A stretch of 64,000 nucleotides of DNA from Sphingobium sp. CR2-8 (GTDB lineage Bacteria > Pseudomonadota > Alphaproteobacteria > Sphingomonadales > Sphingomonadaceae): assembly GCF_035818615.1 (NCBI RefSeq), contig NZ_JAYKZY010000002.1:1180501-1244500 (forward strand), in the 5' to 3' direction. This document shows, piece by piece, positions 1 through 64,000 of the stretch. A program made the position numbers and the translations under genes. A model generated the notes under the pieces. The model was not told the origin of the DNA, ran no database searches, and saw nothing but the letters and a program-made list of their open reading frames with translations. How positions within the stretch are numbered: the first letter of the stretch is position 1; each line of letters starts with the position of its first letter.

Positions 1-24
1 TCGTTGCGATTTATAGAGGCTGTT

Positions 25-42
25 CCCCGGCCTTCGCCGGGG
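25..42. repeat. Single-arm palindromic repeat (CCCCGGC family)
   Basis: An 18-nt palindrome of the form CCCCGGC-CTTC-GCCGGGG lies just downstream of the beta-oxidation gene that ends at 49. It is one arm of a repeat that appears elsewhere in the window as inverted pairs (12508, 19469, 30800, 41779). It may help terminate transcription, but no U tract is visible. Confidence 0.75.
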
Positions 43-48
43 CACAGC

Positions 49-2225
49 TCATGCCGCTATGCGATCGGCGACCGGCCGATAGAAGGTCGCGCCGCTGGCC
101 GCCATGTCCCGCAATTGCTGCGTCGGGGTAAAGCGTGGGCCGTGCGCCGCCGCCAAACGGTCGAGCGTGGCGACGACATGGGCGATGCCGACCGTGTCCA
201 TATGGCTGAACGGCCCACCGGTATAGGGCGCAAAGCCCCAGCCGAAGATCGCGCCGATATCGCCATCTTCGGGCGTTTCCAGCACGCCTTCCTCGAAACA
301 GCGCGCGCATTCGATCAACTGGCGATAGAGCAGCCGCTCCTTCACCGCATCCACATCGGGCTGGCGTTCGGCGCGGGGAAGAGGTCGCCCAGGACAGGCG
401 CAAGATACTTCTTCCCGCCCTCGGGATAGTCGTACCAGCCCTTGCCGTTCTTGCGGCCCAGGCGGCCCGCTTCGACCATCTTCACCATGATGTCGTCCGA
501 ACCCTGCGGGACATAGGCGTCGCCCAGTTCCTTCTTGGCCGCCGTCATGATCTTGACGCCCAGTTCGATCGACACCTCGTCGCTGACGGCGAGCGGGCCG
601 GTCGGCATGCCCAACTGCTTGCCGGCATTTTCGATCAGCGCGGGATTGACGCCCTCGCCAACCAGTTCGGCGCCCTCCTGCACATAGGTGCCGAAGCTGC
701 GCGAAGTGTAGAAGCCGCGGCTGTCATGCACGACGATCGGCGTCTTCTTGATCTGCGCGACGAAATCCAGCGCCTTGGCGATGGCGGCCGGTCCGGTCTT
801 TTCGCCCAGGATGATTTCCACCAGCGGCATTTTTTCGACGGGTGAGAAGAAATGGACGCCGATGAAATTTTCGGGCTTCGTCCAGGCCTGCGCCAGCGTG
901 GTGATCGGCAGGGTGGAGGTATTGGACCCGAATATGGTGTCCGCGCCCAGCACTTCCTCAACCTTTTTCGTGACTTCCGCCTTGATGCTCACATCCTCGA
1001 ACACCGCCTCGATCACGAAGTCGGCCCCGGCCAGGTCGGCATAGTCGGTCGTGGGCGTCACGCGAGCCAGCGTTTCGGCCAGCTTCTCGGGCGTCATGCC
1101 CTTGCCCAATCGCTTGGTCAGCACCGCCTCGACATGCGCCTTGCCCTTTTGCGCATAGGCCAGGTCGCGGTCGAACAGCATGACCTCGATCCCCGCCTGC
1201 GCTGCGACGGTGGCGATGCCCGCACCCATCATGCCCGCGCCGAGCATGGCGAGCTTCTTGGTCGGTGCCTTGGGCTGGTCCTTGGGTCGGCGCGCGCCGC
1301 GTTCGGCGGCTTGCTTGTTGACGAACAGGGTGCGGATCATGTTGGACGCCTGCGGGTCGGCGGCGACCTTGGCGAAATATTTGCTCTCGATCCGGATTGC
1401 CCGGTCCATCGGCAGGGTGATGCCTTCATAGACGGCCGACAGCAAGGCGATCGGCGCATTCATGTTCCGCTGCGTCTGTTTCAGCGTCATCGGCAGCGCG
1501 CCCGCCATGGTCTGGACGAAGCCGGGGTTGAAGCCGCCAGCGCCGCCGGGCACCTTGAAGCCCTTCACGTCCCAGGGTTGGGTATTGGCGTTCGGGTTGG
1601 CCTTCACCCATTCGCGCGCGGCTTCGACCGCCGTACCCTGCGGCACGACTGCATCCACAACCTTCAGCATCGCGGCTTCCGCCGGGCGGAACAGCTTGCC
1701 CTGGAGCATATACATCAGCGACGCCTGCACGCCCATGATGCGCGGCAGGCGCTGCGACCCGCCACCGCCGGGGAACAGGCCGACCAGAATTTCCGGCAGG
1801 CCCAGCTGCGTCTTGGGGCTGTCGCCCACGAAGCGGCGATGGCAGGCCAGCGCCAGTTCGAACCCGCCCCCCACGCAAGTGCCCTCGATCGCACAGGCGA
1901 CCGGCTTGCCGCTGGTTTCCAGGCGACGGAACAGCGCGTTCAGCACGAACAGCTTGTCGAAGATCGCGGCGGGGGCGGGGCGCTCTCCGTCGCCCGTTGC
2001 CAGCATAGACCCGAAATATTTGAGGTCCATGCCCGCCATGAAGCCGCTGGCCTTGCCCGACGCGATGACCGCGCCTTTGATGGCGTCCTCCGACGCGATG
2101 CGCGTGATCGCGGCGTCCAGGTTCGCCAGGAAATCCGGGCCGATGACGTTCATCGACTGGTCCGGCACGTCGATCGTCAGGGTGGCGATGCCGTCGGCGT
2201 CGATATCGAAGTTGATGGTTTTCAT
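49..2225 (-). CDS. 3-hydroxyacyl-CoA dehydrogenase / enoyl-CoA hydratase, FadJ-like (one-base frameshift)
   Basis: Bifunctional fatty-acid beta-oxidation enzyme of the cytoplasm: it hydrates enoyl-CoA and oxidises 3-hydroxyacyl-CoA with NAD. Residues ~1-190 are a crotonase domain ([31 protein letters not shown]). Residues ~325-510 are the NAD-binding domain ([11 protein letters not shown]) with [10 protein letters not shown] and [14 protein letters not shown], followed by the C-terminal 3HCDH domains. The frame beginning at 2225 stops near 342, but the last ~100 residues (ending in the stop at 49-51) continue in another frame. One extra C in the C4 run at 375-378 would join them as [14 protein letters not shown] and give 725 residues, the usual length. 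The thiolase upstream (2332-3545) is the expected partner and probably shares the transcript. I regard the break as a sequence error. Confidence 0.93.
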
Positions 2226-2242
2226 GGCTTTGCCTTTACTCT

Positions 2243-2319
2243 CCGTTCGCCCTGAGCCTGTCGAAGGGCTTCTCTTTCTTTGCAGAAGGAAGGGGCTTCG
2301 ACAGGCTCAGCCCGAACGG
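2243..2319. repeat. Inverted pair of CTTCGACAGGCTCAG-family palindromes
   Basis: Two inverted copies of a repeat with the core CTGTCGAAG / CTTCGACAG and outer arms CGTTCG / CGAACG fill the gap between the thiolase and FadJ-like genes. The same pair recurs at 14697, 28154 and 48346. It can fold into a long hairpin between co-directional genes. No coding content is seen here. Confidence 0.85.
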
Positions 2320-2331
2320 GAAATGGGGGGA

Positions 2332-3545
2332 TCAGATACGCTCGATGATGATGCCGGTGCCCATGCCCGCGCCCACGCACAGGTTGATGAGCGCCGTGCC
2401 CTTGCCCGATCGTTCCAGTTCGTCCAGCGCGGTGCCCAGCACCATCGCCCCGGTCGCGCCCAGCGGGTGGCCCATGGCGATCGCGCCGCCATTGACGTTG
2501 ATCTTGCTATGGTCGAGGTCCATCGCCTGCATGTAGCGCAGCACGACCGACGCGAAGGCTTCGTTGAGTTCCCACAGGTCGATGTCAGCGGTGGTCATAC
2601 CGGCCCGCGACAGCAGCTTGCCCGCGACGAACTCCGGCCCGGTCAGCATAATCAGAGGCTCCGACCCGATCGAGGCCATGGCGCGGATGCGGGCGCGGGG
2701 CTTCAGCCCATATTTGTCGCCCATATTCTTGTTGCCGACCAGCACGGCCGCCGCGCCATCGACGATGCCGCTGCTGTTGCCGGCATGGTGGACATGGTTG
2801 ACCTTCTCCAGTTCGGGATAGCGCAGCAGCGCCACCGTGTCGAAGCCCGGCATGTCTTCGCCCAGCGCCGTGAAGCTGGGCTTCAACGCGCCCAGCGACT
2901 GCATCGTGGCATCGGGGCGCATATGTTCGTCATGGTCCAGCACCACCTGGCCGATCACGTCCTTCACCGGCACGATCGACTTGGCGAAGCGCCCCTCGTC
3001 CCAGGCCTGCTTGGCGCGCTTCTGGCTTTCCACGGCATAGGCGTCCGCATCGTCGCGGCTGATGCCGAACTTGGTGGCGATGACGTCCGCGCCGATGCCC
3101 TGCGGCGCAAAATAGGTCTTGTAGGCGACCGCCGGGTCCATCGCCCATGCGCCGCCGTCCGACGCCATCGGCACGCGGCTCATCGATTCGACGCCACCGC
3201 CGATCGCGAACATCGCCTCGCCCGAATAGACCTTGGCCGCCGCCATGTTGACGGCTTCGAGGCCAGAAGCGCAGAAACGGTTGATCTGCACGCCCGGCAC
3301 GGTCTGCGCATAATCGGCGTTCAGCACCGCGACGCGGGCGATGTCCGCGCCCTGTTCGCCGACCGGGCTGACGCAGCCCAGGATGACGTCGTCCACGTCC
3401 GCCGTGTCGATCCGGTTGCGGTCGCGCACGGCTTCCAGCACCTGCGTCGCCAGCTGTATGGGGGGATGTCGTGCAGCGACCCGTCGGCCTTGCCCCGGCC
3501 ACGGGGCGTCCTGACGGCATCGTAGATATAGGCTTCCATGTTCAT
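2332..3545 (-). CDS. Acetyl-CoA C-acyltransferase (thiolase), one-base frameshift near the N terminus
   Basis: Thiolase that cleaves 3-ketoacyl-CoA to acetyl-CoA, the last beta-oxidation step. Visible motifs are the nucleophile region [18 protein letters not shown] (Cys), the C-terminal [18 protein letters not shown] (His) and [13 protein letters not shown] (Cys). The N terminus [20 protein letters not shown] lies in one frame and the rest, from [12 protein letters not shown], in another. Restoring one base in the G6 run at 3460-3465 (plus strand) joins them as [16 protein letters not shown] and gives ~404 residues, normal for the family. Translation may start at 3545 or at the second Met at 3539, which has better spacing from the upstream GGAGAGGGA. 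It is the first gene of a beta-oxidation pair with the FadJ-like gene. Confidence 0.93.
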
Positions 3546-3595
3546 TCCCTCTCCGTGGGGGCCGTTCCGGCGCTTCGGATCTGGCCCCGAATGTA

Positions 3596-3611
3596 TTTAC
3601 GTTTACGTAAA
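3596..3611. promoter_or_regulatory. Operator-like palindrome upstream of the beta-oxidation pair
   Basis: TTTACGTTTACGTAAA, with arms TTTACG/CGTAAA, lies 50 nt upstream of the thiolase start. As I recall, this form matches binding sites described for regulators of fatty-acid and branched-chain acyl-CoA degradation in Proteobacteria (LiuR-type MerR proteins). Its place in front of a beta-oxidation operon fits. No such regulator is encoded nearby. Confidence 0.6.
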
Positions 3612-3956
3612 GTGCAAGTGTCTATTATCCTGTTCGCGGTGCCGCCAGCATGCCGTAGGGGCAGTTTGAAATTTTCGATTCAACTGTCCAACTCGCTGTC
3701 GCATTTTCCGTGCGTATCGCGCGAATCCCCAAGCCATTTCATGGTGATGCGCATCGGCATAGGCTGCGGCGAAGCACGGAATTGTCGTCCGTCCCGGATG
3801 CCGTGTCGCATCGACATGGTCGTCCGCTGTGTATCCTGGGTCACGGCCACCTCCCGTCGCCTTTGCGCGTGTCGGCCGACTGCCGGGCGACCGTGCTGCG
3901 GTCATGCCACCGCATCCAGCGTTGCGCACCTGACATAGTTGCCTATATCCCCTCGC
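3612..3956. other. Intergenic stretch with no convincing gene
   Basis: About 345 nt between the divergent thiolase and MFS genes. Open frames cross it on both strands but none shows a recognisable protein or a plausible start. It should hold both promoters. I see no repeat or terminator in it. Confidence 0.5.
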
Positions 3957-5626
3957 ATGGACAGTGCGCCGCCAGACCCAACTCAACCGCTCCCGTCGCC
4001 GCTCTCCATCCCCATCTTCCGCGCGATCTGGACCGCCAGCCTCGCGTCCAACTTCGGCGGGCTGATCCAGTCGGTCGGCGCGGCCTGGATGATGACGTCG
4101 CTGTCGGCGTCCCCCTCCTGATCGCGCTGGTCCCGGCGGCAACCACGCTGCCGATCATGCTCCTGTCGCTCTGGGCGGGCGCGGTCGCCGACAATCTGGA
4201 GCGGCGCAAGGTGATGATCGCCTGCCAGGCGTCGATGCTGCTGGTGTCGACCCTGCTGGCGGCCAGCGCTTGGGCCGGGCTTTTGACGCCCTGGCTGTTG
4301 CTGGGCTTCACTTTCCTGATCGGATGCGCGACCGCGATCAATGGCCCCGCCTGGCAGGCGTCGGTCGGCGACATGGTGCCGCGCGCCATCCTGCCCAGCG
4401 CGGTCGCGATGAACAGCATGGGCTTCAACCTGGCGCGCAGCGTCGGCCCGGCGCTGGGCGGCGTGATCGTCGCGGTCGCGGGCGCGGCGGCGGCGTTCCT
4501 GACCAACGCGCTCAGCTATATCGCGCTGCTGACGGTGCTGTTCCGCTGGCGGCCCAATCTGCCGCCCAAGCTGTTGCCGCGTGAGCGGCTGGGCGTCGCG
4601 ATGCAGGCCGGGCTGAACTATGTCGCCATGTCGCCCAATATCCGGCTGGTGCTGCTGCGCGCCGCGGTCTTTGGTGTGGGCGCCAGTGCGGTGTCCGCGC
4701 TGATGCCCTTGGTCGCCCGCGACCTGCTGGGCGGCGGCGCGCTGACCTTCGGCATGACGAGCGGCGCGTTCGGCATCGGCGCGGTGCTGGCCGCCCTGTC
4801 GACCCGCCGCCTGCGCGCGCGCTTCTCGGTCGAAACGATGGTGCGATCGGCGGCGCTGATCCTGGCGCTGGGTACGGCGATCACCGGGGTCGCCCACTGG
4901 CTGGCGCTGGCGTTGCTGGGCTATCTGCTGGCGGGCATGGGCTGGGTGACGGCGCTGTCCACCTTCAACGTGTCGGTTCAGATGTCCGCGCCGCGCTGGG
5001 TCGTGGCGCGGGCGGTGTCGCTCTATCAGATGATGGCGTTCGGCGGCATGGCGATCGGGGCCTGGCTGTTCGGCTGGCTGGCCGAACATCATGGCGTGGT
5101 CGAGGCGCTGTACGCCTCGGCCGCTGTCCAGGTCGTCGCTGCGCTGCTGGGCCTGCTGCGCCCCTTGCCCCAGATCGGCGAGGATAATCTGGACCTGCAG
5201 AATAGCTGGCGCGAACCCGACACCGCCGTGCCGGTGGAGCCGCGCAGCGGTCCCGTGGTCGTCACCATCGAATATCGCATTCCTGCAGGATCGGTCGTCC
5301 CGTTCCTGACCGCGATGAGCGAGCGGCGGCGCATCCGGCGGCGCGACGGGGCGCATGGCTGGTCGCTGATGCGCGACCTGGGCGATCCGGAACTCTGGGT
5401 GGAGCGCTATCATGTCTCGACCTGGCTCGACTATGTCCGCCACAATCAGCGGCGCACCGTGGCCGATGTCGACAATAGCGAAGCGATCCGCGCGCTGCAT
5501 GCCGGGCCTGACCTCCCGGTGGTCCACCGCATGCTGGAACGGCAGACCGGATCGCTGCCGATCAGCCGTGCGCCCGACGCGCGCGAGATCAGCGATCCGA
5601 TGACCGATCCCACCCGGTCGAGCTGA
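3957..5626 (+). CDS. MFS transporter, MFS_3 / EntS-like, with C-terminal extra domain (one-base frameshift)
   Basis: Inner-membrane major facilitator of the MFS_3 (EntS-like) type, presumably an exporter. The N terminus (FRAIWTASLASNFGGLIQSV) and the first helix are in one frame. The remainder (LIALVPAATTLPIMLLSLW onward) is one frame away. Adding one C to the C5 run at 4111-4115 restores TSLSASPLLIALV and a protein of 556 residues. About 12 hydrophobic segments span residues ~20-405. The last ~130 residues (from EYRIPAGSVV) are soluble and resemble the small alpha-beta domain appended to many MFS_3 proteins. Start chosen at ATG 3957; a TTG at 3939 is also possible. It converges with the next gene, whose stop is adjacent. 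Confidence 0.88.
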
Positions 5627-6225
5627 TTATCGCGGCGCGACCGGACGCAGGTCGGGCAGGTCTTCGGGCGTGTCGATGTCGTGCAGGATATTCCCCATCG
5701 TCTCGATCTGGATACCATGGCTCAGCAGCGCGCGGGCGCCCTGATCGCCTTTCAACTCCAGCAATTCGGGGAAATGCTTGCGCCCGATGAAGGCGGGGGA
5801 GAGGAGGAGAAGCCGTCGGTCGACGCGACGACCGATCGTATATCCTCTGCGGCCAGGCAGATGCGGTTATAATGGGTCTGCGGCACGTCCGGCATGTCGG
5901 CCAGGCAGATCAATATGCCGCGGATGCGGTTGTTGGGCATGACATGCTCGACCGCGCGCACGATGCTGCCCGCCATCCCGTCTTCGGGCCGGTCGTTGAC
6001 GATGATCGTATAGCCGCGCCGGTCGAGCTTGCGATGGATGACCGGCGCATAGGCGATCGGGCGCACGACCGCGATCAACTCGGCAAAGGCCATCGACGCC
6101 ACCGTCTCCAGCACATGCGCCGCCACCGGCTTTCCGCGCAGATTGGCCATCAGCTTGTCGGCCTCGCCGAAGCGGGAGGAGGTTCCGGCCGCCAGCAGGA
6201 CGGCGGCAATTCTTTCAGTACGCAT
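5627..6225 (-). CDS. MobA-like nucleotidyltransferase (one-base frameshift)
   Basis: NTP-transferase of the MobA/MocA family that transfers a nucleotide to a small molecule, often molybdenum cofactor. The N terminus has the signature AAVLLAAGTSSRFGEADKLM, and ILICLADMPDV holds the metal-binding Asp. The frame runs out after ~140 residues. One more base in the G5 run at 5795-5799 restores SPAFIGRKHFPELLEL and the conserved ending ILHDIDTPEDLPDLR, giving 199 residues with the stop at 5627-5629, directly abutting the MFS stop. No molybdoenzyme gene lies nearby, so the substrate is open. Confidence 0.87.
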
Positions 6226-6380
6226 GGAAGTTCAAGAACAAAGGCATGATGTCGTGGCGATCCCGATTATGCCCCGATTTGCCACCATGGCGATCTTGTG
6301 TCCAGCGATCCGAAAGGGACTGGCTATCGCGCACCCTAGCCGCCATATGCAGGCCCAACAGCATAAGGAGATGCCCGTTC

Positions 6381-6986
6381 ATGGCCTGTGAACTCGAAGC
6401 GGAGACTGTCGGCGAAGGCAAGGCGCCGGTTCCGGCCGAAGTCAGCGATGCGATCCGCACCCTGATCCGCTGGTCGGGCGATCAGCCCGAACGCGAAGGC
6501 CTCATGGAAACGCCCGAACGGGTGGCGCGCGCCTGGCGCGAATATTGCCGCGGCTATGCCGACGATCCGGCCTATCATCTTTCGCGCATCTTCCATGAAG
6601 TGGGCGGCTATGACGATGTCGTCCTGTTGAAGGATATTCCGTTCCAGTCGCATTGCGAACATCATATGGCGCCCATCGTGGGGAAGGCGCATATCGCCTA
6701 TCTGCCCGGCGACTATGTCGTGGGCATATCGAAGCTTGCCCGCGTGCTGCACGCCTATGCCAACCGGTTGCAGGTGCAGGAGCGGCTGACGTCCGAAGTC
6801 GCCAACTGCATCTGGGAGCATCTGAAACCCCAGGGCGTGGCCGTCGTGATCGAAGCGACCCATGGCTGCATGACCGGGCGCGGTGTGCGGACCCCCAATG
6901 TCATCATGAAGACCAGCCGCATGCTGGGCGTATTCCGCGACAGTGAAAAGTCGCGGGAGGAAGTGTTGAAGCTCATCGCTTCATGA
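6381..6986 (+). CDS. folE: GTP cyclohydrolase I
   Basis: Converts GTP to 7,8-dihydroneopterin triphosphate, the first step of folate and pterin synthesis, as a cytoplasmic zinc enzyme. The protein is 201 residues. It shows the zinc and active-site motif FQSHCEHHMAPIVGKAHIAY, the substrate-binding GISKLARVLHAYANRLQVQE and a second Cys in ATHGCMTGRGV. Start at ATG 6381 with AAGGAG 11 nt upstream. The stop overlaps the start of the next gene (ATGA), so the two are translationally coupled. Confidence 0.97.
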   Translation: MACELEAETVGEGKAPVPAEVSDAIRTLIRWSGDQPEREGLMETPERVARAWREYCRGYADDPAYHLSRIFHEVGGYDDVVLLKDIPFQSHCEHHMAPIVGKAHIAYLPGDYVVGISKLARVLHAYANRLQVQERLTSEVANCIWEHLKPQGVAVVIEATHGCMTGRGVRTPNVIMKTSRMLGVFRDSEKSREEVLKLIAS

Positions 6987-7822
6987 GTGAAGAGACGGAA
7001 CCTGCCTATCGCCCGCTGGGCAAGGCGCGCGGAGAGGCCGAACCGGTCGGCGCGCCGATGGCGGCCAAGCGGCTGGCGCTCGTTACGGGCGGGCATCGGC
7101 GGCTGGGCGGCATCATCGCCTCCGCGCTGGCAAAGGCGGGCCATTCGCTCGCCATCCATGGCAGCCACGACACGCGGCTCGATTCCCATCTGGCGCTGAC
7201 CTTCGAGGAGGAGGGCACGGAATGGGACGGCTTCGTCGTCGATTTCGCCGATCCCGAAGGGGCGGAGGAACTGGTGGCGCGGGTGGCGGAGCGCTTCGGC
7301 CGCCCGCCCGACATATTGATCAACAGCGCGGCGATGTTCGGCCAGGATCGGCTCGACACGGTCACGGCCGAAGACCTCATGCGCCACTATGCCGTCAATT
7401 GCGCCGCGCCGACCCTGTTGACGAAAGCGTTCGCCACCATACCTGCAGGCGTGGGGGATCGGTGCATCGTCAACATCCTGGATCAGCGCATCGATCATCC
7501 CCATGGCGACCAGCTGGCCTATACCCTGTCGAAGCTGGCGCTGGCCGGACTGACGCGCACCAGCGCCGCCAGCCTGGCGCCCAAGGTGCGGGTCAATGCC
7601 GTCGCGCCGGGGCTGACCATCGCGACGCCGGATTATGACGAAGCGCAGATGGAGCGGCTGGCCGAGCTGATGCCGCTCGCCCGCCTGCCGCAGGCGGAGC
7701 AGATCGCGCAGGCGGTCCTCTATCTGGTGGAGGCGAGCGCGGTGACCGGGCAGACGCTCTATGTCGATGGCGGCGCGCACCTCAAAAGCTATGACCGGGA
7801 TTTCATGCATCTGTGCCGATAG
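6983..7822 (+). CDS. Pteridine-reductase-like short-chain dehydrogenase (FolM/PTR1 type)
   Basis: NADPH-dependent SDR of 279 residues. The nucleotide-binding motif is TGGHRRLG, which fits TGX3RXG, the hallmark of pteridine reductases, rather than the usual TGX3GXG. The catalytic Tyr-Lys are in AYTLSKLAL, and the C terminus has VTGQTLYVDGGAHL. Residues 1-25 form a leader before the Rossmann fold. It overlaps folE by 4 nt (ATGA), which strongly suggests a pterin substrate: reduction of dihydromonapterin, dihydrobiopterin or dihydrofolate. The exact substrate cannot be read from sequence. Confidence 0.87.
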   Translation: MSEETEPAYRPLGKARGEAEPVGAPMAAKRLALVTGGHRRLGGIIASALAKAGHSLAIHGSHDTRLDSHLALTFEEEGTEWDGFVVDFADPEGAEELVARVAERFGRPPDILINSAAMFGQDRLDTVTAEDLMRHYAVNCAAPTLLTKAFATIPAGVGDRCIVNILDQRIDHPHGDQLAYTLSKLALAGLTRTSAASLAPKVRVNAVAPGLTIATPDYDEAQMERLAELMPLARLPQAEQIAQAVLYLVEASAVTGQTLYVDGGAHLKSYDRDFMHLCR

Positions 7823-7906
7823 GATCGGCGCAAATGCGGGCGCCTGGGGGCTGGCGCAGGGCCGCCCATGCCCATAAAGCGGTCCCAAATACATAAGGAG
7901 ATGGCG

Positions 7907-8686
7907 ATGACCTATGAAACGATCCTTGTCGAACAGCGCGATGCGGTGACGCTGATCACGCTCAATCGGCCGCAGGCCTTGAACGCGCTTAACAGCCATG
8001 TCCTGAAGGATCTGAGCGCCGCCTTCGGTGCCTATGACGCAGACCCGACACAGCGCTGCGCGGTGCTGACCGGCAGCGGTGAAAAGGCGTTCGCAGCGGG
8101 CGCCGACATCAAGGAGATGGTGGAGAAGGACGCCGCCGATTTCTTCTTGCAGGATTTCTTTTCCGGCTGGCAGACCGGGGTCGTCGCGACCCGCAAACCG
8201 TGGATCGCGGCGGTGCAGGGCTTCGCGCTGGGCGGCGGATGCGAATTGGCGATGATGGCGGACTTCATCATTGCGGGCGATACGGCGAAATTCGGGCAGC
8301 CCGAAATCAAGCTGGGCGTCGCGCCGGGCATGGGCGGGTCGCAGCGCTTGACCCGCGCGGTGGGGAAGGCGAAGGCGATGGAATTGTGCCTGACCGGCCG
8401 GATGATGGACGCGGCCGAAGCCGAGCGGTCGGGTCTGGTAAGCCGCGTCGTGCCTGCCGCCGACCTGCTGGACGACGCGCTCAAGACCGCCGCGACGATT
8501 GCGGCGCAGCCGCCGATGGCCGCGATGGTGAACAAGGAAATGGTCAACATCGCCTTCGAAACCGGGCTGGCGCAGGGCCTTTTGACCGAACGTCGGCTGT
8601 TCCAGATCCTGACCGCGACGGAAGACAAAAAGGAAGGCATGACCGCCTTCGTGGAAAAGCGGCCCGGTGTGTGGAAGGGGCGTTAA
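7907..8686 (+). CDS. Enoyl-CoA hydratase
   Basis: Crotonase-family hydratase of 259 residues acting in short-chain acyl-CoA degradation. The oxyanion motif is [19 protein letters not shown], and the catalytic Glu region is [20 protein letters not shown]. Start taken at ATG 7907 because AAGGAG at 7894-7899 is then 7 nt away; the ATG at 7901 would have almost no spacing. It may serve valine or fatty-acid breakdown with the dehydrogenase and hydrolase 6 kb to the right, but it stands alone here. Confidence 0.95.
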
Positions 8687-8765
8687 GCCTGTCACGACGG
8701 TTTGATAATCTCGCGGCGGGCTGATAAATTCTCATTGGTTCGTGGCGGAGTTCCCCGGCACTTTC

Positions 8766-8843
8766 GTTTCACAAGAAAACGCAGAAACGACGGCGGAGAG
8801 GCGCGCAGCTTTGCGCGACCTCTTTGCCGTCGCGTCGTGAAAC
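8766..8843 (+). promoter_or_regulatory. Structured leader upstream of the TonB receptor gene
   Basis: A long hairpin can form at 8788-8832: CGACGGC and GGAGAGG pair with CCTCTTT (two G-U) and GCCGTCG, then CGCGC with GCGCG around a six-base loop AGCTTT, with one bulged A. It is enclosed by the perfect repeat GTTTCAC (8766-8772) / GTGAAAC (8837-8843), and the ribosome binding site AGGGAG follows directly. There is no U tract, so this is unlikely to be a simple terminator. A regulatory leader is an inference. Confidence 0.55.
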
Positions 8844-8855
8844 AGGGAGTTCCGC

Positions 8856-11270
8856 ATGTCCGTTACCTCGATCCGTCTTTCCTCTCGCGCGGCGCTGCTG
8901 ATCGCGTGCGCCGCCGGGGCGCTGAGTGCGGCGCATGCGCAGGATGCGGCGGAGAGTGATGACAGCAGTAGCATCACCGTCACCGGCCGTCGTATTTCGC
9001 AGTCGGCCGAGGCGATCGGTGAGGATAAGGTCAGCAATGTCGTCGCGGTGACGCGCGAAGCGCTGCTGTCCGCGCCGTCGGGCATTTCGGGCCTCAAGAT
9101 GCTGGAGCAGTTGCCCGGCTTCAACGTGCAGACCGATGGCGCGCTGGGCCTCTATGAATTCGGCAACAGCGTCCAGACCCGCGCCTTCAACCTGGACCAG
9201 ATCGGCTTCGTGGTCGACGGCATCCCGACCGGGCGCAGCGACGCTTTCGGCGGCAGCCCGGTGTTCCGTTACGTCGACAATGAAAATCTGGGCGTGGTCG
9301 AAGCGGCCGTGGGCGCGGGCGATGTCGGCCTGCCCAGCTATTCGACGCTGGGTCCGGTGGTGCAGTATAACAGCATCAAGCCGCAGGAAGAGATGGGCCT
9401 GTTCGTGTCGCAGAGCTTCGGCGATTTCGACATGAAGCGCACCTTCATCCGCGCCAGCACCGGCCAGGTCGGCCCGTTCCGCGCCTATGTCAGCCGCACC
9501 AAGTTAAATTCTGACCTTTGGCGCGGGCCCGGAACGGTAGATCGCGAACATTGGGAAGGTCAGGTCCATGTCGACCTTGGCAGCGACAGTTGGGCACGGT
9601 TGAAATTCGTGTCTAACGACTTTTTCGACTATGATTCGCCTACTATCTCACGGGGCCAATATAATTGTACGGTCAGAAACGCGCTGGGCCAGTGCGGTCG
9701 TGATTTTGCCTATATCGAAAATGTGCCTAATACGACCGCCGGATTTGGGCCGACCGCGCCGGGCATCTATTATTCGAACAGCGCATATACCGCCGTGTAT
9801 AATCTGGCCATCAACGTGCGTAAGGACAAGCTGTACGGCGCCACTTTCCATGCCGGGATTGCCGATGGCGTGTGGGCAGAGTCGACCTTATATTGGGAAG
9901 ACAAGGATGGCTACGGCGTATCGCCCGACGCTTATGGCAGCACGACGCGCGGGACTACCGGGCCGCTGCTCAACAGCTTTTTACGCTACCGCTATCAGGC
10001 TGACGCAGGCCTTCCGGTTTTCGCGCCGAAGGGCGTGCAATATGGCCTGTCAGAGGTGGGCGGCGATCGCTATGGCATCACCACCAAACTGCATTGGGAA
10101 ATGGGCTTTAACACGGTCGAAACCGGCGTGTGGGCCGAAGTAGATAAATATCATCGTACCCAGGCTCGCTATAACACGCTGGATGGCGCGCCCGATGGCG
10201 CACCAAATCTGGACGAACTGGTCTATCTGCGCCGCGACTATCGGTCGAAGCGTGATACGCTTCAGGTATTCCTGAAAGACACGCTCAAGCTGGCTGAAGA
10301 TCGGCTGGTGCTCGACCTTGGGTTCAAGGGGCTCCTGATGGATTACGCCTATCGTGGCTATCGCGATTTCGACGACTATTATCGCACGACCGGCACCGGG
10401 ACCGCCACGACAGGGATTGCAGGCTATGGTCCGCAGTCAAACACCGCCCATTACCGGGATATGTTCCTGCCGATGGCGGGGCTGCTCTACAAGTTTGATG
10501 GCAGGACCCAGATGTTCGCATCCTACGCCGAAAATATGGCGTTGCCCAAGGGGATGGATGACATCTTCTCTGTCATCCGCCCGGGCGGCAGGCTGGTGCC
10601 GCAGCCTGCGCCCGAACGATCGAAGAATATGGAACTGGGCATCCGCACCAATCAGGGACAGGTCTATGCTTCGCTGGCGGCATTCTACACCAAATTCCAG
10701 AATCGTATCCAGTCAATCACCAGCTTCGTCCCAGGCGGCGGCGCATCGACCGAAACCTTCTTCCAGAATGTGGGTCGGGTGCGATCCTATGGCGTGGAAT
10801 TTGCCGGCACATACAAACCGTCGTTCCTGAACGGGCTGGGCTATGGTAATTTGAATGTCACTTACAACAACGCCAAGTTCAAGGATAACATAGCTGCGTC
10901 GACGCCGATCCTGATCGCCGACAAGTTTATTCCCGACAGCGCGAAGTGGATCGTCAGCGGCGGCGTGACCGTCGAACCGGCGACATGGCTGGTCGCCAAT
11001 ATCTCCGGAAGATATACTAGTAAGCGCTGGTCAACCTTCACCAACGCTGCTGGTTCCAGCGTGCCGGGCTTCACCGTGTTCAGCGCCTATGTCGATATCG
11101 GCGACGGCATCACCCTGGGCCCGGTCAAGGGCGTGAAGGCGCGGTTCAACGTCGATAATATCTTCGACAAGGACACGCTGTCTTTCATCTCGCCGACGGT
11201 AACGGGTGACGGCAATTTCCGTCCGCTCAGCCCACGCACCTTCCAGTTCACCATCTCGGGTGAAATCTGA
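8856..11270 (+). CDS. TonB-dependent receptor
   Basis: Outer-membrane active transporter of 804 residues. The signal peptide ends at AHA|Q (~residue 29), followed by a TonB-box-like SITVTG. A plug domain spans ~45-170 (EQLPGFNVQTDGALG; VVDGIPTGRSDAFGG), then a 22-strand barrel closing with the terminal FQFTISGEI. Start ATG 8856 with AGGGAG 6 nt upstream. Base composition is uneven: 9505 to ~11055 is near 50% GC with unusual codons, while the plug and the last strands are ~65-70%. The stop overlaps the M19 peptidase start (TGATG), which hints at a peptide-like substrate. The ligand is not known. Confidence 0.95.
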   Translation: MSVTSIRLSSRAALLIACAAGALSAAHAQDAAESDDSSSITVTGRRISQSAEAIGEDKVSNVVAVTREALLSAPSGISGLKMLEQLPGFNVQTDGALGLYEFGNSVQTRAFNLDQIGFVVDGIPTGRSDAFGGSPVFRYVDNENLGVVEAAVGAGDVGLPSYSTLGPVVQYNSIKPQEEMGLFVSQSFGDFDMKRTFIRASTGQVGPFRAYVSRTKLNSDLWRGPGTVDREHWEGQVHVDLGSDSWARLKFVSNDFFDYDSPTISRGQYNCTVRNALGQCGRDFAYIENVPNTTAGFGPTAPGIYYSNSAYTAVYNLAINVRKDKLYGATFHAGIADGVWAESTLYWEDKDGYGVSPDAYGSTTRGTTGPLLNSFLRYRYQADAGLPVFAPKGVQYGLSEVGGDRYGITTKLHWEMGFNTVETGVWAEVDKYHRTQARYNTLDGAPDGAPNLDELVYLRRDYRSKRDTLQVFLKDTLKLAEDRLVLDLGFKGLLMDYAYRGYRDFDDYYRTTGTGTATTGIAGYGPQSNTAHYRDMFLPMAGLLYKFDGRTQMFASYAENMALPKGMDDIFSVIRPGGRLVPQPAPERSKNMELGIRTNQGQVYASLAAFYTKFQNRIQSITSFVPGGGASTETFFQNVGRVRSYGVEFAGTYKPSFLNGLGYGNLNVTYNNAKFKDNIAASTPILIADKFIPDSAKWIVSGGVTVEPATWLVANISGRYTSKRWSTFTNAAGSSVPGFTVFSAYVDIGDGITLGPVKGVKARFNVDNIFDKDTLSFISPTVTGDGNFRPLSPRTFQFTISGEI

Positions 11271-12499
11271 TGCGGGCGGCATGGATGATGGGTGCGGCGC
11301 TGGCCGCACTGCTGCCGCTGGCGGCGCAGGCGGAAGCGCCGGTGGTGTCCAAGAAGGATTATCAACTGCACCAGCGTCTGCTGACGCTGGACAGCCATCT
11401 CGATACGCCCGCGTCGCTCGACCTGCCCGGCTGGTCGATCGATGAGGAACATGGCGTCCATAGCGACTATACCCAGGTCGACCTGCCCCGCATGAAGAAG
11501 GGCGGCCTGGATGGCGGGTTCTGGGCCATCTATACGGGTCAGGGGCCGCTTACGATCGAGGGGTTCCGCAAGGCGCGCGACTTCGCCCTGCTGCGCGGCA
11601 TGTCGATCCGGTCGATGGTGGCGGCGGACCCGGCCAATTTCGCGCTGGCGCTGGAAGCCAAGGACGCCGCACCGATCGCGGCGGCGGGCAAGCGGGTCGT
11701 CTATATGTCGATCGAAAACGCCTATCCGCTGGGCGAGGACGTGTCGCTCATCAAGACCTTCTACGACATGGGCGTGCGGGTGTCGGGCTTTGCCCATTTC
11801 GCGCATAACCAGTTTGCCGACAGTTCCACCGATCCGTCGAAGAAGCCGCGCTATGGGGGCCTCAGCCCGCTGGGCAAGGAACTGCTCAAGGAGATGAACC
11901 GGCTGGGCATCGTGCCGGATGCGTCGCACAGCAGCGATCAGGTGCTGGACGATCTGCTGGCGCTGTCGACCACGCCGATCCTGCTGACCCATTCGGGCTG
12001 CAAGGCGGTCTACGATCATCCGCGCAATATCGACGACGATCATCTCAAGGCCTTGGCGGCCAAGGGTGGGGTGATCCAGATGAACGCCTATGGCACCTAT
12101 CTGCGTGCGTCCAAGCCCAATCCGGAGCGGCAGAAGGCATTGATGGCGCTGTACGGGCAGATGCGCGAGGACGCCAAGATGTCGGCAGAGAAGCGCGCCG
12201 AACTGCTGGCCAAGCGGCAGGAGATCGACAAGCTCTATCCCGACACCGACCGGCCGACCTTCGACGATTTCCTGGCGCATATGCTGCATGCGTTGAAGGT
12301 CGTGGGACCGGACCATGTCGGTATCGGCGCGGACTGGGACGGTGGCGGTGGGGTGGTCGGCCTGGAGGATGTGGTCGACCTGCCCAAGATCACCGCCGCG
12401 CTGTTGAAGGCAGGCTATAGCGAAACCGATATCCAGAAAATCTGGTCCGGCAACCTGCTGCGCGTGCTGGCGGCCAATGAGGCGGCGAAGGGGAAGTGA
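11270..12499 (+). CDS. Membrane dipeptidase (peptidase family M19), exported
   Basis: Zinc dipeptidase of 409 residues with a signal peptide ending near AAQA|E, so periplasmic or membrane associated. M19 metal ligands are visible in LTLDSHLDTPASLD (HxD), SIENAYPLG (Glu), LTHSGCKAVYDHPRN (His, and later His/Arg) and the late HVGIGADWDGGGG (Asp). Its start overlaps the receptor stop by one base, so the two are one translational unit. It would cleave an imported dipeptide or D-amino-acid-containing compound. Confidence 0.93.
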   Translation: MRAAWMMGAALAALLPLAAQAEAPVVSKKDYQLHQRLLTLDSHLDTPASLDLPGWSIDEEHGVHSDYTQVDLPRMKKGGLDGGFWAIYTGQGPLTIEGFRKARDFALLRGMSIRSMVAADPANFALALEAKDAAPIAAAGKRVVYMSIENAYPLGEDVSLIKTFYDMGVRVSGFAHFAHNQFADSSTDPSKKPRYGGLSPLGKELLKEMNRLGIVPDASHSSDQVLDDLLALSTTPILLTHSGCKAVYDHPRNIDDDHLKALAAKGGVIQMNAYGTYLRASKPNPERQKALMALYGQMREDAKMSAEKRAELLAKRQEIDKLYPDTDRPTFDDFLAHMLHALKVVGPDHVGIGADWDGGGGVVGLEDVVDLPKITAALLKAGYSETDIQKIWSGNLLRVLAANEAAKGK

Positions 12500-12507
12500 G
12501 AGGGGCT

Positions 12508-12573
12508 GTTCCCCGGCGCAGGCCGGGGGCCAGTTTCAGGGCCTGAACTGGACCCCGGCCTGAGCCGGGGAAC
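12508..12573. repeat. Inverted pair of CCCCGGC-family palindromes
   Basis: Two inverted arms, each itself a CCCCGGC..GCCGGGG palindrome followed by CCAG / CTGG, separated by ~12 nt. The pair lies between the convergent M19 peptidase and HIBADH genes. It could act as a bidirectional terminator; there is no clear U run. Confidence 0.85.
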
Positions 12574-12588
12574 CACATGGTACAGGCG

Positions 12589-13473
12589 CTACTTCCCCTC
12601 CAGCATCTCGATCATCAGGGAGAAGTCGCGCCCGGCTTCTCCCTGGTTGGCGAGCATCTGGTAGAGCGCTTCGGCGGTATTGCCCATGGGCACCGATGCG
12701 CCGACCAGCGCGGCGGCTTCGGTCGCCAGCTTCAAATCCTTGAGCATCAGGCCGACGGCGAAACCACCCTGATAGCCATTGTCGGACGGCGATTGCGGGC
12801 CGACGCCGGGCACGGGGCAATAGCTGGTCGTCGACCAGCTCTGGCCCGACGATACGCTGCTGATATCGTAGAAGGTCTGGGGATCGAGGCCGAGTTTGCG
12901 GGCCATGGCGAAGCTTTCGCAGGTCGCGACCATCGTAGCGCCCAGCAGCATATTGTTGCAGATCTTGGCCGCCTGCCCATTGCCCGCGCCCCCGGCATGG
13001 ATCACCGCCTTGCCCATGGCGGACAGGATCGGCCTGGCCTTCGCGAAAGCCGCGTCCGCGCCGCCGACCATGAAGGTGAGGGTGCCGCCATTGGCCGCCG
13101 CGATGCCGCCGGAAACGGGCGCGTCGACCATCTCAAATCCTTGCGCCGTCGCGGCATCGCTCACGCGGCGGGCAGTGGCGACATCGATGGTGGAGCAGTC
13201 GAGAAACAGCGCGCCGGGCGTGGCCGCGCCGAATATCTGGTCGCTATAGACGCTTTCGACATGCTTGCCCGCAGGCAGCATCGTTACGACGGCATCGGCG
13301 CCAGAGGCGGCGTCGGCGGCGCTGGTGGCGCGGATGGCGCCATGGCCCTGCGCCTTCGCCAGCGCCTCTTCGGCCAAGTCGAAGGCGCGGACGGCATAGC
13401 CGTTCTTCAGCAGGTTGGCGGCCATGCCCCCACCCATATTACCAAGGCCGATGAAGGCGATCGTTTGGCTCAT
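12589..13473 (-). CDS. mmsB: 3-hydroxyisobutyrate dehydrogenase
   Basis: NAD-dependent enzyme of valine catabolism that makes methylmalonate semialdehyde. The 294-residue protein has the NAD-binding motif IGLGNMGGGMAANLLKNGY at the N terminus, the substrate-binding APVSGGIAAANGGTL, and the catalytic Lys in GAGNGQAAKICNNMLLGA. Length and motifs are typical. The two genes upstream on the same strand (hydrolase and acyl-CoA dehydrogenase) supply its substrate. A hairpin-rich gap of 125 nt separates it from them. Confidence 0.95.
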   Translation of the reverse strand: MSQTIAFIGLGNMGGGMAANLLKNGYAVRAFDLAEEALAKAQGHGAIRATSAADAASGADAVVTMLPAGKHVESVYSDQIFGAATPGALFLDCSTIDVATARRVSDAATAQGFEMVDAPVSGGIAAANGGTLTFMVGGADAAFAKARPILSAMGKAVIHAGGAGNGQAAKICNNMLLGATMVATCESFAMARKLGLDPQTFYDISSVSSGQSWSTTSYCPVPGVGPQSPSDNGYQGGFAVGLMLKDLKLATEAAALVGASVPMGNTAEALYQMLANQGEAGRDFSLMIEMLEGK

Positions 13474-13538
13474 TATCCTATCCTCTCCCGCTTAACTTCG
13501 CACATTTCCCGCTGATTTTGACATTATGTTACGTGGGC

Positions 13539-13602
13539 CTGATCCTATCGGAAAGGAGGCGCCCTGAATTTAGCGCCTGCCGCCGCGATAGGACAGGATC
13601 AG
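13539..13602. repeat. Imperfect inverted repeat with nested hairpin
   Basis: Arms CTGATCC/GGATCAG with TATCG/CGATA inside enclose a second small hairpin GGCGC..GCGCC. It overlaps the very end of the hydrolase gene and sits between it and mmsB. It could be a transcript-processing or attenuation structure, but this is only a fold seen by eye. Confidence 0.4.
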
Positions 13603-14687
13603 CCTGCGTCTATAAGGTCCGGCAGTGGGGTCCATCGCTTCTCCGGCGGCAGCGGTGCGAAGATGGCGTCGATCGTCGCATCATCGACCTGCTCCAGCGT
13701 CGGTGGATTCCAGCGCGGCGCGCCGTCCTTGTCGAAGATCACGGCGCGCACGCCCTCCACGAAATCGGGGCGGCGGATGACCGCGCAGGCAAGGGCGAAT
13801 TCCATCGCCATATTGTCCGCAAAGTCGGCCTTGCCCGCACCCTCGACCAGTTGGCGCAGGGCTACCTTGATCGTCTGGGGCGATTTGGTGGCGAGGACGG
13901 ACAATTGCTTGGTGGCCCATTCGCCGCCATCGGCGCGCAGCGCGGCGACGATCTGCTCGGCCTTGTCCGACGCGAACAGGCGATCGATGTCGGGGCGCGC
14001 CTCTTCCAGTTTGGAGGGGGGCGGTGGTTCGTCATTTTCCGCCAATATCTCGTCCAGCCCCAGCGGGTCGGCCAGGATGCGCGCCTTGATCGCGTCCAGC
14101 TTGTTGGAGGCGATATAGTGGGTGGCGATGCCCACCGCGACGCAATCCGCGCCGTCGATCCGCGCGCCTGTCGCCGCCAGCCAGGCGCCGACCCGGCCGG
14201 GTAGGCGGGGCAGGAACCAGCCGCCGCCCACGTCGGGGAACAGGCCGATACCGGTTTCGGGCATGGCGAAGGTCGTGCGTTCGGTCGCGACGCGGAAACG
14301 GGCGGGCAGGGAGAGGCCGACGCCGCCGCCCATGACGATGCCGTCGATGAAGGCGACGATCGGCTTGGGATAGACGAACAGCAGATGGTTCATCCGATAT
14401 TCGAGGGCGAAGAAGCGTTCGGCTTCGACACAGTCTGTCTTGGCGCTGTTGGCGATCAGGGCGATGTCGCCCCCTGCGCAAAAGCCGCGGGAGAGTTTGG
14501 GATCGCCGTCCGGGTCGGGGAAGTGGTCGATCATGACCGCGACGACGGCGTCATCCTCGCGCCAGGCCAGCAGCGCGTCGTTGATGGCTAGGCACATGTC
14601 CGGCGTGAGGGCGTGGATCGCCCTGGGCCGGTTCAGGCGGATGCGGCCGATAGTGCGGTCGATGAAGGTCAGGACTTGGTCGGTCAT
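13599..14687 (-). CDS. 3-hydroxyisobutyryl-CoA hydrolase
   Basis: Crotonase-family thioesterase of 362 residues that releases 3-hydroxyisobutyrate in valine breakdown. It is longer than hydratases and shows the family motifs RGFCAGGDIALI, DGIVMGGGVGLSLPARFRVAT and ETGIGLFPDVGGGWFLPRLPG with the catalytic Glu/Asp, followed by the extended C-terminal half. The order acyl-CoA dehydrogenase, hydrolase, HIBADH on the minus strand follows the pathway order. The enoyl-CoA hydratase step is not in this run; 7907-8686 could provide it. Confidence 0.93.
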   Translation of the reverse strand: MTDQVLTFIDRTIGRIRLNRPRAIHALTPDMCLAINDALLAWREDDAVVAVMIDHFPDPDGDPKLSRGFCAGGDIALIANSAKTDCVEAERFFALEYRMNHLLFVYPKPIVAFIDGIVMGGGVGLSLPARFRVATERTTFAMPETGIGLFPDVGGGWFLPRLPGRVGAWLAATGARIDGADCVAVGIATHYIASNKLDAIKARILADPLGLDEILAENDEPPPPSKLEEARPDIDRLFASDKAEQIVAALRADGGEWATKQLSVLATKSPQTIKVALRQLVEGAGKADFADNMAMEFALACAVIRRPDFVEGVRAVIFDKDGAPRWNPPTLEQVDDATIDAIFAPLPPEKRWTPLPDLIDAG

Positions 14688-14696
14688 TTCAATTCC

Positions 14697-14755
14697 GTTC
14701 GGTTCGAGCCTGTCGAGAACCCAGCGCCGGGTTCTCGACAGGCTCGAACCGAACG
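14697..14755. repeat. Inverted pair of CTGTCGA-family palindromes
   Basis: A perfect long inverted repeat with arms reading CGTTCGGTTCGAGCCTGTCG and its complement, separated by ~15 nt, between the acyl-CoA dehydrogenase and the hydrolase. It is a variant of the family at 2243, 28154 and 48346. Confidence 0.85.
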
Positions 14756-14777
14756 TTGGTAGAGAAGACAGGCATGA

Positions 14778-15917
14778 CTAACGCAACATATCCCGCGCCA
14801 CGATCATGCGCATGACCTGGTTGGTGCCTTCCAGGATGGAATGGACGCGCAGGTCGCGCCAGAAGCGTTCGATCGGATAGTCCATCAGATAGCCATAGCC
14901 GCCATGGAGTTGCAGCGCACGATCGACCACGGACGATCCGGTGTCGGTGGCGAAGCGTTTTGCCATCGCGGCGAAGCGCGTCTTGTCCGGCGCATTGTCG
15001 GTTACCTTGACGGCGGCGGCGTAGAGCAATGTGCGGGCAGCCTCCAATTCGGTCTGCATGTCGGCCAGGGTAAATTGCGTATTCTGGAAATCGGCGATCG
15101 ATTGGCCGAACTGCTTGCGATCCTTCGTATAACGGACGCTTTCATCGATACAGCGCTGCGCGCCGCCCAGCGAGCAGGCCCCGATGTTGAGACGGCCGCC
15201 GTCCAGCCCCGTCATCGCGATGCGGAAGCCTTCACCCTCCGCGCCGACGAGATTGTCTACAGGTACGCGGACGGCATCGAAATTCACCTGCGCGGTGGGT
15301 TGGCTGTGCCAGCCAAGCTTGCGCTCCTGCGCGCCGAAGCTGACGCCGGGCATGTCCTTTTCGATGACGAGGCAACTAATGCCTTTCGGGCCATCCTCTC
15401 CCGTGCGGACCATGACGACATAGACTTCATTCTCGCCGCCGCCGGATATGAACTGTTTGGAGCCGGTCACGACATAATGATCGCCGTCGCGGACCGCCTT
15501 CGTCTTGAGCGCGGCAGCGTCCGACCCCGCGCCCGCTTCGGTCAGGCAATAGCTGGCCATGCGCGTCATCGGCACCAAGTCGGGGAGATATCTGTCCTTC
15601 ACCGTCTGCGATCCGAAACGGTCGATCATCCAGGCGCCCATATTATGGATGGATATGAAGGCGCTGGTGGAGGGACAGCCATAGGCCATCGCCTCCATGA
15701 TGAGCGCGGCTTCCAGCCGACCAAGGCCGATGCCGCCCGATTCCTCCGACACATAGATGCCGCCAAAGCCGAGGTCCGCCGCCGCGCGGATCGTGTTGCG
15801 GGGGAAGATATGCTTTTCGTCCCATTCCGCCGCATGCGGGGTAATCGCATCGGCGGTGAAGCGCTGCGCCATCTCCTGGATCGCGCGCTGGTCCTCGGTC
15901 AGGTCGAACTGGCTCAT
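14778..15917 (-). CDS. Acyl-CoA dehydrogenase (isobutyryl-CoA dehydrogenase type)
   Basis: FAD-dependent acyl-CoA dehydrogenase of 379 residues. The FAD-binding motif is YCLTEAGAGSDAAALKTKA. The C-terminal block LHGGYGYLMDYPIERFWRDL with ILEGTNQVMRMIVARDML holds the catalytic-base region. GGAAGGAG precedes the ATG at 15917. Position in front of the 3-hydroxyisobutyryl-CoA hydrolase and HIBADH genes argues for isobutyryl-CoA as substrate, an inference from context. Divergent from the LysR-type gene, which probably controls it. Confidence 0.93.
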   Translation of the reverse strand: MSQFDLTEDQRAIQEMAQRFTADAITPHAAEWDEKHIFPRNTIRAAADLGFGGIYVSEESGGIGLGRLEAALIMEAMAYGCPSTSAFISIHNMGAWMIDRFGSQTVKDRYLPDLVPMTRMASYCLTEAGAGSDAAALKTKAVRDGDHYVVTGSKQFISGGGENEVYVVMVRTGEDGPKGISCLVIEKDMPGVSFGAQERKLGWHSQPTAQVNFDAVRVPVDNLVGAEGEGFRIAMTGLDGGRLNIGACSLGGAQRCIDESVRYTKDRKQFGQSIADFQNTQFTLADMQTELEAARTLLYAAAVKVTDNAPDKTRFAAMAKRFATDTGSSVVDRALQLHGGYGYLMDYPIERFWRDLRVHSILEGTNQVMRMIVARDMLR

Positions 15918-16019
15918 GCTCTCCTTCCGTCACGCCCTGTGCATGGCATGATCGCTTGTGGGTGGCCTTGTAGCAATGTTGCGTTATTGCCAGCAATGGC
16001 GAAGTTGTGCATGAACTCC

Positions 16020-16033
16020 CTGCAAATTTGCAG
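16020..16033. promoter_or_regulatory. Perfect 14-bp palindrome in the regulator/dehydrogenase divergent region
   Basis: CTGCAAATTTGCAG is a perfect palindrome 13 nt before the chosen regulator start and ~100 nt upstream of the acyl-CoA dehydrogenase start. A second short dyad, GCAATGTTGC, lies at about 15974. Position suggests autoregulation plus control of the divergent valine genes. Confidence 0.5.
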
Positions 16034-16046
16034 AGGGGGCGGGCGC

Positions 16047-16949
16047 TTGTTCGATTGGGACGATCTGCGGGTATTTCTGGCGGTCGCCCGCGCGCGCAAG
16101 GTCGCGCCCGCCGCCCGCGCGCTGGGGATCGATGCGACCACCATCGCGCGGCGGCTGGCGCGGCTGGAAAAGGCGATCGATGCCGAACTGTTCGAACTGG
16201 GCGCGGGGGAGCGGACGCTGACGGCGCGGGGCCAGGCGCTGCTGGGCCATGCGGAGGGGGCGGAAAGCGCGGCGCTCGCGGCGATGGAGGATGTGCAGCG
16301 GCAGGTACACAGGCTAGCCGGGCAGGTGCGCCTGTCGGTCGCCGAAGGGTTCGGGACCTGGGTGCTGGCGCCGGGCATGGGCGATTTCAACCGGCGCTAT
16401 CCGGGCATCCGGCTGGACCTGATCACCGCATCCGGTTTCCTCAACCCGTCCAACCGTGAAGCCGACATGGCGGTGATGCTGGGACGGCCGCAACGCGGGC
16501 GGCTGACGGTGCGGCGGATGGGGGATTATCGGCTGCATCTCTATGCGTCGCCAGCCTATCTGGAGCGCGCGGGCAGGCCCGCCACGTCGGCGGACCTGCG
16601 CGATCATGTGCTGGTCGGCTATGTGCCCGAATTCCTCTTTTCGCCCGAGCTGGATTATCTGGACGAGGTGGAGACGGGGCTGGAGGCTACGCTGCGATCG
16701 ACCAGCATCATCATGCAGCAGCGGATGATCGCCGACGGGGCGGGCATCGGCGTGCTGCCCGATTTCATCGCGCGGCGCGACCCCGGCCTGGTGCCGCTGA
16801 TGGCCGATCAGGTCGAAATTACGCGCAGTTTCTGGCTGGTGATGCATGGCGACCTGCGCAAGCTGGCGCGGATCGGTGCGGTCGCCGAATGGTTGCAGGA
16901 ACGCGTGGACATATTGTCGGGTCATCGCGATTTTCAGGGGGGTGGGTGA
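16047..16949 (+). CDS. LysR family transcriptional regulator
   Basis: DNA-binding regulator of ~300 residues. The N-terminal winged helix-turn-helix is FDWDDLRVFLAVARARKVAPAARALG with TTIARRLARLEKAIDAELF. A LysR substrate-binding domain follows (~90-290). I start it at TTG 16047 (LFDWDDLR) with AGAGGGGG upstream, because LysR proteins usually begin right at this block and the palindrome at 16020 would otherwise be inside the gene. In-frame ATGs at 15996 and 16011 are alternatives. Divergent from the valine-degradation genes it most likely controls. Confidence 0.9.
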   Translation: MFDWDDLRVFLAVARARKVAPAARALGIDATTIARRLARLEKAIDAELFELGAGERTLTARGQALLGHAEGAESAALAAMEDVQRQVHRLAGQVRLSVAEGFGTWVLAPGMGDFNRRYPGIRLDLITASGFLNPSNREADMAVMLGRPQRGRLTVRRMGDYRLHLYASPAYLERAGRPATSADLRDHVLVGYVPEFLFSPELDYLDEVETGLEATLRSTSIIMQQRMIADGAGIGVLPDFIARRDPGLVPLMADQVEITRSFWLVMHGDLRKLARIGAVAEWLQERVDILSGHRDFQGGG

Positions 16950-17042
16950 GGCCCGCTTCAAATTCGCTTTAAAGTCAATCGACGCCGCCCCTGGACCTCG
17001 CTAAGGGAGTCGGGATGGAAATAAGGCGGTCGCATTACGCTT

Positions 17043-17672
17043 ATGCAGCATAAGCCCAAGCGCAGCAGGGCGATCGCCCTGCCGAGCGGTGAATTTCGCG
17101 CCCGCGCCACCGAATATCTCGATTTTCTGGCCGCCTGGGTGAAGAAGCCGCGCCAGACCGCGTCGGTCGTTCCGTCCAGCCGCTACCTGGCCCGGTTGAT
17201 GGTCTCTCAGATCGATCCGCACGATGGCCGCGTGCTGGAACTGGGCGGCGGGACCGGGGTGTTTACCCGCGCGATCCTGGGCACCGGCCTGCCACCGGAT
17301 CATCTGGAAGTGGTGGAGATCAATCCTGCGTTCGCGCGCGGATTGCGTCGGCATTTCCCCCATGTGTCTATCCTGGAAACGCCTGCGCAGATCGTGTCGA
17401 CTGCGACGGCTGGCCTGCCGGGCGATTATCAGGTGGTGGTCAGCGGCCTGCCGTTGCTGGCGATGGATCGCTACATGCATTTCGACATATTGTCGGAATC
17501 GCTGCGGATGCTGCGTCCCGGCGGCAGCTTCGTGCAGTTCACCTATTCGATGCGCCCGCCGGTGCATCGCGACGTGATGGAGGCGCTGGGGCTGGACGTC
17601 ATGCGGGTCGGCCAGACCGTGCGCAATTTCCCGCCCGCCACCGTCTTCCGCTTTTCCCGGCGCGGCGAATAG
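17043..17672 (+). CDS. SAM-dependent methyltransferase, phospholipid N-methyltransferase (PmtA)-like
   Basis: Class I methyltransferase of 209 residues. The SAM-binding glycine loop is [16 protein letters not shown], with an acidic residue after strand 2 ([10 protein letters not shown]). The long helical N terminus [26 protein letters not shown] and the ending [17 protein letters not shown]...[13 protein letters not shown] resemble PmtA-type phosphatidylethanolamine methyltransferases and related rRNA-dimethylase-like proteins. Substrate assignment is from family resemblance only. It precedes the ABC transporter by 59 nt on the same strand. Confidence 0.75.
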
Positions 17673-17731
17673 GTTGCGTTTGGCCATCGGCCCCCTATCT
17701 TTGCCGCAACGCAAAAGGGGCAGAGCCATCC

Positions 17732-18664
17732 ATGGCATCCATCATCGACATCAAGGGCCTGACGAAACGCTATGCGTCGGGGTTCGAAGCGCTCAAGGGC
17801 GTCGATCTTTCGATCGAAGAAGGTGAGATTTTCGCGCTGCTGGGGCCTAACGGCGCGGGCAAGACGACGATGATTTCCATCATCTGCGGCATTGCCCGGG
17901 GCACCGGCGGCAGCGTAACCGTGGCGGGGCACGACATCGTGCGCGACTATCGCGGCGCGCGCACCGCGATCGGCCTGGTGCCGCAGGAATTGTCCACCGA
18001 CCAGTTCGAGCGGGTCATCGATACCGTGACCTTCAGCCGCGGCCTGTTCGGCAAGGCGCGCAACGACGCCCATGTCGAGAAGGTGCTGCGCGACCTGTCG
18101 CTCTGGGACAAGCGACATAGCAAGATACTGGAACTGTCGGGCGGGATGAAGCGGCGCGTGATGATCGCCAAGGCGCTGAGCCACGAACCGCGCATCCTGT
18201 TCCTGGACGAGCCGACTGCGGGCGTCGATGTGGAACTGCGCCGCGACATGTGGAAGCTGATCGGCGCATTGCGCCAGACCGGCGTCACCATCATCCTGAC
18301 GACCCATTATATCGAGGAAGCCGAGGAAATGGCCGACCGGGTGGGCGTCATCAACAAGGGTGAACTGATGCTGGTCGAGGACAAGACCGTATTGATGAAG
18401 AAGCTGGGCAAGAAGACGCTGACCGTCGTCCTGGCGGACCCGATCGATGCGGTGCCGGTGGACCTGGCCGAATGGAACGTCACGCTGGGTGCGGACAGGC
18501 ATGAGCTGGACTATGTTTTCGACACCCAGGCGGAGCGCACCGGCGTATCGTCGCTGCTGCGCAAGCTGGGCGATCTGGGCATCGGCTATAAGGATCTGAA
18601 TACCCGGCAAAGCAGCCTGGAGGATATATTCGTGAGCCTCGTCCATCAGGAGAAGGCCGCATGA
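17732..18664 (+). CDS. ABC-2 type transporter ATP-binding protein (YadG-like)
   Basis: Cytoplasmic ATPase of 310 residues. Walker A is [14 protein letters not shown], the signature [17 protein letters not shown], Walker [13 protein letters not shown] and the switch His [15 protein letters not shown]. The C-terminal ~80 residues are the regulatory tail typical of DrrA/YadG. It overlaps the permease gene by 4 nt (ATGA). Known relatives export lipids, polysaccharide or drugs; the cargo here is unknown. Confidence 0.95.
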
Positions 18665-19431
18665 GCCTCCAGAATCTGCGCGCCATATCGGCGATCTACC
18701 GTTTCGAACTGCATCGCTTCCGGCGCACCCTGCTGACGGGATTGCTGGTGCCGGTCATTACCACCTCCCTTTATTTCGTGGTGTTCGGCGGCGCGATCGG
18801 ATCGCGCATGACGGAGGTGGACGGCATCCCCTATGCCGCCTTCATCGTGCCCGGCCTCATCATGATGACGATGTTCACCGAAAGCATCTTCAACGCGAGT
18901 TTTGGCATCTATATGCCCAAATTCAGCGGCACCATTTACGAACTATTGTCCGCACCGGTGTCCGCGACGGAGACGATCATCGCTTATGTCGGTGCGGCGG
19001 CCACCAAGTCGATGATCGTGGGCAGCATCATTTTCCTGACCGCCCACCTGTTCGTTGACGTGCCGGTCGCGCATCCTTTCGCGATGGTGAGTTTCATGGT
19101 GCTGATCGCCATCAGCTTCTGCCTGTTCGGCTTCATTCTGGGCATCTGGGCGCAGAGTTTCGAACAGTTGCAGGTGATCCCGCTGCTGCTGATCATGCCG
19201 ATGACGTTTCTGGGCGGCGCTTTCTATTCGGTCAAGATGCTGGCCGAACCTTGGCGGACCATCACCTTCTTCAATCCGATCGTCTATCTGATATCGGGAT
19301 TTCGCTGGACCTTCTTCGGCAAGGGCGACGTGGCGATCGGGCTGAGCCTCTTGTTCGTCGCGGGGATATTGGCGGTGTGCATCGGCATCATCGGATGGAT
19401 GTTCCGCACGGGATATCGATTGAAGAAGTGA
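18661..19431 (+). CDS. ABC-2 type transporter permease (YadH-like)
   Basis: Integral membrane protein of 256 residues with six hydrophobic segments (about 25-45, 60-80, 105-130, 140-165, 172-192, 225-247). The ABC-2 signature is seen around [26 protein letters not shown] and [17 protein letters not shown]. Translationally coupled to its ATPase. The stop at 19431 is followed by a palindrome pair that may end the transcript. Confidence 0.93.
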
Positions 19432-19468
19432 TATCCGGGCCTGCAGTAGCCCACGGTGCAGGCAGATG

Positions 19469-19534
19469 GTTTCCCGGCGAAGGCCGGGATCCAGCTCCGC
19501 GTCTCGAACTGGACCCCGGCCTTCGCCGGGGAAC
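19469..19534. repeat. Inverted pair of CCCCGGC-family palindromes
   Basis: Arms TTCCCGGC..GCCGGGATCCAG and CTGGACCCCGG..CCGGGGAAC face each other across ~12 nt, between the convergent ABC permease and WYL-like genes. The left arm carries two substitutions relative to the right, so the pair has started to diverge. The remaining ~80 nt to 19615 show nothing else. Confidence 0.85.
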
Positions 19535-19615
19535 AGCAGTTATTCAATATATTTTGGTATGAAGGCGCGCCAACGGTGCCAATGGCGATCTTATAAAGCC
19601 CACAAGGGCGTTACG

Positions 19616-19936
19616 TTACGCCGCCTGGCTTTCCGGCGTCACGGCGAACAGGGTCACGCCCTTATATTTGTCGTCGCCGTCATTATAGAGGCCGTACATC
19701 GCCTCGAACTTTTCATCCAGCACGACGATGTCGGATAGCCCGACCAGCTTGAACGTGCCAAGCTTCAATTCGCGCGGCGGGCGGCCTTCGCGGTCGGTGG
19801 TCACTGCGTCGATGAACAGTTCATCATGGCGGGTGTAGAGGATGTGCGGCGCCAAGGTTACGACCATTTTATTATAGGTCACCTTCAGGCACTTCTGGAG
19901 CGCGATCGCTTCAAAAATCTCGGTCGGGGCTTGCAT
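19616..19936 (-). CDS. Small WYL-like domain protein, function unknown
   Basis: A 106-residue protein. The core EAIALQKCLKVTYNKMVVTL...HDELFIDAV...LGTFKLVGLSDIVVLD has the strand pattern of a lone WYL domain, a ligand-sensing module usually attached to HTH regulators. No DNA-binding part is present. Start at ATG 19936 with AGGTAGG upstream; an in-frame extension to 20110 would overlap the pump gene and looks non-coding. GC is lower than in the neighbours. Family assignment is tentative. Confidence 0.65.
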   Translation of the reverse strand: MQAPTEIFEAIALQKCLKVTYNKMVVTLAPHILYTRHDELFIDAVTTDREGRPPRELKLGTFKLVGLSDIVVLDEKFEAMYGLYNDGDDKYKGVTLFAVTPESQAA

Positions 19937-20027
19937 GATGTCGCCTACCTGACCGATTTCGCCAATTCTTTCAATTGCTTTGTGCGTTGCACCATATCCA
20001 TCCCGTGCAATCAGCGCGACGAATGGT

Positions 20028-21397
20028 TCAGGCGGGCACAAGACCCAGCCGTTCGCGCATGCTCCAACGGCTGATGAGCAATAGCGCCACGACGCCCAGT
20101 CCGCTGGCAAGGCCCAGCCATATGCCCAGGCCCTGCATGCGCAGCGGAAAGGCGAGCAGGGTGCCGACGCCCAGGCCCACCACCCAATAGCCGATCAGCG
20201 CGAAGATCATCGGCACCGTCGTGTCCTGCACCCCGCGCAGGACGCCCGCGCCCACCGCCTGCGCGGCGTCGACCAGTTGGAACAACGCGGCGACGGCCAG
20301 AAAGCTGACGGCCAGGCCGACGGTGCGAGCGTTGACGGGATTGGACAGGTCGAGGAAGGCGGACACCAGGGTGCGCGGCATGAAGATGAGCAGCAGGGCG
20401 GCGCAGACGGCAAAACCGGTGCCGATGATCAGCGCCAGCCATCCCGCCCGGCCCACGCCCGCCCGATCGTGACGGCCATAGGCGATGCCCACGCGGATGG
20501 TCGCGGCTTGGCCGATGCCCATCGGCACCATGAAGACCAGCGCTGCGATCTGGATCGCGACGGCGTGGGCCGCGAGAGAATCGCGGTCGATGAGGCCCAT
20601 GAGCAGGGCCGAGGCGTTGAACACCGTCGTTTCGAAGCCCAGCGTGATCGCGATCGGCAGGCCCAGCGCCCATACCTGCCGCTGGCGTTCGCGATCGCGC
20701 GTCCAGAAACGGCCCATCAGCCGGTAGCGGCGGAAGCGCCGGTCGATCAGGATGACGGCGAGCAGGCCGAAGAACAGGAAGCAGGAGGACAGGGTGCTGG
20801 CGAGGCCCGCGCCGAACAGGCCGAGCGCGGGGAAACCCACATGGCCGAAGATCAATGCCCAGCCTGCCAACACATTGAACGGGATGACGGCCAACATGAT
20901 GACGAGGCCCCAGATGGGCCGCTCCAGCGCGGCGATGAAATTGCGCAGGGTGGTAAAGCCCAGGAACGGCAGCAGCGCCCATTGCAGACCGTGCATCAGA
21001 TGGCCCGCTTCGCGCGCCAGGTCGGCATTCTGCCCCATGGCGAGCAGGATCGATTCGCTTTGCCAGAGCAATATCCAGGCGGGGATGACGAAGAAGAGCG
21101 CGGCGCGCAGCGTCTGGTGAACGGTCCGGCGGATGTCGCGCACGCTATGGCGTCGGCGGCCGCGTTCGCTGGCGATCAGGGGGAGGCGGCAGTGACCAGG
21201 CCCATGCCGAACAGCAGCAGTGCGTGGAACAGGTTGATGGCGAGCGCGCCCGCCGCGACCGCCTCCGCCCCGATCCGGCCGAGCAGCAGCAGATCGGTGG
21301 CCGCGATCGCCGACCAGGCGATATTGCCCGCAATCATCGGCAGCGCCAGCGTGATCAGCGCTGTGGCTTCGATACGCCAGGGGGAGGGGTGGGTCAC
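20028..21397 (-). CDS. MATE family efflux transporter (one-base frameshift)
   Basis: Multidrug and toxin extrusion-type pump of the inner membrane with 12 predicted helices. The first ~70 residues (WRIEATALITLALPMIAGNI; ATDLLLLGRIG) and the remaining 371 are in different frames. Adding a base to the G5 run at 21179-21183 joins them as VTAASPLIASERGRR and gives ~456 residues, normal for NorM-type pumps. The second half repeats the fold (ALGLPIAITLGFETTVFNAS). Start tentatively GTG 21397 (VTHPSPWRIEA); an ATG at 21490 would overlap the DUF808 gene upstream. Confidence 0.88.
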
Positions 21398-21443
21398 GTC
21401 GGTGTCCGGCCAGGGAATTATATGTTGCGTCTGGTTAGAGGCC

Positions 21444-22373
21444 TCAATGCTTCTTGAACAGGTGCAGCGCGGCGACCACGATGCCGCCAATGACCAGGCC
21501 GACGATCGCGCCGCCCACCGCAGTTACCAACCAGTGCAGCAGTCCGCCGATCGCGGGCAGGGCCTGCGCCGCGCCCTGCGCGACATGCTCGATCGCGCCG
21601 GGGATCAGGTCGATATGAAATTCGTGCAAGCCATGCACGATCAGCCCGCCGCCGACCCACAGCATGGCGGCGGTCCCGACCACCGACAGGATCGCCATGA
21701 TGACGGGCATCGCCTTCACCAGGCCGCGGCCGAGCGCCTTCGTGCCGGACGAATCCTTCTTGGCGAGGTGCAGGCCGATATCGTCCATCTTCACGATCAG
21801 GCCGACGACGCCATAGACGCCCGCCGTGATCAGGATGGCGACGACGACCAGGATAGCCGCCTGTTCCCATACCGGTTCGGCTGCGACCGTGCCCAGCGAT
21901 ATCGCCATGATCTCACCCGACAGGATGAAGTCGGTGCGGATCGCGCTCGACACTTTCTGGTTTTCCAGCTCGGTGGAACTGAGCGTCTGGGCCGCTTCCT
22001 CCGCCACGTCATGGCCGCCCTGTATTGCCTCCAGCAGCTTTTCCACCGCCTCGAAGCAGAGGAAGGCGCCGCCCAGCATCAGGAGCGGTGGCAGCAGCCA
22101 GGGCGCAAAAGCGCTCATCAACAGCGCGGCGGGCAGCAGGAACAACAGTTTGTTGCGCAGCGATCCCTTCGCGATCTTCCAGATGATCGGCAGTTCGCGG
22201 TCGGGGGTGAGGCCCATCACATATTTGGGGGTGACGGCGGCGTCGTCGATCACCACGCCTGCCGCCTTCGTGCCGGCCCGCCCGGCGGCGGCGGCGACGT
22301 CGTCCAGCGATGTCGCCGTCAGCTTGGCAATGCCCGCCACATCATCGAGCAGCGCGATCAGACCCGAAGGCAT
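21444..22373 (-). CDS. DUF808 family inner-membrane protein (YedI-like)
   Basis: A 309-residue membrane protein. The N terminus SGLIALLDDVAGIAKLTATSLDDVAAAAGRAGTKAAGVVIDDAAVTP is the family signature, followed by ~8 hydrophobic helices and the block RTDFILSGEIMAISLGTV. Function is unknown in the family. It precedes the MATE gene on the same strand, with 46 nt between it and the tentative MATE start. Confidence 0.92.
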   Translation of the reverse strand: MPSGLIALLDDVAGIAKLTATSLDDVAAAAGRAGTKAAGVVIDDAAVTPKYVMGLTPDRELPIIWKIAKGSLRNKLLFLLPAALLMSAFAPWLLPPLLMLGGAFLCFEAVEKLLEAIQGGHDVAEEAAQTLSSTELENQKVSSAIRTDFILSGEIMAISLGTVAAEPVWEQAAILVVVAILITAGVYGVVGLIVKMDDIGLHLAKKDSSGTKALGRGLVKAMPVIMAILSVVGTAAMLWVGGGLIVHGLHEFHIDLIPGAIEHVAQGAAQALPAIGGLLHWLVTAVGGAIVGLVIGGIVVAALHLFKKH

Positions 22374-22465
22374 AGATATTCATTCCCCTGTTGCGGGCTC
22401 ATGATAAGTCCGCACCCGCCTCATAGAGGCGGGGCGGCGCAGGGGCAATGGAGCGCTAGCGGTCT

Positions 22466-22699
22466 TTAATAGTTGCCTGGCGGGTCGCTCGCGGGAAAGG
22501 ATTCGTCGGACTGTTCATCCACCTTGTCCCAATCGGTGGGGTCGACGCCATGCTGTGGCCCCGCGTCGCGGACGATACCGGACGACCCGACCGGGCCGAG
22601 GTCACCCTTCGCTTCGCCATCGCCCATCCATTCGCGCCAGCCCTTGATCGCGATCGCGCCAAGGCCGGTGACAATGGCGAGTTTCAACAGCCCCTTCAT
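22466..22699 (-). CDS. Small conserved protein with N-terminal hydrophobic segment
   Basis: 77 residues: a hydrophobic start (MKGLLKLAIVTGLGAIAIKG) that could be a membrane anchor, then an acidic polar tail ending DEQSDESFPASDPPGNY. That tail is familiar to me from small proteins of sphingomonads. The ATG at 22699 overlaps the stop of the upstream gene (ATGA), so the pair is coupled. Function unknown. Confidence 0.75.
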   Translation of the reverse strand: MKGLLKLAIVTGLGAIAIKGWREWMGDGEAKGDLGPVGSSGIVRDAGPQHGVDPTDWDKVDEQSDESFPASDPPGNY

Positions 22700-23028
22700 T
22701 GATGCTTCTCCTGCCCATGATGCAGATGGACCCAATCGGCGCGGTCATGGCCGACCGCATGGGACGCCAGACTGATTTCGCCTTCCTCGTCCGATCCGCG
22801 CATATCCTGATCCTGCGTGGAGGATTGCGGCAAGGACCAGCGTTCGCGCAGCGCGGCGTCGATCATCGCGCTCCAGGCGTTCGCATCGCCCGCGTCGCGC
22901 ATGGCCGCGTCGGGTTCCTTGAGGATGGCAAGGATGCTGGCCGCGTCTTCGACCCGCGTCGGCCAGGCGTCGGGATCGGCGGCTGCGAGATGGCGCGCCA
23001 GACGTTCGATGAGGGATCGATTTTCCAT
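22696..23028 (-). CDS. Small cytoplasmic protein, function unknown
   Basis: 110 residues, beginning MENRSLIERLARHLAAADPD and ending rich in Asp, Glu and His (HAVGHDRADWVHLHHGQEKH). The internal helical block WPTRVEDAASILAILKEPDAAMRDAGD resembles short uncharacterised proteins of alphaproteobacteria. Start chosen at ATG 23028. It is translationally coupled to the next small gene. Confidence 0.7.
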   Translation of the reverse strand: MENRSLIERLARHLAAADPDAWPTRVEDAASILAILKEPDAAMRDAGDANAWSAMIDAALRERWSLPQSSTQDQDMRGSDEEGEISLASHAVGHDRADWVHLHHGQEKHQ

Positions 23029-23428
23029 GCAGACGCAACGCGCGCTGCCGCTCGCCGTTCCGTGCATCGTGCCGCTATCGCATCGATATGGACCGGGCGG
23101 GTGCCACGGTGTTGAAACCGGGCAGGATGCTAGGGAGGAAGGCCATGCCGGAGGGTGACAAGGCAGCTATACCGACAAGCAGAAGCGCGAGGGACTGCCT
23201 ATGTAGCGAAGAGGGGCCGGGATACGCGGTGAAAGCGCCATGCCGACTGACATGTGTGGCGCAAATGCGACGGCCTCGCAATTTGTCCTCTAAGCGCCTA
23301 CTTCCGGCAACGTTAATATTGCGAAACATTATTAACTGACCTATCGGCTTCCGATCACGGATGCCGTCGCGGGCTGGCGCTGAAGCTGCTGCCCGCCGAC
23401 GGCGCTCTATTCCATCGGGGTTCGCATC
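23029..23428. other. Divergent intergenic region upstream of the siderophore receptor
   Basis: 400 nt with no convincing gene. It should contain promoters for the small minus-strand pair and for the TonB receptor. Its right part is AT-rich compared with the rest and carries the dyad at 23312-23336. Confidence 0.5.
23312..23336. promoter_or_regulatory. Operator-like dyad upstream of the siderophore-type receptor
   Basis: Arms GTTAATA and TATTAAC flank an 11-nt centre containing GCGAAACA. It is in an AT-rich patch 93 nt before the receptor ATG. An iron-responsive regulator site (Fur-like) would make sense, but the sequence is not a clear classical Fur box. Confidence 0.4.
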
Positions 23429-25624
23429 ATGAAAATATCTTATTCTTGGCTTCTGAGCGGGTCGGCAGCAGCCTTGATCGCCATGCCCGCTGTCGCGCAA
23501 ACGCCAGCCGCAGCGCTCGGGGAGGAGGAGATCGTCGTCACCGGCACCTATACGCTGCCCAACAAGATCGATACCGCGACTGGCCTGGGCCTCACCGTGC
23601 AGGAAACGCCACAATCGGTCAGCATCATGACCGCCCAGCGCATCCTCGACCAGAATCTCATCAGCGTGAAGGATGTCATCGTCAACAGCGTCGGCGTCTC
23701 CGCCAACGAGGTGGACGACGTGCGCAACAATTTCTACGCGCGCGGCTTCGAAATCCGTAACACGCAGGTCGACGGCGTCCCTGCGGCCTGGACGCTGGCG
23801 GGCGGCAATGGCGAAACCAGCATCGACGTGTCGATCTATGATCGGGTGGAAATCGTGCGGGGCGCGACCGGCCTGCTGTCGGGCGCTGGCGATCCGTCCG
23901 CTTCGGTCAATCTGGTCCGCAAACATGCCGACGCCACCAACCTCACCGGCTATGTCAACGCCAGCATCGGTAGCTGGAACACCTGGCGTGTGTCGGCCGA
24001 TGTCGGTGGCGCGCTGACGGCGGATGGGCGCATACGCGCGCGGCTGGTCGGTCGATATGAAGAGGGCGAAAGCTATATCGACATCCAGGACAAGAAGAAG
24101 TGGGTGCTGTATGGCGTGATCGATGCCGATGTGACCGACACGACGCTGGTCCGCGTCGGCATGAGTCACCAGGATACCAAGCCCAAGGGCGCGACCTGGG
24201 GGGCGCTGCCCACTTTCTACACCGACGGCACGACGACCGACCTGGCCCGCTCACAGAGCACGGCGGCGGACTGGACCCATTGGAACACGACCAACTAGAA
24301 TATCTTTGCCACCATACGCCAGGAATTGGGTGAAAAGTGGAACGTCACGGTCAATTATAACCGTCTGCGCAACACCAATTCGAGCGAGCTTCTGTATCTC
24401 TATGGCAATGTGGACCGTGCGACGGGCACGATCCAGTCCAGCAATCCCTACAAGGCCGAGGGTATCAGCGTTCAGAACAGCTTCGACGCGCAGGTGAAGG
24501 GGGAGGTCAGCCTGTTCGGGCGCGACCATGAAGTGGTGGTCGGCGCGCTGAACAGCGTGCTGAAACGGCATACCGACAATTATGTCGCGCCTTTCACGCG
24601 CTATAATCCGGCGTTGCTACAGCCAGGACAAACGCCGGGTATATTGAACGATTGGGCGGGGAATGTTCCGCTGGTTGGTCAAATCGGGGTTCCGTTCCCA
24701 GAACCCGTCTGGGGCACGACGCCGACCCGCAACGAAGCGGAACGGATCGAGCAGACCGGCTATTATGGTGCGTTTCGGCTGAACGTCGCCGATCCGTTCA
24801 AGATCATCCTGGGCGGGCGTCTGGCCAGTTGGAAGCAGACGGGCTTCGCCTGGAGCGGCCCCAGCGATTATGGCGATGACAATGTGTTCATCCCCTATGT
24901 CGGCGCGCTGTACGACGTGACGCCCAATCATCGCGTCTATGCCAGCTATACCAAGATCTTCCAGCCGCAGAATCTGGTCGACCGGAACCTCCGGCTGCTC
25001 GATCCGCTGGACGGCAACGCCTATGAAATCGGCCTGAAGAGCAGCTTTTTCGGCGACGCGCTGCAAACCTCGGTCGCGCTGTTCCGGATCGAGCAGGATA
25101 ATGTCGGCCAGGTCGGTGACATCATCATCCCGCCCAATGGCGGCATCCCGCAGCAGACTTATGTCGCGGCGCAGGGTGTGACCAGCAAGGGCTTCGAGAT
25201 CGAGGCGACCGGCCAGCCGCTGCCGGGCTGGAACCTCAACGCCAGCTACAGCCAGTTCAAGGCGGAGGATGGCGATGGCATTGCTGCGAACACCAACCAG
25301 CCGCGCAAGCTGCTCAAGATTTTCACGACATACGACCTGCCGGGCGTTCTGACCGGGCTGACCGTCGGCGGCGGCATCAATTATCGCAGTAAGGCCTATT
25401 CGGAAGGTTTGAACCCTGTGACCGCCGCGCCCTTCCGCTTCCAGCAGGGCGGCTATACGCTGGTCAGCCTGATGGCGCGTTATGCGGTGACCGACCAGTT
25501 GCAGTTGCAGGCCAATGTCGAAAATCTGCTCGACAAGACCTATTACAGCCAGATGGGCTTTTTCAGCCAATATCGCTACGGCGCGCCGCGTAACTTCACG
25601 ATCGGCGCGAACTACAAGTTCTGA
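23429..25624 (+). CDS. TonB-dependent siderophore receptor, interrupted by an in-frame TAG
   Basis: FhuE/FpvA-type outer-membrane receptor, 731 codons. The signal peptide ends at AVA|Q, followed by EEIVVTGTY as TonB box. The plug has VQETPQSVSIMTAQRI and the siderophore-receptor signature YDRVEIVRGATGLLSGAGDPSASVNLVRK. The barrel ends APRNFTIGANYKF. After residue 289 (HWNTTN) a TAG at 24296-24298 interrupts the frame; the reading frame then continues without shift (NIFATIRQELGEKWNV) to the end. A single substitution, for example CAG to TAG, explains it. It may be a real nonsense mutation, since no homopolymer is involved. Nothing shows amber suppression. Confidence 0.9.
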
Positions 25625-25650
25625 TAGGGCGCCATATCGCCGCGATAGGA

Positions 25651-25680
25651 AGCGTCCTCCCTGACAGGAGGGCGCTTTTT
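25651..25680 (+). terminator. Rho-independent terminator after the siderophore receptor
   Basis: AGCGTCCTCC pairs with GGAGGGCGCT (one G-U) around a CTGACA loop, followed by a T run at 25676-25680. It lies 27 nt after the receptor stop. Confidence 0.85.
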
Positions 25681-25766
25681 CATTCGCGCTTAGCGCTTCC
25701 TTTACCACCTGCCTGTCAGAGGAGGGGGCCTCCTGCGAGGAGGCGAACCACGCAAGGGGGACTTTT

Positions 25767-26381
25767 GTGATCCGTTATCTTCTTCCTGCCGTCTGTGCGG
25801 CAGGCGTCTTCGCCACGCAAGCCCATGCGCAAGAGGCCGGGAATTTCGGCGGATTCAAGCTGGGCGTCGTAGCTGGCTATGACAAGGTCAGCCTGGAATA
25901 TGAAGATGTCAGCGCCAGCGATGACGGCGTCCTCTATGGCGTGACCGCAGGCTATGACCTGGACCTGGGGAACGCGGTAATTGGCCTGGAACTGGAGGCG
26001 AGCGACAGTTCGGCCAAGCAGCGGTTCACCGACCTCATCTTCTCGGGCGACAGGGCCAAGCTGGCGACAGGCCGCGACCTCTATGTCGGCGCACGCATCG
26101 GCATACCGGTCAGCCCCAACCTGTTGATCTATGCCAAGGGCGGCTATGTGAACGGCCGCGTCAAACTGACTTATGATGGCGGCGCCGCTCTCATCCTCAC
26201 CGACAGCGACACGCTGGACGGCTGGCGTCTGGGCGGCGGCCTGGAACTCACCAACCCCACCCACTTCGCGCGGATCGAATATCGCTACAGCGACTATGGC
26301 AGCTACAAGATCGCGGGTGTAGACACCGGCATCGATGTGACGCGCCAGCAGGTCGCGGTGACGGGTGGCTTCCGCTTCTGA
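25767..26381 (+). CDS. Outer-membrane beta-barrel protein (porin-like, OmpA/opacity type)
   Basis: 204 residues with a signal peptide ending at THA|Q-like AQAHAQ (~residue 22). Alternating amphipathic strands (FKLGVVAGYDKVSLEYED; LYVGARIGIP; RIEYRYSDYGSYKIAG) end with the terminal aromatic VAVTGGFRF, as expected for an eight-stranded barrel of the outer_membrane beta-barrel family. GTG start at 25767 with AGGGGG upstream. Relatives are structural or adhesion-type barrels; no specific role can be read. Confidence 0.85.
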   Translation: MIRYLLPAVCAAGVFATQAHAQEAGNFGGFKLGVVAGYDKVSLEYEDVSASDDGVLYGVTAGYDLDLGNAVIGLELEASDSSAKQRFTDLIFSGDRAKLATGRDLYVGARIGIPVSPNLLIYAKGGYVNGRVKLTYDGGAALILTDSDTLDGWRLGGGLELTNPTHFARIEYRYSDYGSYKIAGVDTGIDVTRQQVAVTGGFRF

Positions 26382-26408
26382 GAGCGGACGACAGCGTAGA
26401 GATGCGAA

Positions 26409-26439
26409 TGGCCGGGTGAGTAATCCTCCGGCCTTTTTG
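26409..26439 (+). terminator. Rho-independent terminator after the beta-barrel gene
   Basis: GGCCGG and CCGGCC pair around a 12-nt loop and are followed by TTTTT at 26434-26438, 28 nt after the stop. Confidence 0.85.
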
Positions 26440-26476
26440 TTGGTGGTTGTCGCCCCGCTTGCGGCTACAAGGCTAC

Positions 26477-26565
26477 GTTACCCCGGGCTTGACCCGGGGT
26501 CCAGCTTTCCCTTCAGTATCGACGTTTCAGAAGGCAGCGAGACCCCGGCTCAAGTCCGGGGTGAC
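26477..26565. repeat. Inverted pair of GTNACCCCGG-family palindromes
   Basis: Arms beginning GTTACCCCGG and ending CCGGGGTGAC, each containing an inner palindrome, separated by ~35 nt. Same general family as the repeats bounding the 51216-51574 unit. Located between the convergent barrel and rplI genes. Confidence 0.8.
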
Positions 26566-26614
26566 GACTATATGCTATGTCCGCTCCTCACCCAAACCCG
26601 CAGCCTGTCCACCA

Positions 26615-26646
26615 ACAAAAAAGCCGCCCGTTTCGGGGCGGCTTTC
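26615..26646 (-). terminator. Rho-independent terminator of the rpsF-rpsR-rplI operon
   Basis: On the minus strand AAAGCCGCC pairs with GGCGGCTTT around CCGAAACG, followed by TTTTTTG. It lies 24 nt beyond the rplI stop. Confidence 0.9.
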
Positions 26647-26670
26647 CTGTTCGATCCTTGCGAGAAGAAA

Positions 26671-27276
26671 TCAGGCTTCTTCAGCCGTCTCTTCTGCTTC
26701 GTCGCTGCTGGCCGAAGCGATTTCGCCCGGCTCTGCATTGGGATCATAATCTTCGGTGAAGCCGCTCTCGTCCTTTTCGAACAGATCGGCCATCACGTCG
26801 ACGCCCTGCGACTGAAGCTCTGCTTCTTCCGGCGAACGCGCGACGTTCACGGTGATCGTGGTCACGACTTCGGGGTGCAGCGCGACCTTGACGTCGAACA
26901 CGCCCAGCGTCTTGATCGGGCGTTCCAGCACGACCATCGCCTTGGTGACGTTGGTCACGCCAGCGGCGTGCAGCGCGTCCACGATGTCACGAACCGCAAC
27001 CGAACCATATAGTGCGCCCGCGTTGGACGACTGGCGGATCAGGACGATCTGCGTGCCGTTCACGCCATCGGCGGCCGCTTCGGCGTCGGAACGACGGGCG
27101 GCATTATCGGCCTCGATCTTCGCGCGGTTGGCTTCGAAGACCTTCTTGTTGGCGTTGTTGGAGCGCAGCGCCTTCTTGTTGGGGAGCAGGAAGTTACGGG
27201 CGTAACCGTCCTTGACGGTGACGATGTCGCCGATTGCGCCCAGCTTCTCGATGCGTTCGAGCAGGATGATTTCCAT
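26671..27276 (-). CDS. rplI: 50S ribosomal protein L9
   Basis: Binds 23S rRNA in the large subunit. The N-terminal domain signature MEIILLERIEKLGAIGDIVTVKDGYARNFLLPN is plain, then the long connecting helix and C-terminal domain. At 201 residues it is longer than the usual ~150 because of an acidic tail of ~45 residues (ending ASSDEAEETAEEA). Last gene of the rpsF-rpsR-rplI operon. Confidence 0.98.
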   Translation of the reverse strand: MEIILLERIEKLGAIGDIVTVKDGYARNFLLPNKKALRSNNANKKVFEANRAKIEADNAARRSDAEAAADGVNGTQIVLIRQSSNAGALYGSVAVRDIVDALHAAGVTNVTKAMVVLERPIKTLGVFDVKVALHPEVVTTITVNVARSPEEAELQSQGVDVMADLFEKDESGFTEDYDPNAEPGEIASASSDEAEETAEEA

Positions 27277-27290
27277 GGGTTTCTACTCCC

Positions 27291-27515
27291 TTACTTCACG
27301 ATGTAGGGCAGGAGGCCCAGATGACGGGCGCGCTTGATGGCCTGGGCCAGCTCGCGCTGCTTCTTGGCGGACACAGCCGTGATACGGCTGGGGACGATCT
27401 TGCCGCGTTCGGACACGAAGCCCTGCAGCAGACGAACGTCCTTATAATCGATCTTCGGCGCATCCTTGGCGGCGAAGGGGCAGCTCTTGCGGCGGCGGAA
27501 AAACGGGCGTGCCAT
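27291..27515 (-). CDS. rpsR: 30S ribosomal protein S18
   Basis: 74 residues with the typical [44 protein letters not shown] and ending [13 protein letters not shown]. Binds with S6 to 16S rRNA. It lies 14 nt after rplI in map order and 13 nt from rpsF, in the conserved operon order. Confidence 0.98.
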
Positions 27516-27528
27516 GTCTCAGATCTCC

Positions 27529-27969
27529 TTATTCAGCAGCCGGGGCGTCTTCGCGGTCGCGGCGCGGGCCACGATCGTCGCGGTCGCCACGGGGGCCACG
27601 GTCACCACGATCGCCGCGGGGACCACGATCACCACGCTCGGGGCGGTCCTGCTTGCGCATCATCACCGACGGGCCGGTTTCCAGCTCATCGACCTTGACG
27701 GTCATGTAGCGGATGATGTCTTCGTTGATCTGGGTCTGGCGCTCCAGTTCCGCGATCACGTTGCCGGGGGCATCGATGTTCAGCTGCACATAGTGCGCCT
27801 TGCGGTTCTTGGCGATCTTGTACGCGAGCGAACGCAGGCCCCAGGTTTCGACCTTGGTCACCTTGCCATTGTTGTCCTCGACGATCTTCGTGGCGGTTTC
27901 CGCCAGCGCGTCCACCTGCGCCTGTGCCAGATCCTGGCGCGCAAGGAACACATGCTCGTAAAGAGCCAT
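27529..27969 (-). CDS. rpsF: 30S ribosomal protein S6 with RGD-rich tail
   Basis: 146 residues. The S6 fold occupies ~1-98 ([33 protein letters not shown] core). The last ~40 residues are a low-complexity tail made of repeated [12 protein letters not shown] units, encoded by GC-rich repetitive DNA at 27535-27640. Start at ATG 27969 with GAGG 8 nt upstream. First gene of the operon. Confidence 0.97.
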
Positions 27970-28153
27970 GGGTATTACCTCATCTGTTGGCCGATCGCTG
28001 ACGCCCACCCCATGTGGAACGCCCCTCCGGCTGTCGTCTGTCATGCTTCGCAGATGCGCCGAGTCACCCCGGCGTTCATGCGAAGGCGCGCCTATGGGGG
28101 AAAGGGGGAGAAAGGCAAGGGGCATCGGTGCCCGGCGCCAGAGCCAGAAAGCT

Positions 28154-28240
28154 GTTCGGCCTGAGCTTGTCGAAGGCTCTTACTTCCTTCTATCGTTGCA
28201 GAAAGAAATAAGGCACTTCGACAGGCTCAGTGCGAACGGG
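28154..28240. repeat. Inverted pair of CTGTCGAAG-family palindromes
   Basis: Arms GTTCGGCCTGAGCTTGTCGAAG and the complementary CTTCGACAGGCTCAG..CGAAC, separated by ~45 nt, directly upstream of the permease gene in the divergent region between rpsF and the GntP-type permease. The arms differ at a few positions. Confidence 0.8.
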
Positions 28241-28255
28241 CGAGAGGGTTAGCTT

Positions 28256-29656
28256 ATGGCAGTCGCGATTGCAGCCTTGTCGCTGATCCTGCTGATGATC
28301 GCCGCCTATCGGGGCATGAGCGTCATCATCATGGCGCCGCTGCTGGCGATGCTGGCCGTCTTCCTGACCGATCCGGCAGCCGTCCCCGCCGCCTTTTCCG
28401 GCCTGTTCATGGAAAGAGTGGCGAGTTTCCTCAAACTCTATTTCCCGGTGTTCCTACTGGGCGCGCTGTTCGGGAAGCTGGTCGAGATTTCGGGCTTTTC
28501 CCGCGCGATCGTGACAGCAGTGATCGGCTTCATCGGCGCGGGGCGGGCGATCCCGGCGATCATGGCGGTGACGGCGCTGCTTACCTATGGCGGGGTGTCG
28601 GTGTTCGTTGCGGTCTTTGCCGTCTATCCCTTCGCGGCGGAGATGTTCCGGCGCGCCGACATCCCCAAGCGGCTGGTGCCCGCGACGATCGGGCTGGGCG
28701 CGCTGACCTTCACCATGGATGCGCTGCCGGGCACGCCGCAAATCCAGAATATCATCCCGACCAGCTTCTTCGGCACGACGACATGGGCCGCGCCGGTGCT
28801 GGGCCTGATCGGATCGTTTGTCATCGCGGCGAGCGGCCTGGCCTATCTGGGTTGGCGACGGCGCGCGATGCTGGCGGCGGGGGAGGGCTACGGCGCGCCC
28901 GACACGCTGGTCAACGAACCGGAAGTGGTGGAGGATGGCGTCCGGGTGCATCCGCTGGTCGCGCTGTTGCCGCTGGTGGTCGTGGGGGCGGGTAATTTGC
29001 TGCTGACGATCGCTATTCCGCGCTGGACGGCGGGGGCGGATGTGACGCTGTCCCTGCCCGGCATGGCGGAACCGGTCGCGGTCAAGGTGGCGCAGGTCTC
29101 CGCGCTATGGGCAGTGGAGGGCGCGCTGCTGCTGGGCATCGGCACGATCCTGCTCTTCGCCTTTCGCGACGTGGCGCGGCGCTTTGCCGATGGGTCGAAG
29201 GCGGCGGTCGGCGGCGCATTGCTGGCGGGCATGAATACGGCGGTCGAATATGGGTTCGGCGCTGTCATTGCCGCGTTGCCTGGCTTCCTGATCGTCAAGG
29301 ATGCCTTGCGCGCGATCCCCGATCCGCTGGTCAATGAAGCCATCACCGTAACGTCGCTGGCGGGCATCACCGGATCGGCGTCGGGCGGGCTGTCGATCGC
29401 GCTTGCCGCGATGGCCGACCCCTTCATGGCGGCGGGCGACGCGGCCGGCATCCCGCGCGAGGTGCTGCACCGGGTCGCGTCGATGGCGTCGGGCGGCATG
29501 GACAGCCTGCCGCATAATGGCGCGGTCATCACTTTGCTGGCCGTGACGGGACTGACCCATCGGCAGGCGTATAAGGATATATTCGCGCTGACGGTCATCA
29601 AGACGTTGACCGTCTTCGTCGTGATCGCGGTCTATTATCTGACCGGGCTTGTGTAA
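28256..29656 (+). CDS. GntP family permease (gluconate / hydroxy-acid type)
   Basis: Inner-membrane symporter of 466 residues with ~12 hydrophobic helices. The GntP signature is visible in FLKLYFPVFLLGALFGKLVEISGFSRAI, TYGGVSVFVAVFAVYPFA, and near the end ITVTSLAGITGSASGGLSIALAA with SGGMDSLPHNGAVITLLAVTGLTHRQAYKDIF. The last block resembles hydroxybutyrate/hydroxy-acid permeases more than gluconate ones. No catabolic gene is adjacent, so the substrate is unknown. Confidence 0.9.
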   Translation: MAVAIAALSLILLMIAAYRGMSVIIMAPLLAMLAVFLTDPAAVPAAFSGLFMERVASFLKLYFPVFLLGALFGKLVEISGFSRAIVTAVIGFIGAGRAIPAIMAVTALLTYGGVSVFVAVFAVYPFAAEMFRRADIPKRLVPATIGLGALTFTMDALPGTPQIQNIIPTSFFGTTTWAAPVLGLIGSFVIAASGLAYLGWRRRAMLAAGEGYGAPDTLVNEPEVVEDGVRVHPLVALLPLVVVGAGNLLLTIAIPRWTAGADVTLSLPGMAEPVAVKVAQVSALWAVEGALLLGIGTILLFAFRDVARRFADGSKAAVGGALLAGMNTAVEYGFGAVIAALPGFLIVKDALRAIPDPLVNEAITVTSLAGITGSASGGLSIALAAMADPFMAAGDAAGIPREVLHRVASMASGGMDSLPHNGAVITLLAVTGLTHRQAYKDIFALTVIKTLTVFVVIAVYYLTGLV

Positions 29657-29663
29657 TCGCCGG

Positions 29664-30071
29664 TCAGGCGGCCGGGCGATGCAGTTGGGCCGACCCCATG
29701 AAATGCGCGCAGGTGGACGGCCCGGCCTGCGCGAGCAGGGCGGCGACCTTGTCCTTCAACATGTCGGAGGGCTGTGTCGGATCGTCGAAGGCCATGGCCC
29801 ATGCGCCAAATTCCCGCGCATCGATCGGCGCTTCGCGCAGTTTGACCACGGCGCGGTGACGGGGATCGGCGTGGATACGGGCGAAGATGCGCTCCACCGC
29901 ATCCTTCGGTCCCTCCAGCACCTGCAGAAATCGCCGCGAATTGAACAGCAACAGGCCGGTCACGTCGTCACGGCTGTTGTTGATCGCCGACCTTTGAGCA
30001 ATGGTCGCGCATTGTTGCGACGTCATCATGCTGGTCGCGCTGCTGATATACATGATCTGATACAAGGACAT
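29664..30071 (-). CDS. BLUF-domain blue-light sensor protein
   Basis: Short 135-residue protein made of one BLUF domain (residues ~2-95), which binds FAD and senses blue light. The flavin-site residues are visible: Tyr in LYQIMYISSA, Asn in AINNSRDDVTGLLLF and Gln in RRFLQVLEGP. A short C-terminal helix region follows, with no output domain, so it must signal through a partner protein. Start at ATG 30071; an upstream in-frame ATG at 30122 is possible. Convergent with the GntP-type gene, 7 nt apart. Confidence 0.93.
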   Translation of the reverse strand: MSLYQIMYISSATSMMTSQQCATIAQRSAINNSRDDVTGLLLFNSRRFLQVLEGPKDAVERIFARIHADPRHRAVVKLREAPIDAREFGAWAMAFDDPTQPSDMLKDKVAALLAQAGPSTCAHFMGSAQLHRPAA

Positions 30072-30158
30072 GGACAGTTCCGGCTTTGCCGCCCCCCGGC
30101 GCGCAACCATATGCGGGAACATCTCTTAATATCCTGTGTCTAACTTCGATCAAATAGA

Positions 30159-30187
30159 ATGCCCGGAAGGCGCGAACCCCCGGGCAT
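30159..30187 (-). terminator. Hairpin downstream of the RcnB-like gene
   Basis: ATGCCCGG (30159-30166) pairs with CCGGGCAT (30180-30187). On the minus strand it is followed by the T-rich TCTATTTGATC, so it may terminate the RcnB-like transcript that ends at 30210. Confidence 0.55.
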
Positions 30188-30209
30188 CCTTAGTCACTTC
30201 CAGCCGCTC

Positions 30210-30590
30210 TTAGCGGATCGCACTGCCCACCACGGCGCCGATGAGGCCGCTGGTGATGGCGATCAGGACCGCGTCATTGCCCGACCGGACCCAATGATAG
30301 CCGCGCGGCGGGGCCGACAGGCGATAGTCGCGATAATTGTTCACGACACGATAGTTGGTCGCATAGCGGCGGTCGAAGCGCTGGCCCTTGGCCCAGCGGC
30401 GGCCGGTGTCACGACGCACGACGGTCTGCTTCTTGACGACGGTGCGGCCGTTGGCCCTGTGCTGCACGACCTTGCGCGTTTCTACCTGCCGGTGCTGGGG
30501 ACCGTAGCTTTGCGCCTGGGCCTGGGCGGTGACGATCGGGCTGGCGACCAGCGTGGTGGTGGCCAGGGCGACGAGGATCTTCTTGAACAT
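30210..30590 (-). CDS. RcnB family periplasmic protein
   Basis: 126 residues with a signal peptide ending at TAQA|Q (~residue 24), followed by a basic, Gln/Arg-rich stretch and the RcnB-type core WAKGQRFDRRYATNYRVVNNYRDYRLSAPPRGYHWVRSGNDAVLIAITSGLI. RcnB proteins are implicated in nickel/cobalt homeostasis in enterics. In sphingomonads such small paralogues are common and poorly characterised. Start at ATG 30590 with GGAG upstream. Confidence 0.85.
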   Translation of the reverse strand: MFKKILVALATTTLVASPIVTAQAQAQSYGPQHRQVETRKVVQHRANGRTVVKKQTVVRRDTGRRWAKGQRFDRRYATNYRVVNNYRDYRLSAPPRGYHWVRSGNDAVLIAITSGLIGAVVGSAIR

Positions 30591-30799
30591 GGGTGGCTCC
30601 TTTGCCTTGTAACGGGCGCCATTCCGTGGCGTCGAAGACAGAGATAGGACCGGCTTGTCGCGGGGGTGTGTCACGCCTTGGGTGACTTTGTCGGAAATTG
30701 TAACAGATTGATATTTAAGCTGAACTGTTGTTCAGCAAGGGTGGGTTTCGAGGATTTTCCTGGAAGGTTTGCAGGGGCAGGCGGGTTTGGCCCATACAC

Positions 30800-30865
30800 G
30801 TTCCCCGGCGAAGGCCGGGGCCCAGTTGAGAGATCCGAACTGGGCCCCGGCCTTCGCCGGGGAAC
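30800..30865. repeat. Inverted pair of CCCCGGC-family palindromes
   Basis: Near-perfect 27-nt arms (GTTCCCCGGCGAAGGCCGGG and onward to CCCAGTT, and the complement) around a 12-nt centre. Best-preserved copy of this family in the window. Confidence 0.88.
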
Positions 30866-30890
30866 GGCAATCACTTAGCTCGGCGTCACT

Positions 30891-30920
30891 TTCTCCGCGC
30901 CTCCGCGTGAACAAAAAAGC
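30891..30920. repeat. Solo copy related to the GxxExxY-bounding repeat
   Basis: Shares CGCGCCTCCGCGTGAAC and the following A-rich run with the right arm of the inverted repeat at 37890-37921. The second half of that arm is only partly matched (TCTC instead of TCTTCG). There is no gene of the GxxExxY type here. Confidence 0.7.
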
Positions 30921-30943
30921 CCGGCAGCGACGGCTACCGAGCT
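30911..30943 (-). terminator. Rho-independent terminator of the small secreted-peptide gene
   Basis: On the minus strand AGCTCGG pairs with CCGGGCT (one G-U) around a 12-nt loop, followed by TTTTTTG. It is 24 nt past the stop of the small gene ending at 30967. The T run is shared with the end of the adjacent repeat copy. Confidence 0.75.
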
Positions 30944-30966
30944 TGGCTTTGCGAACAAATCGAGGA

Positions 30967-31134
30967 TCAACTCGGCAACAGTGTCGCCGTCACCACCATG
31001 CGCTGAAGCAGGATGGGGCGATCCTTGCCCTCTACTACTGGCGCGGCCTGCGTAGCGGGAGCAGCGAACAAGGGCGTCAGGCTGAGGCCCAGCACCAGCG
31101 CGCTGCTGGCGATGCTGAGGGCGATGGTTTTCAT
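30967..31134 (-). CDS. Small secreted protein, 55 residues
   Basis: A clean signal peptide (MKTIALSIASSALVLGLSL...PLFAAPATQA) followed by only ~25 residues (EGKDRPILLQRMVVTATLLPS). A ribosome binding site (GGAAGCAG) precedes ATG 31134 and a terminator follows. Similar tiny exported proteins occur in sphingomonads, but I know no function. Confidence 0.65.
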   Translation of the reverse strand: MKTIALSIASSALVLGLSLTPLFAAPATQAAPVVEGKDRPILLQRMVVTATLLPS

Positions 31135-31244
31135 GCGGCTGCTTCCTTCCGGGCCACGGTGCGTGGCGGCATGGAAGGGGATTAGACGGCGGGTGTCGCA
31201 GGATTGTGCCAAACGACACCCGCCTTTGTCGGAAAGTGTATCCG

Positions 31245-32464
31245 CTATTCGTGCCGCAGCGCGTCGATGGGGTTGAGCGCGGCCGCGCGCCGGGCCGGGA
31301 AATAGCCGAACACCACGCCGATCGCGGCGGAAAAGATGAAGGCGATCAGGTTCACCTTCAGATCGAACAGGAACGGCACCTTCATCAGCGGCGCGATGCC
31401 GACCGACGCGATCAGGGCCAGGAACAGGCCGATGAGGCCGCCCAGGCAGGACAGCACGATCGCCTCGACCAGGAACTGCATCAGCACCTCACGCGCGACC
31501 GCGCCGATGGCGAGGCGGATGCCGATCTCCCGGGTCCGCTCGGTCACCGACACCAGCATGATGTTCATGATGCCGATGCCGCCGACCAGCAGCGATATCG
31601 CCGCGACCGCGCCGACGATCTGGGTCAGGATCGTGGTCGTGCCGGTCAGCGTGTCGCTGATCTGCTTGGTGTCGAAGACGTTGAAATTATCCTCCTGATC
31701 CGCCTTGATCTTGCGCCGTTCGCGCATCAACTCCTCCAGGCTGGCCTGGACGGTGCTGGTGTCATAGGCGTCGTCCACGGCGACCATGATCTGGCTGATG
31801 TCGCGGTCGCCGGTGAAGCGCCGCTGCACGAATTTGATCGGCATGACGACGACATCGTCCTGATCGCCGAACCCGCCCTGGCCGCGCGTCGCCAGCACGC
31901 CCACGACCTGGCAGGACACGCCCTTTATCCGCATCCGCTGGCCCACCGGCTCCGCCCCCTGGAACAGGTTGGTGCGCACCGTATTGCCGATGATGCAGAC
32001 GGGGCGACCGGCCTCTTCCTCCTCGGGCAGGAACAGGCGGCCGTCCGCCACCTTCCACTGCTGCACCTCCGAATAGGCCGATGTCGTGCCATAGACGGTG
32101 GTCGACCAGTTATTGCCTTCATAGATGGCGGTCCCGCTGGACTGGACGACCGGCGCGACGGCGCGGACGCCGGTCAGCTGGTTTTCGATCGCGGTCAGGT
32201 CGCGTTCCTTGAAGTCGGGGGGCGCGGGCCGCCGCCGCCGCGGCCGAAGCCCTGGCCGGGGCGCAATTGCAGGACGTTCGCGCCCAGCGAACTGATCTGT
32301 TCGCGCACGGCCGCAGTCGCGCCATTGCCCAGCGTCACCATGGTGACGACCGCCGCGACGCCGATGATGATGCCCAGTGTGGTGAGGAAACTGCGCAGCT
32401 TGTGCCGGTTGATCGCGCGGAAGGCGAGGATGACGGTGGTGCCTAGCATGGCGATATCTCGCAC
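31245..32464 (-). CDS. MacB-like ABC transporter permease (one-base frameshift)
   Basis: Inner-membrane component of a MacAB-type tripartite pump, four TM segments with a periplasmic domain between TM1 and TM2. The N terminus (AFRAINRHKLRSFLTTLGIIIGVAAVVTMVTLGNG) and the rest (FKERDLTAIENQLTGV onward) are in different frames. One base added to the G6 run at 32217-32222 restores PRPPDFKERD and 406 residues. The C terminus has the MacB_PCD/FtsX signature VGGIGIMNIMLVSVTERTREIGIRLAIGA and ARRAAALNPIDALRHE. Start at 32464, or 32449 (MLGTTVI). The ATPase is a separate gene upstream. Confidence 0.92.
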
Positions 32465-32466
32465 TT

Positions 32467-32628
32467 GTCGTCATGCTGAACTTGTTTCAGCATCCATGTT
32501 GCGATTTGTAAGATCTTCCTCATGGACGCGCTGTCCCGTCCACCTGTGACCCGCCGCAACGTTCCGCGCCTTCGCCTCCATCCGCGCGTGTCGCCCGATG
32601 GACCCTGAAACAAGTTCAGAGTGACGAA
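32467..32628. repeat. Unit bounded by inverted CTGAACTTGTTTCAG repeats
   Basis: CGTCATGCTGAACTTGTTTC-type arm (32467-32497) and its complement (32599-32628) enclose ~100 nt without a gene. The unit fills the gap between the ABC ATPase and permease genes and contrasts with the tight spacing in the rest of this operon. It looks like an inserted element. Confidence 0.75.
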
Positions 32629-32651
32629 GGGGATAGTTAAAGCGACCATCC

Positions 32652-33356
32652 TCACGCCGCCACCCCCTGTTCGATCCGTTCGACCAGTCCGTCGCGAAAA
32701 TGCACGATGGTGCGCGCATAGGCCGCCATGTCGGGTTCGTGCGTGACCATCAGCACGGTGATGCCGCTATTCCTGTTGAGGTCGGTCAGCAATTCCATGA
32801 TTTCGATCGATCGCTGCGAATCGAGGTTGCCGGTGGGTTCGTCGGCGACCAGCACGTCGGGCTGGGTGACGATGGCGCGGGCGATGGCGACGCGTTGCTG
32901 CTGCCCGCCGGACAGTTCGGCCGGCGTGTGATCCCACCAGTCTTTCAGGCCCACCTTGTCGAGTGCGGCCATGCCCATGTCGTAGCGGGTCTTCTTATCC
33001 TCGCCGCGATAGAGCAGGGGCAGCTCCACATTTTCCAGCGCCGTCGTGCGCGACAACAGGTTGAACCCCTGAAACACGAAACCGAGATAGCGACGGCGCA
33101 GCAGCGCGCGCTGGTCGCGGTCCAGCGTTTCGACATGATGGCCCTTGAACAAATAGGCCCCGCCCGATGGCACGTCGAGGCAGCCCAATATGTTCATCGT
33201 GGTCGACTTGCCCGAACCGGAAGGCCCCATGACGGCGACGAAATCACCCTGCTGGATGTCGAGGTCGACGCCTTTCAAAGCCTGAAACGCGGTCGGGCCT
33301 TCGCCATAGACCTTCGTCACGCCGCGCATGGAGATGATCGGGTCGCTTGCCGCCAT
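32652..33356 (-). CDS. ABC transporter ATP-binding protein, MacB/LolD type
   Basis: 234-residue ATPase of the efflux/lipoprotein-export ABC class. Walker A is VMGPSGSGKSTTMNILGCLD, the signature ELSGGQQQRVAIARAI, Walker B VLVADEPTGNLD and the switch VTHEPDMAAYA. It lies 6 nt after the corrected end of the MacA-like gene and before the MacB-like permease, so it drives this pump. Confidence 0.95.
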   Translation of the reverse strand: MAASDPIISMRGVTKVYGEGPTAFQALKGVDLDIQQGDFVAVMGPSGSGKSTTMNILGCLDVPSGGAYLFKGHHVETLDRDQRALLRRRYLGFVFQGFNLLSRTTALENVELPLLYRGEDKKTRYDMGMAALDKVGLKDWWDHTPAELSGGQQQRVAIARAIVTQPDVLVADEPTGNLDSQRSIEIMELLTDLNRNSGITVLMVTHEPDMAAYARTIVHFRDGLVERIEQGVAA

Positions 33357-33362
33357 GGCGAA

Positions 33363-34897
33363 TCAGGTTCCGCTCGGGCGGCCGACGCCGCGCGTCTGGG
33401 CAGGGGGGCGGCGCCGTTGGAGGGCGTTACCGGCGCGGTTTCAGGCGCTGCGTCGCCTGAATTGCCCAGCTTGCCAACGCTGGCGGGGGTGCCGTCGGCC
33501 GACGGATTGGACTGGCGACGATCCGGGGCCTTGGTGTCGGCGCCCGCATCGGCCTTCTGGTCTTCCGCCGGGGGCTGCTGGCCCGCCGCAAGCTGCCCGG
33601 TGATGACGCGCATCCCTGCCTTCAACGCGCCGCCGGTGATCGCCGTGCGCGATCCGTCGCTTGCGCCCACCGTCACCTGCACCGCCTTCGGATCGCCGTC
33701 TTCGCCTACGATATAGACGGTCTGGCTGCTGCCCGCGCCGAAATTCACCTGACGCTTGGCTCCGCCGCGCCGCATGCGGCCGGGTCCCGGCAGGACGCTG
33801 GCGATGCCGCCACCCTGCGCGCCGCTGCTGGGCTTGAAGCGCAGCGCACTGTTGGGGACCAGCAGTACGTTGCTCAGTTCCTGCGTCACGATATCGGCGG
33901 TCGCGGTCATGCCGGGACGCAATATCTCATCCTTGTTGTTGACCGTCAGTACCGCCGTGTAGGCGACCACGGTGCCGGTCGTGCTGGTGGTCGTCGTCCC
34001 GGTCGAGGAGGACGAACTGCTCGACGCGTTCGACCCGACATTGACCCGCGACACCGTGGCCGGGAAGGTGCGGCCGGGGAAGGCGTCCACCGCGAAGGTG
34101 GCGCTCTGGCCTTCCTTCACCTGGCCGACATCGGCTTCGTCCACCGAAACCTCGACCTCCATCTGCGTCAGGTCTTCGGCCAGGGTGAAGAGGACCGGCG
34201 CGTTGAAGGACGCGGCCACCGTCTGGCCTGGTTCGATGTCGCGCGACAGGACCACGCCGTTCACCGGGGACACGATCTGCGCGATCGACAGGTTGGTCTG
34301 TGCGGTCGACAACTGCGCGCGCGACACGTTCACCTGCGCTTGTGTGGAACGAAGATTGGCGAGCGCGCCCTGATAGTCGGCACGGGCCGAATCCAGTTCG
34401 GTCTTGGCCGGCACGCGGCCGCCCGACAGGCGGAACACATTTTCCTGCCGGTCGAGCGTCGCCTTGGCCAGCGCTACCTGTGCCTGTGCCTGCGCGACGC
34501 TGGCCTGGCTGGCGGCGACCTGCGCGCGGTTCTGGTTCACCGTATCGACCAGACGGCGGGTATCGAGTTCGGCGAGCTTTTGCCCCTTGGTCACGCGATC
34601 GTTCACGTCGACATAGACGGCCGTGATCTTGCCCGATTGTTCGGACCCGACATCGACCTGATTGATGGGCTTCAGGTTGCCGGTTGCCGATACGCTGACG
34701 GTCAGATCGCCGGTGCGCACTTCACGGGTTGCATAGTTGGGCTTGTCCTCGCCCGAGAAGCAGCGTGCCAGCAACAGGATGACGATCAGCAGGACGACGC
34801 CCATCGCGCCCCGGATCGCCCATTTGCGCCACGGCTTTTCAGGCTTCGCGCCCAGAAAATCGTCGAGGTCCTGATCCTTGCTCACATCATTGCTCAT
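33363..34897 (-). CDS. MacA-like periplasmic adaptor (HlyD family), one-base frameshift near the C terminus
   Basis: Membrane-fusion protein joining the ABC transporter to the outer-membrane channel. The N-terminal anchor is RGAMGVVLLIVILLLARCF. The biotinyl-lipoyl block GNLKPINQVDVGSEQSGKITAVYVDVNDRVTKGQKLAELD, a coiled-coil hairpin (~100-190) and the beta-barrel domains follow. The ending is displaced: one base added to the G6 run at 33403-33408 gives APPAQTRGVGRPSGT and a TGA at 33363-33365, 511 residues, 6 nt before the ATPase start. Uncorrected, the frame would run into the ATPase gene. Start at ATG 34897, inside the end of the channel gene. Confidence 0.93.
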
Positions 34898-36353
34898 TGC
34901 TTGATCCACTGGGGGGGCGATCTTCCATGGTCTGCCAGCCGCCACCCAGCGCATCGTAAAGCTGGGCGATGGCCAGAACTTCGTCGGATTGCGCGGAAGC
35001 CAGGCTATTGCGCGCGTTCAACAGGGTGGATTCGCTGGTCAACAGCGTCTGAAAATCGGTCAGCCCCGCCTGATACTGGCTGCGCGCCAGGATCGCGGCG
35101 TTGTTCGACGCGTCAAGGGCGGTGGCGAACTCCACCTTGCGCAGGCGCGCGCTGGTGAGTCGCGCCATGGCGTTTTCGACATCCTCCAGCGCGGTGAGGA
35201 CGCTTTGCTTATAGGCGGCGAAGGCGGCGTCGGTCGCGGCCTTTTGCGAGCGGACCTGCGATGTCAGGCGGCCGCCGTCGAAGATGGTCTGCGCCACATT
35301 GGCGAAGACGCCGCCGGTGATCAGGCTGAACAAATCGCTGAACGCATTGGAGGTTGTGCCGATATTGCCGCTGATGCCGAGCGAAGGGTAGAGCTGCGCC
35401 TGCGCCACGCCGATCCGCGCGGTGGCGGCGGCCAGCGCGCGTTCGGCGCTGCGCACGTCGGGGCGCTGGCGCAATGTGTCGGCAGGGATGCCGGTCGCGA
35501 TCTGTGAGGATGCTACGGGAATGGGGGCGGGGGTTTCCAGCGCGCGTGTCGCTTCGCCCGGCGCCTGCCCCGTCAGCACGGCGATGCGGTTCAGGCTGCC
35601 TTTCAAACTGGCTTCGAACTGCGGGATCGTGGCGTTGGTCTGGGCGAGTTGGGCGCGGGCCTGCTGCTCGTCCAGCGAGGAGACGAGGCCAGCCTGCAAG
35701 CGCCAGCTGGCGATGTCGAAATTATCCTTCTGGACGCGCTGGCTTTCGCGCGCGATGCGCAGCTGTTCCTGCGCCAGTCGCGCCTGGATATAGTTGGTGG
35801 CCAGTTCGGATATGATCGTCATCCGCACATTGGCGAGATCATATCCCGACGCCGCCAGGTCCGCCCGCGCCGCTTCGGCGGTACGCGACAGTTCGCCAAA
35901 CAGGTCGACCTGCCAGCTGGCGTTGATGCGGCCGGAATAGCTGCTGGACCAATTGCCGGTGCCGCCACCGATCGGATTGCCGCTGCTGTCCAGTCGCCCG
36001 CCCGCATCCTGATTGCTATAGTTGCGTCCGCCCGTCGCCGCGCCACTGAGTTGTGGCGCGAAGCTGGCATTGGCCTGGCGCAGCGATTCCCGCGCCTGCC
36101 GCAAGCGCGCCTGCGCCTGCACGATATCCAGATTGTTGGCGATTGCGGTGTCGATCAGGGCGCTGAGCGCCGGGTCGTTCAGCCGCGTCCACCATTGGGA
36201 AAGGTCGGTGTCGCTGACCGGCGCGCCATCGCCCTGGCTATAGGCAGCAGGAATGCCGAGCGCAGCGGTCTGCGGCGCGCGATAGTCAGGCCCTGCCGCG
36301 CAGGCGGACAGGAGGAGCGTCGTGCCGCTGATCCATGCAATGCGATATCGCAC
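34887..36353 (-). CDS. Outer-membrane efflux lipoprotein, NodT/OprM family
   Basis: Trimeric TolC-like channel of 488 residues, first gene of the efflux operon. The N terminus VRYRIAWISGTTLLLSAC is a lipoprotein signal with the lipid-accepting Cys. Two OEP repeats follow (DTAIANNLDIVQAQARLRQARES; ERALAAATARIGVAQAQLYPSLG), together with DAAFAAYKQSVLTALEDVENAM. GTG 36353 is preferred because it puts the signal peptide at the N terminus and AAGGA just before it; ATG 36392 is an alternative. It overlaps the adaptor gene by 11 nt. Confidence 0.92.
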   Translation of the reverse strand: MRYRIAWISGTTLLLSACAAGPDYRAPQTAALGIPAAYSQGDGAPVSDTDLSQWWTRLNDPALSALIDTAIANNLDIVQAQARLRQARESLRQANASFAPQLSGAATGGRNYSNQDAGGRLDSSGNPIGGGTGNWSSSYSGRINASWQVDLFGELSRTAEAARADLAASGYDLANVRMTIISELATNYIQARLAQEQLRIARESQRVQKDNFDIASWRLQAGLVSSLDEQQARAQLAQTNATIPQFEASLKGSLNRIAVLTGQAPGEATRALETPAPIPVASSQIATGIPADTLRQRPDVRSAERALAAATARIGVAQAQLYPSLGISGNIGTTSNAFSDLFSLITGGVFANVAQTIFDGGRLTSQVRSQKAATDAAFAAYKQSVLTALEDVENAMARLTSARLRKVEFATALDASNNAAILARSQYQAGLTDFQTLLTSESTLLNARNSLASAQSDEVLAIAQLYDALGGGWQTMEDRPPSGSSNEQ

Positions 36354-36461
36354 CTTTTCCTTGCACTCCGTCGTCGTTAAAGGGGCGGCCACGCTGCCCC
36401 GCTTGCAAAGGGGGGTGAGATGTCCCGTCCCTGACTGCCGCAGGGGTGTGTACGGCTCAAT

Positions 36462-36473
36462 GACATTTATGTC
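36462..36473. promoter_or_regulatory. Short palindrome in the efflux/fabD divergent region
   Basis: GACATTTATGTC (arms GACAT/ATGTC) lies 109 nt upstream of the efflux channel start and 63 nt upstream of fabD. It could be the operator of a TetR- or MarR-type efflux regulator, but no such gene is present in the window. Confidence 0.35.
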
Positions 36474-36535
36474 TCAAAGTGTATCATGTTTGAAATTATG
36501 CGCTTTTCCAGGCGCTTTTGGTCAGAGGACAATCG

Positions 36536-37471
36536 ATGCGGGCATTTCTTTTTCCGGGGCAGGGCAGCCAGTCCGTGGGCATGGGCAAGGCGCTGGCCGA
36601 CGCCAGTCCGGCGGCGCGGGAATTGTTTCAGGAAGTCGACGACGCCCTGTCGCAAAATCTGTTCCGCATCATGGTGGAGGGGCCGGATAGCGACCTGACG
36701 CTGACCGAAAATGCCCAGCCAGCGATCATGGCCAACGCCATCGCCACGCTGCGCGTGATGCAGGCGGAAGGCGGCTTCAGCCTGGCGGAGAAGGGCGATT
36801 ATGTCGCGGGCCACAGTTTGGGCGAATATAGCGCGCTCTGCGCCGTGGAGGCGTTCGATATCATCACGACGGCGCGCCTGCTGAAGCTGCGTGGCCAGTC
36901 GATGCAGGCGGCCGTGCCGGTGGGCGAGGGCGCGATGGCGGCCTTGCTGGGCGCGGACATCGACAAGGCGCAGGCGCTGGCCGACGCAGCGGCGCAGGGC
37001 GAAGTCTGCACCGTCGCCAACGATAACGATCCGAGCCAGGTCGTAATTTCGGGCCATCGCGCCGCGATCGAGCGTGCGGTCGCGCTGGTGAAGGATCATG
37101 GCATCAAGCGCGGCGTGCTGCTGCCGGTGTCGGCCCCTTTCCATTGCCCACTGATGCAGCCTGCCGCAGACGTGATGGCGGAAGCGCTCGCGAAGGCGGC
37201 GATCAACGCCCCGCTGCTACCGGTCTACGCCAATGTGCTGGCCGCGCCGATCGCCGACCCCGAAGAGATCAAGGCGCGCCTGGTCGAACAGGTGACAGGC
37301 CGCGTGCGCTGGCGCGAATCCGTGTCGGCCATGTGGGACGCGGGCGTCACCGAGTTCGTGGAGTTGGGCGGCAAGGTGCTCGGCCCCATGGTCAAGCGCA
37401 TCGCCCCCGACGCGACCGTGCGCAGCATCGTGACGATGGACGATATCGAGGCGGCGCTGGGCGCTTTTTAA
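36536..37471 (+). CDS. fabD: Malonyl-CoA:ACP transacylase
   Basis: Loads malonate onto acyl carrier protein for fatty-acid synthesis. 311 residues: FLFPGQGSQSVGMG at the N terminus, nucleophile GHSLGEYSALCA (Ser), and catalytic His in SAPFHCPLM. Start ATG 36536 with AGAGGA upstream. In related genomes fabD is normally followed directly by fabG; here a 445-nt inverted-repeat unit carrying a GxxExxY gene starts 6 nt after its stop. Confidence 0.97.
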   Translation: MRAFLFPGQGSQSVGMGKALADASPAARELFQEVDDALSQNLFRIMVEGPDSDLTLTENAQPAIMANAIATLRVMQAEGGFSLAEKGDYVAGHSLGEYSALCAVEAFDIITTARLLKLRGQSMQAAVPVGEGAMAALLGADIDKAQALADAAAQGEVCTVANDNDPSQVVISGHRAAIERAVALVKDHGIKRGVLLPVSAPFHCPLMQPAADVMAEALAKAAINAPLLPVYANVLAAPIADPEEIKARLVEQVTGRVRWRESVSAMWDAGVTEFVELGGKVLGPMVKRIAPDATVRSIVTMDDIEAALGAF

Positions 37472-37476
37472 ATTTT

Positions 37477-37508
37477 GTTCGCGCGGAGGCGCGAAGACGC
37501 GGAGGAGA
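37477..37508. repeat. Left arm of the inverted repeat bounding the GxxExxY gene
   Basis: A 32-nt sequence (core CGCGGAGGCGCGAAGACG) starting 6 nt after the fabD stop. It matches the complement of 37890-37921 with two mismatches. Its GGAGGAG end doubles as the ribosome binding site of the GxxExxY gene. Confidence 0.88.
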
Positions 37509-37509
37509 T

Positions 37510-37965
37510 TTGGTCGAGATCGACCGCATCAGTGGCGACGTTTTGAATCTGGCTCTGCGTGTGCACCGCGAATTGGGGCCGGGATTATTGGAGAGCGTCT
37601 ATGAGATGATCCTGGCGGCCAAATTGGCCGCCATGGGTTATGTGGTGGAGAGACAGCGCCCGTTCGATGTCGAATATGACGGGTTGCGGTTCGATGCAGC
37701 CTTTCGCATCGATCTCATTGTAGAAGGCGTGCTTCTGGTTGAAATCAAATCGGCGGAACGCCTCAGCCCGGCCCACGCAAAGCAATTGCTGACCTATCTT
37801 CGCCTGACGAAACAGCCCGTTGGGTTGCTCATCAATTTCGGCGGCGCGACGCTCAAGGAAGGGGGGCAAGCGCATAGTCAACGACTATGTCCCCTCCGCG
37901 TCTTCGCGCCTCCGCGTGAACCAAAAAGAACAAGGAGACTGACATGTTCGACCTTACAGGCATGA
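37510..37965 (+). CDS. GxxExxY protein (PD-(D/E)XK nuclease-like), inserted between fabD and fabG
   Basis: ~144-151 residues. The name-giving motif is in LGPGLLESVYEMIL, and a nuclease-like core follows: Asp in FRIDLIV and E-x-K in LLVEIKSAERLSPAH, then LLTYLRLTKQPVGLLINFG. This family is grouped with PD-(D/E)XK nucleases, but its job is unknown. TTG start at 37510 preceded by GGAGGAG from the left repeat arm. As it stands the frame ends at 37965 inside fabG. Removing one G from the G6 run at 37861-37866 gives the family-like LKEGGKRIVND and a stop at 37940-37942, one base before the fabG start. Its last ~15 codons then lie in the right repeat arm. The whole unit looks like an insertion into the fab operon. 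Confidence 0.88.
   Translation: MVEIDRISGDVLNLALRVHRELGPGLLESVYEMILAAKLAAMGYVVERQRPFDVEYDGLRFDAAFRIDLIVEGVLLVEIKSAERLSPAHAKQLLTYLRLTKQPVGLLINFGGATLKEGGQAHSQRLCPLRVFAPPREPKRTRRLTCSTLQA
37890..37921. repeat. Right arm of the inverted repeat bounding the GxxExxY gene
   Basis: Complement of the left arm at 37477-37508 (30 of 32 positions), followed by an A-rich run (CAAAAAGAA) as in the solo copy at 30891-30920. It ends 10 nt before the AAGGAG of fabG. Confidence 0.88.
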
Positions 37966-38683
37966 CCGCGCTGGTGACGGGCGCTTCGGGGGGATCGGTT
38001 CTTCCATCGCCCGGGCGCTCGCGGCGCAGGGCGCGACGCTGGCGCTTTCGGGCAGCAATGCAGACAAGCTCAAGGCCTTTGCCGCCGAACTGGGCGGGGA
38101 TCACAAGACGATCGTCTGCAACCTGAGCGATTCCGCGTCGGTCGATGCGCTGGTGCCGCAGGCGGTCGAAGCGCTCGGCGGGAAGGTCGACATCCTCGTC
38201 AACAATGCCGGCATCACTCGCGACAACCTGATCTTGCGGATGAAGGATGAGGAATGGTCGCAGGTCATCTCTGTCAATCTGGAGGCGGCGTTTCGTCTCG
38301 TCCGCGCGGCGGCCAAGCCGATGATGAAGGCCCGCTTCGGCCGCATCATTTCCATCACCTCGGTCGTCGGCGTCACCGGCAATCCCGGTCAGGCCAATTA
38401 TTGCGCGTCGAAAGCCGGCATCATCGGTATGTCCAAATCGCTTGCGCAGGAACTGGGGAGCAGGGGCATCACCGTCAATTGCGTGGCACCGGGCTTCATC
38501 CGGTCGGCCATGACCGATGCGCTCAACGATGCGCAGAAGGGCGCGATCCTCACCAAGATTCCGGCGGGCGATCTGGGCGATGGCGACGATATCGGCGCGG
38601 CGGTCGTCTATCTGGCGAGCCGCGAAGCCGGTTACGTCACCGGCCAGACGCTGCATGTGAATGGCGGGATGGCGATGATCTGA
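37944..38683 (+). CDS. fabG: 3-oxoacyl-ACP reductase (one-base frameshift)
   Basis: NADPH-dependent SDR of the fatty-acid elongation cycle. MTALVTGASGG starts the Rossmann fold, but the frame then breaks. One more base in the G6 run at 37988-37993 gives TGASGGIGSSIARALAAQGA and 246 residues, the standard FabG length. The rest has VDILVNNAGITRDNL, catalytic Ser/Tyr/Lys in SITSVVGVTG and NYCASKAGIIGMSKSLA, and YVTGQTLHVNGGMAMI. AAGGAG at 37932-37937 precedes the ATG. Because FabG is usually essential, the break is almost certainly a sequence error. Its 3' end overlaps the convergent GT87 gene by 47 nt. Confidence 0.95.
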
Positions 38684-39878
38684 ACCGGGCGAGCGCGCCG
38701 TCCAGCAGGATGGCGCGCCGCACCGCCAGCGCCAGCACGGCGATGGCGGCGATCAGATCGACCGGGATATGGGTCAGGTCCGACAGGAACCGGCCGAACA
38801 GCGGGGCGATCCAGGCATAGGCGAGTCCTGTCGGCTCCCACGCCAGGACGCCCCGTTTCTGCATGTCCGCCACCAGGAAGGCGATGGCGACGCCCAGCAG
38901 CACGAAATCGTAATCCAGAACATAGGGCGTGCAGAGCAGAGCCGCGCTCAGCGCCGCCGCGCCGCGCACAGCCGTCGATCCGCGTCGGGCCGCCAGCGCC
39001 GCCGCCCCGATCGCGATGGCGGTGACGACAGCCTGGACGCCATAGGCGATCGGAATCGATCCACCCCATTGGCGCATCGCGGCGAAGGGGCTGGGGATTT
39101 TCTCCCAGCCGGTATCGCCTGCCTCTATGACGATATGTTGCGTCAGCGGCAGGGAATCGAGGAAGGCCCGCCAGACCGGCCATCCCCAGATCGCCAGCGT
39201 CACCAGGCATAGCGCCATGACGGTCAGGGCCGCTGCAACGAAAGCGCGCCAATTGCCGCGCGCGATTATCACCACCGGGATCAGCACCGCAAATTGCGGC
39301 TTGTAGACCAACGCGCCCAGCAGCATGCCTGCCACCCAGGGGCGTCTGTCCAGCAACAGCATGCCCGTGCCCAGAAGGCTGGCCGTCAGGAAGGCATTCT
39401 GACCATGGCCCAGGCAAATCAGCACGACCGGCGCGCCCAGCGCCACCAGCATCGCGTCGCGATCCCCCGGCAATATGCGCCGCACCAGCGCCAGTGCCAG
39501 CATCAGTGTCGAACCCTGCCAGAGCACAAGCGCGGCGACATAGGGGAATTGGGCAAGCAACGTCGCGATGATCAGGAAGGGCGGGGGGTAGTGCCAACCG
39601 TAGAAGGGGATGGCGACATCATGATGCACCTGTTTCTGCACGTCATAGTGGCGCGCCCAGTTCCACGCATCTGGCGCCCGACCATGGTCGGCCATCCAGC
39701 CCGCGCTCCAGACATTGGAAAAGTCCGTCCCCAGCGGCCGTCCCAGCGAATCCACCGTGCCATGCGCGGTCGCGAAGAGGTAGAGGAGGCCGATCACCGT
39801 CGCCGCCAGCACCAGCATCGCAACCAGGCGGATGCGCGCGCGGGTGACCAGTTGATCGGGGAGCGGAAAGGCGCGCAT
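38637..39878 (-). CDS. Glycosyltransferase family 87 (polyprenyl-mannose-type), membrane protein
   Basis: 413-residue GT87-type (DUF2029) integral membrane protein with ~10 helices. Family features: an acidic residue in an early periplasmic loop (LGTDFSNVWSAGWM), the WHYPPPFLIIATLLAQFPY motif after TM2, and GMLLGALVYKPQFAVLIPVVI. It would transfer a sugar from a polyprenyl donor; acceptor unknown. Start ATG 39878. Its tail overlaps fabG by 47 nt tail-to-tail, unusual but possible. It interrupts the fab gene run on the opposite strand. Confidence 0.87.
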   Translation of the reverse strand: MRAFPLPDQLVTRARIRLVAMLVLAATVIGLLYLFATAHGTVDSLGRPLGTDFSNVWSAGWMADHGRAPDAWNWARHYDVQKQVHHDVAIPFYGWHYPPPFLIIATLLAQFPYVAALVLWQGSTLMLALALVRRILPGDRDAMLVALGAPVVLICLGHGQNAFLTASLLGTGMLLLDRRPWVAGMLLGALVYKPQFAVLIPVVIIARGNWRAFVAAALTVMALCLVTLAIWGWPVWRAFLDSLPLTQHIVIEAGDTGWEKIPSPFAAMRQWGGSIPIAYGVQAVVTAIAIGAAALAARRGSTAVRGAAALSAALLCTPYVLDYDFVLLGVAIAFLVADMQKRGVLAWEPTGLAYAWIAPLFGRFLSDLTHIPVDLIAAIAVLALAVRRAILLDGALARFRSSPSRHSHAASGR

Positions 39879-40087
39879 GCGGTTTCCATCGCACAAAGGC
39901 GCTGAAATTTTGGTAAATAGGTCGTTATGCAGAGCGGCAGGCCAAGTTTTTTGTTGCCGTACAGGCACTGGATGGGATGAAAGGGGCTTGGCGGCCTTCC
40001 CTCTTGCCTCTATCGGAGCTTGGCACTAGGGCAATGCCTTAACGGTTATTCACAACCACCAACGATACCAGTCAAGAAGGACCACTC

Positions 40088-40321
40088 ATGAGTGAGACCG
40101 CGGATCGCGTAAAGAAAATCGTCGTCGAGCATCTGGGCGTTGAAGCCGAAAAGGTGACCGAGGATGCCAGCTTCATCGACGATCTGGGCGCGGACAGCCT
40201 GGACATCGTCGAGCTGGTCATGGCGTTCGAAGAAGAATTCGGCGTTGAAATCCCTGACGACGCTGCCGAAAAGATCGCGACCGTCAAGGATGCGATCGAT
40301 TATATCGACAGCAAGCAGTAA
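40088..40321 (+). CDS. acpP: Acyl carrier protein
   Basis: 77-residue acidic carrier for fatty-acid synthesis. The phosphopantetheine Ser is in [22 protein letters not shown]. Ribosome binding site AAGGA upstream of ATG 40088. fabF follows 180 nt downstream behind a terminator, the usual acpP-fabF order. Confidence 0.98.
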
Positions 40322-40373
40322 GGCGTCTTGCGGCCCGCGTGCGATGCGCCGGGCCGCCCTGCGCGTTAGGAAA

Positions 40374-40417
40374 TGGCTCCCTCCTGTCCGGTAATTCCGG
40401 AATGTGGGGAGCTTTTT
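40374..40417 (+). terminator. Terminator between acpP and fabF
   Basis: GCTCCC (40376-40381) pairs with GGGAGC (40407-40412); an inner CCGG/CCGG stem lies in the loop, and TTTTT follows at 40413-40417. It may limit fabF expression relative to abundant ACP. Confidence 0.8.
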
Positions 40418-40501
40418 CGTATCTGGCGCACCGTTCACAATAGGGCTGCAAGCCACTAGATGGACGATGCGAAGCCAAAGAGAATATTTCGGAGCAAGCA
40501 T

Positions 40502-41761
40502 ATGCGTCGTGTCGTCGTCACTGGCCTTGGCATGGTCAGCCCTTTGGGCGGAGATGTGGAAACCAGTTGGAAGAATATCATCGCGTCCAAATCCGGCGCG
40601 GCCACGATCACGCGCTTCGATCCTACCGACTATAAATGCCGCATCGCTTGCGAAGTGAAGCCCAAGGACCATGAATATGGTTACGACGCGTCGCTGGATG
40701 TCGATCACAAGATCCAGCGCCAGGTCGACCTATTCATCGTGTTCGGCATCTCCGCCGCCAGCCAGGCGCTGCGCGACGCGGGCCTCGACAATATGTCGGA
40801 AGAAGAACGGCTGCGCGCCGGTTGCTCGATCGGTTCGGGCATCGGCGGTCTGCCCGGCATCGAAAGCGAATCGCTGGTGCTGGCCAACAAGGGGCCGAGC
40901 CGGGTCAGCCCGCATTTCGTCCATGGCCGCCTCATCAACCTGATCTCCGGCCAGGTTTCGATCAAATATGGCCTGATGGGGCCGAACCATGCGGTCGTCA
41001 CCGCTTGTTCGACCGGCGCGCATTCGATCGGCGACGCCGCGCGGATGATCGCGATGGACGATGCCGACGTCATGCTGGCGGGCGGCGCGGAAAGCGCGAT
41101 CTGCCCTATCGGCATCGCTGGTTTCGCCCAGGCGCGCGCGCTCTCGACCGGCTTCAACGACGATCCCACGCGCGCCAGCCGCCCCTATGACGTCAACCGC
41201 GACGGCTTCGTCATGGGCGAAGGCGCCGGCGTGGTCGTACTCGAAGAATATGAACGGGCGAAGGCGCGCGGCGCGAAAATCTATGCCGAAGTGCTGGGTT
41301 ACGGCCTGTCGGGTGACGCCTATCATGTCACCGCGCCGCATCCCGAAGGATCGGGCGCGTTCCGTTCGATGCAGATGGCGCTCAAGAAGTCGGGCCTGTC
41401 CCTCGACGACATCGACTATGTGAACGCGCATGGCACATCGACCCCGCTGGGCGACGAACTGGAACTGGGCGCGGTGCGCCGCCTGTTCGGCGACCAGATC
41501 GGCCATATGTCGATGTCGTCCACCAAGTCGGCGATCGGCCATCTGCTGGGCGGCGCGGGCGCGGTGGAAAGCATCTTCTGCATCCTCGCCATGCGCGACG
41601 GCATCGTGCCGCCGACGCTGAACCTCGATGAACCGAGCGAAAGCTGCAAGGGCGTGGACCTGGTCCCGCACGTCGCCAAGGAGCGCAAGGTGCGCGCGGT
41701 GCTGAACAATTCGTTCGGCTTCGGCGGCACCAACGCCTCGCTGATCATGAAGGCGATCTGA
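40502..41761 (+). CDS. fabF: 3-oxoacyl-ACP synthase II
   Basis: Condensing enzyme of fatty-acid elongation, 419 residues. The Cys-His-His triad is visible in VVTACSTGAHSIGDAA, VNAHGTSTPLGDELE and STKSAIGHLLGGAGAVE. Start ATG 40502 with GGAG 7 nt upstream. Followed by mltG on the same strand after a palindrome pair. Confidence 0.98.
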   Translation: MRRVVVTGLGMVSPLGGDVETSWKNIIASKSGAATITRFDPTDYKCRIACEVKPKDHEYGYDASLDVDHKIQRQVDLFIVFGISAASQALRDAGLDNMSEEERLRAGCSIGSGIGGLPGIESESLVLANKGPSRVSPHFVHGRLINLISGQVSIKYGLMGPNHAVVTACSTGAHSIGDAARMIAMDDADVMLAGGAESAICPIGIAGFAQARALSTGFNDDPTRASRPYDVNRDGFVMGEGAGVVVLEEYERAKARGAKIYAEVLGYGLSGDAYHVTAPHPEGSGAFRSMQMALKKSGLSLDDIDYVNAHGTSTPLGDELELGAVRRLFGDQIGHMSMSSTKSAIGHLLGGAGAVESIFCILAMRDGIVPPTLNLDEPSESCKGVDLVPHVAKERKVRAVLNNSFGFGGTNASLIMKAI

Positions 41762-41778
41762 GGCAGGTTATCCATTCT

Positions 41779-41844
41779 GTTCCCCGGCGAAGGCCGGGGT
41801 CCAGTCCCTCGCTCTGAACTGGACCCTGGCCTTCGCCGGGGAAC
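41779..41844. repeat. Inverted pair of CCCCGGC-family palindromes
   Basis: Two arms (GTTCCCCGGCGAAGGCCGGG and complement with one substitution) fill the 94-nt gap between fabF and mltG. Same family as 30800. Confidence 0.85.
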
Positions 41845-41855
41845 AGGGGAACCCT

Positions 41856-42854
41856 ATGGCAAAGCGAACCCGCACCGGCCCCATGCGACGACTAGGCGGC
41901 ATCGTCCTGCTGATCGGGCTGGCGGTCGCTGCCTTCATCGCGTTCCGCTTCGTCTATGGGTGGAGCGAGCCAGGCCCCGCGAAACAGGATGTCCGTATCG
42001 TCGTGCCGGAAGGGGCGACGCTGTCCGACGCGGCGGTGCTGCTGAAACAGGGTGGGGCGGTGCGGTCCGCCGACGCCTTTCTGACGCGGGCGAAGCTGTT
42101 CGGCAGCGGCAAATCGATCAAGGCAGGCGAGTTCATCCTGCCCGCAGGCGCCAGCAACAGCGACATCCTGTCCATCCTGCAAGGCGGCAAGACGCTTACC
42201 CGCCTCATCACCATTCCCGAAGGCATGCCGTCCATCCTGGTGCATGAGCGGCTGATGGCGAACGACCAGTTGACGGGCGACATTCCGGTGCCCGACGAAG
42301 GCAGCGTGCTGCCCGACAGCTATGCCTTCGACAAGGGCGAGGCGCGCGCCGTCGTGTTGAAACGCATGCAGGCGGCGATGGACAAGGCCCTGGCCCAACT
42401 CTGGGCGGAGCGCGCGGCCAACACCATCGTCAAATCGCCCAGGGAAGCGGTCATCCTCGCCAGCATCGTGGAGAAGGAAACCGGCGTTCCTTTGGAGCGG
42501 CCCATGGTGGCGGGGGTCTATGCCAACCGGTTGCGCACCAACATGATGTTGCAGGCGGACCCGACCATCATCTACCCGATCACGCGGGGCAAGCCGCTGG
42601 GCCGCCGCATCCGCAAGTCGGAAATCGCGGCGGTCAACGACTACAACACCTACGCCATGGTCGGCCTGCCCAAGGGACCGATCGCCAATCCGGGACGGCT
42701 GTCGATCCTGGCGGTATTGCACCCGGCGCAAACCAAGGCGCTCTATTTCGTCGCCGATGGCAAGGGCGGCCATATCTTCGCCGACACCTATCAGCAGCAT
42801 AATGAAAATGTGCGCAAATGGTTCGAAATCCGCCGCGCGCGCGGCGAGTTGTGA
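41856..42854 (+). CDS. mltG: Endolytic murein transglycosylase
   Basis: YceG-family inner-membrane enzyme that cuts nascent glycan strands and acts as a terminase. 332 residues with one TM helix (LGGIVLLIGLAVAAFIAFRF). The catalytic Glu is in VILASIVEKETGVPLERP, followed by VYANRLRTNMMLQADPTIIYP and VNDYNTYAMVGLPKGPIANPG. The conserved acpP-fabF-mltG order supports it. The GTG of the next gene overlaps its stop. Confidence 0.97.
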   Translation: MAKRTRTGPMRRLGGIVLLIGLAVAAFIAFRFVYGWSEPGPAKQDVRIVVPEGATLSDAAVLLKQGGAVRSADAFLTRAKLFGSGKSIKAGEFILPAGASNSDILSILQGGKTLTRLITIPEGMPSILVHERLMANDQLTGDIPVPDEGSVLPDSYAFDKGEARAVVLKRMQAAMDKALAQLWAERAANTIVKSPREAVILASIVEKETGVPLERPMVAGVYANRLRTNMMLQADPTIIYPITRGKPLGRRIRKSEIAAVNDYNTYAMVGLPKGPIANPGRLSILAVLHPAQTKALYFVADGKGGHIFADTYQQHNENVRKWFEIRRARGEL

Positions 42855-43225
42855 GGTATCGGCGCTGGATCGCGGCGGCATTCTTGGCTGTCATGCCGTT
42901 ACCCGGCGCTGCGAAGGCACAGACGCATCATCCAGCGGTCCGCCACGCGGTGCGCTGCTTCATCGTCGTGTCGTCCCTTGCCACGAACGAAGATGCGACG
43001 ATGAAGATGTCGGGTCTGATCGGATCGATGTTCTTCGCGGACCAGATCTTCGGGGCGGAGCCAGATATCGACCTCACTAGCCTGATGACGCGTGAGGCGA
43101 TCGATATCGACGAAAGCCAGACCCGGACATTGCTTGTTCAATGTGGCGAAGAATTGAAGCAACGTGGCGGTCAGATCACGGCCGCTGGCAACGCCTTGAG
43201 CGCGATGAGCGGCAAGGCCCGCTGA
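42851..43225 (+). CDS. Exported protein of unknown function
   Basis: 124 residues with a signal peptide (RWIAAAFLAVMPLPGAAKA|Q). The mature part is predicted helical and has two Cys (VRCFIVVSSL; LLVQCGEELKQRGGQI) that could form a disulfide. GTG start at 42851 overlaps the mltG stop (GTGA), so it is co-translated with mltG. I do not recognise the family. Confidence 0.75.
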   Translation: MRYRRWIAAAFLAVMPLPGAAKAQTHHPAVRHAVRCFIVVSSLATNEDATMKMSGLIGSMFFADQIFGAEPDIDLTSLMTREAIDIDESQTRTLLVQCGEELKQRGGQITAAGNALSAMSGKAR

Positions 43226-43234
43226 CCTGTCCAA

Positions 43235-43657
43235 TCAGCGCAAAAGGCCCCTCGCGACGAGCGAACGGCTATAAAGCCAGCCGAACAGCGCCACCGCGAT
43301 GATGAGCGCGGGAAAGGGAACGGTGGCAACCCATCCCTTTTCCGCCAGCAAGTGGGTGCCCAGGAACGTATAGCCGAACTGCACGATGACGCAGACAAGC
43401 GACAGCAGGAACAGGAAGGCGGCGATCGATTTGCGCAACAGCAGCGCGATCGCGCCCAGCGTGCCGGTCGCCACGGCGATGGCATAGACGGTCCATACCC
43501 AGCCTGGCATCGTCGCGAAGGCGCGGGCGGCGGCGGGATCGGTTCTGGCCAGCGCGCTCAGATCGACCGTATATTGCATGATGAAGGCCGCGATCCCCAT
43601 CAGGCCCCATAACAACAGGATGACCCCGATGATCGTAACCTTGCGCGACGTGGACAT
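43235..43657 (-). CDS. Four-helix membrane protein of unknown function
   Basis: 140 residues, four hydrophobic segments (about 8-27, 53-72, 78-100, 112-131), with a short periplasmic loop after TM1. It converges with the exported protein gene (9 nt apart). Ribosome binding site GGGGAAAGATC-like before ATG 43657. No motif allows a function. Confidence 0.75.
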   Translation of the reverse strand: MSTSRKVTIIGVILLLWGLMGIAAFIMQYTVDLSALARTDPAAARAFATMPGWVWTVYAIAVATGTLGAIALLLRKSIAAFLFLLSLVCVIVQFGYTFLGTHLLAEKGWVATVPFPALIIAVALFGWLYSRSLVARGLLR

Positions 43658-43741
43658 GATCTTTCCCCTCCATGACGTCGCTGCGCCGGGCAGGACGCTC
43701 TATAGGGATGATACACCTGATAGCATTGGACCGAAAGAGAC

Positions 43742-44260
43742 ATGACGATAGCGGAACGACGTGCGCCGATCATCGTGACGGCGCTGATGGGCGCGGCGGA
43801 CTTTGCCTGGGCGGATGGTCTGCGCCGCGCGCATTTTCCGCCGGAACGCAATCAACTGTCCGCCCATGTGACCCTGTTTCACCATCTTCCGCCCTCGCTG
43901 CTGGACGAGATTGCAGCGCGGTTGAAAACCCTGTGCCGTGGCCCCGCGCCGGCGGCCAGGCTGGCAGCCGTCATGCCGCTGGGGCAGGGGGTCGCCTATC
44001 GCATCGACAGCCCCGAGCTGATGGCGATGCGCGATGAACTGGCCGACGCATTTGCAGGCCTGCTAACTCCGCAGGATCAGGCCCGTCCGCGCCTGCACGT
44101 CACGATCCAGAACAAGGTGAAGCCACAGGAAGCGAAGGCGCTGGCGGAGCGATTGGCGGCGGAATTTCAACCGCGCGCCTTCGCCATTTCAGGCCTTGCC
44201 GCCTGGCATTATCGCGGCGGGCCATGGGAATTGGCGATGAAGGCGATGTTCAGGGGGTAG
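43742..44260 (+). CDS. 2'-5' RNA ligase family protein
   Basis: 172-residue 2H phosphoesterase-type protein. The two HxT signature motifs are in LSAHVTLFHHLP and RLHVTIQNKVKP, spaced as in the family (LigT/CPDase). Related enzymes open cyclic phosphodiesters or join RNA ends; the biological substrate in bacteria is unclear. Divergent from the membrane-protein gene. Confidence 0.88.
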   Translation: MTIAERRAPIIVTALMGAADFAWADGLRRAHFPPERNQLSAHVTLFHHLPPSLLDEIAARLKTLCRGPAPAARLAAVMPLGQGVAYRIDSPELMAMRDELADAFAGLLTPQDQARPRLHVTIQNKVKPQEAKALAERLAAEFQPRAFAISGLAAWHYRGGPWELAMKAMFRG

Positions 44261-44276
44261 GGCGGTCAGCTACTTA

Positions 44277-44338
44277 TCCTCTCCCGCAAAGGCGGGAGAG
44301 GATTATAAATCCGCCGTCCGCCACTATTGGCGGACGGC
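44277..44338. terminator. Two hairpins between convergent genes
   Basis: TCCTCTCCCGC (44277-44287) pairs perfectly with GCGGGAGAGGA (44292-44302) and is followed by TTATAAA. A second stem GCCGTCCGCC (44313-44322) / GGCGGACGGC (44329-44338) follows. Likely a bidirectional terminator. Confidence 0.7.
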
Positions 44339-44345
44339 GCACTAT

Positions 44346-45571
44346 TCAGGCCAGCCCGACTTCCTTCAACGGCACCGATGCGTCCGCCAGTTGCGCCACG
44401 TCCAGCGCGGCCCCGGCAATCACATGGGCGCGACCCTGGACATAATCCTTGACCATATTCACGCAATCCAGCGCGATCACTTTGCCGCCCTTGAGATACA
44501 CGACCGAGAAGCTGCGCGTGGCCGGATCGCCGCGCAGGATCGTCTGGTCAAAGCCGGTGGACAGGCCCACCGTCTGGAGCTTCAGATCATATTGGTTCGA
44601 CCAGAACCAGGGCACGGCGTCATAGGCCTCTTCCTTGCCCATGATGTGCGCCACTGCGACCTTCGCCTGATCGTTGGCATTCTGCACGGATTCCAGTCGC
44701 ATCTGCGCGCCGCCGGCAAAGCGGTTGGCGTGCGCGGCGCAATCACCCACCGCGTAGATGTCGTCCAGCGACGTGCGGCAAAATTCGTCCACGTCGACGC
44801 CATTGCCCCCCGCCGCGCCCGCCGCGATCAGCGGGCCGGTTTCGGGGATGATGCCGATGCCCACGATCACCATGTCGGTGTCGATCCGCTCGCCATCCTG
44901 CATCAGGACGGCGGTCGCCAGCCCGTCCTTCACCTCGATACAGTCCATCCGCGCGCCAGTGCGCAGGTCCACGCCATGGGCGCGATGCTCGGCTTCGTAA
45001 AAACGCGACAGATCTTCGCCTGCCACGCGCGCCAGCACCCGGTCGAGCGCTTCCAGCAGCACCACTGTCTTGCCGAATTTGGACAGCACGGCCGCTGCCT
45101 CCAGCCCGATATAGCCGCCGCCGATGATGGTCACATGATTGATGCTATCGATCTTCGCCATCATCGCGTCCACATCGTCGCGGCGGCGCACGGCATGGAC
45201 ATTGGTGGCGTCCGCGCCATTGCAGGTCAGCAGGCGGGGCGATCCGCCCGTGCACCAGATGAGCTTGCCATAGCCGATTTCGCCGTCACCCACGGTCACG
45301 AACTTGCCGACCGGATCGATGCTTTTGACGCGCCTGCCCAGCAGCATGTCGATCTTGCGCTCTTCCCAGAAGCGGGCGGGGCGGATGAGGATGCGGTCGA
45401 AGCTCTTGTCGCCCGCGAAATATTCCTTGGACAGGGGCGGGCGCTCATAGGGGGGTATTTTTCGTCGCCGATCATGGCGACCGACCCGTCGAACCCGGCC
45501 TGGCGCAGCGCGATGCCCGCCTGTGCGCCTGCATGGCCCGCGCCCACGATCAGAACGTCGTAATAGCTCAT
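44346..45571 (-). CDS. FAD-dependent ferredoxin-type reductase (one-base frameshift)
   Basis: NAD(P)H:ferredoxin/rubredoxin-type flavoprotein, 408 residues when restored. FAD motif [23 protein letters not shown] motif [20 protein letters not shown], and the second FAD motif [13 protein letters not shown]. The first ~45 residues are in one frame and the rest in another. One base added to the G6 run at 45450-45455 gives [20 protein letters not shown], which is the classic sequence at this point. Start ATG 45571. Such reductases feed cytochrome P450s or Rieske oxygenases, but neither is present here. Confidence 0.93.
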
Positions 45572-45664
45572 CCGTCCTCTATCCCCGTCATGCCTTATTT
45601 GCGACGCTGATTGGCGCGCTTTGCCGCGTGAGGCAAGGAGGATATGTTTCGTGCGGGTGAAAAA

Positions 45665-45741
45665 TGGTAGCGGAGGAGGGACTTGAACCCCCGACACGCG
45701 GATTATGATTCCGCTGCTCTAACCAGCTGAGCTACTCCGCC
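45665..45741 (-). tRNA. tRNA-Met (elongator, anticodon CAU)
   Basis: 77 nt including the encoded CCA. Acceptor GGCGGAG pairs with CTCCGCT (first pair G-U). D-arm AGCTCAGCTGGTTAGAGC, anticodon stem GCGGA/TCCGC with loop ATCATAA (CAU), T-arm GGGGG-TTCAAGT-CCCTC. Arms match bacterial elongator Met rather than initiator tRNA. A lysidine-type Ile tRNA also has CAU, which I consider less likely. Confidence 0.93.
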
Positions 45742-45838
45742 CCAAAAGGGCCTCGCCGGGCGCATCGCCCTGCGGTGAGGCGGCGCTATACGCAGCGATG
45801 GCAGGCGGGTCAACGGGGTTTGCGCAAAACTTCTGCGA

Positions 45839-46687
45839 TCATTTCCGGCGCACTTCCCACCCCGTCGGCAGCGCCACGGGATAGTCGTCCAGCGCGTCGT
45901 CATCGACGGCTTCCACCGCTTCGCTGACCAGCGGCCCCAGCTTGGCCATATCGGGGTTGTGGCCAGCGCCCGGTGCGATCAGCCAGTCGGCGGGATGCCT
46001 GGCGGCGGCGAACAGGGCGGCGGCCTGATCCATGTCCACCCGGTCGTCGGCGGTGCCGTGGATCATCACCAGCGGCGCCCCGATCTTCGACGCGGCATCC
46101 AGATTATTCCACTTGTCGGGTAGCAGCTTGCCCATGCCGCCCGGCGCGGATTGCGCGAGTGTGTCGAACGTCGACAGGGTGATGACGCCCGCGACCGGCT
46201 CCGTTGCCGCCACGTGCAGCGCCACCGCGCCGCCCAGCGAATGGCCAACCAGGAAGATGCGGGCGTTCGATCCCACCAGCTTGCGCGCGGCGGCGATAAA
46301 TCTGCGCCCGTCGTCCACCAGCGCGGCCTGCGTCGGATCGCCGGGATTGCCGCCAAAGCCGCGATAGGACACGACGATGACATGGTCGCCCCGGCCGGTC
46401 AGATGTTCGGCATAGCGGGCCGCGATGCCCTGGTTCGATCCCCGGCCATGGAAGAAGAGGATGACGTCGCGGTCCATCGGTTCGCCCGGCCAGTAATAGC
46501 CGGTCAGCATGATGCCGTCCGCTGTCTGTACCGGCATGGGCTGGGGCGGGCTTCTGGTCCATTGCGCGATGTCGACGGTCGCGTCGTTCGCCTTGTATAT
46601 CTGCTCGCGCATCGCCGCCGCGCAGCCGGTCAGCGCCAGCGCCGCCGCGATCGTCCATGACAGGGCCGCCTGCCTGATCCGGTTCAT
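45839..46687 (-). CDS. Alpha/beta hydrolase, lipoprotein
   Basis: 282-residue hydrolase anchored by a lipoprotein signal (ALSWTIAAALALTGC). The oxyanion strand is ILFFHGRGSNQG, the nucleophile FLVGHSLGGAVALH (Ser), the acid in IHGTADDRVD and the His in GAGHNPDM. It resembles the YfhR/BEM46-like group of unknown substrate. Start at ATG 46687, which places the signal peptide at the N terminus. Confidence 0.88.
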   Translation of the reverse strand: MNRIRQAALSWTIAAALALTGCAAAMREQIYKANDATVDIAQWTRSPPQPMPVQTADGIMLTGYYWPGEPMDRDVILFFHGRGSNQGIAARYAEHLTGRGDHVIVVSYRGFGGNPGDPTQAALVDDGRRFIAAARKLVGSNARIFLVGHSLGGAVALHVAATEPVAGVITLSTFDTLAQSAPGGMGKLLPDKWNNLDAASKIGAPLVMIHGTADDRVDMDQAAALFAAARHPADWLIAPGAGHNPDMAKLGPLVSEAVEAVDDDALDDYPVALPTGWEVRRK

Positions 46688-46906
46688 ACGCCATATCCTT
46701 AAGCTGTGCGTCCGTCGGTTATCGATGCCCCAGGTGGCGCGCGCAAGGCCGACAAAAACGAAATTGCAGCAGCTTTCCGCCATTTATCCTGAATGCTCAG
46801 GCAACCTTTTTGCCGCTCGCCATTTTTGCCTTGCAATCGCCACAACGCGGCGCACTAATATTGCGATGCACAACCGGCCCGGCGCGGCCGAGGGAGGAAT
46901 GACGAC

Positions 46907-48316
46907 TTGCCCTTCCATGAAATGTTTGAGCCGGAAGGTTCGATACGCCCCTGTTATGACGAAGTGCAGAAATGGGTGGAGCGGACAGGCATTGCCGGAC
47001 TCAACCGTCGCATGGACGAGGCTGAAGCGATCTTCCGCCGCATCGGCATCACCTTCGCCGTCTATGGCGAGGGCGGCGACCCGGAACGGCTGATCCCCTT
47101 CGACCTGCTGCCGCGTATCTTCACCGCGCAGGAATGGCGCGTGCTCGACAAGGGCATCCGCCAACGCGCGCGGGCGTTGAACGCCTTTCTTCACGACGTC
47201 TATCATCGCGGCGAAATCGTAAAGGCGGGGATCATGCCCGCCGACATCATCTACAAGAACAGCGCCTATCTGGCCGAGATGGCGGACTTCACCCCGCCGG
47301 GTAAGGTCTACAGCCATATCGTGGGCATCGACATCGTGCGCACCGGGCCGGGCAGCTTCGAAGTGCTGGAGGATAATTGCCGCACCCCCTCGGGCGTGTC
47401 CTACATGCTCGAAAATCGTGAGATCATGACGCGCATGTTCCCCGAACTGTTCGCGCAGGGGATCGTCGCGCCGGTGGACGATTATCCCGCCGAATTGCTC
47501 AAGAGCCTGAAGGAAGTGGCGCCGCCTGCGTGCAAGGGCGATCCCGTCGTGGTCGTGCTGACCCCCGGTTCGCTCAACAGCGCCTATTATGAGCATAGCT
47601 TCCTGGCCGACCTGATGGGCGTGGAACTGGTCGAGCCGGCTGACCTCTTCGTCGATGAGGACCGGGTGTGGATGAAGACCACCTTGGGGCCCAAGGCGGT
47701 CGACGTCATCTATCGCCGGATCGATGACGAATATCTTGATCCCTTGGTGTTCCGCCCCGACAGTCTGCTCGGCATTCCCGGCATCTTCAACGTCTATCGC
47801 AACGGCGGGGTCACGCTGGCGTCCGCGCCGGGATCGGGCATCGCCGACGACAAGGCGGTCTATATCTATGTGCCGGAGATGATCCGTTTCTACCTCGGCG
47901 AAAAGCCGATCCTGGACAATATCCAGACCTGGCAATGCGGCAAGCCCGATGAGATGGCCTATGTGCTGGAGCATCTGCACGAACTGGTCGCCAAGGAAGT
48001 CCATGGATCGGGCGGTTACGGCATGTTGATCGGTCCCAAGTCGACGAAGGATGAGGTCGAGGCCTATGCCGCGCGGATCCGCGCCAATCCGGGCGAGTTC
48101 ATCGCCCAGCCGACGCTGGACCTGTCGACCGTGCCGACGCTCGGCCCGGCGTCGGTTGTCGGTCGTCACGCCGATTTCCGTCCCTATTGCCTGGTCGGCA
48201 AGCAGATCCGCCTGGTCCCCGGCGGCCTGACGCGGGTCGCGCTGACCGAAGGATCGCTGGTGGTGAACTCCAGCCAGGGCGGCGGGGTCAAGGACACTTG
48301 GGTATTGCAGGACTGA
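46907..48316 (+). CDS. Circularly permuted ATP-grasp protein (type 2)
   Basis: 469 residues, first gene of a four-gene set. The family blocks are present: YHRGEIVKAGIMPADII, GIDIVRTGPGSFEVLEDNCRTPSGVSYMLENREIM (N-half), LTPGSLNSAYYEHSFLADLMGVELVE, and VHGSGGYGMLIGPKSTKDE, SRPxx-like VGRHADFRPYCLVG near the end. Permuted ATP-grasp enzymes are predicted to make amide or peptide bonds. TTG start at 46907 with AGGGAGGA 9 nt upstream; no ATG in frame fits. Partners downstream are alpha-E, transglutaminase and Anbu. Confidence 0.93.
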   Translation: MPFHEMFEPEGSIRPCYDEVQKWVERTGIAGLNRRMDEAEAIFRRIGITFAVYGEGGDPERLIPFDLLPRIFTAQEWRVLDKGIRQRARALNAFLHDVYHRGEIVKAGIMPADIIYKNSAYLAEMADFTPPGKVYSHIVGIDIVRTGPGSFEVLEDNCRTPSGVSYMLENREIMTRMFPELFAQGIVAPVDDYPAELLKSLKEVAPPACKGDPVVVVLTPGSLNSAYYEHSFLADLMGVELVEPADLFVDEDRVWMKTTLGPKAVDVIYRRIDDEYLDPLVFRPDSLLGIPGIFNVYRNGGVTLASAPGSGIADDKAVYIYVPEMIRFYLGEKPILDNIQTWQCGKPDEMAYVLEHLHELVAKEVHGSGGYGMLIGPKSTKDEVEAYAARIRANPGEFIAQPTLDLSTVPTLGPASVVGRHADFRPYCLVGKQIRLVPGGLTRVALTEGSLVVNSSQGGGVKDTWVLQD

Positions 48317-48345
48317 TGGCGATGGCGTGTTTAGAGCATTCACAT

Positions 48346-48423
48346 CCGTTCGGGCTGAGCTTGTCGAAGCCCCGCACTTCTCCTTTAAATAGAAAGACCC
48401 TTCGACAGGCTCAGGGCGAACGG
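48346..48423. repeat. Inverted pair of CTGTCGAAG-family palindromes
   Basis: Arms CCGTTCGGGCTGAGCTTGTC and the complementary CTTCGACAGGCTCAGGGCGA, ~28 nt apart, occupy the gap between the ATP-grasp and alpha-E genes inside what should be an operon. Confidence 0.85.
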
Positions 48424-48440
48424 GGAAGAGGTTATCCCAC

Positions 48441-49373
48441 ATGCTGAGCCGGACCGCCGAAAATCTCTTCTGGATGGCGCGTTATATGGAGCGGGCCGAA
48501 GCGACCGCGCGCCTGCTGACCATGGGGCAGCGGATGGCGATCCTGCCCGGCGCGCATCATCGCGACGAATGGCGCTCGGTCGTCCGCGCCACCGGGGCGG
48601 AGCATCGCTTTCCCGAAGGTGCGGTCGTCACCGAAAGCGACGCCGTATCCGTCCTGATGCTGGACGCGGACAATCCCAGTTCGATCCGGTCCTGCCTGCT
48701 CAAGGCGCGCGCCAATGCCAAGTCCGCGCGGACCATGTTGACGCAGGACATGTGGGAAGCGCTGAACGACGGCTGGCGCAAGCTCGACAGCTATGATGTG
48801 GGCGAAGCGCGGCAACAGCTTCCCACGCTGATCGACTGGGTCAAGACGCGGGTGATGACCTTCCGCGGCGCGGCCCATTCGGGCCAGTTGCGTAACGAAG
48901 GGCACGACTTTCTGCGCTGCGGCTCCGCGCTGGAGCGCGCGCAGATGACGCTGCGCCTGCTCGACGTCAAATATTATGTGCTGCTGCCCGAAACCGAAGT
49001 GATCGGCGGCAATCGCGACCATTATCAATGGACGTCGGTACTGCACGCCCTGTCGGGCAGCCGCGCCTATCATCATGTCTATGGCGGCACCTACACGCCC
49101 TGGCAGATCACCGATTTCCTGATGCTCAACCGGCTGTTCCCGCGCAGTGTCGCCTATTGCTACGACCAGTTGGCCTATCGGCTCAATCGCCTGGCGGGCT
49201 GGCACGATGCGCGCGCCGCCTGCCACGACACGGTGCGTGAGATGGTCGCCGCGCTGGAGACGCTGGACAGTGGCGAGATCTTCCGTTTCGGCCTGCACGA
49301 AACGGTGCAGCACGGTCTGTCGATGACCAACCGATTGGGCATGGAAATCGCCGACGCCTATCATTTCGGCTGA
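48441..49373 (+). CDS. Alpha-E domain protein (DUF403)
   Basis: 310-residue helical protein. It starts MLSRTAENLFWMARYMERAEATARLL, the hallmark of the family, with further blocks GGNRDHYQWTSVL, PRSVAYCYDQL and ending TNRLGMEIADAYHFG. No enzymatic activity is established. It always keeps company with the ATP-grasp and transglutaminase genes, as here, and probably works as their partner subunit. Confidence 0.95.
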   Translation: MLSRTAENLFWMARYMERAEATARLLTMGQRMAILPGAHHRDEWRSVVRATGAEHRFPEGAVVTESDAVSVLMLDADNPSSIRSCLLKARANAKSARTMLTQDMWEALNDGWRKLDSYDVGEARQQLPTLIDWVKTRVMTFRGAAHSGQLRNEGHDFLRCGSALERAQMTLRLLDVKYYVLLPETEVIGGNRDHYQWTSVLHALSGSRAYHHVYGGTYTPWQITDFLMLNRLFPRSVAYCYDQLAYRLNRLAGWHDARAACHDTVREMVAALETLDSGEIFRFGLHETVQHGLSMTNRLGMEIADAYHFG

Positions 49374-49434
49374 TGGGGGAAAGTCGGGCCGGTGGAAGGG
49401 CAGGCCGGGCCAGTGCAGGGGGAGGGGGGCTTCC

Positions 49435-50307
49435 ATGAAATTGCTCGTGCGGCATCAGACCGTCTATCGCTACGCCACCACGCCTACGCGGGTCGCGATG
49501 CGGTTGAAGCTGATGCCGGTCGATACGCCCACGCAAAAGGTGCTGGACTGGCAGGTCAGCATCAATGACGAGCCGCTGACCGGCTTTCGCCGCAACAGCT
49601 ATGGCGAAATGGAAACCATCTGGATTTGCCGCGACCGGCTGGACCATGCGGAGATCGTGGCGCAGGGGCTGGTCGAGACATGCGAAAACCATGGCGTGGT
49701 CGGTCCCCTCGATAGCCGCGTCGACCCTCGCTATTTCCTGCGCGATACGCCGCTGACCCGCGCGTCGGACGGCATCGCCGCCATGGCCCGCGCGACGCCG
49801 TGCGACAGCGGTCCGTTGGCGCAACTCCATGCGCTGTCCGCGGCGGTCAGCGATGCCGTGCAATATCGCGCGGGTGTCACGCGATCGGACACCAGCGCGG
49901 CGCAGGCCTTCGCGCTGGGCGCGGGCGTGTGCCAGGACCATGCGCAAATCTTCATCGCCGCCGCCCGGACGCTGGGCCTGCCCGCGCGCTATGTGACGGG
50001 CTATCTGCTGGCGGGCGACGGCACTGCCCTGCACGAAACCCATGGCTGGGCCGAAGCCCATGTGCCGGGCTTGGGCTGGATCGGATTCGACCCGTCCAAC
50101 CGGGTGTGCGTGACCGAACGCTATCTGCGCCTCGCCAGCGGGCTGGATGCGGACGACGCTGCGCCGATCCGTGGCTCGGTCACGGTCATGGGCGATATCT
50201 GCATTGACGCGGACGTCCGTATCGCGCAGGCGGAGGAGGGCGTCGAGGAACGACAGCTGCAACGACAGCAGCAACAAAGCTTCCCGTCGCCCGGATCGAC
50301 GGGTTAA
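49435..50307 (+). CDS. Transglutaminase family protein
   Basis: 290 residues: an N-terminal beta domain (MKLLVRHQTVYRYATTPTRVAMRLKLMP) and a transglutaminase-like cysteine-protease core. The triad is visible as Cys in LGAGVCQDHAQIFIAAAR, His in HETHGWAEAHVPG and Asp in GWIGFDPSN. No signal peptide, so cytoplasmic. Expected to cleave or transfer amide bonds on a peptide made by the ATP-grasp partner. Confidence 0.95.
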   Translation: MKLLVRHQTVYRYATTPTRVAMRLKLMPVDTPTQKVLDWQVSINDEPLTGFRRNSYGEMETIWICRDRLDHAEIVAQGLVETCENHGVVGPLDSRVDPRYFLRDTPLTRASDGIAAMARATPCDSGPLAQLHALSAAVSDAVQYRAGVTRSDTSAAQAFALGAGVCQDHAQIFIAAARTLGLPARYVTGYLLAGDGTALHETHGWAEAHVPGLGWIGFDPSNRVCVTERYLRLASGLDADDAAPIRGSVTVMGDICIDADVRIAQAEEGVEERQLQRQQQQSFPSPGSTG

Positions 50308-50385
50308 TGGAGGCGATCGCCAGTCGGATGGTGCATCCGGCAATTCGGTGATCGCGACAGATAGAACACAGGGGGCCATTGGGCC

Positions 50386-51123
50386 GTGACTTATTGTGTG
50401 GCCGTGCGCGTGGACCAGGGACTGGTCATGCTGTCCGACACCCGCACCAATGCGGGCATGGACAATATCGCGCGCTTTCGAAAAAGCTTCACCTATCATG
50501 TGCCGGGCGAACGGGCGATCACGCTCATGTGCTCGGGCAATCTGTCCATTACCCAGGGCGTGAAGGCGACGCTGAGCAAGGCGATCAAGGAAGCCAAGCT
50601 CGACCCCGATATCGAAACCATCCTGAACTGCGACACCATGTACCGCGTGGCGCAGATCGTGGGCGAAGCGATGCAGAAGATGCAGCAGCGCTATCGCGAG
50701 AATATCGAGATGGGCGGATCGGGCGCGGGCGCGTCGATCATGATCGCAGGCCAGCGCAAGGGCGGCAAGCCGCGCCTCTACCTCATCTATTCCGCCGGCA
50801 ATTTCATCGAGGCGACGGAAGACACGCCCTTCTTCCAGATTGGCGAGCATAAATATGGCAAGCCGATCCTGGACCGGATCATCCGCCGCGAAACCAGCCT
50901 GGAGGATGCGACCAAGGCGGTGCTGGTGTCGATGGATTCGACGCTGCGCTCCAACCTGTCGGTCGGCATGCCGCTCGACCTGACGGTCATCCCCACCGAC
51001 GCCTTCGACTTCCGCGTCCGCACGCGGATCGAGGCGGACAATGAGGAGTTCGTGAAAATCTCCCAAAGCTGGGGCGCTGCGCTCCACAAGGGGTTCGCGG
51101 ATCTGCCCAACGTCTTGGATTGA
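50386..51123 (+). CDS. Proteasome-type peptidase (Anbu family)
   Basis: 245 residues. It starts MTYCVAVRVDQGLVMLSDTRTNAG, giving a Thr next to the initiator as in Anbu, the ancestral beta-subunit-like proteasome homologue, with the Ntn-hydrolase core GSGAGASIMIAGQRKGGKPRLYLIYSAGNFIEATEDTPFFQIGEHKYGKPILDRII. GTG start at 50386. Last gene of the ATP-grasp/alpha-E/transglutaminase set, a known association of unproven function, predicted to be a peptide-tagging and degradation system. Confidence 0.95.
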   Translation: MTYCVAVRVDQGLVMLSDTRTNAGMDNIARFRKSFTYHVPGERAITLMCSGNLSITQGVKATLSKAIKEAKLDPDIETILNCDTMYRVAQIVGEAMQKMQQRYRENIEMGGSGAGASIMIAGQRKGGKPRLYLIYSAGNFIEATEDTPFFQIGEHKYGKPILDRIIRRETSLEDATKAVLVSMDSTLRSNLSVGMPLDLTVIPTDAFDFRVRTRIEADNEEFVKISQSWGAALHKGFADLPNVLD

Positions 51124-51215
51124 TGCGGGCTGAATAGCCTGCTGTCCGGTTTGGGTGGTTTGGGGACAGGCGGGTTTACGGGTGCAGGCACCGTAAAGGA
51201 GACATGAATTTCACC

Positions 51216-51246
51216 GTCACCCCAGCGAAGGCTGGGGTCTCAGGCA
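51216..51246. repeat. Left terminal inverted repeat of a 359-nt unit
   Basis: 31 nt starting GTCACCCCAGCGAAGGCTGG and ending CAGGCA; identical to the complement of 51544-51574. The inner part is itself palindromic (CCCCAGC..GCTGGGG). Confidence 0.9.
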
Positions 51247-51256
51247 ATGACGCGCT

Positions 51257-51550
51257 ATGATAGGATTATGGCGCGAGGCGGCTAAACCTATGCCATGCCC
51301 AATAAGCCAAGGGGCGTTCTCTATATTGTTGGCTGAGCGCGCCGAACACTATCGAAACGGTACCTGCTCCGCCTTTTGCAAGACATGCGGGCTAACCAGC
51401 CTTGTCCTGGTCGAGCCACATGATGACATGAGGCTCGCCATCGCCCGCGAGAAGACGCGCAAAGCTTGGAAAGGCGAATGGAAAATCGGCTTTGGGAAGA
51501 GAGTAATCCAGCTTGGCGCGATATGTCAGATGTCATCTTCTGATGCCTGA
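51257..51550 (+). CDS. Possible small protein inside the repeat-bounded unit
   Basis: A 97-codon open frame almost filling the space between the 31-nt inverted repeats. It has a CxxxC..C pattern (CSAFCKTCGLTS) and a basic patch (REKTRKAWKGEWKIGFGKR). The end of the frame (QMSSSDA) runs into the right repeat. Lower GC than its neighbours; no ribosome binding site stands out and I do not recognise a family. It may be a real cargo gene or a chance frame. Confidence 0.4.
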   Translation: MIGLWREAAKPMPCPISQGAFSILLAERAEHYRNGTCSAFCKTCGLTSLVLVEPHDDMRLAIAREKTRKAWKGEWKIGFGKRVIQLGAICQMSSSDA

Positions 51551-51574
51551 GACCCCAGCCTTCGCTGGGGTGAC
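51544..51574. repeat. Right terminal inverted repeat of the 359-nt unit
   Basis: Perfect complement of 51216-51246. Between 51575 and 51752 I see no gene; the stretch is relatively AT-rich and should hold the promoter of the STAS-like gene. Confidence 0.9.
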
Positions 51575-51752
51575 GATAAAGGGAAAAGCCGCTTCCAACT
51601 AATGCTACCCGCATATTGTTGAGGCCGAGAATGGCCGTTTACCCCCGCGCACCTGACCAACGAAAATCGCCATTTTCATCGCGATGACGCGTAGCCGGAC
51701 CGCCACGTTGTAAGGCAAGATTTTATCAACATATGCGTGATACTCCGGGGGC

Positions 51753-52157
51753 ATGAATTGCCACTACCGCATCGACGTAGAGCCTGAACGCGACCTGGTG
51801 CGGATAACGCTATCGGGCTTTTTCGATATCCAAACGATACGGGCCTTTGACAAAGACAGGCGGCCCGCCTTCGCCAGGCTGACTTGCGGACGGAACCAGC
51901 ATCTGTCGCTATGCGATATTTCGCAATGCAACCTCCAGTCGCAGGAAGCCGTTGCCGCGTTCAAGAATGTGATGAGTGACCAGACCCTCTTCAGCCGCAA
52001 GCTGGCGTTCATCACGGGCAGTTCGCTCGCAAGGATGCAGGCGCGACGGATTCTCGAACGCGATGCGGTCAAATGCTTCGAAACGGAAGCGGAAGCGCTT
52101 GATTGGCTCATGGTTGACGGACCACACGCGACGCCTAACGATATGCTTTCAATGTAG
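51753..52157 (+). CDS. STAS/SpoIIAA-like small protein, function unknown
   Basis: 134 residues. The pattern beta-strand ERDLVRITLSGFFDIQTIRAFDKDRRPAF, then HLSLCDISQ and a terminal helix FETEAEALDWLM resembles SpoIIAA-like STAS-fold proteins common in alphaproteobacteria. No phosphoacceptor Ser can be assigned. Likely a cytosolic regulatory or binding protein. Confidence 0.65.
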   Translation: MNCHYRIDVEPERDLVRITLSGFFDIQTIRAFDKDRRPAFARLTCGRNQHLSLCDISQCNLQSQEAVAAFKNVMSDQTLFSRKLAFITGSSLARMQARRILERDAVKCFETEAEALDWLMVDGPHATPNDMLSM

Positions 52158-52565
52158 GATTTTCTCTGATCTACATGATCGGATGACCCGTCCTGCACCC
52201 TTTGTCACGTCGCCCCAGTCCACCCTGTGCATCATGGAAACACCCTTCATTGGGTGGGTGCGCGACTATGACCTGTCTGTCGCGCCGGTGGCGCATTCCT
52301 GTAACGCAACCGGCGCGTCGGTGGCGCGCAGGCGTGACCTATACGACGCGTCGCGGGCGCTTACGGGGCGCAAGAGCGACAGATTTGGCCTCTATTTCGT
52401 TGCACGACGGTGTGAACTTCGGACCTGTGACCCACCACGCACGTCGTCATGACCTGATACCGCCCGCAACCGCGCTTCACGTCGCCCAAACAAATCCTTC
52501 GCTTGCACCACGGCACATGCCGCCTATCTCTCTCGCCAATCCGAATCGCAGTTTGAAAGCCTGAT
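52158..52565. other. 408-nt stretch without a supported gene
   Basis: Open frames cross it in several directions but none has a credible start or family. A potential stem GCGCCGGT..ACCGGCGC lies around 52285-52320, followed by a repeat of GGTGGCGC. It contains the trxB promoter region; the rest may be a decayed gene or a structured RNA. Confidence 0.4.
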
Positions 52566-53540
52566 ATGACCGCCACGCACAGCACCCGCATGTTGATCCT
52601 CGGTTCCGGCCCGGCTGGCCTGTCCGCCGCCATCTATGGCGCGCGCGCGGGGCTGGCGCCGATCGTGGTGCAGGGGATGCAGCCGGGCGGGCAGCTGACC
52701 ATCACCACCGACGTCGAAAATTATCCCGGCTTTCGCGACGTCATCCAGGGGCCATGGCTGATGGAGCAGATGCAGGCGCAGGCCGAGCATGTCGGCGCGC
52801 AGATGATGTACGACCAGATCGTCGACATCGACCTGTCGGAGCGTCCCTTCCGCCTGCGCGGCGATGGCGGCACCCTCTATGTCGCCGACACGCTGGTCAT
52901 CTGCACCGGCGCGCAGGCCAAATGGCTGGGCGTGGAGGGCGAGGAGCATTTACAGGGCAAGGGCGTGTCCGCCTGCGCCACCTGCGACGGCTTCTTCTAT
53001 CGCGGCAAGAAGGTGGTGGTGATCGGCGGCGGCAATACCGCGGTGGAGGAAGCGCTCTACCTCACCAACCACAGCCATGACGTCACGCTGATCCACCGCC
53101 GCGATTCGTTGCGCGCGGAAAAGATCCTGCAACAGCGGCTCCACGCCCATCCCAATATCAAGGTGCTGTGGAACAAGGCGGTGGACAAGTTCGTGGGCGG
53201 CGGCACGCCCGAAGGACTGGTCGGCGTCGACCTGATCGACACGGTGACGGGCGAGCGGTCGCATGAGCCGACCGATGGCGGCTTCGTCGCGATCGGCCAT
53301 CATCCCGCGACCGAACTCTTCACCGGCCAGCTGCCGCTGGACGAAGGCTATATCGTGGTCGAAAAGGGCACGACCCATACCGCCATTCCGGGCGTGTTCG
53401 CGGCGGGCGATGTGACCGACAAAATCTATCGCCAGGCCGTGACGGCGGCAGGCATGGGCTGCATGGCTGCACTGGATGTCGAGAAATTCCTGGCGGAGCA
53501 GGATTTCGAAGCGGTCGTTGAAAACAAGGTCGACGCTTGA
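52566..53540 (+). CDS. trxB: Thioredoxin reductase
   Basis: NADPH-dependent flavoenzyme of 324 residues that keeps thioredoxin reduced. FAD motif LILGSGPAGLSAAIYGARAG, redox-active CATC in VSACATCDGFFYRGKK, NADPH motif VVVIGGGNTAVEEALYL, and C-terminal GVFAAGDVTDKIYRQAVTAAGMG. Complete and typical. Confidence 0.98.
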   Translation: MTATHSTRMLILGSGPAGLSAAIYGARAGLAPIVVQGMQPGGQLTITTDVENYPGFRDVIQGPWLMEQMQAQAEHVGAQMMYDQIVDIDLSERPFRLRGDGGTLYVADTLVICTGAQAKWLGVEGEEHLQGKGVSACATCDGFFYRGKKVVVIGGGNTAVEEALYLTNHSHDVTLIHRRDSLRAEKILQQRLHAHPNIKVLWNKAVDKFVGGGTPEGLVGVDLIDTVTGERSHEPTDGGFVAIGHHPATELFTGQLPLDEGYIVVEKGTTHTAIPGVFAAGDVTDKIYRQAVTAAGMGCMAALDVEKFLAEQDFEAVVENKVDA

Positions 53541-53548
53541 ATACATGT

Positions 53549-53568
53549 GCCCCGGCGCAGGCCGGGGC
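53549..53568. repeat. Single-arm CCCCGGC palindrome
   Basis: GCCCCGGCGCAGGCCGGGGC between the convergent trxB and ACP genes; an unpaired arm of the family seen at 12508 and elsewhere. Confidence 0.75.
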
Positions 53569-53582
53569 GCAAAAAGGCAAGC

Positions 53583-53870
53583 TTAGTCCAGCTTGCCCCG
53601 CGCGAAGGCGACCAGCGACCCGAATGTCTCGAACGTGTCGCCGTCGATATCCTCATCCTCGATCAGGATGTCGAAGCGATCCTCGATTTCGGTGAGCAGG
53701 CCCGCGACCGCCATGGAATCCAGTTCCGGCAGCGCGCCGAACAAGGGCGTGTCGGCGTCGAAAGCGTCGACGCGATCCTGGGACAGGCCAAGCGTGTCGC
53801 GCAACAGCGCCCGCATCAGGCTGTCCACGTCGATGATCCGGTCGTCCGGCTGAGAATTTTGCGCCCGCAT
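53583..53870 (-). CDS. Acyl carrier protein of the XrtA/PEP-CTERM cluster
   Basis: 95 residues. The phosphopantetheine Ser is in GALPELDSMAVAGLLTEIEDRF (DSM instead of DSL). It differs clearly from AcpP at 40088. Adjacent to the GNAT, acyl-CoA ligase and decarboxylase genes, which together form the small-molecule module of exosortase-A loci. Probably receives the acyl group activated by the ligase. Confidence 0.88.
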   Translation of the reverse strand: MRAQNSQPDDRIIDVDSLMRALLRDTLGLSQDRVDAFDADTPLFGALPELDSMAVAGLLTEIEDRFDILIEDEDIDGDTFETFGSLVAFARGKLD

Positions 53871-53897
53871 GATGCGCGCTAAATAGAGAGAGGCGGC

Positions 53898-54938
53898 CTA
53901 ACCTACAAGCGCCGAAATCGCCGTGCGTGCGGCAGGCAACCAGGCGGAGGCGAAACGTGGATTGAAGGCGTCGATGCGATAGAGCGGCAGGCGCAGGTCC
54001 ATCCAGTCGGTCTTGTAGCTGTTGTCCCCGGTGCCATAGTCGATCGTCCGCACCCGATCCTGGTCGATCGCCTGCCTGAACATCCTATGGCTCAGCAAAG
54101 TACCGGGGGAAGCATGGTCGAAACTGCTGTCATGACTGAGCTTATGGATGAGGGCTACACCATCCTCCACCGTCCACAACTGGGCGGCAACGGCGCGCCC
54201 ATCCAGCCGCGCGAAGCCCAGCCGCAACGTACCCGCCGCGCTCTCCCGCTCGGCCAGGTCGCGCAGGAAAGCGATGCCCGGCTCGGCCGGTTTCCAGCTG
54301 CGGCCATGCACGTCGACATAGTCGCGCCAGAGATGATCGGTCAGCCGCGTTTCGACAGACAGGGCAAAGCGATCGCCACGCCCCTTGCGCCTGGCGAGGC
54401 TGCGCAACTGCCCCGGTCGCGACGCCCAATAGTCGGCAAAGCTGCGCCCTGCGACATGCAGCACATGGCGGCCGCCCATCGCCCGTCGTACCGCAAACCA
54501 GCCAGCGCGGCGCAGCGCGGCGAGCATCGGCGTGGCGTCCTCCAGCGGATAGAGGTCGATCTGCGCGCACGTGGCCAGCAGATGGCGGGCAAGGCTGTCG
54601 AGAAGATGCCGTTGCACCGCTGGATCGGGCGCGCCGACGAACAGTGGTGCCCAGGAAAAACTATACCAGTTGGCAAGCGCGCTGGCGCGGCGTGGCGCCG
54701 CGGACAGCAGGAACAGCCAGGCCTGCGCATCGCCCATCTGCGCCTGCACGATGCGGATTGGCTGGTCGGCCATGCAGTGGCGGTGCAGCGCGTCGAACCA
54801 GTCGATGCGATCGAAAAGGGCCAGGCCATGGGCGCGATCGAGCCGACCGGCCAGGGCCCGTCTTGCCTCTTCGATCGTCTGATATTCCCTTGACGCCAGC
54901 AACCGACTATCTCCGCCCCAATCCCGGTTTAAAATCAA
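53898..54938 (-). CDS. GNAT/FemAB-like acyltransferase of the XrtA cluster
   Basis: 346 residues of the BioF2-like/CelD-type GNAT fold: YWASRPGQLRSLARRKGRGDRF, LRLGFARLDGRAVAAQLWTVEDGVALIHKLSHDSSFDHASPGTLLSHRMF and DYGTGDNSYKTDWM. Such proteins accompany exopolysaccharide genes and would transfer an acyl or aminoacyl group to a sugar. Its start is 28 nt from the divergent ligase start, so promoters overlap. Confidence 0.85.
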   Translation of the reverse strand: MILNRDWGGDSRLLASREYQTIEEARRALAGRLDRAHGLALFDRIDWFDALHRHCMADQPIRIVQAQMGDAQAWLFLLSAAPRRASALANWYSFSWAPLFVGAPDPAVQRHLLDSLARHLLATCAQIDLYPLEDATPMLAALRRAGWFAVRRAMGGRHVLHVAGRSFADYWASRPGQLRSLARRKGRGDRFALSVETRLTDHLWRDYVDVHGRSWKPAEPGIAFLRDLAERESAAGTLRLGFARLDGRAVAAQLWTVEDGVALIHKLSHDSSFDHASPGTLLSHRMFRQAIDQDRVRTIDYGTGDNSYKTDWMDLRLPLYRIDAFNPRFASAWLPAARTAISALVG

Positions 54939-54965
54939 CGTGCGGCATAGGATAAAAGTCTGGAA

Positions 54966-56519
54966 ATGGAGTTAAGCACGCCTGTCCCTGACCTCGAAGG
55001 TTTTTCCAGGATCGACGGCACCGTCGTGCGACCGATCGATCATATCCTTTTGCGCGGCGATCGGGCACATGTCGCGCTGGACGGGCGGTCGGGCAGCTAC
55101 AGCTATGCGGAGCTGGAGGAAACGCTGGGGCGGTTGGCAGGCTGGCTGGCAGGGTTCGGGCTGGAAAAGGGCGCGCGCGTCGCCAGCTGGATCGCCAAGG
55201 GCCCGGTGGCTGCGCTGATGCCGCTGGCCGCGCCGCGCGCGGGTCTTGTCCATGTGCCGATAAACCCGCTGCTCAAACATGCGCAGGTTGCGCATATAGT
55301 GGCGGACAGCGGCGCGATGCTGCTGATCGGCACGGGCGCGCGGCTCGACAGCCTGCTGCCCGGCGACGTGCCAGTGGGATGCCATCTGCATCGTGAGGAT
55401 GACGCCGCCTGCGCCATGAGCGGGGGCGATGCGATCGGTCCATCGACGGCCGACCCGCAGGATGTCGCGGCGATCCTCTACACCAGCGGCTCGACCGGAC
55501 GGCCCAAGGGCGTGGTGCTGAGCCACGCCAATCTCTGGCTGGGGGCTGTCGCCGTTGCCGACTATCTCCAACTGACGGCGCGCGACCGCACCGCCTGCGT
55601 GTTGCCGTTCAGCTTCGACTATGGGCAGAACCAACTGTTTTCGACCTGGCTTGCGGGCGGTTGCGTCTATCCGCTCGATTATCTGACGCCGCGCGACGTG
55701 ATGAAGCTGGTCGATCGGCGCGACATCACGACGCTGGCGGGGGTGCCGCCGCTCTGGGTGCAATTGGCCGAACTCGACTGGCCGTCGGACGTGGCGGCCA
55801 AGCTGCGGCGGTTGACCAACAGTGGTGGTGCGCTCACCCGGCCTTTGGTGGCGAAGCTGCGCGCGCTTTTCCGCCAGGCCGACCTCTATCCCATGTACGG
55901 CCTGACCGAAGCCTTTCGGTCCACCTATCTGCCGCCCGCGTTGGTGGACAGCCATCCCGATTCGATGGGCAGCGCCATCCCCTTCGCCGAAATCCTGGTC
56001 GTGCGACCGGACGGCAGTATCACCGACGATGATGAACCGGGCGAACTCGTCCATTGCGGGCCTCTGGTGGCGCAGGGCTATTGGCGCGACCCTGCGCGGA
56101 CGGCTGAGCGGTTCAGGCCCGCGCCGCCTGCGTCGCGCTATGGCGGCATGGCGGTCTGGTCGGGTGACACGGTGCGCCGGGACAAGGACGGCCTGCTCTA
56201 TTTCGTCGGCCGCGACGATGCGATGATCAAGTCGGCGGGCAATCGGATCAGCCCGACCGAGATAGAGGAAGCCGCCGTGGCCGTTGCCGGTGTTGCCGAA
56301 GCGGTGGCGCTGGGGGTGAAAGACGATCGGCTGGGGCAGGCGGTGCGGTTGCTGCTACGTGGCGACGATGCGGCGGTGGTTCAGGCCGTCGCCGCGCAGC
56401 TAAAAAGCGAACTGCCCAATTTCATGCAGCCCAAGGATATCCTCGTGCTCCCGCTATTTCCGCGCAACCCCAATGGCAAGATCGACCGTGTAGCGCTGGC
56501 TGCGGAGCATGGCGCATGA
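54966..56519 (+). CDS. AMP-forming acyl-CoA ligase, exosortase-A-system type
   Basis: 517-residue adenylating enzyme. The P-loop-like motif is AAILYTSGSTGRPKGVVLSHANL, followed by YPMYGLTEAFRSTYLPP, the hinge VGRDDAMIKSAGNRISPTEIEEAA and the C-terminal catalytic Lys in PRNPNGKIDRVAL. The match to ligases of exosortase-A loci rests on the neighbours (ACP, GNAT, PLP decarboxylase). It likely loads the nearby ACP. Overlaps the decarboxylase start (ATGA). Confidence 0.93.
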   Translation: MELSTPVPDLEGFSRIDGTVVRPIDHILLRGDRAHVALDGRSGSYSYAELEETLGRLAGWLAGFGLEKGARVASWIAKGPVAALMPLAAPRAGLVHVPINPLLKHAQVAHIVADSGAMLLIGTGARLDSLLPGDVPVGCHLHREDDAACAMSGGDAIGPSTADPQDVAAILYTSGSTGRPKGVVLSHANLWLGAVAVADYLQLTARDRTACVLPFSFDYGQNQLFSTWLAGGCVYPLDYLTPRDVMKLVDRRDITTLAGVPPLWVQLAELDWPSDVAAKLRRLTNSGGALTRPLVAKLRALFRQADLYPMYGLTEAFRSTYLPPALVDSHPDSMGSAIPFAEILVVRPDGSITDDDEPGELVHCGPLVAQGYWRDPARTAERFRPAPPASRYGGMAVWSGDTVRRDKDGLLYFVGRDDAMIKSAGNRISPTEIEEAAVAVAGVAEAVALGVKDDRLGQAVRLLLRGDDAAVVQAVAAQLKSELPNFMQPKDILVLPLFPRNPNGKIDRVALAAEHGA

Positions 56520-57747
56520 AGCCGATGGGACCGATACCCGCCGGATTGGGGCAGAAGACGGCATGCTGCTGATCGGCGGCTGCGGCGCGGCGAGCCTGGT
56601 GGACGAGGCGGGCGACACGCCGCTGTTCGTCTATGACATGGGGATGATCGAAACGCAGGTGCGCCGTTTTCGCGCGGCGATGCCCGATGCGCTGCACCTT
56701 CATTATGCGATAAAGGCGAACCCCTATGCGCCGTTGCTGGCGCGTATGGCGAGCCAGGTCGACGGCTTCGACATAGCATCGGGTGGCGAATTGGGCATGG
56801 CGCTGACGGCGGGCATGGCGCCGGAACGGATCAGTTTTGCCGGCCCAGGCAAGCGCGACGACGAACTGGAAGCGGCGATCTTCGCAGGGGTCACGATCAA
56901 CCTGGAGTCGGAAGGGGAAGGGCGGCGCGCGCTGGCCGTTGCCGACCGCGTGGGCAAGACGCCGCGTCTGGCCGTGCGGGTCAATCCGGATTTCGACCTC
57001 AAAGGATCGGGCATGCGGATGGGCGGCGGGGCCAAGCCCTTCGGCGTGGACGCAGATCGGGCGGCAGCGCTGGCGCGGGCGATGGTCGACGCGGGGGCGG
57101 ACTGGCGGGGCTGGCATATCTTTGCAGGCAGCCAGAATCTCGACCCCAGCGCTCTCATCGAAACGCAGGCGGCAACGATCGCGCTGGCGGCGCGCCTGTC
57201 GGATGCGGTCGGTGCAACGCCGCCGCTGGTCAATCTGGGCGGCGGCTTTGGCCTGCCCTATTTTCCTGGCGATCAATCGCTGGATATCCGGCCGATCGGC
57301 GCCGCGCTGGACAGCGAGTTGGACAGTTTGCCGGACATTCTCAAGCCCAGTGCGTTCGCGATCGAACTGGGCCGCTGGCTGGTGGGGGAGGCGGGGGTCT
57401 ACCTGACCCGCGTCATCGACGTAAAGGTCAGCCAGGGTGAGACGTTCGTCGTGGTCGATGGCGGGCTGCATCATCAACTTGCGGCCAGCGGCAATTTCGG
57501 CACTGTCGTGCGGCGCAACTATCCGATCGCGGTCGCGAACCGTTTCGGCGCGCCCTCCGCCGTCGATCCGGTAACGGTGGTGGGGTGCTTGTGCACCCCG
57601 ATCGATAGACTGGGAGACAAGGTGGCGTTGCCGCCGGTGGAGGAGGGCGACCTCATTGCTATCTTCCTTGCGGGAGCCTATGGTGCATCTGCAAGTCCCG
57701 CCGCATTTCTTGGTCACCCAAGTCCTCGCGAACTTTTACTTGGCTGA
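56516..57747 (+). CDS. PLP-dependent decarboxylase, exosortase-A-system type (one-base frameshift at N terminus)
   Basis: Fold-type III decarboxylase related to diaminopimelate and ornithine decarboxylases. PLP Lys in LHYAIKANPYAPLLARM, then FDIASGGELGMAL, GGGFGLPYFPGD and the late GCLCTPIDRLGDKV. The frame open from ATG 56509 gives a poor N terminus (MAHEADGTDTRR). ATG 56516 overlaps the ligase stop (ATGA) and reads MKPMGPIPAGLG; one base added to the G4 run at 56548-56551 joins it to AEDGMLLIGG and gives 410 residues. I therefore start at 56516. Confidence 0.92.
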
Positions 57748-57879
57748 TTTGCTCAAGACTTAACTCCTAACGGTATCTTTACCCTTTACCGGCAAGAAGA
57801 AACCCGAAGCCATGTGCCGACCGGTTGCCTTGCCCTCTTTGGCGGCCGCCGACGCATGGCCGCACGAAGAGGTGAGAAT

Positions 57880-58524
57880 ATGCGTTTTGTGTCGGTTTCC
57901 AGGCTTTTGATCGGCGTGTCCTTGCCCGCCGTCGCCTTATCGGGCTGCGCCTCCGCGCCGTCCGGGCCGCAATTGCCGCCCGCCTCCTTCGTATCGACAC
58001 AGGAAGGGCCGGGCGAGGAATATATCATCGGCCCGCTCGACGACCTCACCATCTTCGTATGGCGCAATCCCGAACTGGGCGCGAAGGTGCAGGTGCGCCC
58101 CGATGGCCGCATCACCACGCCGCTGATCACGGATATGCCTGCGGTCGGCAAGACGCCCAAGATGCTGTCCGACGACATCAAGCTGGCGCTGAGCCAATAT
58201 ATCGAAAATCCGCTGGTGTCGGTGATCGTCAACAATTTCAGCGGGACGTTCAGCCAGCAGGTGCGGATCGTGGGCGCAACGGAAAAGCCCGCGTCCATCC
58301 CCTATCGCGCGAACATGACGCTGCTCGACGCCATGATCGCCGTGGGTGGCCTGTCCGAATATGCGGCGGGCAACAAGGCCCGGCTGGTCCGTTTCGACAA
58401 GGCGACGGGCAAGCAGCAGGAATATCAGGTTCGCCTGGGCGACCTGCTTAAGAAGGGGGATACGCGCGCCAACGTGCTGCTGTCGCCCGGCGACGTCATC
58501 ATCATTCCTGAAAGCATGTTCTGA
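57880..58524 (+). CDS. Polysaccharide export lipoprotein, XrtA system (Wza/EpsE-like)
   Basis: 214 residues with a lipoprotein signal (LLIGVSLPAVALSGC). A poly_export domain follows (EEYIIGPLDDLTIFVWRNPELGAKVQVRPDGRITTPLITDM) and one SLBB domain (VRIVGATEKPASIPYRANMTLLDAMIAVGGLSEYAAG), ending LSPGDVIIIPESMF. Forms the outer-membrane exit for the exopolysaccharide. Start ATG 57880 with GAGGTGAG upstream. The 132-nt gap before it, AT-richer than the rest, probably carries a promoter. Confidence 0.93.
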   Translation: MRFVSVSRLLIGVSLPAVALSGCASAPSGPQLPPASFVSTQEGPGEEYIIGPLDDLTIFVWRNPELGAKVQVRPDGRITTPLITDMPAVGKTPKMLSDDIKLALSQYIENPLVSVIVNNFSGTFSQQVRIVGATEKPASIPYRANMTLLDAMIAVGGLSEYAAGNKARLVRFDKATGKQQEYQVRLGDLLKKGDTRANVLLSPGDVIIIPESMF

Positions 58525-58526
58525 TC

Positions 58527-60047
58527 ATGGCCGGTCTTTACGATGAACTGCTGGTCCTGCTCCATGGCATATGGAGTCGCCGCTGGGTCGCGCTGGGCGT
58601 GGCGTGGGGCCTGTGCATGCTTGGCTGGCTGGGCGTGGCGCTGATCCCCAACGCCTATCAGTCCAAGGCGCGGGTCTATGTGAACACCCAGTCGCTGCTG
58701 GAGGACAAGGTGGGCATCACCCAGGTCCAGTCCCAGCAGGATCTGGACCGGGTGCGCAACACGCTGACCAGCGCGGAAAATCTGGAAAAGGTGGTGCGCG
58801 ACACCGACCTGTCTCAGTCGGTGTCCGGCCCGCGCGATATCGCCGCGAAGATCACGACGCTGCGTGAGAATATCACGGTGATGGCGCAGGCCGATCCCAG
58901 CATGATCGACATCAGCGCGATCTCCGCCGATTCGGGCCTGTCGGACGGCGCCAACGCCCGCATCGCGCAGCAGGTTGTGCAAAAGCTGATCGATATCTTC
59001 CAGGAAGAAAATCTCTCCGGCGACCGGACCCAGACCAAGCAGAGCCTGGCGTTCCTAGACCAGCAGATCGCCGCGCGCGGCAAGCAGATGGAGGCGGCCG
59101 ACCAGCGCCGCGTCGCCTTTGCCCAGCGTTATGTCGGATTGCTCCCCGGCGCGGGATCGATCAGCCAGCGCATGGACGCCGCGCGGATGGAGATCAACAA
59201 TATCGATTCGCAGCTCGTCCAGGCGCAAAGCGCGCTCAGCGCGATGAACGGACAACTGATCGGCACGCCTGCCACCCTGCCGGGCGTGGGCGCGTCGGGC
59301 GGCGCATCGCCGCTGGCGCAGGCGCAATCCAATCTGGCGTCGATGAAGGCGCGCGGCTGGACCAACGCCCATCCCGACGTGATCGCCGCCCAGCGTGAAG
59401 TCGACGCCCTGCGCAAGGCCGGCGGCGGCAGTGCGGGTGGTGCAGGCAGCATGGCCAATCCCGCCTATCTGTCGATCAAATCGATGCAGGCCGAACGCGC
59501 CGCTACGGTGCAGGCGCTCCAGGCGCGCAAGGCGCAGTTGCAGAGCGACCTGAACACCATGACGTCGCGCCAGGTCGATGAGCCGGGCGTCGCGTCGGAG
59601 CAGGAAAAGCTGGATAGCGACTATGCCGCGCTCAAGACCCAATATGACAAGCTGACAGGCGATCGGGAAGAAATCCGGTTGCGCGGCGAGGTGAAGACCG
59701 AAACCGGCTCCGTCCAGTTCCGCGTCATCCAGCCGCCCAGCACGCCCACCGCGCCATCGGCGCCCAATCGGCCCGTGCTGCTGCTGGGGGTCCTGCTGCT
59801 GGGCGTGGCCGCGGGCATCGGTGTCGCCTTTGCCCTGGGCCAGCTCAAGGGCACGTTCCCGACCGCCGCGCGGCTGGAAAAGGCGATCGGCCTGCCGGTC
59901 GCCGGATCGATCAGCCAGACGGTCAGCGCGGCGCAGGCCGCGATCGACCGGCAGCGCATGAAATGGTTCGCCGGCGCCAGCGGCGGACTGGCCGCCGTCT
60001 GTCTCCTGCTGATCGGCATCGAATTCGTCCAGCGCGGTATGGCGTGA
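58527..60047 (+). CDS. Chain-length determinant protein, XrtA system (Wzz-like)
   Basis: 506-residue polysaccharide co-polymerase of the inner membrane. TM1 at ~21-41 (ALGVAWGLCMLGWLGVALI), a long periplasmic coiled-coil region (~90-400; LAFLDQQIAARGKQMEAADQRR), a proline-rich stretch RVIQPPSTPTAPSAPNRPV and TM2 at ~418-440, plus a third hydrophobic segment near the C terminus (ASGGLAAVCLLLIGIEFV). The kinase is a separate gene downstream, as usual in this system. Starts 2 nt after the export gene. Confidence 0.93.
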   Translation: MAGLYDELLVLLHGIWSRRWVALGVAWGLCMLGWLGVALIPNAYQSKARVYVNTQSLLEDKVGITQVQSQQDLDRVRNTLTSAENLEKVVRDTDLSQSVSGPRDIAAKITTLRENITVMAQADPSMIDISAISADSGLSDGANARIAQQVVQKLIDIFQEENLSGDRTQTKQSLAFLDQQIAARGKQMEAADQRRVAFAQRYVGLLPGAGSISQRMDAARMEINNIDSQLVQAQSALSAMNGQLIGTPATLPGVGASGGASPLAQAQSNLASMKARGWTNAHPDVIAAQREVDALRKAGGGSAGGAGSMANPAYLSIKSMQAERAATVQALQARKAQLQSDLNTMTSRQVDEPGVASEQEKLDSDYAALKTQYDKLTGDREEIRLRGEVKTETGSVQFRVIQPPSTPTAPSAPNRPVLLLGVLLLGVAAGIGVAFALGQLKGTFPTAARLEKAIGLPVAGSISQTVSAAQAAIDRQRMKWFAGASGGLAAVCLLLIGIEFVQRGMA

Positions 60048-60061
60048 AGGATCCAGGGAAA

Positions 60062-61003
60062 ATGAACCAGCATAGTTCCATCAAAGGCCGGGGATCGCTG
60101 ATCGAACGCGCGACCGAAATCTATGATTTCAACGCTGCGCTGCGTGGCCGCGCCGGTCCTGCCGTCGATGTGTCCGCCGACCTGCCGCCCGCGCCGGACG
60201 TGGCACCCACGCCCACGCCTGCTCCGTTCGCGCCCGAAACGCCCGCTGCACCGACGTTCCGCGCGCCTGCGTGGACCGGACCGGTTCAGCCGATCGATCG
60301 CGTGAAACTGGCGGAGGAGGGCTTCCTGCTGCCCGATAGCGCGGTGACGACGATGAGCGAGGAATTCCGCCTGCTCAAGCGTGACCTGCTGTCGCAGCTG
60401 CGCGGCAATGCGCGCGGCAATCATATCCTCGTCTGCTCCGCGCATAGTGGCGAAGGCAAGACCTTCTGCGCCATCAATTTGGCGCTCAGCCTGGCGGCGG
60501 AGAAGGATCGGGAAATCCTGCTGGTGGATGCCGATTTCGGCAAGCCCGGCATTCCTGCCCAACTGGGGCTGGAGGCAGGGCCGGGGTTGATGGACGCGCT
60601 GGCCGATCCGACGATCGCGATCGAGAATATCGTCATCCGCACGGACATTCCGTCGCTGTCCGTCTTGCCTGCCGGACAGCGCAGCAACAATGACACCGAA
60701 TATCTGGCCTCGGCCCGGACCGAGCAACTGCTTGGCCGCCTGACCGAAGGACGCCCGGAGCGGATTGTTATCTTCGATTCGCCGCCCTTGCTCGCTGCGT
60801 CGGCCGCCGCCGTGCTGGCCAGCCACGCCGCCATCGCGCTGCTGGTGGTGCGCGCTGACAAGACGCCTGAAAGCGCGCTGCGTGACGCCGCGGGCATGTT
60901 GAAGGGCGGGGCGCAGGTGCAGCTTTTGCTCAACGCCGTGCGCTTCAACAGCGGCGGCCGCCGTTTCGGCAGCTATTATGCCAAGGGGGAAGCCCAGTCA
61001 TGA
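60062..61003 (+). CDS. Tyrosine-protein kinase (BY-kinase), XrtA system
   Basis: 313-residue cytoplasmic partner of the Wzz-like protein. A proline-rich linker (~45-75) precedes the kinase domain. Walker A is CSAHSGEGKTFCAINLALSLA, Walker A' LLVDADFGKPG and Walker B IVIFDSPPLL. The C terminus has only a Tyr pair (FGSYYAKGEAQS) rather than a long Tyr cluster. It controls polymer length through phosphorylation cycles. Overlaps the next gene by 4 nt (ATGA). Confidence 0.93.
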   Translation: MNQHSSIKGRGSLIERATEIYDFNAALRGRAGPAVDVSADLPPAPDVAPTPTPAPFAPETPAAPTFRAPAWTGPVQPIDRVKLAEEGFLLPDSAVTTMSEEFRLLKRDLLSQLRGNARGNHILVCSAHSGEGKTFCAINLALSLAAEKDREILLVDADFGKPGIPAQLGLEAGPGLMDALADPTIAIENIVIRTDIPSLSVLPAGQRSNNDTEYLASARTEQLLGRLTEGRPERIVIFDSPPLLAASAAAVLASHAAIALLVVRADKTPESALRDAAGMLKGGAQVQLLLNAVRFNSGGRRFGSYYAKGEAQS

Positions 61004-62616
61004 CCGTCCGGCTCTGGATCGCAGGCGCATCGCTCGCCGCGCTGGCCGTTGCAATGCCCGCCTATGCCCAGTCTGCATCGGGCAGCAGCGGAGGCGGCAG
61101 CAAGCGGATCGACGTGACCCCCTATCTGGGCGTGGACCAGGTGGTCATGGCGCCGCTCAAGGGCGATGGCGACGTGCTGACCTACACCAACGTCACCGCC
61201 GGCATCACCGCGCAGGTGCAGAGCCGCCGCGTCGAAGCGGCGGTTGACCTGCAATATAATCACAGCTTCGGCTGGGGCAGGCAGGCGACCGACCAGGATG
61301 TCATCAGCGGCATCGCCAACCTGAACGTCAACCTGGCGCGTGGCCTGTCGCTGATGAGCGGTGGTCTGGCCTCGCGCGTGCGCACCGACGGGCTGACCGG
61401 CGCGGCGACGCAGCGCAACAGCTTCACCAGCCAGGTTTATTCCGGCTATGTGGGACCGTCCTATACGACGCAGTTGGGCGACTTGAACTTCAACGCCTCC
61501 TATCGCCTGGGCTATGCGCGGGTGAATGACGATGTGAACGGCGATTTCGTAGGCGTACAGCCCAGCGGTTCCTTCGCCGACAGTTGGACCCATAGCCTGA
61601 ACGGATCGATCGGCTTTGCACCCGACACCGTGCTGCCGGGCATCGGCCTGACCGCGAGCGCGGGCTATGATCGCGAAGATGCGAGCCAGCTCGACCAGCG
61701 GTTCGAGGATCTGTGGGGCCGGGTCGATGCGACCGTGCCGGTTACGCCCACGCTCGCCCTGGTGGGCGGGGTCGGCTATGAAAATATCGAGATCAGCCAG
61801 CGATCGCCCGCACTGGACGCCAATGGCGTTCCGCTGATCCGCAACGGCCGTTATGTGACGGACAAGAGTTCGCCGCGCGCGCTGATCTACGAATTTGATG
61901 ACATCATCTGGGATGCGGGCGTGCTGTGGCGACCCAGCCGTCGCACCACCTTGCAGGCGCGTGTGGGCGAACGCTATGGCGGCATGACCTATCAGGGCAG
62001 TTTCCTGTGGCAGGGGCGCGACAGCAGCGTCGCCATCATCGTCTTCGACGGCATCGACAGTTTCGGCCGCCTGATCACCAGCAACGTGGCAGCCCTGTCC
62101 GGCAGCAATTTCGACGTCGCGCGCAATCCGTTCACGGGCGACATCACCGGCTGTGCTTTCTCGACTACCGGCGGCGGACAATGTTTCAACGATGCCTTGT
62201 CGGGCATCACCGACGCCAATTTCCGCTATCGCGGCGTGTCGGCGCAATATTCCTTGCAGCGCGGGCAATGGGGCTGGGGCATTGGCGCGGGTTATTCGCA
62301 GCGCAAGTTCATCACGCCCAACGGCCAGACGGTGCTTATCCGCGGGTCAAGGGATGAAAACTGGTTCGGCAACGCGTCGGCGACCTACACGATCAGTTCG
62401 ACCGACACGATCGACCTGATCGGTTACGCCAATTATTTCGACGCCAGCGGGGACCGGGAGGATGTGCTGAACTATGGTGCGTTCAGCACGTACAGCAAGG
62501 GCATTTCCCGTCGCCTGTCCGCTTCGGCCTCGCTCGGCCTGGATGGGGTGAAGGCGGACGATTTGGACACGATCATCAGCGCGATGGGGCAGGTCGGCCT
62601 GCGCTACGCCTTCTAA
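61000..62616 (+). CDS. Outer-membrane beta-barrel protein of the XrtA/PEP-CTERM system
   Basis: 538 residues with a signal peptide ending AYA|Q. The rest is amphipathic strands (IDVTPYLGVDQVVMAPLKGDGD; VEAAVDLQYNHSFGWGR; WRPSRRTTLQARVGERYGG) ending with aromatic YAF, a barrel terminus. This corresponds to the large uncharacterised barrel found next to the kinase and AAA ATPase in exosortase-A loci. A secretion channel or polysaccharide-modifying role is possible. Translationally coupled to the kinase. Confidence 0.88.
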   Translation: MTVRLWIAGASLAALAVAMPAYAQSASGSSGGGSKRIDVTPYLGVDQVVMAPLKGDGDVLTYTNVTAGITAQVQSRRVEAAVDLQYNHSFGWGRQATDQDVISGIANLNVNLARGLSLMSGGLASRVRTDGLTGAATQRNSFTSQVYSGYVGPSYTTQLGDLNFNASYRLGYARVNDDVNGDFVGVQPSGSFADSWTHSLNGSIGFAPDTVLPGIGLTASAGYDREDASQLDQRFEDLWGRVDATVPVTPTLALVGGVGYENIEISQRSPALDANGVPLIRNGRYVTDKSSPRALIYEFDDIIWDAGVLWRPSRRTTLQARVGERYGGMTYQGSFLWQGRDSSVAIIVFDGIDSFGRLITSNVAALSGSNFDVARNPFTGDITGCAFSTTGGGQCFNDALSGITDANFRYRGVSAQYSLQRGQWGWGIGAGYSQRKFITPNGQTVLIRGSRDENWFGNASATYTISSTDTIDLIGYANYFDASGDREDVLNYGAFSTYSKGISRRLSASASLGLDGVKADDLDTIISAMGQVGLRYAF

Positions 62617-62639
62617 CCGGTCGGCTTGGAGAAGACGAT

Positions 62640-64000
62640 ATGTACGATCAATTCTACGGATTGCAGGGCCGTCCGTTCCAGCTGACGCCGGACCCGCATT
62701 ATTATTTCGAGAGCGCGACCCATCGCAAGGCGCTGTCCTATCTGGGCTATGGCCTGGCGCAGGGCGAAGGCTTCATCGTCATCACCGGCGACATCGGCGC
62801 GGGCAAGACCACGCTGGTGGGCCATCTGATGCAGACGATCGATCCGGCGCGCCTGACCGCGGTCAAGATCGTGTCGACGCAGGTCGAGGGCGACGACATG
62901 CTGCGGCTGGCCGCCCACAGCTTTGGCCTGGCCGCAGACGGCCTGTCCAAGGCGGCGATCCTGCATCAGGTCGAAGGCTTCTTGCATAACCAAGCGCGCG
63001 CCGGACGACGCAGCCTGCTGATCGTGGACGAGGCGCAGAATCTGGGCGTTTCCGCGATCGAAGAATTGCGGATGCTGTCCAATTTCCAGCTGGGCGGCCA
63101 GTCGCTGCTGCAAATCTTTCTGCTGGGTCAGCCGGAATTTCGCGATCTTCTCAAGTCGCCGGACCTGGAGCAGTTGCGCCAGCGCGTCATCGCCACCCAT
63201 CATCTGGACCCTATGGCCGCGAATGAGGTCGAACCCTATATCATCCACCGCCTGTCCATCGCGGGCTGGACCGGCAATCCCGCCTTCACGCCGGGCGCCT
63301 TTGCCGCGCTCTACGCCGCGACCGGAGGCGTGCCGCGCCGCCTGAACGCGCTGACCAGCCGGGTGCTGTTGCTGGGCGCGATCGAGCAGCTTTATATGAT
63401 CGACGAGGACGTCGTGGGCGCCGTCGTCGAGGATATGGGGCTGGACACCGATGTGGCCCCGACACCGGTGATGCCATCGGCGCTCGATAGGGCGGAAGAC
63501 AGCGTGGCGGTCGAGCCGGTCGCCGACGCGGAGGTCGAGGACGAGCCTGTCGTCGATGAGGTCGAAGATGCACAGGTCGCGCCGGATTGGGCGACGGAGG
63601 ATCTTTCGTCCTCTATTTCTGCGGAAGTGCCTGTCGCGGAGGACGAGCCGGTCGAAGACGAGATCATCGAACTGGACGCTGTATGGACGCAGCCCGCATG
63701 GGCCGCCGTAACGGCCGATCCGGTAGATGCTGAGGCCGAGACGGACGAGGAGCCGGAAGAGGTCGCGCCTGCCACGACGAGCACCGTCGCACCTTTTGCC
63801 CGGCCGACTTTCGCTGCCTTCGCGCCACCGCGCGCGGTGGAGGCCGAAGCCGAGCCTGCGCCGATCGAGGACGATGTCGAGCATGAGGATGTCGTGGACG
63901 CGGAGATCCCGGCGTCAGAGGAGGTGGCGGAAGTCGAAGCCTTTGCCGGGGTCGAACCGATCGCTGGGCCTGACGAACTGACGGAAGCCGAACCATTGTC
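62640..64000 (+). CDS. XrtA-associated AAA ATPase (ExeA/GspA-like), truncated by the window edge
   Basis: At least 453 residues; the frame is open at the window end. It starts MYDQFYGLQGRPFQLTPDP as in the family, with Walker A TGDIGAGKTTLVGHL, Walker B SLLIVDEAQNL and the arginine region LEQLRQRVIATHHLDP. The AAA part ends near residue 270. From ~275 on there is a long Asp/Glu/Val/Ala/Pro-rich acidic tail (at least 180 residues) that looks disordered. The exosortase and deacetylase genes of the locus are expected further right. Confidence 0.92.
   Translation, partial: MYDQFYGLQGRPFQLTPDPHYYFESATHRKALSYLGYGLAQGEGFIVITGDIGAGKTTLVGHLMQTIDPARLTAVKIVSTQVEGDDMLRLAAHSFGLAADGLSKAAILHQVEGFLHNQARAGRRSLLIVDEAQNLGVSAIEELRMLSNFQLGGQSLLQIFLLGQPEFRDLLKSPDLEQLRQRVIATHHLDPMAANEVEPYIIHRLSIAGWTGNPAFTPGAFAALYAATGGVPRRLNALTSRVLLLGAIEQLYMIDEDVVGAVVEDMGLDTDVAPTPVMPSALDRAEDSVAVEPVADAEVEDEPVVDEVEDAQVAPDWATEDLSSSISAEVPVAEDEPVEDEIIELDAVWTQPAWAAVTADPVDAEAETDEEPEEVAPATTSTVAPFARPTFAAFAPPRAVEAEAEPAPIEDDVEHEDVVDAEIPASEEVAEVEAFAGVEPIAGPDELTEAEPL

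Follow-up and report, generated by a model that had tools for sequence, protein, structure and literature searches.

A GxxExxY nuclease gene between inverted arrays of short repeat units in the fabD-fabG gap of Sphingobium: a candidate REPtron-like two-part element

Introduction

RAYT genes are flanked on either side by inverted REP repeats, are present in few copies, and are accompanied by short inverted doublets of the repeat that are dispersed in the genome without a gene, as described in three reports (PMC3116915, PMC8049555, and PMC3733652). The last of these also covers CGTC-tagged REPs, dispersed hairpins found mostly in Alphaproteobacteria, which are said to be without a transposase of their own (PMC3733652). 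A different arrangement is found in 23S rRNA, where an intervening sequence is reported to contain an S23 ORF (PMC4990558).

We analysed a 64,000-nucleotide stretch of the genome of Sphingobium sp. CR2-8 (hereafter, the window), in which the ORF list and profile matches place a GxxExxY gene in the fabD-fabG gap, bracketed by inverted repeat arms. This unit shares with the RAYT-REP/REPIN systems a gene between inverted repeats, dispersed gene-less inverted doublets, and few gene copies. However, its protein belongs to the PD-(D/E)XK nucleases, whereas RAYTs are HUH Y1 transposases, and its arms are tandem arrays of 8-10-nt units, whereas REPs are palindromes with a GTAG tag, which was scanned for in the tandem-octamer arms of the window and is absent there. 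GxxExxY genes are also patchier within the genus than the vertical inheritance reported for RAYTs would suggest. CGTC-tagged REPs, which are palindromic and carry the CGTC tag, are unrelated to the GxxExxY arms. The 23S rRNA intervening sequences likewise place a small gene between inverted repeats, and stand-alone genes of TIGR02436, the family to which we take S23 to be linked, show inverted short-unit arrays; however, the protein is unrelated, the arm sequence is different and has a period of 7, and the gene of the window lies outside rRNA. Cas4/RecB nucleases share the fold, the catalytic residues, and the QxxxY motif, but the GxxExxY protein is without conserved Fe-S cysteines and is small and stand-alone in the window. 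Insertion sequences and MITEs resemble the unit in having inverted ends and versions with and without a gene, but the GxxExxY unit showed no matched transposase domain, no target duplication seen by eye at fabD-fabG, and no near-identical recent gene-bearing copies among the pairs inspected. In a literature search, an association of GxxExxY genes with inverted arm arrays was not found in print.

Results and discussion

Structure of the unit in the window

The features of the locus are listed in Table 1. The original prediction of two inverted arms was confirmed, with 30 of 32 positions matching, as was their spacing: the left arm begins at the sixth base past the fabD stop, and the right arm stops 10 nt short of the AAGGAG of fabG. 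The arms have an exact 24-nt core in common (37482-37505 on the plus strand and 37893-37916 on the minus strand) and lie within a longer inverted repeat (53 nt, 81%; 37464-37516/37882-37934). When the window was shuffled 100 times with dinucleotides preserved, the core was never matched with three or fewer mismatches. Each arm consists of approximately three tandem octamers, CGCGGAGG CGCGAAGA CGCGGAGG, and both arms point inward. A description of the arms as palindromes was rejected in favour of these CGCGGAGG-like octamers.

Table 1. Features of the GxxExxY locus and of the solo arm in the window.
Feature	Position	Strand	Remarks
Solo arm, no gene or partner	30892..30916	-	23/25 identical to right arm; also 93% over 28 nt
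fabD (malonyl-CoA ACP transacylase)	36536..37471	+	ORF 36518-37471; upstream neighbour
fabD stop codon	37469-37471	+	
Left arm	37477..37508	+	Three tandem octamers pointing inward; last bases are the GGAGGAG Shine-Dalgarno of the gene
GxxExxY gene (TIGR04256, PF13366)	37510..37965	+	TTG start; profile matches, ORF; 143-aa relatives
Right arm	37890..37921	-	Inverted copy of left arm; C-terminal tail coded here in relatives
fabG	37944..38683	+	Downstream neighbour; ORFs 37944-38126 and 38153-38683; relatives' fabG

The upstream neighbour is an ORF that we take to be fabD; a single fabD match was found in 92 of the 94 genomes of the genus. As predicted, the left arm supplies the ribosome binding site of the inserted gene, GGAGGAG lying 2 nt ahead of the TTG start at 37510. 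An arm unit and a Shine-Dalgarno-like stretch stand immediately ahead of the start in 54 of 93 genes (start codons of relatives were set by a simple rule), which supports the proposal that the unit carries its own translation signals. At some loci with CACAGATGAA-like arms (L160 and L171), the first residues of the protein (MNTDE) are encoded within the arm.

The right arm was thought to encode the C-terminal tail of the protein. This holds in relatives (e.g. L010), but in the window the GxxExxY domain is intact up to about 37860 and the frame thereafter is unlike that of relatives. The departure from the 143-aa relatives occurs at a run of G residues (37861-37866), and the annotated tail is thus partly out of frame. 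The fabG frame is also interrupted relative to relatives, at a G run at 37988-37993. Because fabG is essential as a rule, these frame losses in the two genes are likely sequencing errors.

The gene-less copy predicted near 30891-30920 is real, and further arms lie elsewhere in the same genome. Next to the solo arm, at 30799-30866, lies a further hairpin pair consisting of CGTTCCCCGGCGAAGGCCGGGGCCCAG and an inverse copy, which by eye belongs to another repeat type.

Family, fold, and active site of the protein

The window protein matches TIGR04256 (E 6.8e-36; 123.2 bits, cut-off 35) and PF13366 PDDEXK_3 (E 4.1e-35; 121.1 bits, cut-off 22). The latter is its sole Pfam match, and no Y1/HUH transposase domain was found in it with Pfam. 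In an alignment of 51 rows, H19, E28, D68, E78, K80, and Q92 are invariant and Y96 is nearly so; these include the active-site residues of PD-(D/E)XK nucleases (E28, D68, E78, and K80), in line with the resemblance to this class noted in the original prediction. Q92 and Y96, located after ExK, form the QxxxY motif. No cysteines for an Fe-S cluster are present among the invariant or nearly invariant columns of these 51 rows. The best structural match is 4ic1, and modelling places the protein among the PD-(D/E)XK nucleases, nearest Cas4/RecB.

Inverted arms around relatives

Searches for TIGR04256 detected the gene in 18 of 94 genomes at the genus level (one copy each), in 54 of 249 at the family level, and in 62 of 349 at the phylum level. 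All 18 genus loci consist of a gene with inverted arms located directly upstream of fabG; the unit directly follows fabD in 16 of them, and another gene intervenes in L020 and L021.

To score the arms, the 250 nt upstream of each gene were locally aligned with the reverse-complemented 250 nt downstream of it. The set contained 97 loci, taken from the best-scoring places first (17 of the 18 genus loci, with the window's own excluded, 30 loci from the family search, 20 further places, and 30 loci from the phylum search), of which 96 were scored and L149 was dropped because of its short flank. Flanking, which had been expected to be consistent, was detected in 90 of the 96 loci (above the 99th percentile of single-letter shuffles) but not in the other 6, and only 43 exceeded the 99th percentile of cross-locus pairings. 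A wide bacterial scan covered the best 80 of at least 579 confirmed places, including some already in the first set (L256/L094, L237/L043, and L304/L172). Of 78 scored loci (L269 and L280 were dropped), 63 exceeded the 99.9th percentile of shuffles of two-letter blocks, versus 5 of 910 control blocks of matched geometry taken from these loci. The association crosses phyla: outside sphingomonads, among which L228 (titled Arthrobacter) was counted because its protein resembles theirs, 39 of 54 loci are flanked and 15 are without detectable arms. A clear match was obtained at 146 of 174 loci. At these, the unit has a period of 8 in 102, 9 in 24, and 10 in 15, and the motif CRCNVAR is present in the left arm in 135 versus 19 on its complement.

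Arms vary from locus to locus, but the two arms of one locus are alike. An arm resembles its own partner more closely than it does the partners at other loci; this holds in clade 1 (p 0.003) and in each of the family, phylum, and wide sets (p ≤ 0.0005 for each), and the effect is absent within the six clade-2 loci (p 0.51). Own partners ranked first in only 30/50, 9/29, 26/54, and 3/17 loci. Among 48 loci at the fabD-fabG site, the score is 48.9 for own partners versus 33.4 for others (0 of 5000 permutations). The 275 transition mismatches between arms comprise 143 that are G-U-compatible and 132 of the A-C type (p 0.55). This lack of G-U bias indicates that RNA pairing does not explain the likeness of the arms, and speaks for identity kept at the DNA level.

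Presence, loss, and exchange at the fabD-fabG site

Gene-less fabD-fabG spacers were inspected in 63 of the 76 genomes without the gene and tallied by hand. The clean empty sites that had been anticipated exist: 25 spacers are short (17-25 nt) and arm-free, and by eye these share no target-like sequence. Arm remnants are retained in five (L061, L067, L109, L112, and L130), and in L109 and L112 the left-arm type of one allele is joined, by eye, to the right-arm remnant of the other. Six spacers have other content and one is unreadable. A gene of about 800 nt, resembling enoyl-CoA hydratase by eye, is additionally present in 19 spacers (L060, L064, L080, and 16 more; one was not measured to its end). 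CGTC-type hairpin repeats were seen by eye in seven (L062, L066, L072, L079, L126, L132, and L134), suggesting that the fabD-fabG gap accepts several kinds of insert.

Quick trees with few well-supported branches were used to trace the site. On the fabG tree of 60 genomes, presence requires 15 changes, compared with a mean of 15.8 for shuffled labels (as low in 196 of 500), and at least 8 changes are forced by the starred branches. On the protein tree of 95 rows, the 49 fabG-side copies need 4 site changes versus 31.9 when shuffled, indicating that the fabG-side site is old and that relocations have been few. With regard to the vertical inheritance typical of REPtrons, the gene tree shows fidelity to the site and the fabG tree a patchy presence; a common site by descent had been named as an argument against an element, yet the empty sites exist as well.

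Alleles have been swapped at this site: L016 and L018 are 96% identical in fabG but 63% identical in GxxExxY, and each carries arms of its own allele type. One relocated unit, that of L031, is bounded by its arms: by eye, its likeness to fabG-side relatives begins with one arm and stops with the other. A clean empty site was not found for it. No target-site duplication was seen by eye at fabD-fabG, and no recent gene-bearing copies at new places were found among the pairs inspected.

Dispersed gene-less arms

The number of arms was predicted to follow the presence of the gene. In counts of an octamer pattern in 94 genomes, the median is 12.5 with the gene (10.5 after subtraction of its two own arms) and 1 without it, and, with own arms removed, gene and arm count are associated (one-sided p 6.7e-6, AUC 0.82); 36 of the 76 gene-less genomes have no arms. 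In tree-controlled pairs, however, the link is not significant (median p 0.25), with on average 3.5 pairs in the expected direction versus 0.4 in the other. Arms do occur in gene-less genomes, a finding that had been named as contrary to the element, but less often than in gene-bearing ones; the arm-rich examples are G024 (58 arms), G003 (17), G089 (12), G038 and G041 (9 each), and G070 (8). An arm scar is present at fabD-fabG in G024, which also contains near-identical longer elements (L207-L209, L217-L219, L222, L223, and L225), in which the arms are 113 nt apart and conservation extends past the arms. These longer repeats are a recent amplification in a gene-less genome, and the arms inside them may have been moved by something else. 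Y1 transposases are absent from 7 of 11 arm-rich genomes.

Among 78 gene-less arms of four genomes (G002 and G003 searched by one pattern, G055 and G080 by another; complete lists with the genes' own arms excluded), 27 pairs are convergent, 5 are divergent, and none is direct. The one doublet that was folded, a convergent gene-less pair elsewhere in the genome of the window (L006), forms a hairpin (z -4.64). The arm subtype also tends to follow the gene that is present. Subtype-2 arms have a median of 12.5 in genomes with a clade-2 gene, 1 with a clade-1 gene, and 0 with no gene, and the share of arm subtypes leans to the resident allele (one-sided p 0.023). Exact arms of the ACG unit (L251 type) number 6 in the genome of L251 and 2 in that of L229, in each case including one of the gene's own; G682 has 1, four other genomes have none, and G686, the home of the related but unflanked L264, has the most (14). 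Extra exact copies thus number 5 in the genome of L251 versus 0 or 1 in five usual-unit genomes; when up to two mismatches are allowed, counts of 8 and 9 are also reached in two of the usual-unit genomes, G682 and G688.

Arrays around TIGR02436 genes

As a comparison family, the four-helix-bundle genes of TIGR02436 (L307-L336) were analysed. Inverted arrays were found in 17 of 30 loci versus 0 of 120 controls; L324, L325, and L331, which are short-flanked and were read at the wrong place, are counted as misses. The period among the 17 is 7 in 11, 14 in 5, and 8 in 1, with the units GTAGGCA, GTGAGGA, and GGCGAAT, and none of the 17 arrays contains the GxxExxY arm motif. The arrays of the two families thus differ, suggesting that the arm class goes with the protein family.

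Nature of the element

The anatomy, dosage, and subtype of the arms suggest that the unit resembles a REPtron with its REPINs, although it is not itself a member because the transposase and the GTAG palindrome are absent. The single-copy trait of REPtrons is seen in the 18 genus genomes, but G200, in the family search, has 8 copies. The parallel with RAYT and REP drawn in the original prediction is largely supported, by the flanking, the doublets, the empty sites, and the copy-number link (not significant in the tree-controlled pairs), but not by the form of the arms. The repeat-dispersing element that it proposed also stands in part: gene-less doublets are present, but the gene-bearing unit was not seen spreading recently and keeps mostly to one site on the gene tree. 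We consider it somewhat probable that the arm-gene-arm unit is a two-part element of the REPtron/REPIN kind that uses an unrelated nuclease, in which binding and movement would be the work of the encoded protein.

We infer that the GxxExxY protein binds, cleaves, copies, and spreads the arms. The nuclease would recognise inward-pointing arrays of 8-10-nt units in DNA, probably when two arms are paired or when paired arms form a hairpin in single-stranded DNA, and would cut or process at the arms. The repair or copying that follows would keep the two arms of a locus alike and would permit swaps and the occasional relocation of the whole unit. Loss of the middle of the unit would leave arm scars, and gene-less arm doublets would spread in trans.

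Other explanations were weighed against this REPtron-like reading. A homing-type allele, as also envisaged in the original prediction, would have its nuclease cut gene-free spacers or those of the other allele and repair copy the unit in, the arms being both cut sites and protection. A scatter of presence on the fabG tree comparable to that of shuffled labels, with its forced changes, the swap of two alleles between near-identical flanks, and the arm-free spacers and five scars of gene-less genomes are consistent with homing. Loss and ordinary recombination, however, would yield an identical picture and fit the patchiness equally well, the empty spacers share nothing target-like by eye, and homing at one site leaves the dispersed doublets and the relatives at other sites unexplained; we regard it as unlikely. 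Quite improbable, too, is a passenger origin, in which some unrelated transposase moves miniature elements whose ends are the arms, and two such elements captured the nuclease gene between them. It would account for G024, with 58 arms, no gene, and several arms in a longer repeat family, and for the 17 arms of G003, but this protein family is found with this class of arm in different phyla, TIGR02436 genes carry arms of their own that are free of the GxxExxY motif, and the arm subtype leans to the gene allele.

The arms may alternatively act in the fabD-fabG transcript, pairing to shield the Shine-Dalgarno sequence or to allow excision by RNase III, in the manner of 23S rRNA intervening sequences. 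In favour of this are the strong folding of the transcript (z -7.06), the location of the Shine-Dalgarno sequence in the left arm, and the S23 ORF reported inside such an intervening sequence (PMC4990558). This RNA-level explanation nevertheless appears quite improbable, given the near-equal numbers of G-U-compatible and A-C mismatches and the dispersed doublets and single arms, which need another cause. Very unlikely, in our judgement, is a domesticated Cas4-like nuclease that is kept for the cell, in defence or otherwise, with the arms as regulatory leftovers. Weak PADLOC matches to Cas4 and RT-associated PDDEXK (best E 3.6e-4) and the occurrence of TIGR04256, searched with one query, on 8 of 72,556 plasmid records point in that direction, but presence is scattered even among close relatives, the neighbours in the window are fabD and fabG, and the arms are retained in most contexts tested.

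If the REPtron-like reading is correct, a protein family known mainly by the name of its motif would gain a role, dispersed repeats in Proteobacteria, Verrucomicrobia, Desulfobacteria, Bacteroidota, and others would gain a likely maker, and an arrangement of the RAYT-REPIN type would have evolved independently around an unrelated nuclease. The reading would also bear on the long-term likeness of inverted pairs of short repeats and on the tolerance of an insert inside an essential operon. More tentatively, GxxExxY genes with (CRCRRAGR)n arms and TIGR02436 genes with period-7 arms might together form an unrecognised group of non-transposase two-part DNA elements, which would explain the makers of CGCAGAGG-like and GTAGGCA-like repeats through dispersal by PD-(D/E)XK nucleases. 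The two families co-occur in some genomes (G354, G361, G459, and others).
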